A stretch of DNA of 22,435 nt from a virus, in the IMG/VR virus record IMGVR_UViG_3300044626_000761, positions 1 through 22,435 of that record. One strand, given 5' to 3'. The notes beneath the pieces were generated by a model, which did no database searches, was not told the origin of the DNA, and was given only the letters and a program-made list of their open reading frames with translations. Position numbers and translations under genes: made by a program. Each line of letters begins with the position of its first letter. The stretch's first letter is position 1. Below are positions 1 through 22,435 of the stretch, one piece after another.

Positions 1-372
1 GCAAAGGGTGGCGTTGGTAATATATACAAGACAAAAGTAAGCGGCGACTTATACGAACTTGAATACGGTTCAAGTTTACCGTATGCAAAAATTCACGAAT
101 ACGGTGGTTTTATTGAATCAAAAGGCAAGATGCATAAGTACTTTTGGGCACGATACTTCGCAACTAAAAATAATTATTTTAAATTTTTAGCTTTGCACAC
201 AACAAAAACAAAAAACAATTCGAATCCTGGTGTTAGGATCCCCAAACGCCCGTATTTTGCGCCGTCGGTAAGCAAGTTCAAAAGCAATGGAAAATATCAA
301 GAAGATGTAAAAGCAAATGTAATAAAAGGAATAAGAGCATGGCAAGAGAATCAGCGGCGATCACAAGCATAA
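1..372 (+). CDS. Tail-completion / virion morphogenesis protein (HK97 gp10-like), 5' truncated
   Basis: The frame is open from the first base, so the N-terminus lies outside the window; about 123 C-terminal residues are present. The visible part has a motif typical of phage tail-completion proteins of the HK97 gp10 / Mu gpG type: an internal segment reading YAKIHEYGG followed much later by IPKRPYFAPS, where family members usually have a conserved 'PxRPFF/PYF' segment near the C-terminus. Such proteins act at the head-tail joint during tail assembly. It is followed by the tail terminator candidate, whose start overlaps its 3' end by 34 nt; this is the usual order in siphovirus genomes. The ATG at 130 is internal to the frame and should not be taken as the start. 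Family assignment is by motif recall; the lost N-terminus limits certainty. Confidence 0.72.
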   Translation, partial: AKGGVGNIYKTKVSGDLYELEYGSSLPYAKIHEYGGFIESKGKMHKYFWARYFATKNNYFKFLALHTTKTKNNSNPGVRIPKRPYFAPSVSKFKSNGKYQEDVKANVIKGIRAWQENQRRSQA

Positions 373-794
373 TTGAAGAGCTTAGCAAAATGGAAGGCGT
401 AAAAGTGTACGATCAAGTCCAGATTGATAAGTGGAATACGTACAATTTTAATTACGTCGGTGTGTTAAGCGGAGCGGACACCCGTGAAAACGAATTATTT
501 GAAGATGATTCAGCATATGCAAATCGTGGTTCATTAGAAATTTATTTGCTTGTTGGTGTGCAAGTCAAGAAGTCAAACACACAAAAAGCAGTACTTAGAA
601 ACGCACTTGCAGATCTTTGTGAAAAGGTGGAGTATATGTTGCAAAACCATGGTATTGAATCGTACATAACTGACTACGAAAGCACAGAATTTGCGCCCGT
701 GCACTTTGTGGATTCTCAAGCGGTAACCTTTTCAGACGATGAAACAAAGGGCGTTGCATTCATGACATTTAGAACACTTTATTACAGGAATTAA
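339..794 (+). CDS. Putative tail terminator protein
   Basis: A 151-residue protein that overlaps the preceding gene by 34 nt. The start at 339 is preceded by AAAGGA at a suitable distance. The sequence has an alternating alpha/beta pattern: a long N-terminal helix (AAITSIIEELSKM), a strand-rich middle (SLEIYLLVGVQVKK), a helix (AVLRNALADLCEKVEYML) and a C-terminal strand (GVAFMTFRTLYY). That layout and length fit phage tail terminator (lambda gpU / 'minor tail protein') folds, which cap the tail tube and join it to the connector. Position between the gp10-like protein and the tail tube gene supports the role. No catalytic motif is seen. The specific family is inferred mainly from position and secondary structure pattern. 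Confidence 0.55.
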   Translation: MARESAAITSIIEELSKMEGVKVYDQVQIDKWNTYNFNYVGVLSGADTRENELFEDDSAYANRGSLEIYLLVGVQVKKSNTQKAVLRNALADLCEKVEYMLQNHGIESYITDYESTEFAPVHFVDSQAVTFSDDETKGVAFMTFRTLYYRN

Positions 795-795
795 T

Positions 796-1470
796 ATGCG
801 CCTTTCTGTATGTGTTCTTTATTCAGACAACGAAAATTTAATTAGATGGCGAAAAGCTTTGCCAATCGAAAACGTGCAAATGATTGCACTTAAAACAACG
901 CACGATGAAACAATTACAGAGCCAATATTTGAAGAAATTGGCGTGACGCCAAATCTGATAGCTTTGCAGTGGAAGTACAACGACTTTGAAGAACAATTCG
1001 ACTTTTCATATTTGCGCAATAAATGCGATGAGTACGCCCAAGGCGACTGGATCCTACACATTGATTCGGATGAATACTTAACGACGCCCCACGCCGATTT
1101 GTGGGCGTTTCTTGATGCTTTAGATGAGACAGATGCGGTTGCTGGTTACGTAACTGTTTACGGGTTGCTTAATAAAAGCGGAAAAATTCGAGATCGATAC
1201 GCAAATCCAAACATGAGATTGCACAGGCGTTCGGCTGGTTTGAAGTGGAGCGGTATTTGTCACGAAACTTTAGACGCCGACGCACACAAAGGAACTTGGG
1301 CGGATACTGAAATCATGCTTTACCATGAAGGCTATATGATTGAAGAAGACGAATTTAATTTTAAAAGCATTCGAAATGCAAAATTATTAATAAGAGAATA
1401 TCGACGAGAAAAAAGCGAAAGAAATTGGAATTATTTACATAGAACATTCACATTAATTAAACAAGGATAA
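796..1470 (+). CDS. Family 2 glycosyltransferase (GT-A fold)
   Basis: A 224-residue glycosyltransferase embedded in the tail operon. The key block is at residues 69-94: DFSYLRN, then AQGDWILHIDSDEYL. This is the GT2 signature, in which the acceptor-side 'RN' precedes a hydrophobic strand ending in the metal-binding D-x-D (D90, D92) and E93. A second block, RLHRRSAGLKWSGICHETL (about residues 142-160), matches the 'RLFR...W.G.xHE' segment of this subgroup. GT2 enzymes transfer a sugar from a nucleotide-sugar donor. There is no membrane segment or signal peptide, so a cytosolic role is expected. AGGA at about 786 precedes the start, and the gene starts 1 nt after the previous stop. Its place suggests virion glycosylation or modification of the host surface; the acceptor is unknown. 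Confidence 0.85.
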   Translation: MRLSVCVLYSDNENLIRWRKALPIENVQMIALKTTHDETITEPIFEEIGVTPNLIALQWKYNDFEEQFDFSYLRNKCDEYAQGDWILHIDSDEYLTTPHADLWAFLDALDETDAVAGYVTVYGLLNKSGKIRDRYANPNMRLHRRSAGLKWSGICHETLDADAHKGTWADTEIMLYHEGYMIEEDEFNFKSIRNAKLLIREYRREKSERNWNYLHRTFTLIKQG

Positions 1471-1474
1471 TACC

Positions 1475-2035
1475 ATGGCAGTAATAGGCGGCGGAAACCT
1501 ATCTGTATTTTTTACAGCAGATGAAGTCTACGGAACAGTAGGCACAACAAAACTTGCAACTTTTACAAAAAAAATTAAAACAAGCGTTTCAAGAACAAAT
1601 TTCACACTTGATCAAAACGAAGATCATCCAGATCTTACAGCGTTTTTTGATGCTTATGCACCCGTGCAACAAGCAACTAGCGATGCTGGTGAATACGAAG
1701 ACGGCGTGAAATTCAATTCAGCAACTGCAAATAGTCAAACACTTTTACAAATTATTTACGGCGGTAAATTAGCAAGCACCGACCAACTAACAACTACAAA
1801 GCGTAAAGTTGTTTTAATGCTTTGCAAATTGGCTCAAGATACTGGTTCTTTTGATATGGAATCTGGCAAATATACAAAGCCAAAAGTTTCAGGCGAAGTT
1901 GTTAACAATGATGTTGCGGTTACTGTAGGGACTGCAATTTTCGATACAAATTTATTGCAAGCAACTTCAATTGTTACAGTTACAATACCAATCGATACAG
2001 GATATAAAGAAGTTTGGATAACTTGTCTTAAATAA
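1475..2035 (+). CDS. Putative major tail tube protein
   Basis: A 186-residue, strand-rich protein with no catalytic motif. It begins MAVIGGGNLSVFF, and short G/T/S-rich strands recur throughout, as expected for a tail tube beta-sandwich subunit. It follows the tail terminator and glycosyltransferase genes and precedes the tail assembly chaperone pair and tape measure, which is the standard place for the tail tube gene. AAGGAT sits 7 nt upstream of the start. The gene is followed directly by a GC-rich intrinsic terminator, common after highly expressed major virion genes, where it sets tube protein expression apart from that of the minor tail genes. The call rests on position, size and composition; no residue-level family signature was recognised. 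Confidence 0.6.
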   Translation: MAVIGGGNLSVFFTADEVYGTVGTTKLATFTKKIKTSVSRTNFTLDQNEDHPDLTAFFDAYAPVQQATSDAGEYEDGVKFNSATANSQTLLQIIYGGKLASTDQLTTTKRKVVLMLCKLAQDTGSFDMESGKYTKPKVSGEVVNNDVAVTVGTAIFDTNLLQATSIVTVTIPIDTGYKEVWITCLK

Positions 2036-2049
2036 TTTGATTTTACAAC

Positions 2050-2077
2050 GGGGCGGAAAACCCGCCCCTTATTTTTT
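2050..2077 (+). terminator. Intrinsic terminator after tail tube gene
   Basis: A perfect 7-bp GC stem (GGGGCGG at 2050-2056 and CCGCCCC at 2062-2068) with a 5-nt AAAAC loop, followed by TTATTTTTT. It stands out as the most GC-rich stretch in an AT-rich region. It likely attenuates transcription between the abundant tail tube gene and the low-level chaperone and tape measure genes. No new promoter is visible between it and the next start. Confidence 0.88.
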
Positions 2078-2092
2078 AACATGGAGAAAAGT

Positions 2093-2590
2093 ATGAAGTT
2101 ATATATTAATGAAGTTGAACAAGAAGTACCCTTATATACAATATTAACACCCGCGCTTTATGACAAGGTGTCACCTTTGTTGCAAGAACTTGCAAACACA
2201 AAAGGCGCGCAAACAGCGGCGGAATCTGAGATCATGGAGAAAGTATTTAGCACTCCACACTTACAAGCGCAAATTGATTTAAGCAAAGGAACCGACGCAT
2301 TCACTGCAATTATGGGCGACTTTAGATTTCAAGAAATTGTAAAAGATGCTTACTTGAAAGTAAGACGGGATTTATTCGATTGTATTAATATTGATGCAAG
2401 TACAATACCAGCGATATTCACACTTGTGAAAAACGTTATAAACATAAAGAAAATTGATAATGCCGATTTATTAGCAAGTATTCAAAGTGAAATTGATTCC
2501 GAATTTTGGCAGGCTCAAGATCTGGATGGTATCTTGGATGAACTTAAATTTTTTCGTTCGACAGTTTGCAAACGAATCCGAATTAGTTGA
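2093..2590 (+). CDS. Tail assembly chaperone, upstream frame (gpG-like)
   Basis: A 165-residue, mostly helical, acidic protein lying between the tail tube and the tape measure, the position of the lambda gpG / gpGT chaperones that fold and load the tape measure. The ATG at 2093 is chosen over the ATG at 2081, because GGAG at 2083-2086 is correctly spaced for 2093 while nothing precedes 2081. The end of the gene overlaps a second open frame reaching 2852 that lacks a good start of its own. Near the end, the sequence AAA TTT TTT CGT (2546-2557) offers a run of six T on which ribosomes could shift into that frame. Without the shift, the protein ends 11 codons later at 2590. The role is inferred from position and from the two-frame arrangement. 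Confidence 0.68.
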   Translation: MKLYINEVEQEVPLYTILTPALYDKVSPLLQELANTKGAQTAAESEIMEKVFSTPHLQAQIDLSKGTDAFTAIMGDFRFQEIVKDAYLKVRRDLFDCINIDASTIPAIFTLVKNVINIKKIDNADLLASIQSEIDSEFWQAQDLDGILDELKFFRSTVCKRIRIS

Positions 2591-2852
2591 GTATTACTTA
2601 AGCGAGCTAACAGTATTTAACGATGCAGACGACAAGGAATTTGAAGAAGAGGAAAGCGAAGCGGAGCGGTATCTTGAAAAGGATTTAATGAGCAAGTATT
2701 TTATATTCAAGGGCGTTGCTAATGGCAATGTTGGCGAATTTATGAAGCTTTATTATGAGATCTCGAGACTTGATGTGATTCAAATGTACGCCTTTAATAT
2801 AACGTACAAAAAAGAACAATATAATGCGGAGCGCCGACGCCATGGCAGATGA
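2487..2852 (+). CDS. Tail assembly chaperone, frameshift extension (gpT-like)
   Basis: An open frame from about 2475 to 2852, displaced +1 relative to the upstream chaperone gene. The only early start is a GTG at 2487 without a ribosome-binding site, so it is probably reached by frameshifting near 2549-2555 to give a fused longer chaperone. Counted from the slip, the extension is about 99 residues. It is very acidic (DADDKEFEEEESEAERYLEKD) and then helical with aromatic residues (SKYFIFKGVANGNVGEFMKLYYEISRLDVIQMYAFNITYKKEQ), as seen in tape-measure-binding T domains. It overlaps the tape measure gene by 11 nt. The stated start is therefore nominal. The role follows the conserved G/GT arrangement in siphoviruses. 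Confidence 0.6.
   Translation: MKLIPNFGRLKIWMVSWMNLNFFVRQFANESELVEYYLSELTVFNDADDKEFEEEESEAERYLEKDLMSKYFIFKGVANGNVGEFMKLYYEISRLDVIQMYAFNITYKKEQYNAERRRHGR
2546..2557 (+). other. Candidate +1 (or -2) programmed frameshift site
   Basis: In the upstream chaperone frame the codons read AAA TTT TTT CGT. The downstream open frame is displaced by +1 (equal to -2): a Phe-tRNA on TTT can re-pair with TTC after a +1 slip, giving GTT CGA CAG next. A -2 slip on the T run gives the same frame with one more residue. A -1 slip would soon reach a TAG at 2584, so the common -1 mode is not productive here. No pseudoknot was worked out. Confidence 0.5.
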
Positions 2853-5800
2853 TATAAAGATTAATCTCGGACTTAATATTGCAGATCTAGTTCAAGGGCT
2901 TAACAATGCAATTGCGGATTTGAATAAATTAATATTAGTTGCCGATAAAGCTGATATTGAAGTAAAACAAATCGGTAATGAAAAGGTAAAAGTTGATACT
3001 ACAGAAGCTTTAAGTAATCTTGATAAGTTATCAAATAAAACTGAAGAAACTTCTAAAGGATTTAGCAGTTTTACAGCGGGCTTTGGCGGTGGTATTGCAG
3101 CGGCTGGCATTTCAATGCTATCTGATGGAATAGTTTCTATTGCTGGCAAAATAAAGGACGGTGCTCTTGCTGCTGATGAATTTGGGGACACGTTGCAAGT
3201 TGCATTCACACAACAAGGTATTGCCGATGTTGACGGTGAGATTAAAAAGGTTAGTAAGTCTACACTTAATTTAGCAAATGATCTTGGGTTACCGACTCAA
3301 AGAACTAGGGAACTAGCTACAACTGTTGCAACCATGGGGGGTGTGGCTGGCAATCAAGCAGAAGCACTTACTAAGTTGTCAGCTGGTCTTGAAGTCTTTT
3401 CAGGTGGGGCGGTAAAAGGCGAAGCCGTTGCACTTGCTTTTTCAAAAGGTCTTGCTGATCCAGAAGGGGCGGCCGCAATTGAAAAACTTGCAAAAAAATA
3501 TCCTCAATTAGCAGAAACTTTGCGCTCAAATATCGAACCAGCTGAAAAAATGAAACAAGCAAATTTATTGCTTGGTGAATCCTTTAAAACAGTTGCTGAA
3601 CAGCAAGGCGATGCGGGCGGCAGTATAAATAAATTGCAAAACCAACTAGGCGAAGCATTTCAAACAATTGGAGCTGGAGTATATGATGCGTTGGGTCCAA
3701 TTATATCAGACCTTTTGCCAGTATTACAAGACGGCATACCAAAAGCAATGGCATTTATGATACAAGCTTTTGGAACAATTCAAACAGTATTAAGTACTGT
3801 GTTTGCAATAGTACAGCCATTACTTACATTTATGTATAATAACTTTGATGCAATAGCAAAAGTTGTTGGTGTTGTTGCGGTTGCATTCACTTTATATTCG
3901 GCAGTCACAGGAACAATTACAGCCGTTACCGCAGCTTATGCAGCGGTTTCCACTGCCTTAGGCGGTTCGATAAGCATTGCCACAATTGCGCAATATGCCT
4001 TGAATTTAGCAATGAGTTTAAATCCTATTGGAGCGGTTGTTGTTGTTGCAGCGGCGTTGACAGCTGGCATTTATGCTTTATCTGAAGCCATGACAATTTC
4101 AGCGGCGGAAACAAAAGAACAATCAGAAGAAAATGTAAAGCTAATTGAAACGCAAAAAGATGCAAATGCAGAACAAACGAAAGCAGTCCAGAGCACAAAA
4201 TCTTTAGCGGATGAGTTCTTGTCATTATCAAAAAAGAAAAAACTTACAGCCGAAGAAAGTGCAAAGCTTAAAACCTTGACAAAAGATTTAAGCGCAGAAT
4301 ATCCAGACTTAGTAAAAAATACAAGTAGCTATAAAGAAAATCTGGACGGCGTAGAATCAATTGCAAACAGGGCAGGAACTAGTCTAAAAGGTTTAGCAGA
4401 AGAATCCGCTAGGCTTGACAAAGCTTTACAAGGCGCAAACCAAACGCTAAGTTTTGCAAAACGTAATGAAGCAATAGAAGAAGCAATTGCAACAACAAAA
4501 ACTTTGGGAGTTGTTACGGATAGTTATGGCAATAATGCTATTAATACTTTTGCAAAAGCTTTATATGCAGCGGATACTCAAGAGAAAGCTACAGCCGCAT
4601 ATACAAGAGCAACTCAAGAACTTGCAAGCAATAAAGATGCTTTAGTTGCAGTGCAGACCGCTTACACTTCACAAGTTGCTGCTTTGAATGCATATAAGAA
4701 AACAGCGGAAACAGTTGTAGATACCAATAAGAAGCTTGCAGATACTACTACAAAACCAAAAGGTGAAGCAAAAGAGCAAGCAAGCGCACTTGAAAAATTG
4801 AAAGAATTCTACAAAGACAAACAAGAAGAGCAAAAAAATGATATTGAGCGAGAACTTCTTGATGAAAAAAATAAGTATGCAGATAAAAAAGCATTAAGAA
4901 CAAAACTTGAATTAGAAGCAAATGCAGATTTAAGAAAATTTCTTAATGAAAGAATTGGTGGTATTAGTGATGCTGAAACATTACTTAAAGAATCTCAATT
5001 AACTGTCAAGATAACTCCTAGTAAAGCAAAAGGAGAAACAGTCGAAGACATTAATACCTTCTATACTCAAGAAATTGTCAAATTAAGAAAAGGGCTTGAC
5101 AATACGATACAATTCAAATTATTAGATATTCCAGCATTTAAAGAAGAGCTAAAAGAAGTTGACACGGCAATAAAAGAATATACATCAACTGCAGATAAGT
5201 TAATTCCAATTCAATTTACAACGGATCCAGCTCAACTTGCTGAAGTACAAAATAATGTACTTACATTCCAAGAGTTTTTAAAAGCTGAAAATGTACGTAT
5301 TGCACAACTTCAAAAAGATGCGCAAATTGCTGGTAATGTTGAAGCCGCTCAAAGGTTTGGCGAAGCAATTGCAAGTAATATTCAAAGCATAAATGGACTT
5401 GAAAGCAAGGTTAAAGATTTTGCACTTAAAAGTCAAGAAGAGCAAAAGAAAAACACACTTGAATACCAAGTTCAAACAGCATTGCAAACAAGCTTCTTAG
5501 ATGAATTCAACTCCGAAAAGATTCGCAAAGAAAGAGAAACCAACGAAGCAATAAAAAAAGAACGCCTTGGAGCTTTGGATGCAGAAGAAAAGGACTTAAA
5601 CAAGTCACTTGCAAAACGTGAAATAAGCGCCGAAGATTACGCCGCAAAATTAGCAGATATAAACAAAGGTCGTGAAGAAGCTGAAAGCAAAACCAATAGA
5701 AGCGCGCTTGATAACCTGAAAAGAGTTGGTGAACAAACCGCCGCAAGCGTGCTTAAATCACAAGGCGATATATTCAAAAAGAATGCTGAAAAGATGGAAG

Positions 5801-6444
5801 GCAATGAAAAGGTATTTAATGAATTCGTTGGTAATACCCTTAATCAATTCAGCGTTTTAGCAGCAAGCGGAACCGCAACACTTGCAGACTTTGGAGCGGC
5901 CGCCGCTGGCGCCGCTTTTGATGCCGTCGCCGCAATGATTCCGTCTTTTGTGACTGGTATCTTAGGCAGTTCGATTGTAACACTTGGACCGATTCTTGGT
6001 CCGCTTGCAGCCGCTTCGCTTACAGGCGTTTTATACGGTTTGCTAGGGCTTGCAAGAAGTGCAGCGGGCTTCAAAGACGGCGTTGTAGGCTTGGACGGTG
6101 GTGGCACCGAAACAAGTGACTCAATTCCAGCTTGGCTCTCACGTGGCGAAAGTGTGATTACAGCACGTGCAACGAAAAACAACAAAGAAGAACTTGAATT
6201 CATGAATCGCACGGGCTTAAGCATTGGTGACTTTTATAGAAGCAATATGCCACAAACATCGGTGAGCGTAACTCCAGATGGTGACTTGATTCGTGAGGTG
6301 CGTAAATTACGCGAAGAGACCAGAGGGCTTGGAATGCGTATTCAAAGGAATACGAATGTAGAGGTGTCTGGCGTGCTTACAGCGGATTCAAAAAGCATCA
6401 ATGCAATGATTGTTCAACAAAAACGCCGTGAAGCAAGGAGATAA
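2842..6444 (+). CDS. Tail tape measure protein
   Basis: A 1200-residue protein, by far the longest gene here, lying after the chaperone pair. It sets tail length by spanning the tube lumen. The ATG at 2842 is preferred because GGAG at 2827-2830 precedes it; an in-frame ATG at 2824 has no site. The N-terminal half has helical repeats and a hydrophobic, likely membrane-active zone at roughly residues 270-420 (segments such as AKVVGVVAVAFTLYSAV and NPIGAVVVVAAALTAGIYAL). A long charged coiled-coil region follows at about 640-1000 (runs of K, E, A and Q). Near the C-terminus an A/G-rich hydrophobic stretch (AAAAGAAFDAVAAMIPSFVTGILG) precedes a conserved-looking 'GLDGGGTETSDSIPAWLSRGESVITARAT' region, common near the ends of tape measures. 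No lytic domain or peptidase motif is visible. Confidence 0.93.
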   Translation: MADDIKINLGLNIADLVQGLNNAIADLNKLILVADKADIEVKQIGNEKVKVDTTEALSNLDKLSNKTEETSKGFSSFTAGFGGGIAAAGISMLSDGIVSIAGKIKDGALAADEFGDTLQVAFTQQGIADVDGEIKKVSKSTLNLANDLGLPTQRTRELATTVATMGGVAGNQAEALTKLSAGLEVFSGGAVKGEAVALAFSKGLADPEGAAAIEKLAKKYPQLAETLRSNIEPAEKMKQANLLLGESFKTVAEQQGDAGGSINKLQNQLGEAFQTIGAGVYDALGPIISDLLPVLQDGIPKAMAFMIQAFGTIQTVLSTVFAIVQPLLTFMYNNFDAIAKVVGVVAVAFTLYSAVTGTITAVTAAYAAVSTALGGSISIATIAQYALNLAMSLNPIGAVVVVAAALTAGIYALSEAMTISAAETKEQSEENVKLIETQKDANAEQTKAVQSTKSLADEFLSLSKKKKLTAEESAKLKTLTKDLSAEYPDLVKNTSSYKENLDGVESIANRAGTSLKGLAEESARLDKALQGANQTLSFAKRNEAIEEAIATTKTLGVVTDSYGNNAINTFAKALYAADTQEKATAAYTRATQELASNKDALVAVQTAYTSQVAALNAYKKTAETVVDTNKKLADTTTKPKGEAKEQASALEKLKEFYKDKQEEQKNDIERELLDEKNKYADKKALRTKLELEANADLRKFLNERIGGISDAETLLKESQLTVKITPSKAKGETVEDINTFYTQEIVKLRKGLDNTIQFKLLDIPAFKEELKEVDTAIKEYTSTADKLIPIQFTTDPAQLAEVQNNVLTFQEFLKAENVRIAQLQKDAQIAGNVEAAQRFGEAIASNIQSINGLESKVKDFALKSQEEQKKNTLEYQVQTALQTSFLDEFNSEKIRKERETNEAIKKERLGALDAEEKDLNKSLAKREISAEDYAAKLADINKGREEAESKTNRSALDNLKRVGEQTAASVLKSQGDIFKKNAEKMEGNEKVFNEFVGNTLNQFSVLAASGTATLADFGAAAAGAAFDAVAAMIPSFVTGILGSSIVTLGPILGPLAAASLTGVLYGLLGLARSAAGFKDGVVGLDGGGTETSDSIPAWLSRGESVITARATKNNKEELEFMNRTGLSIGDFYRSNMPQTSVSVTPDGDLIREVRKLREETRGLGMRIQRNTNVEVSGVLTADSKSINAMIVQQKRREARR

Positions 6445-6448
6445 TAAT

Positions 6449-6916
6449 ATGGCAGCAAGATGGAAAGCGGTAATACAAGGGAGTGACAGCAGTACATATC
6501 CTAATAATTCAACAACTGCTGCAATTGCATTCGATATACTTGGTATATTCCCAACGTACGAAGTTGAATCAGAAACGCAAACAAGCATGGACGGTACCCA
6601 AATTGGACGCCGTAAATTCCGCACAGTGCTTGAAATTGATTGCATCCCGTTATCTACTTGGGATTACCAAAGAATCACCACTACAGAGGCTATACAGTTC
6701 CTTATTAAGAATGTACTAAGCAAGAACTTTTGTAGAATCAAGGCGGCGAATCCTCCAGATGAAAAGCTCCCAGATCGTTATTCAGATGCAACAAACTTTC
6801 CGCTTACCGCTGCTTTATTGCCTTTCTCTTTTGCAAAATGCGATATTGCAGTAACACAGGCTTGGGAATCTGGAAATGAAAAACTTACACTCACTTGTTA
6901 TGCGAAAACATTATAA
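6449..6916 (+). CDS. Unidentified tail protein downstream of tape measure
   Basis: A 155-residue protein starting 4 nt after the tape measure stop, with AAGGAGAT ideally spaced before the ATG at 6449; an in-frame ATG at 6410 would lie inside the tape measure and is not used. The sequence is strand-rich with an internal basic stretch (DGTQIGRRKFRTVLEIDCIPLSTW) and no membrane or catalytic motif. Genes directly after the tape measure usually encode distal tail or tail-tip components, so that is the likely class, but the family was not recognised. Its stop overlaps the next gene's start by one base (TAATG), which suggests translational coupling. Confidence 0.5.
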   Translation: MAARWKAVIQGSDSSTYPNNSTTAAIAFDILGIFPTYEVESETQTSMDGTQIGRRKFRTVLEIDCIPLSTWDYQRITTTEAIQFLIKNVLSKNFCRIKAANPPDEKLPDRYSDATNFPLTAALLPFSFAKCDIAVTQAWESGNEKLTLTCYAKTL

Positions 6917-8763
6917 TGGCAATACTAAATAAATATTACACGACCTGGACAAGTGACGATTCGCAAATGTATAAACTTGAGATCATTCCCTCGCATAATC
7001 AAGTTGATACGGCCGATACTTATGCAAGTGGATTTGTTGTCACTCAATTGCCAAATGATTTCTTATTGAAAGATATGACCTTGGATCTGGATCATGGTGA
7101 CATTCCAGTCGGTTTGATGAATTCAACACTTAAATTAAATTTTAATATCGGAGCGGATGGCACAGGAGTTTCAAATTATTCAAATTTAAGAACCAAGCTT
7201 TTACGTGGTACTGATAGCGGTAACTTTCCATTTAGTGATTCATTTGTTGTAATAGATACCTTTGGTTATTTTGGATTTAAATGTTTCAATACTTTTATCT
7301 TGTCAAGAAGTGACGATTCTGGAGTTACTTACGTACCAATTTTTATAGGGTGCCAAAAGTTTGCAGCGGAAAACGATATCGAACTGACAAAATTAAGCCC
7401 CGTGATTAAATTAAGTATCGAAGTTTATGATATTACAAGATGTATAGGCGAAATGATACGTCCAGAAATTTGGTTCGCTTACTTGAAAGCAACTAATGAT
7501 GATGTTAATTATGGCCAATATTGCACAACGTTTGTGAAAGAAGATACAAACTATAATCGCATCCAGATATCTTCGCATAATCAAACAGGATCAACAAAAA
7601 CCAGATTAGATGACAAACTCTCAAACGGAATAACATTTAAAATTCAAACATTTGAACAATTATACATAAAAATCACTAGAATGTATAGCGATCATTTTAG
7701 GTCTATAATGTGTGAATATGTGACTTTGGATTTTGGCACTTTTTTTACCGCAATGAATTTTAAAAGCCAAAGGACTTGGACAACTAGCCCCACAAACTTG
7801 GCAAATCAAGATAATACAGTGTGCTATATATCCGAAATTAATCAAGTAGGATATGAAAGCAATTTGCACCCGCTTATCTATGGTAATTGTATTGGAGGGA
7901 TGTTATTTGACAAAGAAGGTTTTGGGCAATATTCAAATTTTCATGAAGTTGCAGCGGCTTTATTTGAAAACTTCATGCAAAAAGTTAATTATGAATACGA
8001 GATAACAAATACACCAAATATAGCAGTTAATTTAGTTCCTGATTATGTTATCCCAACAGTTTCTGCGCAATTTGCAGCATCTCAAAGCAATTTATATGAT
8101 TCAATTAAATTCAAGTTATTTAACGAAACGCTCAACACTTGTAAAGCCGTTGTAAGTAATATAAAAGGGGATAGCGATACAACGGATTGGACTTATAGCA
8201 CGCAAACAACAAGCGGCGATAATTCAAAAGATCTTAAATTCTTATTCCATAATTTGCCGTTATTGACTTATAGAAACAATACCCAAGCAACAAAAGAAAA
8301 TGGTATTGATTTCAATGTTTTTTATCGCAAGACAATCAATATTGGTACTCTTGTTTATTTAAGTGACGATGGTATAGTTCGCAAAGTTGATAGTCAGTGT
8401 ATTACTGGTTGGTTTTATGATTACATCGATTATTCAACAACAATTAATACTTCACAGAGTATTATTCAACAAATAATAACAGAACAGCAACAAAGCGGTT
8501 TAATGCAAAATGCTTGCTTTGCAATTGTGCAATTTATGGGGCTTTCTACTTTCAAACTTGCAGAATTTAGAACAAGGGCAAGTTTGCTCAAGCCTGAAAA
8601 GTTTAGCAAATATGGTACATTAAATTATTACACTCTTAATCCTATTATTGGCGATTGGGATCCAAGCGGAACTCTTGCACGTGGAACAATTACAAAATAT
8701 AATCTTGATATATGGTCTGGAATGGCAGATGTTACAATGATGATAAATGGAGTGCAAACTTAA
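6916..8763 (+). CDS. Large distal tail / tail hub candidate
   Basis: A 615-residue protein beginning at the ATG within TAATG. A TTG 21 nt upstream is in frame but not needed. No clear Shine-Dalgarno site is present, so expression probably depends on coupling to the preceding gene. The protein is rich in aromatic residues, N, T and S and appears beta-rich throughout, with no signal peptide or membrane segment. Size and place after the tape measure fit a tail hub or tail-associated tip protein, but I see no recognisable hub, peptidase or glycosidase motif. The next gene again starts in a TAATG overlap. The functional call rests on synteny alone. Confidence 0.5.
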   Translation: MAILNKYYTTWTSDDSQMYKLEIIPSHNQVDTADTYASGFVVTQLPNDFLLKDMTLDLDHGDIPVGLMNSTLKLNFNIGADGTGVSNYSNLRTKLLRGTDSGNFPFSDSFVVIDTFGYFGFKCFNTFILSRSDDSGVTYVPIFIGCQKFAAENDIELTKLSPVIKLSIEVYDITRCIGEMIRPEIWFAYLKATNDDVNYGQYCTTFVKEDTNYNRIQISSHNQTGSTKTRLDDKLSNGITFKIQTFEQLYIKITRMYSDHFRSIMCEYVTLDFGTFFTAMNFKSQRTWTTSPTNLANQDNTVCYISEINQVGYESNLHPLIYGNCIGGMLFDKEGFGQYSNFHEVAAALFENFMQKVNYEYEITNTPNIAVNLVPDYVIPTVSAQFAASQSNLYDSIKFKLFNETLNTCKAVVSNIKGDSDTTDWTYSTQTTSGDNSKDLKFLFHNLPLLTYRNNTQATKENGIDFNVFYRKTINIGTLVYLSDDGIVRKVDSQCITGWFYDYIDYSTTINTSQSIIQQIITEQQQSGLMQNACFAIVQFMGLSTFKLAEFRTRASLLKPEKFSKYGTLNYYTLNPIIGDWDPSGTLARGTITKYNLDIWSGMADVTMMINGVQT

Positions 8764-9506
8764 TGAAATTTAACGAACCAATAAGCCCAAAAGGAATCGG
8801 ACGCAATCAAGTTGCATTCAATTTGCCAGCAACAGGCCAACTTATCGACTTAATACAACAAGAAGAAAACGACGACTCAACACAAGTTAATTTGCAAGAT
8901 GCCGTTTCACGTTCTACAGCCTTAAGCCGTGTAATTGCATACAGCGCCGCGTCAAGCGCAATTGCAAATAATTACGCAGAACCTTTTGGGCTAGCTCAAA
9001 TAAAAGACTTTACAATCAACCACGCTGGCACTTCAAATTGGAGCCAAGTGACAGTAACCTTTAAAACTGATTTCGCTTATAAATACGGTCCAGAAAATGC
9101 AAATTACTTTTTAAGTGCAGATGGATCAACAATAAAAGTTAATCGTTCAGGATGGTACCAAGTGCAAGCCATGTTGTATATTGGCGATCACCACGGCAAT
9201 CATGTTTATATGCTTAAAGCATATTCAGAAGAGCAAATAGACCAAGTCTTGCATGGTGGTGATTATGTTGAAACAAATGATTATCCAACATTACGCCTTT
9301 CACAATTAGTGCCCGTAATTGGCTTCGATATTTACAAAGAAAATAAGCCGAATATTGGGGCAACTGAAAGCGGTGGTTTTAAACTCGATCTTTTTATATA
9401 TGGATTGACTCATAACATAACAATTACCAATGCAAATTCGCAATTATGGCTCCAAGCAATATGGTTAGCCCCCTTAAGAAATTCAATCACACTTAATCCG
9501 TCATAA
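8763..9506 (+). CDS. Putative tail fibre / receptor-binding protein with jelly-roll-like domain
   Basis: A 247-residue protein starting in TAATG with the preceding gene. Residues 1-70 are polar and helical (LIDLIQQEENDDSTQVNLQDAVSRSTALSRVI), possibly a trimerisation or attachment region. Residues about 120-247 are strand-rich: DGSTIKVNRSGWYQVQAMLYIGD, then FKLDLFIYGLTHNITITNANSQLWLQAIWLAPL. A 'G-W/Y-Y-x-V-x-a-x-l' strand followed by a final 'S-x-L-x-l-x-a-I-W' strand resembles C1q/TNF-like jelly rolls at the tips of phage fibres. It lies last but one in the tail cluster, where receptor-binding proteins often lie. This fold assignment is an inference from strand pattern, not a confirmed family match. 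Confidence 0.42.
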   Translation: MKFNEPISPKGIGRNQVAFNLPATGQLIDLIQQEENDDSTQVNLQDAVSRSTALSRVIAYSAASSAIANNYAEPFGLAQIKDFTINHAGTSNWSQVTVTFKTDFAYKYGPENANYFLSADGSTIKVNRSGWYQVQAMLYIGDHHGNHVYMLKAYSEEQIDQVLHGGDYVETNDYPTLRLSQLVPVIGFDIYKENKPNIGATESGGFKLDLFIYGLTHNITITNANSQLWLQAIWLAPLRNSITLNPS

Positions 9507-9511
9507 ATAAT

Positions 9512-10003
9512 ATGGAATTTTACACAGGCCTTACAGGCAAAGACACAGTAGTTCAAACATTCGATTTTAGCACCCTTGATACCGCCGCCTATGCAAGTGG
9601 TGACATCCTTACAAGTTCTGCAATTGCAGTAAGTGGAGCCCGTTATTTGGGCATGGGTGGCGTTGTTGAACGCATCATTCTGAAAGAAACAACAGGCGGA
9701 ACTTTGCAACTGCCAGATTTGCGCCTTTGGATATTTGGCGACTCAATAACACCAGCCGCTCGAAATGCACCACAGGCGTTCATTAGTTCACAGCTTTCAT
9801 TCTTGGTTGGATACGTCGACATTGCGGCGGGTTCTTGGATAAATGGAGCTACAGGAGTTGCGGTTAATACGGTTACGCCAGCTTTGCACTTTGTTTGCCA
9901 GCCAACGTCCAAAACGTTGTATATCGTACCAGAATGCAAGTCTGCAGAAACCTACGCATCTGGAGCTACGATCACAGGGCAAATCGTGGTAACACGTAAT
10001 TAA
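9512..10003 (+). CDS. Putative virion surface / decoration protein
   Basis: A 163-residue, cysteine-poor, beta-rich protein at the end of the rightward virion cluster. The pattern 'FDFSTLDTAAYASGDIL', then 'ARYLGMGGVVERIIL', 'LRLWIFGD' and 'ITGQIVVTRN' resembles a group of small phage proteins that show 'AYASGDxL' early, a 'hxxhhLhD' strand mid-chain and a final 'xVVTR'-like strand. I recall these as virion or decoration proteins of unknown detail. No Shine-Dalgarno site is seen before the ATG at 9512, which lies 5 nt past the previous stop, so coupling is possible. It is followed by a hairpin whose U-run faces the opposite direction. Exact role unknown. Confidence 0.45.
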   Translation: MEFYTGLTGKDTVVQTFDFSTLDTAAYASGDILTSSAIAVSGARYLGMGGVVERIILKETTGGTLQLPDLRLWIFGDSITPAARNAPQAFISSQLSFLVGYVDIAAGSWINGATGVAVNTVTPALHFVCQPTSKTLYIVPECKSAETYASGATITGQIVVTRN

Positions 10004-10005
10004 AT

Positions 10006-10036
10006 AAAAAAAACCACAAGGGGAAGAACCTTGTGG
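10006..10036 (-). terminator. Leftward intrinsic terminator, distal
   Basis: Perfect 8-bp stem: CCACAAGG at 10014-10021 pairs with CCTTGTGG at 10029-10036, loop of 7. On the plus strand it is preceded by eight A (10006-10013) and followed by CCTAATT, so only the minus-strand RNA has the stem followed by a U8 tract. It would stop leftward transcripts before they run antisense into the tail genes. It may also weakly stop rightward transcription, but lacks a U tract in that sense. Confidence 0.72.
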
Positions 10037-10099
10037 CCTAATTAGAAGACTTTACTTATTAACCTTTTGGAAAAAATTAATTAGTGAATGCAATATAAT

Positions 10100-10135
10100 A
10101 AAAAAGTCCAAATTAATCCCATTTAATTTGAACTT
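10100..10135 (-). terminator. Leftward intrinsic terminator of the 36-aa minus gene
   Basis: A 13-bp hairpin (arms 10104-10116 and 10123-10135, loop TCCCAT). On the plus strand one pair is a C-A mismatch (10108/10131). On the minus strand the same position is a G-U wobble, so the RNA folds better as leftward RNA, and it is followed by U6 (complement of 10100-10105). It lies 57 nt beyond the stop codon of the minus-strand gene at 10192-10302, the right place for that gene's terminator. Confidence 0.7.
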
Positions 10136-10191
10136 TCTGTAATACCTTAATATCATGCGAAGAATATTAAGTGATTTATATTGCAAATATA

Positions 10192-10302
10192 TTACTTTTG
10201 CACTTGTTCTGCAAGCGCTAAATCTTCGGCTTCTTCTTTTGATAAGCCACAGCAGTATTGCAATATCGCAGCCCTTTCTTCAAATAAATCTTGATTAAAC
10301 AT
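10192..10302 (-). CDS. 36-residue minus-strand small protein (ERAAI...GLSxEEAE motif)
   Basis: The only convincing minus-strand gene in the window. It encodes 36 residues with the central run FEERAAILQYCCGLSKEEAE followed by DLALAEQVQK. The pattern ERAAIxxxxxGLSxEEAExLA recurs, as I recall, in small phage and plasmid proteins and at the ends of some larger replication-associated proteins; function unknown. It looks like a short two-helix hairpin. Support for a real gene: the coherent amphipathic sequence, the motif, and two leftward intrinsic terminators downstream (10100-10135 and 10006-10036). The start codon (10300-10302) overlaps the rightward gene start at 10301 by two bases, so the two mRNAs must be antisense at their 5' ends. 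A weak AGGT lies 8 nt upstream. A -7-like TACTTTTG is present at 10317-10324 (minus) but without a matching -33 element. Confidence 0.66.
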   Translation of the reverse strand: MFNQDLFEERAAILQYCCGLSKEEAEDLALAEQVQK

Positions 10303-10519
10303 GAAAGTTACCTACACAAAAGTAGATGGTAAAATATTCTCTATATATACCGAAAAGTTAAGCACGATTGAAGCACTTATTCAGGATGCTAATATAAGTC
10401 ATATTGAATGCTTTTTTGTTACACAAAGAGAAAAACAAATATTGTGCAAATTTTTTGAAAAAAAATATCTTGTGCAAAACCTTGAATTCATGCGGTCAGT
10501 AAGGGTATATAAAAAATAA
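10301..10519 (+). CDS. Hypothetical protein, 72 aa
   Basis: A 72-residue basic protein (MKVTYTKVDGKIFSIYTEKL at the start, RSVRVYKK at the end) with an apparent strand-strand-helix-strand-strand-helix order; aromatic and lysine content is high in the second half. No family was recognised. No Shine-Dalgarno site precedes the ATG; the start codon overlaps that of the divergent minus gene. A -7-like TACTTTTG at 10193-10200 could serve a promoter with a leader of about 90 nt, but no TTTG lies at the right distance upstream, so this is weak. The gene ends just before the first of the two paired promoters. It may be an early regulatory or host-takeover protein, but nothing in the sequence proves it. 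Confidence 0.55.
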   Translation: MKVTYTKVDGKIFSIYTEKLSTIEALIQDANISHIECFFVTQREKQILCKFFEKKYLVQNLEFMRSVRVYKK

Positions 10520-10522
10520 ATA

Positions 10523-10550
10523 AAAAAAAGTTTTGCAAGTGGTTAAAAAA
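10523..10550 (+). repeat. Promoter core direct repeat, copy 1
   Basis: 28 bp identical to 10808-10835: seven A, then GTTTTGCAAGTGGTT, then six A. It covers the -33 box and most of the spacer of the promoter at 10532-10562. Confidence 0.9.
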
Positions 10551-10562
10551 GCCTTATATTTG
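10532..10562 (+). promoter_or_regulatory. Bacteroidota-type promoter, copy 1
   Basis: TTTG at 10532-10535 and TATATTTG at 10555-10562 match the Bacteroidota -33 TTTG / -7 TAnnTTTG consensus with a 19-nt spacer. Transcription would start near 10569, about 33 nt before the ATG at 10602, whose leader contains CGGAGACGGAC. The same core occurs again at 10808, which argues against chance. Confidence 0.85.
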
Positions 10563-10601
10563 TATCAACAAACAAGCACAATAACAAAAACGGAGACGGA
10601 C

Positions 10602-10805
10602 ATGAAAAGCTCAACAATATTAACAACAACACTAGGTAGAACAAAGAAAATTGTTCTTGCAAGAAATACAGAATGGGGGGTCAGTCCTTATTCATATATG
10701 AACCACAAACAAGCAGCAAAAAAAGTAGAAGAATTGAAAGCAATGGGCATCGATGCTTGGTTTAGCGAGTACGATCACGTAAAGTATATTTATGTAAATC
10801 AATAA
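10602..10805 (+). CDS. Small promoter-led protein, 67 aa
   Basis: A 67-residue protein. The ATG at 10602 is chosen because it lies 8 nt after GGAG and downstream of the predicted transcription start; the frame is open further upstream but that part contains the promoter. The C-terminal half, NHKQAAKKVEELKAMGIDAWF followed by SEYDHVKYIYVNQ, has the helix-strand-strand shape of a small SPOR-like or alpha/beta fold, in which a helix with 'AxxxVxxLxxxGIDAxF' is followed by two strands. I recall similar short phage proteins without known role. Having its own strong promoter at the start of the DNA-metabolism half suggests early expression. Function not assigned. Confidence 0.7.
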   Translation: MKSSTILTTTLGRTKKIVLARNTEWGVSPYSYMNHKQAAKKVEELKAMGIDAWFSEYDHVKYIYVNQ

Positions 10806-10807
10806 AT

Positions 10808-10835
10808 AAAAAAAGTTTTGCAAGTGGTTAAAAAA
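10808..10835 (+). repeat. Promoter core direct repeat, copy 2
   Basis: 28 bp identical to 10523-10550, 285 bp downstream; it overlaps the -33 box and spacer of the promoter at 10817-10848. Confidence 0.9.
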
Positions 10836-10848
10836 TATTATAATTTTG
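10817..10848 (+). promoter_or_regulatory. Bacteroidota-type promoter, copy 2
   Basis: TTTG at 10817-10820 and TAATTTTG at 10841-10848, spacer 20 nt, matching the -33 TTTG / -7 TAnnTTTG consensus. It is the probable main promoter for the long overlapping gene string that begins at 10875 and includes the recombination and replication genes. No terminator is seen between it and 16578. Confidence 0.85.
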
Positions 10849-10874
10849 AAACAACAAATAAACGGAGAAAGAAC

Positions 10875-11045
10875 ATGGAAACGTACGAAGAACTAATCAA
10901 GCAACGCGACTATTACAAAAGCGTTGCAGATAAGCACAACAACTTAATTGACAATGCAAAATTCTGGATCGGGCTGGTAATTGTGATCTTGATCAGCAGC
11001 GTCGAATATGACATTGTTTACGAATTTATAAGGAGCTTATTATGA
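10875..11045 (+). CDS. Small single-span membrane protein, 56 aa
   Basis: A 56-residue protein. The ATG at 10875 follows ACGGAGAAAGAAC, with GGAG well spaced, and lies downstream of the promoter at 10817-10848. Residues 1-26 form a charged helix (TYEELIKQRDYYKSVADKHNN). A hydrophobic stretch at about residues 29-42 (FWIGLVIVILISSV) could be a short membrane segment, and the C-terminus is again hydrophobic (IVYEFIRSLL). It is the first gene of the long operon. Its stop overlaps the next start as ATGA. Small membrane proteins early in phage operons sometimes act against superinfection or host processes, but there is no direct evidence here. Confidence 0.65.
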   Translation: METYEELIKQRDYYKSVADKHNNLIDNAKFWIGLVIVILISSVEYDIVYEFIRSLL

Positions 11046-11248
11046 ACGAATGGCTAACGCCAAAAGAAGTCGCAACCTTACTGAAAGTTTCACGCGTCTA
11101 TGTCGATTACCTTATTAAAGGTCGATTGCGAAAACTGAAGAACAGAACGTACACTACGCCCCCCGTATTTACAAACTTGCAAAAAACAGACTGTGAACAA
11201 AAGTCACATTATTTAATACATTATCGAGAACTGGAGAAGTTGAAATGA
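11042..11248 (+). CDS. Excisionase-like helix-turn-helix protein (HTH_17)
   Basis: A 68-residue protein with an N-terminal winged-helix motif: WLTPKEVATLLKVSRVYVDYLIKGRLRKLK at about residues 4-33. This is the MerR/Xis-like 'excisionase family' pattern, in which 'hTxxEhAxhLxVSxxTVxxhhxxGxLxxhk' forms the recognition and wing elements. The C-terminus is short and basic, so it probably binds DNA as a small regulator. AAGGAG precedes the ATG, and it overlaps both neighbours by ATGA (4 nt), so it is translated with them. Without an integrase in the window, a regulatory or replication role is as likely as excision. The call is good for the fold, weak for function. Confidence 0.75.
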   Translation: MNEWLTPKEVATLLKVSRVYVDYLIKGRLRKLKNRTYTTPPVFTNLQKTDCEQKSHYLIHYRELEKLK

Positions 11249-12141
11249 TAAAAGTATACAGCCAAGCCGACAGCCTAGCGCATCAAGGTTTAAACATTCT
11301 TATTTATGGTGATCCTGGTATTGGAAAAACCACACTCGCAAACACCGCACCAAATCCACTTGTTTTGGATTTCGACAGAGGTTCTCACAGAGCTTCGCAC
11401 CGCCGTGGAAACGTCGTGCAGTTTGATTCATATCAAGATATCATAAGCTCACAAAAAGAGCTCACAGACCTTATAACAAAACATGAATCAGTCGTAATCG
11501 ATACCGCTGGCACCATGATTGAACTTATGCAGATGTACTTGCAAACATCACAGCCAGCACTTGCAAGAAACGGTATTAAGCTCTGGGGCGAAACAAAGAA
11601 GCTATTTGCGGAATTTTTTGCACCTTTGAAGTTAAGTGGTAAAAATGTCATATTTCTTGCTCATGCAAAAGAAAAAGAAGAAGGTGACTTTAGGATCAAA
11701 CGTCCACTTGTTCAAGGCGGATCTTATGACTTGCTTATGCAATCATGTGACTTGGTCGGGTATTACACGACCGTAAACAACAAGCGCATCTTGACTTTTG
11801 ATTTAAGCGATACCGTAACCGCAAAAAATTGCGCTGGTATCGAACCCGTGCTTATTCAAGAAGTTGATTCAATGGGCGGTACGCTCGAAAACATCATAAA
11901 GCACACGCACGAATCTCTTGTGAAACGTTCTAAAGAACAAGAAGAGGCAATTAGCCTTGTAAGCGACTGGATGCAGAAAGCAATGACTTCAAAGGATGCA
12001 AACAAGTTTATGCAAGAAATGGCAAAAGCCAATTTGCAAGCAAGCATAAAAAAAGCGGTTTGGGCTGGTGTGCAACAAACATTTAATAGCCGTGGTCTTG
12101 CATACAATGTTGAAAGCAAGTTATGGGAGGGCGCGCAATGA
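11245..12141 (+). CDS. RecA-like recombinase / annealing ATPase (Sak4-like, AAA_24)
   Basis: A 298-residue P-loop ATPase. Walker A is GDPGIGKTT at residues 22-30, followed by LVLDFDRGSHRA. Walker B is SVVIDTAG with D86. KNVIFLAHAKEKEEGDFRIKRPLVQG around residue 130-155 matches the segment typical of phage nucleotide-binding proteins of PF13479 / Sak4 type. Sak4 proteins are shortened RecA relatives that anneal or pair single-stranded DNA, helped by a cognate SSB. A likely nuclease partner lies two genes downstream (12415-13014), and an SSB-like protein is at 22085. The start is in an ATGA overlap with the preceding gene, with GGAG upstream. A generic phage ATPase remains the alternative. Confidence 0.8.
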   Translation: MIKVYSQADSLAHQGLNILIYGDPGIGKTTLANTAPNPLVLDFDRGSHRASHRRGNVVQFDSYQDIISSQKELTDLITKHESVVIDTAGTMIELMQMYLQTSQPALARNGIKLWGETKKLFAEFFAPLKLSGKNVIFLAHAKEKEEGDFRIKRPLVQGGSYDLLMQSCDLVGYYTTVNNKRILTFDLSDTVTAKNCAGIEPVLIQEVDSMGGTLENIIKHTHESLVKRSKEQEEAISLVSDWMQKAMTSKDANKFMQEMAKANLQASIKKAVWAGVQQTFNSRGLAYNVESKLWEGAQ

Positions 12142-12422
12142 TAAATATAAATAAAGTAATCGAAGAAAACATAATAGAATATTACAGCGACTTTCAATCG
12201 CTAAGCGATTTGCAAGACGATTACACAGGCTTTATAAGTTTGCCAGATCGCAATTCAGATCTTTGCAAAGATATTTATACAATCATTAAACGTGACTTAA
12301 TGGCACAATGTAAAACAGATATTATGCATTATATCCTTGAGGATGTTTGCAACTTGATCGACTGGGATTATATCACAGGCGAACTCCAGAACTACTACTT
12401 TGCGGAGCCCTCACATGATTAA
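12138..12422 (+). CDS. Hypothetical acidic protein between recombinase and exonuclease
   Basis: A 94-residue acidic protein (many D, E, Y and I). The ATG at 12138 is preferred over an in-frame ATG at 12123, as GGGAGGG at 12125-12131 is well spaced for 12138 and the start forms an ATGA overlap with the ATPase stop. The sequence is helical with repeated 'DxY' and 'LxDxxDY' pieces, and no family was recognised. It overlaps the exonuclease gene by 8 nt. Because it lies between a Sak4-like ATPase and a RecB-like exonuclease, it may help one of them, but this is only context. Confidence 0.68.
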   Translation: MININKVIEENIIEYYSDFQSLSDLQDDYTGFISLPDRNSDLCKDIYTIIKRDLMAQCKTDIMHYILEDVCNLIDWDYITGELQNYYFAEPSHD

Positions 12423-13014
12423 AGTAAGTGCAACAAATCTGGAATCATACAGAAGGTATATAAACGAGCGCATCACTCTTGATGCGCTTGTGGATTCAAT
12501 CTTAAAACGCTTCGAACCAAATGACAAAATGATCAAAGGAACCAAGTTTCACGAGATGCTACAAAGCAAAGATCCAGCACCGTATAAAGAGTACTTTTCA
12601 CAGGATTGCATAACAGCATCTCGCAACTTTATGGATTACCGCAGTCCCCTTTTTGAAATCAAAGTGCGTAAAACTTATGAAACAAAACGGGGGCTTGTTT
12701 CACTCACTGGAATGGCGGATCAAATTATTGGCAATAAGGTCGTTGAAATCAAAACAACGTATTCACCTATCCAATATGAAACCTATGCAGATTCTTTGCA
12801 ATGGCGTGTCTATTGCGATGTATTCCAAGCTCCAGAAGTGCAATACAATGTTTTTGAATTTAAAGACACGCTAGCAAATGATTTTAAAAATTGCGCATTC
12901 TTTAATTTCTTTGCGCCCGCAAATAATCATGAAACCGTAAATCAATGGGTTTCTGATTACACAGACTTTTTATACTTGGTCGGCCTTGAAAACGCTCTGG
13001 AGGTGCAACTATGA
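12415..13014 (+). CDS. PD-(D/E)XK exonuclease, RecB/Cas4-like (phage recombination)
   Basis: A 199-residue nuclease with the RecB/Cas4-like motif set in order: G42-x-x-F45-H46 (GTKFHEML), then GMAD with D102, then VVEIKTT with E111 and K113, then QWRVYC with Q129 and Y133. This is the PD-(D/E)XK core of phage exonucleases that resect double-strand ends to provide ssDNA for annealing proteins. The start is the ATG at 12415, 8 nt after GGAG; a TTG further upstream is in frame but not needed. It overlaps the previous gene by 8 nt and the next small frame by ATGA. Pairing with the Sak4-like ATPase suggests a recombination module. No iron-sulphur cysteine cluster is seen, which favours a RecB-type over a Cas4-type enzyme. 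Confidence 0.82.
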   Translation: MIKVSATNLESYRRYINERITLDALVDSILKRFEPNDKMIKGTKFHEMLQSKDPAPYKEYFSQDCITASRNFMDYRSPLFEIKVRKTYETKRGLVSLTGMADQIIGNKVVEIKTTYSPIQYETYADSLQWRVYCDVFQAPEVQYNVFEFKDTLANDFKNCAFFNFFAPANNHETVNQWVSDYTDFLYLVGLENALEVQL

Positions 13015-13100
13015 ACATGACACGCCAAATGTTTAGAAGTCAATATGCATCTTGGTTATTATTCTGGAGGTGCTTATGCAAAAAGTTATTCAATACCTAG
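13011..13100 (+). CDS. 29-codon leader-like small ORF
   Basis: A short frame of 29 residues beginning MNMTRQMFRS and ending in KKLFNT. It has a strong CTGGAGGTGCAACT ribosome-binding site and an ATGA overlap with the exonuclease stop, so it should be translated. Its end overlaps the next gene by 25 nt. The same 11-nt sequence TCTGGAGGTGC precedes both this ATG (12996-13006) and the next gene's ATG (13063-13073). It may be a relic of a small duplication or a coupling leader, and no function is claimed. The sequence WLLFWRCLCKKL is hydrophobic but too short for a firm membrane call. Confidence 0.4.
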   Translation: MNMTRQMFRSQYASWLLFWRCLCKKLFNT

Positions 13101-13543
13101 GAATGCCAGATTCATTCAAAAAGGATATACCAATGAGCGTGCAACTTAAAGCCGAACGGCTTAAGTTGTTCCCGCAAAATAAAAAGCAAAAAGCGGAAAT
13201 TGCACGGCGTAATTATTCACATGAACAAGTCACAAAAATACTTTCTTTGAATAAAGTTGAATCAATTGAAACTACCGTATTTTATTTTATTCATGAAGCT
13301 TGCGCCTTGCTTGGTATAAATTTCAACGACTTGAACACAAAAAAAGCAAATAAATACACTGGTGTCAATTATGACCTTTTTGCATTGGTTTACTTCTTAA
13401 GAAGCCGTGAAATTTGCCAGCTGAATTTTATGCAAAAATATATTTTTGAAAGATCTGTATATAATTACAAACGGCATATTCCTGACTACATAAACAAAAA
13501 AAGATACATCGATTTATTTAATTATTTGGATACACTGCTATGA
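13076..13543 (+). CDS. DnaA domain IV-like DNA-binding protein, diverged copy
   Basis: A 155-residue helical protein. The ATG at 13076 follows GGAGG at 13066-13070. An in-frame ATG at 13133 with AAGGAT upstream would give a protein beginning MSVQLKAERLKLF, matching the start of the related gene at 13979, so either start is possible. Residues about 86-135 (DLNTKKANKYTGVNYDLFALVYFLRSREI..., ending SVYNYKRHI) follow the same helix order as the DnaA domain IV-like region of the 13979 protein. The 'DHTTVxHA' signature of DnaA is not kept (ERSVYNYKRH). It has no ATPase domain. Likely role: DNA binding in phage replication or its control. Confidence in homology to the neighbour is moderate. Confidence 0.6.
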   Translation: MQKVIQYLGMPDSFKKDIPMSVQLKAERLKLFPQNKKQKAEIARRNYSHEQVTKILSLNKVESIETTVFYFIHEACALLGINFNDLNTKKANKYTGVNYDLFALVYFLRSREICQLNFMQKYIFERSVYNYKRHIPDYINKKRYIDLFNYLDTLL

Positions 13544-13749
13544 AGTGGCAATTGCTAACAGACCACACAGCACATGGCGAATGGGTTCTTTTAAAGTGGG
13601 AAGTTATGGGCGAAATACGATACAAAATCGGACGCCTTGATCACGATGGTTTCGGCTTCATGTGTTTGCACCCTTTCGAATATTTAAACGTACGAGAATT
13701 AATGAATTTAACAGCATTTTATTTTAGGATTAAGGAGATAAGAGAATGA
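13540..13749 (+). CDS. Hypothetical protein, 69 aa (paired with the next gene)
   Basis: A 69-residue protein overlapping the previous gene by ATGA. It starts MKWQLLTDHTAHGEWVLLKW and is rich in tryptophan and phenylalanine, with a beta-strand pattern followed by a short helix. It resembles the next gene's product in the opening 'M-x-W-x-x-L', a 'G-x-(W/I)-V-L-(L/R)' strand near residue 15, and overall size, which suggests the two are diverged relatives. No known family was recognised. It lies between the two DnaA-IV-like genes and may be a co-factor for one of them. Confidence 0.62.
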   Translation: MKWQLLTDHTAHGEWVLLKWEVMGEIRYKIGRLDHDGFGFMCLHPFEYLNVRELMNLTAFYFRIKEIRE

Positions 13750-13982
13750 ATTGGAAAAAATTAGAATACGGCAAATGGCCAAAAGGCAAAATTGTACTAC
13801 GGATAGTATCTGACACTGGATATGTAAATTTTGAAATTGTTGAAATTAAAAAAAACAATGTAAGTAATCAAACTTATTTTATTAAGAACAAGGACGGAAT
13901 AAATAAAATAATTAGCATTGATTCTATATTCGATACCGAACCGCATTACATTGAACTTGATAATCTGGAGATGCCGTCATGA
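13746..13982 (+). CDS. Hypothetical protein, 78 aa (paired with the previous gene)
   Basis: A 78-residue, strand-rich protein (MNWKKLEYGKWPKGKIVLRI, then YVNFEIVEIKKNN) overlapping both neighbours by ATGA; AAGGAGAT precedes the ATG. Similar in size, opening and strand order to the product of the preceding gene. The C-terminus is acidic (DTEPHYIELDNLEMPS). No family was recognised. It sits directly before the clearer DnaA-IV-like gene. Confidence 0.62.
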   Translation: MNWKKLEYGKWPKGKIVLRIVSDTGYVNFEIVEIKKNNVSNQTYFIKNKDGINKIISIDSIFDTEPHYIELDNLEMPS

Positions 13983-14416
13983 CACTTAGCGAACAACTGA
14001 AAGAAGAGAGGATAAAACTTTTTGGCATAACGTACAAGCCAAAACAAGAAAAGCTTATTGGCGAAACGCCCGAGATAATGAAAAAATACATATACAAAAA
14101 AAACAGCTTTGACAAAGATCCAGATCTTGCAATAAACAAAATTACAACTTGGCTAGCTCAAGAAAAGCAAGTAGACATCGACGACATTTATTCAAATAAA
14201 AGATACCGTAGTTTAGCAGATGCAAGGCATATTTTGTTTTTCTTACTTTATTTTACTTTGCCAATTACTCAAACTCACATAGGCGAAAAGTTTAATAAGC
14301 ATCCATCTTCAGTTGTGCACTCAATTATCAAAGTCAAATCTTTATTTATCGATTCGCTTGATTTTAAAGCGTTTATTAAGCAATTTGAAAGTTTTTATTT
14401 TGATAGGGTGGCATAA
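13979..14416 (+). CDS. Stand-alone DnaA domain IV-like DNA-binding protein
   Basis: A 145-residue protein. Residues 72-125 match the DnaA C-terminal DNA-binding domain: SNKRYRSLADARHILFFLL corresponds to the 'R...R..ARxIAhYLhR' helix, then PITQTHIGEKFN to 'shxEIGxxFG', then KHPSSVVHSIIKV to the signature '(D)HTTVhHAxxKI'. In DnaA this domain reads the DnaA box. There is no P-loop or AAA+ domain, so it can bind but not act as a DnaA-type initiator alone. It overlaps the previous gene by ATGA and the primase-helicase by one base (TAATG), which links it to replication. Known phage and plasmid relatives act as origin binders or as regulators of DnaA; which applies here is an inference. Confidence 0.78.
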   Translation: MTLSEQLKEERIKLFGITYKPKQEKLIGETPEIMKKYIYKKNSFDKDPDLAINKITTWLAQEKQVDIDDIYSNKRYRSLADARHILFFLLYFTLPITQTHIGEKFNKHPSSVVHSIIKVKSLFIDSLDFKAFIKQFESFYFDRVA

Positions 14417-16578
14417 TGAATATATCAATATTCAAAACGGCAATGGATACAACGCCAGAAGCAAACATATCTTTTTATACTTTCTTAGGTTATGTAAAAG
14501 ACGGCAGGTGGCAAGATCAAGTTTTTGAAGTTCGCAACGGCCAACGTGAAAAGAAAACAATGCCAGCCGTGACACCATCTGGAACGTTCAAGAAGCGCAA
14601 CGCAGATTCAATCGACCAGCATTCGAATATTATAAGTATTGATATTGATATTAAAGACAATGCAGATGCCAATATTGAAGCACTTAAGCAAGATCCTTAT
14701 ACATGGGCGGTTCATCATTCAATCGGCGGTTATGGTTGGGTGGCATATTTCAAGATCGAACCTGAAAAGCACTTACAAGCGTATTACGGCCTTGAAAAGT
14801 ACCTAGCAGACTTTTACAAGGTGGTTGCGGATAAATCTTGTAAAGATGTTTCAAGATTACGATATGTATCTTTTGATCCGCATTTATACCAAAGAGATCA
14901 GGAACCAAAAGCATTCAAAATATATGTTAAAGATGTTGTAAAAGAAGTCGAACGCACGTCAATTATTGCACTTGATGACGATTATCAATACATCATTCAA
15001 CAAATTCAACAAAAGAATATCGATTTAACCGCTGGTGGGTACCACGATTGGCTCCAGATCGCTTTTGCACTTGCAAACGGATTAGGAGAGCAAGGACGCC
15101 AGCTATTCCACGCTGTGAGTTCGCAAAGCCCCAAATATGATGAGTTTCAAACCGATGCGAAGTACAATGAGTGCTTGAAAAGCAAAAACGGTGCGGTAAG
15201 CCTGAACACGTTCTTTTATCTGTGTTCAAAAGCTGGAATCATTACGCAAACTGAAAAGACAAAAACAATTATTGCAGTTGCTCAATATGCTAAAGGTCGT
15301 GACTCGCAATCTGTTGAACAGCAAAAGGCTTCGCACACTAAGGCGTGCGCGGCGCAAGGTTATACAGGTTCTGAAGTGGAATTGATATTCGACAAAACAA
15401 ACGAAGAGGGGTATAAATCAAAAAAAGCGCAAAAAAGTTCTGGCGAAATCGAATCAATCAAAGCCATGTTGAACGTACATAACCTTAAATATAACCTGGT
15501 GACGCAAAGCATGGAAATTGACGGGCGCAACTTTACAGATCGTGAATTTAATACCATCTTTATTCAGTTGCGTGAACAACTTGGTAATACCGTGCAATCT
15601 CAAATTGTAAACAGCATAATCGACAGCGATAACACGCCAAGCTTCAATCCTTTTACCGAATATCTTGAGCAATGCAAGGGCGCTTACACGAGCGGACATA
15701 TTGCAAAGCTTTGTAGATCTATTATTTACAAAGAAAGCAAACACATGTCACCAGCAACGCTTGAACATTACGTAAAAAAATGGCTTCTTGGCATAATTGC
15801 TTCAATGCACGGAATACATTCGGTTACAATCTTGGTTCTTTGCGGTGGTCAAGGCATTGGTAAAACGAACTTCTTTCGAAAGTTACTTCCAGAACCTTTG
15901 CAAAAGTATTATGCGGAATCAAAACTAGATCTTGGCAAAGATGATCTTATTCTTATGTGTAATAAGCTTATAATATGCGATGATGAATTTGGCGGTAAGT
16001 CCAAAAAAGAAGAAAGTTTGCTTAAGGAATTAAGCTCAAAACAAGTTTTTTCGGTTAGGCCACCATATCAAAAACGTAACATCGATATGCAAAGATATGC
16101 CGTGCTTTGTGGCACGTCAAATGATTCGCAACTGCTTAATGACTTGACCGGGAACCGCAGAATCATTCCGATTGATATCACTGCAATTAATTGGGATCTT
16201 TATAACGAAGTTGACAAAGATATGTTATTTGCAGAGCTTTATAATGAGTATGTATTGTGTGGCAAAGAATGGCAATTGAACAAAGAAGAAATAAGCATTC
16301 TTAATGATTTTACATACGCAAATAAGTCTGTTTGTGTTGAAGAGGAACTCCTTTTGCAATACTTCAAAGAACCAAATGCAAAGTATTCAGAATGGCTAAC
16401 CAATACCCAAATTTTAAACATCATCAGCCAAGATACAACATTAAGATTGACGCCAAAAAAGCTTGGTCAAGTGTTGAGTAATTACGGTTATGTGAAAGAA
16501 CACAAAGTAATCAATGGTAAAACTTCTGGATGCTGGTTTGTGGCAAAAAGAAGCGAACCGCTTGAAAAATTTGCTTAA
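14416..16578 (+). CDS. Primase-helicase: BT4734/VirE_N + PriCT-like + VirE helicase
   Basis: A 720-residue replication protein. Residues 1-175 resemble the BT4734/VirE N-terminal domain common in Bacteroidota, which has a primase-polymerase-like fold; the acidic strand NIISIDIDIKD has D76 and D78, and RLRYVSFDP is near residue 147. Residues about 200-275 (GGYHDWLQIAFALANGLGEQG, then SSQSPKYDEF) match a PriCT-2-like linker domain. The C-terminal half is a VirE-type P-loop helicase: GGQGIGKT at 477-484, LIICDDEF at 518-525, and CGTSND plus LTGNRRIIPIDI at 565-588. A C-terminal winged-helix-like tail follows. It should prime and unwind DNA at the phage fork. It starts by TAATG coupling to the DnaA-IV-like gene. 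This domain set supports a Bacteroidota host. Confidence 0.9.
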   Translation: MNISIFKTAMDTTPEANISFYTFLGYVKDGRWQDQVFEVRNGQREKKTMPAVTPSGTFKKRNADSIDQHSNIISIDIDIKDNADANIEALKQDPYTWAVHHSIGGYGWVAYFKIEPEKHLQAYYGLEKYLADFYKVVADKSCKDVSRLRYVSFDPHLYQRDQEPKAFKIYVKDVVKEVERTSIIALDDDYQYIIQQIQQKNIDLTAGGYHDWLQIAFALANGLGEQGRQLFHAVSSQSPKYDEFQTDAKYNECLKSKNGAVSLNTFFYLCSKAGIITQTEKTKTIIAVAQYAKGRDSQSVEQQKASHTKACAAQGYTGSEVELIFDKTNEEGYKSKKAQKSSGEIESIKAMLNVHNLKYNLVTQSMEIDGRNFTDREFNTIFIQLREQLGNTVQSQIVNSIIDSDNTPSFNPFTEYLEQCKGAYTSGHIAKLCRSIIYKESKHMSPATLEHYVKKWLLGIIASMHGIHSVTILVLCGGQGIGKTNFFRKLLPEPLQKYYAESKLDLGKDDLILMCNKLIICDDEFGGKSKKEESLLKELSSKQVFSVRPPYQKRNIDMQRYAVLCGTSNDSQLLNDLTGNRRIIPIDITAINWDLYNEVDKDMLFAELYNEYVLCGKEWQLNKEEISILNDFTYANKSVCVEEELLLQYFKEPNAKYSEWLTNTQILNIISQDTTLRLTPKKLGQVLSNYGYVKEHKVINGKTSGCWFVAKRSEPLEKFA

Positions 16579-16604
16579 GCATTGACAATAAAGACACTTA
16601 CAAG

Positions 16605-16734
16605 TATTACAGATAAACAGATAAACAGATGAAAAACACGTTCCCATATATATATATAAATATGTATGTGTGTATATATATAATAATAATAATATTATAC
16701 TTATTTACTTACTTTTATCTGTTTATCTGTAATA
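16605..16734 (+). repeat. 21-bp perfect inverted repeat built of tandem TTATCTGT units
   Basis: Left arm 16605-16625 is the exact reverse complement of right arm 16714-16734, 88 bp apart. Each arm contains two tandem 8-mers: ACAGATAA on the left (16609-16624, with a third variant ACAGATGA at 16625-16632) and TTATCTGT on the right (16715-16730). The space between is almost pure A/T (16646-16698: alternating TA, then TAA repeats). Confidence 0.93.
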
Positions 16735-16789
16735 ACTTTATTAACTTCTTGAATTTTAAATAACTTAAATATTACAGATCGTGCAAAAC

Positions 16790-16817
16790 ATCTGTAATAA
16801 TCTGTAATATCTGTAAT
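16790..16817 (+). repeat. Three tandem ATCTGTAAT repeats before helicase start
   Basis: ATCTGTAAT at 16790-16798, 16800-16808 and 16809-16817, ending 3 nt before the helicase ATG. Further copies lie at 16725-16733 (same strand) and, inverted, at 16606-16614 and 16771-16779. There is no Shine-Dalgarno site for the helicase, so protein bound here, or the repeat RNA, could control its expression. Confidence 0.88.
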
Positions 16818-16820
16818 AAT

Positions 16821-18227
16821 ATGAATCTAAGAAATTACCAAATTGAAGCAATCCAGAAACTTCGCAATGCAATTGCAAGCGGTCACAAGAAGGTTATTCT
16901 TTGCGCTCCGACTGGAGCGGGCAAAACGGTTATCTTTTCAGAGATGTGCAGAAGTGCAATTGAAAAGGGCAAGACAGTGATGATCATTACTGACCGTGTC
17001 GAGTTGCTTACACAATCTGGAGGGGCGTTAAACCGCCTTAAAATACTTCCTGAATACATCCAAGCCTTTACAACGCACTTGAATAGATATTCGATTTACG
17101 TTGCAATGGTTGAAACAATCTACAGACGCTTAAGCCAGCCTGAATATTTGCAACTTTTCAAGCGTCTGGATCTGATTATTTTTGATGAGGCTCACAAGCA
17201 AACGTTCACAAAGCTTATGCCGTTCGTGAATTCGAATGCAGTTGTAATTGGCGCAACGGCTACACCATACCGCCAAGGCAATCAAGAAAGCTTGGACAAG
17301 CATTATACCGACATTGTAAACGTTGTGGACGTGCAAGACTTGATAGAGCAAGGCTATTTAGCCAAGCCTTCTTACTTTGGTGTTCAAGTTGATTTGCAAG
17401 GCATAAAGACTGTTGCTGGTGACTACGATCCTGCTAGCCTTTCGGCTATGTACAGCGCCTCACAAATTTACAAGGGCGTTTTGCAAAATTACAAGCGGTT
17501 AGCAAACGGTAAAAAAACTTTGGTGTTTTGTTCGAACATTGCAAGCTCCAAAGAGCTTTGCGCAGAATTCACAGCACACGGCGTGCCCATAATGCACGTG
17601 GACGCCTCTACAAGCCCCGTAGAACGACGAAACGCACTCGACTGGTATAAACTGACACCCGACGCCGTTTTGTCAAACGTGGGGCTTTTTACAACGGGTT
17701 TTGATGAACCTACAACAGAATGCATAATTCTTTACCGGGCTACGAAAAGCGTGCCCTTGTATTTGCAGATGTGCGGGCGTGGTTCCAGAACGTCGGCTGG
17801 CAAAGACGGATTCATGATTCTTGACTTTGGTAACAACGTTTTGACGCATGGTTTCTGGGATGATCCAAGGGAATGGACTTTAAAAAAGCAAGAAAAGAAA
17901 GCTGGTGGCGTGGCACCCGTCAAGTTATGCAAAGATTGCGGAGCTTTGATTCCGAGCGTTGCACGGGCGTGCGTGTTTTGCGGTTGTGTGATACCGAAGA
18001 CAGAGCGGGAAGTGATTGCGGAATTACAGGAACTTACAAGAAGCGAAGCGTTGCAAATGGCACGGGGTGGAGATGTGGAAAGCTGGGTATTACTAGCAAA
18101 AGCAAAAAAAATTAATTCGATTTGGGTAGTTAAGAGTTTATGTCGTAACTTGCAAGAGGCGAAACAATTTACAGATTTAATGGGCTATGCAAGCGGGTGG
18201 CTCTGGATGCACTGGAGAAAGAAGTGA
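16821..18227 (+). CDS. SF2 DEAH-box helicase with C-terminal zinc ribbon
   Basis: A 468-residue superfamily 2 helicase. Q/Walker A region: LRNYQIEAIQKL, then APTGAGKT at 29-36. DEAH box at 122-125, GATATP at 144-149, motif VI QMCGRGSR at 316-323 with arginine finger candidates R320 and R323. After the core, C370/C373 and C384/C387 form a four-cysteine zinc ribbon, followed by a helical tail. Such phage helicases (UvsW- or RadD-like layout) remodel branched DNA during replication and recombination. The ATG at 16821 has no Shine-Dalgarno site but abuts the ATCTGTAAT repeats. The stop codon overlaps the GTG start of the next gene. The helicase call is secure; its exact substrate is not. Confidence 0.93.
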   Translation: MNLRNYQIEAIQKLRNAIASGHKKVILCAPTGAGKTVIFSEMCRSAIEKGKTVMIITDRVELLTQSGGALNRLKILPEYIQAFTTHLNRYSIYVAMVETIYRRLSQPEYLQLFKRLDLIIFDEAHKQTFTKLMPFVNSNAVVIGATATPYRQGNQESLDKHYTDIVNVVDVQDLIEQGYLAKPSYFGVQVDLQGIKTVAGDYDPASLSAMYSASQIYKGVLQNYKRLANGKKTLVFCSNIASSKELCAEFTAHGVPIMHVDASTSPVERRNALDWYKLTPDAVLSNVGLFTTGFDEPTTECIILYRATKSVPLYLQMCGRGSRTSAGKDGFMILDFGNNVLTHGFWDDPREWTLKKQEKKAGGVAPVKLCKDCGALIPSVARACVFCGCVIPKTEREVIAELQELTRSEALQMARGGDVESWVLLAKAKKINSIWVVKSLCRNLQEAKQFTDLMGYASGWLWMHWRKK

Positions 18228-19486
18228 TCGTTATAAGAGAAGATTTTAAGAAGCTTATTCCTGCTTTGACTGGAGAAGAGTACAAGCAACTGGAAGCGAA
18301 TATTTTAAGCGAAGGGATTCGAGATCCTTTGGTGGTTTGGAATGGTTATTTGGTGGACGGTCACAACCGCTACGCCATTGCAAACAAATACAGTTTGGAA
18401 TATAAGACGGTAAGCAAAGAATTCAAGGACGGAAATGAAGCCAAACTCTGGATGATCTTGAATCAGTTTGGTAGGCGTAATTTGAACGGATACCAAAGAA
18501 GCGTTTTAGCTTTGCAACTTGAAAACGTGTTTCAAGAAAAGGCGAAGGAAAACCAAGGTAAAAGAACAGACATTAAGCAGATATCTGCGGAAAGTAATCC
18601 TATTGAAACACGAAAAGAACTTGCAAAAGTTGCCAATGTTTCACACGATACAATTGCAAAAGTAAAAGTGATCCAATCCGTTGCAACTCCAGAAGTTAAA
18701 GCGCAACTAAGTACGGGCGTAATAAGTATCAACCAAGCATATCAAGAAATAAAGAAAGAAGAGAAAGAACAACTCAAAACACAAAAAGCGATTGAGATCA
18801 TTGAAAAGGTATACGAAAGTAACTGCAATATTTATCATGGCGATTGCCTTGAATACATCAAAACAATTGCGGATAAAAGTATTGATTGCTTGATTACGGA
18901 TCCACCGTACGGGGTTGACATCCAATTTGGTGCGTATGATAATCAGTTAAGCAGAAAGATTGCAAATGATGAAAACAGTCAGGATGCTTTGTGTTTACTT
19001 GACAAGATGTTGATTGAAGTCAAATGCAAACTTAAAGACAATGCGCATCTTTATATTTTTTGCAATTGGAAAATATATCCAGACTTCAGTAAAATAATAA
19101 GCAATCACTTTCAAATAAAAAACGTGATTATCTGGGATAAGTTATTCATGGGCATGGGTGATCTTAAGGGCAATTATTCAAGTAGCTATGAAATGATTAT
19201 TTTTGCTGGTGGCAACAGGGAATTTTTGAACAGGCCTAAAAATATTATACAATGCAGATTCAATGATGAAAGATTCCACAACACACAAAAGCCAATTGAT
19301 TTGATTAAGCAATTAATTGAAAACAGTACGGATGTAAACGAATTAGTTTTTGATCCTTTTTTGGGGTCGGGTTCGACCGTGGTTGCTTCAAAGCAATTAA
19401 AAAGGAATTACATTGGTTGCGAGATTGATGAGCAAAATTATAAGATCACATTAAAAAGAATTCAGGATCTTGGCAATGACTTATAA
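18224..19486 (+). CDS. ParB-like domain fused to beta-class DNA methyltransferase
   Basis: A 420-residue fusion. The GTG at 18224 is chosen: it forms a GTGA overlap with the helicase stop and follows GGAGAAAGAA, while the upstream in-frame GTG at 18197 has no site. Residues 1-110 are a ParB/sulfiredoxin-like domain: LEANILSEGIRDPLVVWNG, then DGHNRY at 45-50. Residues about 125-150 form a helix-turn-helix (TRKELAKVANVSHDTIAKVK). The C-terminal part is an N6-adenine/N4-cytosine methyltransferase: DPPY at 226-229 before DPFLGSGST at 377-385, so the catalytic motif precedes the SAM motif (beta class). The target is unknown. No matching restriction enzyme was identified, so it likely protects phage DNA from host restriction. 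ParB-methyltransferase fusions are known from mobile elements. Confidence 0.9.
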   Translation: MIVIREDFKKLIPALTGEEYKQLEANILSEGIRDPLVVWNGYLVDGHNRYAIANKYSLEYKTVSKEFKDGNEAKLWMILNQFGRRNLNGYQRSVLALQLENVFQEKAKENQGKRTDIKQISAESNPIETRKELAKVANVSHDTIAKVKVIQSVATPEVKAQLSTGVISINQAYQEIKKEEKEQLKTQKAIEIIEKVYESNCNIYHGDCLEYIKTIADKSIDCLITDPPYGVDIQFGAYDNQLSRKIANDENSQDALCLLDKMLIEVKCKLKDNAHLYIFCNWKIYPDFSKIISNHFQIKNVIIWDKLFMGMGDLKGNYSSSYEMIIFAGGNREFLNRPKNIIQCRFNDERFHNTQKPIDLIKQLIENSTDVNELVFDPFLGSGSTVVASKQLKRNYIGCEIDEQNYKITLKRIQDLGNDL

Positions 19487-20018
19487 TGAATATCGAAGTT
19501 ACTCAGACAAAAGCCTACCAGAAGCAAAGAAGCATATTGCAAATTTTATAAAAGAAAAATTAAACAACCGTGACTTAACTGAATACGTTGTTGAAACAAG
19601 CTTTTATCAGGATACAACAGAATCCATTGATTTGCATTTTAAGTTGCCAAATATAAAAGTTTCTCACAGAGCAAGAAAAAAAGATGGCAATATTCGTGAT
19701 ATCACAATTAAAACAAAAAGTATATACGATAAGCCTTGTGAGATTGACAAATTAATTGAATTGTCAAAATCAAATAAAGATCCATGGTTTTATTTTTATT
19801 GTTATTTTGACGATGAAACAAACAAGATTACAAGATACATAATTTATGATTTGGGAAAATTAATACAAACCAAAGAATTTCAAGACAAATCAATATTTGA
19901 ATATTCAGCCGACAAAATAAATACAAAAGATGGCGGTAGTCATTTCAATTGCATAACCGTGCAAAAGCTTATTGATATGGATTTAATATGCGTAGACTGT
20001 TCAAAATACTATGAATGA
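19476..20018 (+). CDS. Unassigned protein between two methyltransferases
   Basis: A 180-residue protein. The ATG at 19476 follows AGGATCT and overlaps the methyltransferase gene by 11 nt. The N-terminus is helical (YSDKSLPEAKKHIANFIKEKL), then strands carry ESIDLHFKLP (E50, D52) and RDITIKTKS (D75, K79), then aromatic strands WFYFYCYFD and a helix. The acidic-then-lysine layout recalls PD-(D/E)XK nucleases, but the usual (D/E)-x-K is replaced by T-I-K, so I do not claim a nuclease. No other family was recognised. Placed between two methyltransferases, it may be a restriction-like partner, an anti-restriction factor, or unrelated. It overlaps the next gene by 8 nt. Confidence 0.6.
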   Translation: MTYNEYRSYSDKSLPEAKKHIANFIKEKLNNRDLTEYVVETSFYQDTTESIDLHFKLPNIKVSHRARKKDGNIRDITIKTKSIYDKPCEIDKLIELSKSNKDPWFYFYCYFDDETNKITRYIIYDLGKLIQTKEFQDKSIFEYSADKINTKDGGSHFNCITVQKLIDMDLICVDCSKYYE

Positions 20019-20031
20019 ATCCCAACTGCAA
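20011..20031 (+). repeat. 21-nt start-codon repeat, copy 1 (copy 2 at 21086-21106)
   Basis: Both copies read ATGAATGAATCNCAACTGCAA, differing only at the 12th base (C in copy 1, A in copy 2). Both encode MNESQLQ as the start of otherwise unrelated proteins, 1075 bp apart. Confidence 0.85.
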
Positions 20032-21093
20032 AAGAAAGAGTACCGTCTTGAATGTGGCAACAGCAAAGACTTGCTAAAAAAAATAGAATCAAATTCGATA
20101 GACAGCATAGTCACCGACCCGCCCTATGAACTTGGGTTCATGGGTAAAAAATGGGATAACACAGGCATTGCTTATGATGTAGAATTATGGGCGGAATGTT
20201 TACGAGTGCTAAAGCACGGGGGGCATCTATTAGCGTTTTCAGGTTCTAGAACATACCATAGAATGGCCGTTGCAATTGAAGATGCTGGCTTTGATATTCG
20301 AGACCAGATACAATGGGTTTACGGCTCTGGGTTTCCTAAGAGTCATAATATAAGCAAGGCAATAGATAAGATGGAAGGGGTGGAATCAGCAAAAGAATGG
20401 GACGGCTGGGGGACTGCATTAAAGCCTGCTCATGAGCCTATTTGCGTTGCAAGAAAACCATTGATAGGAACGGTAGTAGAAAATGTTTTGCAGTATGGAA
20501 CAGGCGGGATTAATGTGGACGGGTGCAGGGTTGGAAGTGAAGAAATAAAAACCAACGGAGGTGATAAATTTCCTGCGATTTATGGGAAATACAAAACGGC
20601 AAAAGAAAGCACGCATAAAGGCCGTTGGCCTGCTAACTTTATTCATGATGGTAGTGAAGAGGTTTTACAGGGGTTTCCAAGTGATGAAAAGCAAAGCGCA
20701 TCCCGTTTCTTCTATTGTGCAAAAGCAAGTAAGAAGGATAGGGACGAGGGTTGCGAGGGATTTGAGGAAAGGGAAGCGAGGTTAACCAATTGGAGCGGTG
20801 ACGGAATGCCAATAAGACAAGACGGAACAGAAAGGAAACAACCTATTGCCCGCAACCACCACCCAACAGTTAAGCCGACAAACCTTATGCAATATCTTTG
20901 CAGATTAGTAACACCACCAAACGGAACTATTTTAGACCCGTTTCTTGGTTCGGGTTCCACAGGCAAGGCGGCAATTTATGAAAGATATAATTTTATAGGG
21001 TTTGACTTAAATAGTGAGTATATTGACATTGCAAAAGCAAGAATAGAATTTGCAATAAAGAATAAAAACAATACATTATTTGATCATGAATGA
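20011..21093 (+). CDS. Phage DNA methyltransferase (beta class, N6A/N4C)
   Basis: A 360-residue methyltransferase of a type common in phages. DPPY is at residues 36-39, near the N-terminus; HEPICVARKPL, GGINVDGCRV and GRWPANFIHD fill the middle; NHHPTVKP then leads to DPFLGSGST at 309-317. The catalytic motif precedes the SAM motif, again beta class. Target unknown. The gene body, especially about 20380-20830, uses GGG, AGG and GAG codons more than its neighbours, and its first 21 nt recur with one mismatch at the start of the next gene (21086). Both suggest that it was gained as a separate cassette. Overlaps of 8 nt on both sides keep it in the operon. Confidence 0.92.
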   Translation: MNESQLQKKEYRLECGNSKDLLKKIESNSIDSIVTDPPYELGFMGKKWDNTGIAYDVELWAECLRVLKHGGHLLAFSGSRTYHRMAVAIEDAGFDIRDQIQWVYGSGFPKSHNISKAIDKMEGVESAKEWDGWGTALKPAHEPICVARKPLIGTVVENVLQYGTGGINVDGCRVGSEEIKTNGGDKFPAIYGKYKTAKESTHKGRWPANFIHDGSEEVLQGFPSDEKQSASRFFYCAKASKKDRDEGCEGFEEREARLTNWSGDGMPIRQDGTERKQPIARNHHPTVKPTNLMQYLCRLVTPPNGTILDPFLGSGSTGKAAIYERYNFIGFDLNSEYIDIAKARIEFAIKNKNNTLFDHE

Positions 21094-21415
21094 ATCACAA
21101 CTGCAAGCCCTTTGCTTTCAATCGCACTGGAATGCATATCCAGAAGAGCGTGGACTTTTGTACATGAACTTCAACAATCCCCAGAACGCACGGCACGGGA
21201 TGCACTTGCGTTCGATTGGCTTGGTTGCTGGTGTTGCTGACATGACGTACTTGCATCCTGGTGGCGTGGTGTTCTTGGAGTTCAAGGCTTTAAAGGGGCG
21301 CCAAAGCGCATTGCAAATTGAGTGGCAAGCGAGGGTAATGAGCGTGGGTTGCAAGTATGCAATAATTAAAACGATTGAAGACTTTTGGAAAGCAATAGGC
21401 AAACTTGGACAATAG
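21086..21415 (+). CDS. VRR-NUC family nuclease
   Basis: A 109-residue minimal VRR-NUC-type PD-(D/E)XK nuclease. Motifs in order: GVAD with D52, then VVFLEFKALKGRQSALQIEWQ, with E65 and K67 as the E-x-K pair and Q77 / W80-Q81 as the family's conserved 'xxQ..W/Q' segment, then YAIIKTIEDFW. Stand-alone phage VRR-NUC proteins cut branched DNA such as Holliday or flap structures. The start is ATG at 21086; an in-frame TTG lies 6 nt earlier. It overlaps the methyltransferase by 8 nt. Its first seven residues equal those of the methyltransferase (MNESQLQ). A hairpin spans its stop codon. Confidence 0.87.
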   Translation: MNESQLQALCFQSHWNAYPEERGLLYMNFNNPQNARHGMHLRSIGLVAGVADMTYLHPGGVVFLEFKALKGRQSALQIEWQARVMSVGCKYAIIKTIEDFWKAIGKLGQ

Positions 21416-21436
21416 CTTGGTCATGGTGTCCAAGTT
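21402..21436 (+). other. 10-bp hairpin spanning the VRR-NUC stop codon
   Basis: AACTTGGACA (21402-21411) pairs perfectly with TGTCCAAGTT (21427-21436); 15-nt loop holding the TAG stop. There is no U tract after it, so it is not a standard terminator. It could stabilise the mRNA end, slow transcription, or be a DNA operator. The 71-bp gap up to 21487 has no clear promoter. Confidence 0.5.
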
Positions 21437-21486
21437 ACTGTCACAAATTTAGCACATATTTGCTACAAAAAAATACGGATTAACAA

Positions 21487-22092
21487 ATGAGCAAACTTGC
21501 TGTGATCTTAACCACCAACAAAGCCCGTGAAGGCGTTGGTCAGTATTCCGCTTTGTATTACGATTTGTTTGTGATTGATTACGAATCAGACGGGACGTAC
21601 AAATACCAAGCAATCAAGAAGCTTATTGAAGATCGTGATATGCTAAATACTTATGACTACTTCTGGTTTCCAGATTATGATATAAAAATAAATGATGCTG
21701 ACTTAAGAAAATTAGTTAAGTTGACAAGGGCAAGCGGATTCGATTTAAGTCAACCAAGTTTGTCAAGTGATTCTTTTGCAAGTTGGGAACTTACAAAGCA
21801 CGTGCCAAATAGCTTAACACGTGAAACGAATTTTGTCGAGATCATGTGCCCTTTGTTTACAAGTGTTTTTTTAAAAGAGATGCTGTGGACTTTTGATTTA
21901 AACTTTTCGGGCTGGGGCTTGGATCATCTTTGGTTCGCCATGAGTGGTAATTACAAGCTTGGAATCATTGACGCCGTGCAAGTTTCACACGTGAAGCCCG
22001 TGAGTTCACATACGTGGATATTGCCAAACGGAAAGACAGCGCAAGAAGAAATGCAAGATTTATTAATAGAATTTGGAATTGGACATGAGTAA
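21487..22092 (+). CDS. DUF707-like glycosyltransferase
   Basis: A 201-residue protein resembling DUF707 proteins, which are predicted GT-A-type glycosyltransferases. TYDYFWFPDYDIKI places a D-x-D (D63, D65) after a hydrophobic strand. SGFDLSQPSLS follows at 83-93, NFVEIMCPLFT at 115-125 and SGWGLDHLW at 141-149, all in the family's order, with a histidine in VSHVKP near 168. There is no membrane segment. The acceptor is unknown: DNA bases, host surface glycans or virion proteins are all possible. It lies between VRR-NUC and the SSB-like gene, in the DNA-metabolism half, unlike the GT2 enzyme in the tail operon. No good Shine-Dalgarno site is seen (GGATTAACAA upstream is weak). Confidence 0.75.
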   Translation: MSKLAVILTTNKAREGVGQYSALYYDLFVIDYESDGTYKYQAIKKLIEDRDMLNTYDYFWFPDYDIKINDADLRKLVKLTRASGFDLSQPSLSSDSFASWELTKHVPNSLTRETNFVEIMCPLFTSVFLKEMLWTFDLNFSGWGLDHLWFAMSGNYKLGIIDAVQVSHVKPVSSHTWILPNGKTAQEEMQDLLIEFGIGHE

Positions 22093-22402
22093 GATTGAAT
22101 TGAAAGGGACTATTGAACAAGTTGGCGACGTGCAACAGATTAGCGAAAAGTTTTCAAAGCGTGATCTTGTATTGCGGATTGAATCTGGTAAGTATTCAGA
22201 GTTCATCCGATGCGAAGCAACCAACCAAGCTTGCGATTTGTTGAACGGTTACAAGCAAGATGACGAGGTTTCAATAAGTGTGTATTTGACTGGCAGAAAG
22301 TACAACAAGCCGACTGGCGAAGTTGCTTACTTTACAAGTGTGAAGCTAAGTGCAATAAACAAAGTGGAGCCGATTAGCAATGCCGAAACTATACCGTTTT
22401 GA
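22085..22402 (+). CDS. SSB-like OB-fold protein (DUF3127 type)
   Basis: A 105-residue protein resembling the DUF3127 group, which I recall as SSB-like proteins found mainly in Bacteroidota and their phages. Strands: KIELKGTIEQVGDVQQI, then KRDLVLRIE, YSEFIRCEATN, DEVSISVYLTGRKYN and VAYFTSVKLSAI, an OB-fold order. The C-terminus NAETIPF resembles the acidic 'DDIPF' tip with which SSB recruits partner enzymes, though only one acidic residue remains. It probably coats ssDNA during replication and supports the Sak4-like ATPase. The ATG at 22085 overlaps the previous gene by 8 nt and has GGAATTGG upstream; the in-frame frame start at 22073 is not needed. Confidence 0.8.
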   Translation: MSKIELKGTIEQVGDVQQISEKFSKRDLVLRIESGKYSEFIRCEATNQACDLLNGYKQDDEVSISVYLTGRKYNKPTGEVAYFTSVKLSAINKVEPISNAETIPF

Positions 22403-22435
22403 TTCGATGCCGTTCTTTGATTGGCAAAAATATAA
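22380..22435 (+). CDS. Start of a further gene, truncated by the window edge
   Basis: From the ATG at 22380 the frame stays open to the end (MPKLYRFDSMPFFDWQKY, then cut). It overlaps the SSB-like gene's end, as do other genes here, and GGAG lies about 12 nt upstream. A second in-frame ATG is at 22407. Too short to name. Confidence 0.4.
   Translation, partial: MPKLYRFDSMPFFDWQKY

Follow-up and report, generated by a model that had tools for sequence, protein, structure and literature searches.

The window, i.e. the whole stretch of 22,435 nt that was analysed here, is an IMG/VR virus fragment and contains a long tape-measure-like ORF of 1206 aa; the cultured relative mumin6-4, in which terminase and portal genes are present, is a full phage. 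On the plus strand, a gene for a stand-alone DnaA domain IV-like protein (13979 to 14416; Bac_DnaA_C, E = 1.5e-10) is followed by the gene of a 720 aa primase-helicase (14416 to 16578), the proposed initiator, and by a Superfamily 2 (ResIII-type) helicase gene (16821 to 18227; Pfam ResIII, E = 4.7e-23). In a preliminary description of this DNA the products encoded at 13076 and 13979 were both called DnaA-IV-like; the assignment holds for the latter, whereas the 13076 product had no match in Pfam or PHROGs. Additionally, two N6/N4 DNA methyltransferase genes are located at 18197 to 19486 and 20011 to 21093, the first of them with a ParB-like N-terminal part, and a glycosyltransferase family 2-like gene (796 to 1470) lies among the structural genes.

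The primase-helicase comprises a BT4734-like (VirE-N) primase domain, a PriCT-2 domain, a VapE/D5-like helicase domain and a C-terminal winged helix, with Pfam matches to VapE-like (E = 6.7e-32), BT4734-like_N (E = 2.3e-15) and PriCT_2 (E = 1.5e-12). Its best PDB match was PriRep1 with dsDNA (7pds; profile E = 1.3e-17, fold E = 8.5e-17), and by this match and its winged helix it is homologous to the Rep/PriRep helicases with a predicted C-terminal DNA-binding domain. In the AlphaFold2 model (mean pLDDT 84.6), in which the placement of the domains is uncertain because the pTM is 0.49, the winged helix spans residues 655-711 (codons 16378 to 16548, plus strand) with a recognition helix at 680-689, a wing turn at 700-701 and a local pLDDT of about 79-89.

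Immediately 3′ of the primase-helicase gene, the hexamer ATCTGT occurs nine times within 206 bp (16609 to 16814), compared to nine times in the remaining 22 kb (18 in the window) and to about 0.1 copies expected in a span of this length (shuffled rate 10.7 per 22.4 kb). The first word lies 31 bp past the stop codon at 16578 and the last one ends 6 bases ahead of the helicase start codon (ATG, 16821). Three copies on the minus strand (16609 to 16614, extended as ATCTGTAATA; 16617 to 16622; 16625 to 16630) are followed by two on the plus strand (16717 to 16722; 16725 to 16730, again ATCTGTAATA), a lone inverted copy on the minus strand (16774 to 16779, within TATTACAGAT at 16770 to 16779) and three further plus-strand copies, all ATCTGTAATA (16790 to 16795, 16800 to 16805 and 16809 to 16814, the latter adjoining the helicase start codon). 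The nine-base form ATCTGTAAT is present six times in the window, every copy within 16606 to 16817. In the near-identical locus L069 the best array 7-mer, with 6 copies in both orientations, outnumbered the best of 100 dinucleotide shuffles and of each of the other 110 windows of 400 bp in that locus. Two 21-nt arms, TATTACAGATAAACAGATAAA at 16605 to 16625 and TTTATCTGTTTATCTGTAATA at 16714 to 16734 (plus-strand coordinates), are perfect inverted copies of each other (100% complementary) and are separated by 88 nt. Both the perfect arms and the additional copies to their right had been pointed out in the preliminary description and were recovered here. Between the right arm and the lone inverted copy lies a spacer element (16735 to 16769), and similar spacers occupy the same place in many relatives.

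The arms enclose an A/T-rich core with an alternating TG/TA tract (16631 to 16713), which is proposed to be the melting region. The least stable 80 bp of the entire window was found at 16647 to 16726, with a mean nearest-neighbour energy of -0.93 compared to -1.05 for the next best segment and a median of -1.29. The core had earlier been described as about 50 bp of nearly pure A/T; its A/T-richness was confirmed, but this length is loose, as the strictly A/T run comprises only 27 bp (16673 to 16699) inside a core that also holds the alternating TG/TA. Among 24 representative loci, the core is the least stable 80 bp of its locus in 15. Alternating purine-pyrimidine tracts of (TG)n beside (TA)n are common in the cores (L078, L093, L110, L119, L132, L034 and others), and arrays sharing such tracts carry unrelated words.

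Related loci were gathered with primase, helicase and DnaA-IV protein searches and a primase alignment search, which yielded about 90 primase loci in 28 clusters; 80 of 548 confirmed relatives were kept for analysis. The cultured relatives are tailed phages of Flavobacteriia. In almost all relatives the same plan was found 3′ of the primase: a left set of words on one strand, an A/T core often with (TG)n and (TA)n, a right set on the other strand, and then a spacer, a single inverted copy and further copies. Absence of the repeats from close relatives had been named as an argument against an origin; all close relatives keep the array, and it lies directly 3′ of the primase-helicase in these, in the window and in most distant relatives. 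The word itself changes: across about 25 relatives the layout is kept and the word is altered in all copies together, the words including ATCTGTAAT, CTATAATA, TTGACAAC, TTACTAC, TTACCAC, GTGACTAT, GTGACTAC, TAACCACC, TACAACC, TTACAAC and others. Within 400 bp at the primase 3′ end, most of the 29 representatives examined have a 7-mer that is repeated 5 to 10 times, usually in both orientations, which is more than in shuffled sequences and in nearly every other window of the same locus. By this count, L048, L101 and L132 were weak and no array was detected beside the primase in phi46:1 and L051; in phi46:1 no convincing array was found elsewhere in the phage either. The count misses arrays with degenerate words, and those of L101 and L132 are visible by eye. 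The same plan also follows the VapE-type gene in the Streptococcus thermophilus phage SW30, the Streptococcus satellite Javan339 and the Flavobacterium phage pippi8-1, and it was not seen after the VapE-type gene of Leuconostoc Ln-7 or of phi38:2.

The IHF-like consensus WATCARNNNNTTR occurs with 12 perfect matches over 30 regions (1.3 expected; the regions are related), and perfect copies lie in or near the spacer after the primase stop in several relatives (L086, L092, L119, L054 and L055). It is absent from the window, and because of this and of the relatedness of the regions it is regarded as a lead only. Moreover, the spacer motif AAACCCTTG is common to the streptococcal satellite Javan339 (L184) and the Bacteroidota phage contig L034, hinting at an element that may be shared across phyla.

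A perfect 21-bp inverted repeat could also be expected of a packaging (cos/pac) site or of a small mobile element with terminal inverted repeats, and in mumin6-4 and pippi8-1 terS follows at a distance of about 1 kb. Either reading is extremely improbable given that the position is fixed 3′ of the primase-helicase and is the same in nearly all relatives; with regard to a mobile element, no empty sites were seen between otherwise similar loci, and the words change in concert, unlike those of a transposing element. In mumin6-4 (L050; MN812223.1) a nuclease gene with similarity to PF10544 (6163 to 6726) splits the array: the primase-helicase stop and the first two words lie before it and the remaining array after it, as if the gene had been inserted into the origin.

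The gene that follows the array differs among relatives and may encode a helicase, a VRR-NUC nuclease or a hypothetical protein; L050, L055, SW30 and pippi8-1 have neighbours other than the SF2 helicase. Because the gene on this side varies, the array goes with the primase-helicase. This bears on the possibility of an operator array at which a repressor, possibly the primase-helicase itself, controls transcription of the downstream helicase gene. Phages commonly carry tandem operators, the last word of the array lies just ahead of the helicase ATG, and autoregulation would be compatible with an origin. Still, an operator as the function of the array appears quite improbable, since the gene before it is of the VapE primase-helicase type while the one after it varies, repression needs no opposed sets around a melting minimum, and in several relatives one copy of the word falls within the primase coding end.

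The preliminary description had suggested that the boxes are read by the DnaA-IV-like proteins of the phage. Of 20 records of the phage group, 17 have a stand-alone DnaA_C-like gene, and the clear DnaA domain IV match of the 13979 product would fit an origin of this kind. The comparison of relatives does not support it: the contigs of L078, L083, L086 and L091 encode almost identical DnaA-IV proteins, and the words are TTGACAAC in L078 and L083, TTACTACA in L086 and TTACCACA in L091, so that the word does not follow this protein. In the pair L083 and L091, even 100% identical DnaA-IV proteins accompany different words. Neither the L034 contig (40 kb, with a ten-copy array) nor the L027 contig gave a DnaA_C match; the array of the window contains no exact DnaA box (TTWTNCACA), and DnaA box-like sites occur in the window at chance level. 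An origin with boxes read by the DnaA-IV-like protein is thus regarded as very unlikely, and the protein may act at the origin by another route. The cumulative GC skew, for which a switch at the array had been envisaged, showed no clear one there; on ten contigs or genomes the skew mostly tracks gene direction, again with no clean switch at the array, and it is uninformative, speaking neither for nor against origin function and binding.

The word was found to covary with the C-terminal winged helix of the primase-helicase. For pairs of relatives with a core identity of at least 75%, which are not independent of each other, the mean identity of the winged helix is 0.86 for matching words (n = 66 pairs) and 0.65 for different ones (n = 15), while in the same pairs the identity of the downstream helicase is 0.90 and 0.89, respectively. 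The partial correlation between word and winged helix given the core is 0.37 (reached in 0 of 500 permutations), that between word and helicase given the core is 0.14, and that between word and primase core given the winged helix is 0.30. Between L101 and L133, the identity of the primase-helicases is 97-100% over residues 1-300 and 48% in the winged helix. Among close relatives, the word is TACTAC at all eight positions in L086, L087 and L092, and at each of these positions L091 carries TACCAC instead, one of the copies falling inside the primase coding end; within residues 655-711, two substitutions set L091 apart from both L086 and L092, namely T to S at 674 and P to S at 703, and at 657, 696 and 711 it differs from just one of the two. 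These sequence comparisons make the C-terminal winged helix of the VapE-type primase-helicase the likely reader of the word.

Linkage may explain part of the covariation because the array adjoins the winged helix; being neighbours, the two could covary by recombination alone, and core identity correlates with the word too. It is therefore conceivable that an origin of the same layout is read by the downstream SF2 helicase or some other phage protein and that the divergence of the winged helix reflects linkage. This is considered unlikely: the helicase, which in most relatives is as adjacent to the array as the winged helix is, hardly follows the word. Moreover, SaPI Rep uses its C-terminal domain to recognise the iterons immediately downstream of its own gene, and the C-terminal domain of SCCmec Cch2 binds its repeats in vitro (PMC7581432), which argues for a C-terminal domain as the reader here. 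A further reading of the covariation, put forward tentatively and more doubtful than the reading role of the domain, is that winged helix and iteron array form a specificity cassette that is diversified under selection, so that close relatives with the same machinery would have mutually blind origins. One driver of such diversification could be escape from satellites or from rival phages that exploit the origin or titrate it, and specificity would then reside in residues 674 and 703, whose exchanges accompany the change of all eight copies.

Iteron plasmid origins combine short repeats in tandem with an adjacent A/T-rich melting region; they have initiators of other folds and DnaA boxes. The array described here has the tandem repeats and the A/T-rich melting region in common with them and differs by its lack of a DnaA box. 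Closer likeness was found to the origins of SaPI/PICI elements (PMC6092414, PMC7581432), in which the array follows the rep or pri-rep gene immediately on its 3′ side, two iteron arrays flank a melting core and the initiator, related to PriRep1 as is the present one (7pds, E about 1e-17), carries a C-terminal DNA-binding domain. The present array differs from these in its occurrence in phages of another phylum, Bacteroidota, some of which are cultured tailed phages of full size rather than satellites, in the BT4734-like primase domain of the initiator, in its extra inverted copy and semi-conserved spacer, and in that it begins inside the initiator gene in some relatives. At the putative origin of SCCmec Cch2 the C-terminal domain of a helicase binds short direct repeats directly downstream of the operon, but only three 5-nt iterons are present, without described opposed arrays around a core (PMC7581432). 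Among the papers searched, none dealt with origins of Bacteroidota phages with VirE-type primases.

Taken together, 16605 to 16814 is probably the replication origin of a Bacteroidota tailed phage, with iterons bound by the winged helix of the primase-helicase encoded upstream, and it is best read as a Rep-adjacent iteron origin of the SaPI/PICI-like type. The sequences that argue for this are the array and its layout, the melting minimum, the layout kept in close and most distant relatives under concerted change of the word, the covariation of word and winged helix, the homology to PriRep1 and the match to known Rep-adjacent origins; the earlier proposal of a candidate origin with iterons beside an easily melted stretch is thereby strengthened. 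We infer the following course of initiation. The nine ATCTGT iterons, in two opposed sets around the easily melted core, would be bound by the winged helix of the 14416 product, and the helicase domain of the primase-helicase would assemble at them. The A/T core would then open and the helicase would be loaded, and the fused BT4734-type primase domain would prime synthesis.

The locus provides candidates for the origin, the initiator and the reading domain in a large group of Bacteroidota phages for which no described origin was found, and it would extend to full-size phages a layout that has been reported as confined to phage satellites. Natural pairs of word and winged helix are numerous, and in one case all copies of the word differ by a single base while the winged helices show few substitutions, so that the specificity code by which VapE-type initiators would read their words becomes directly testable.
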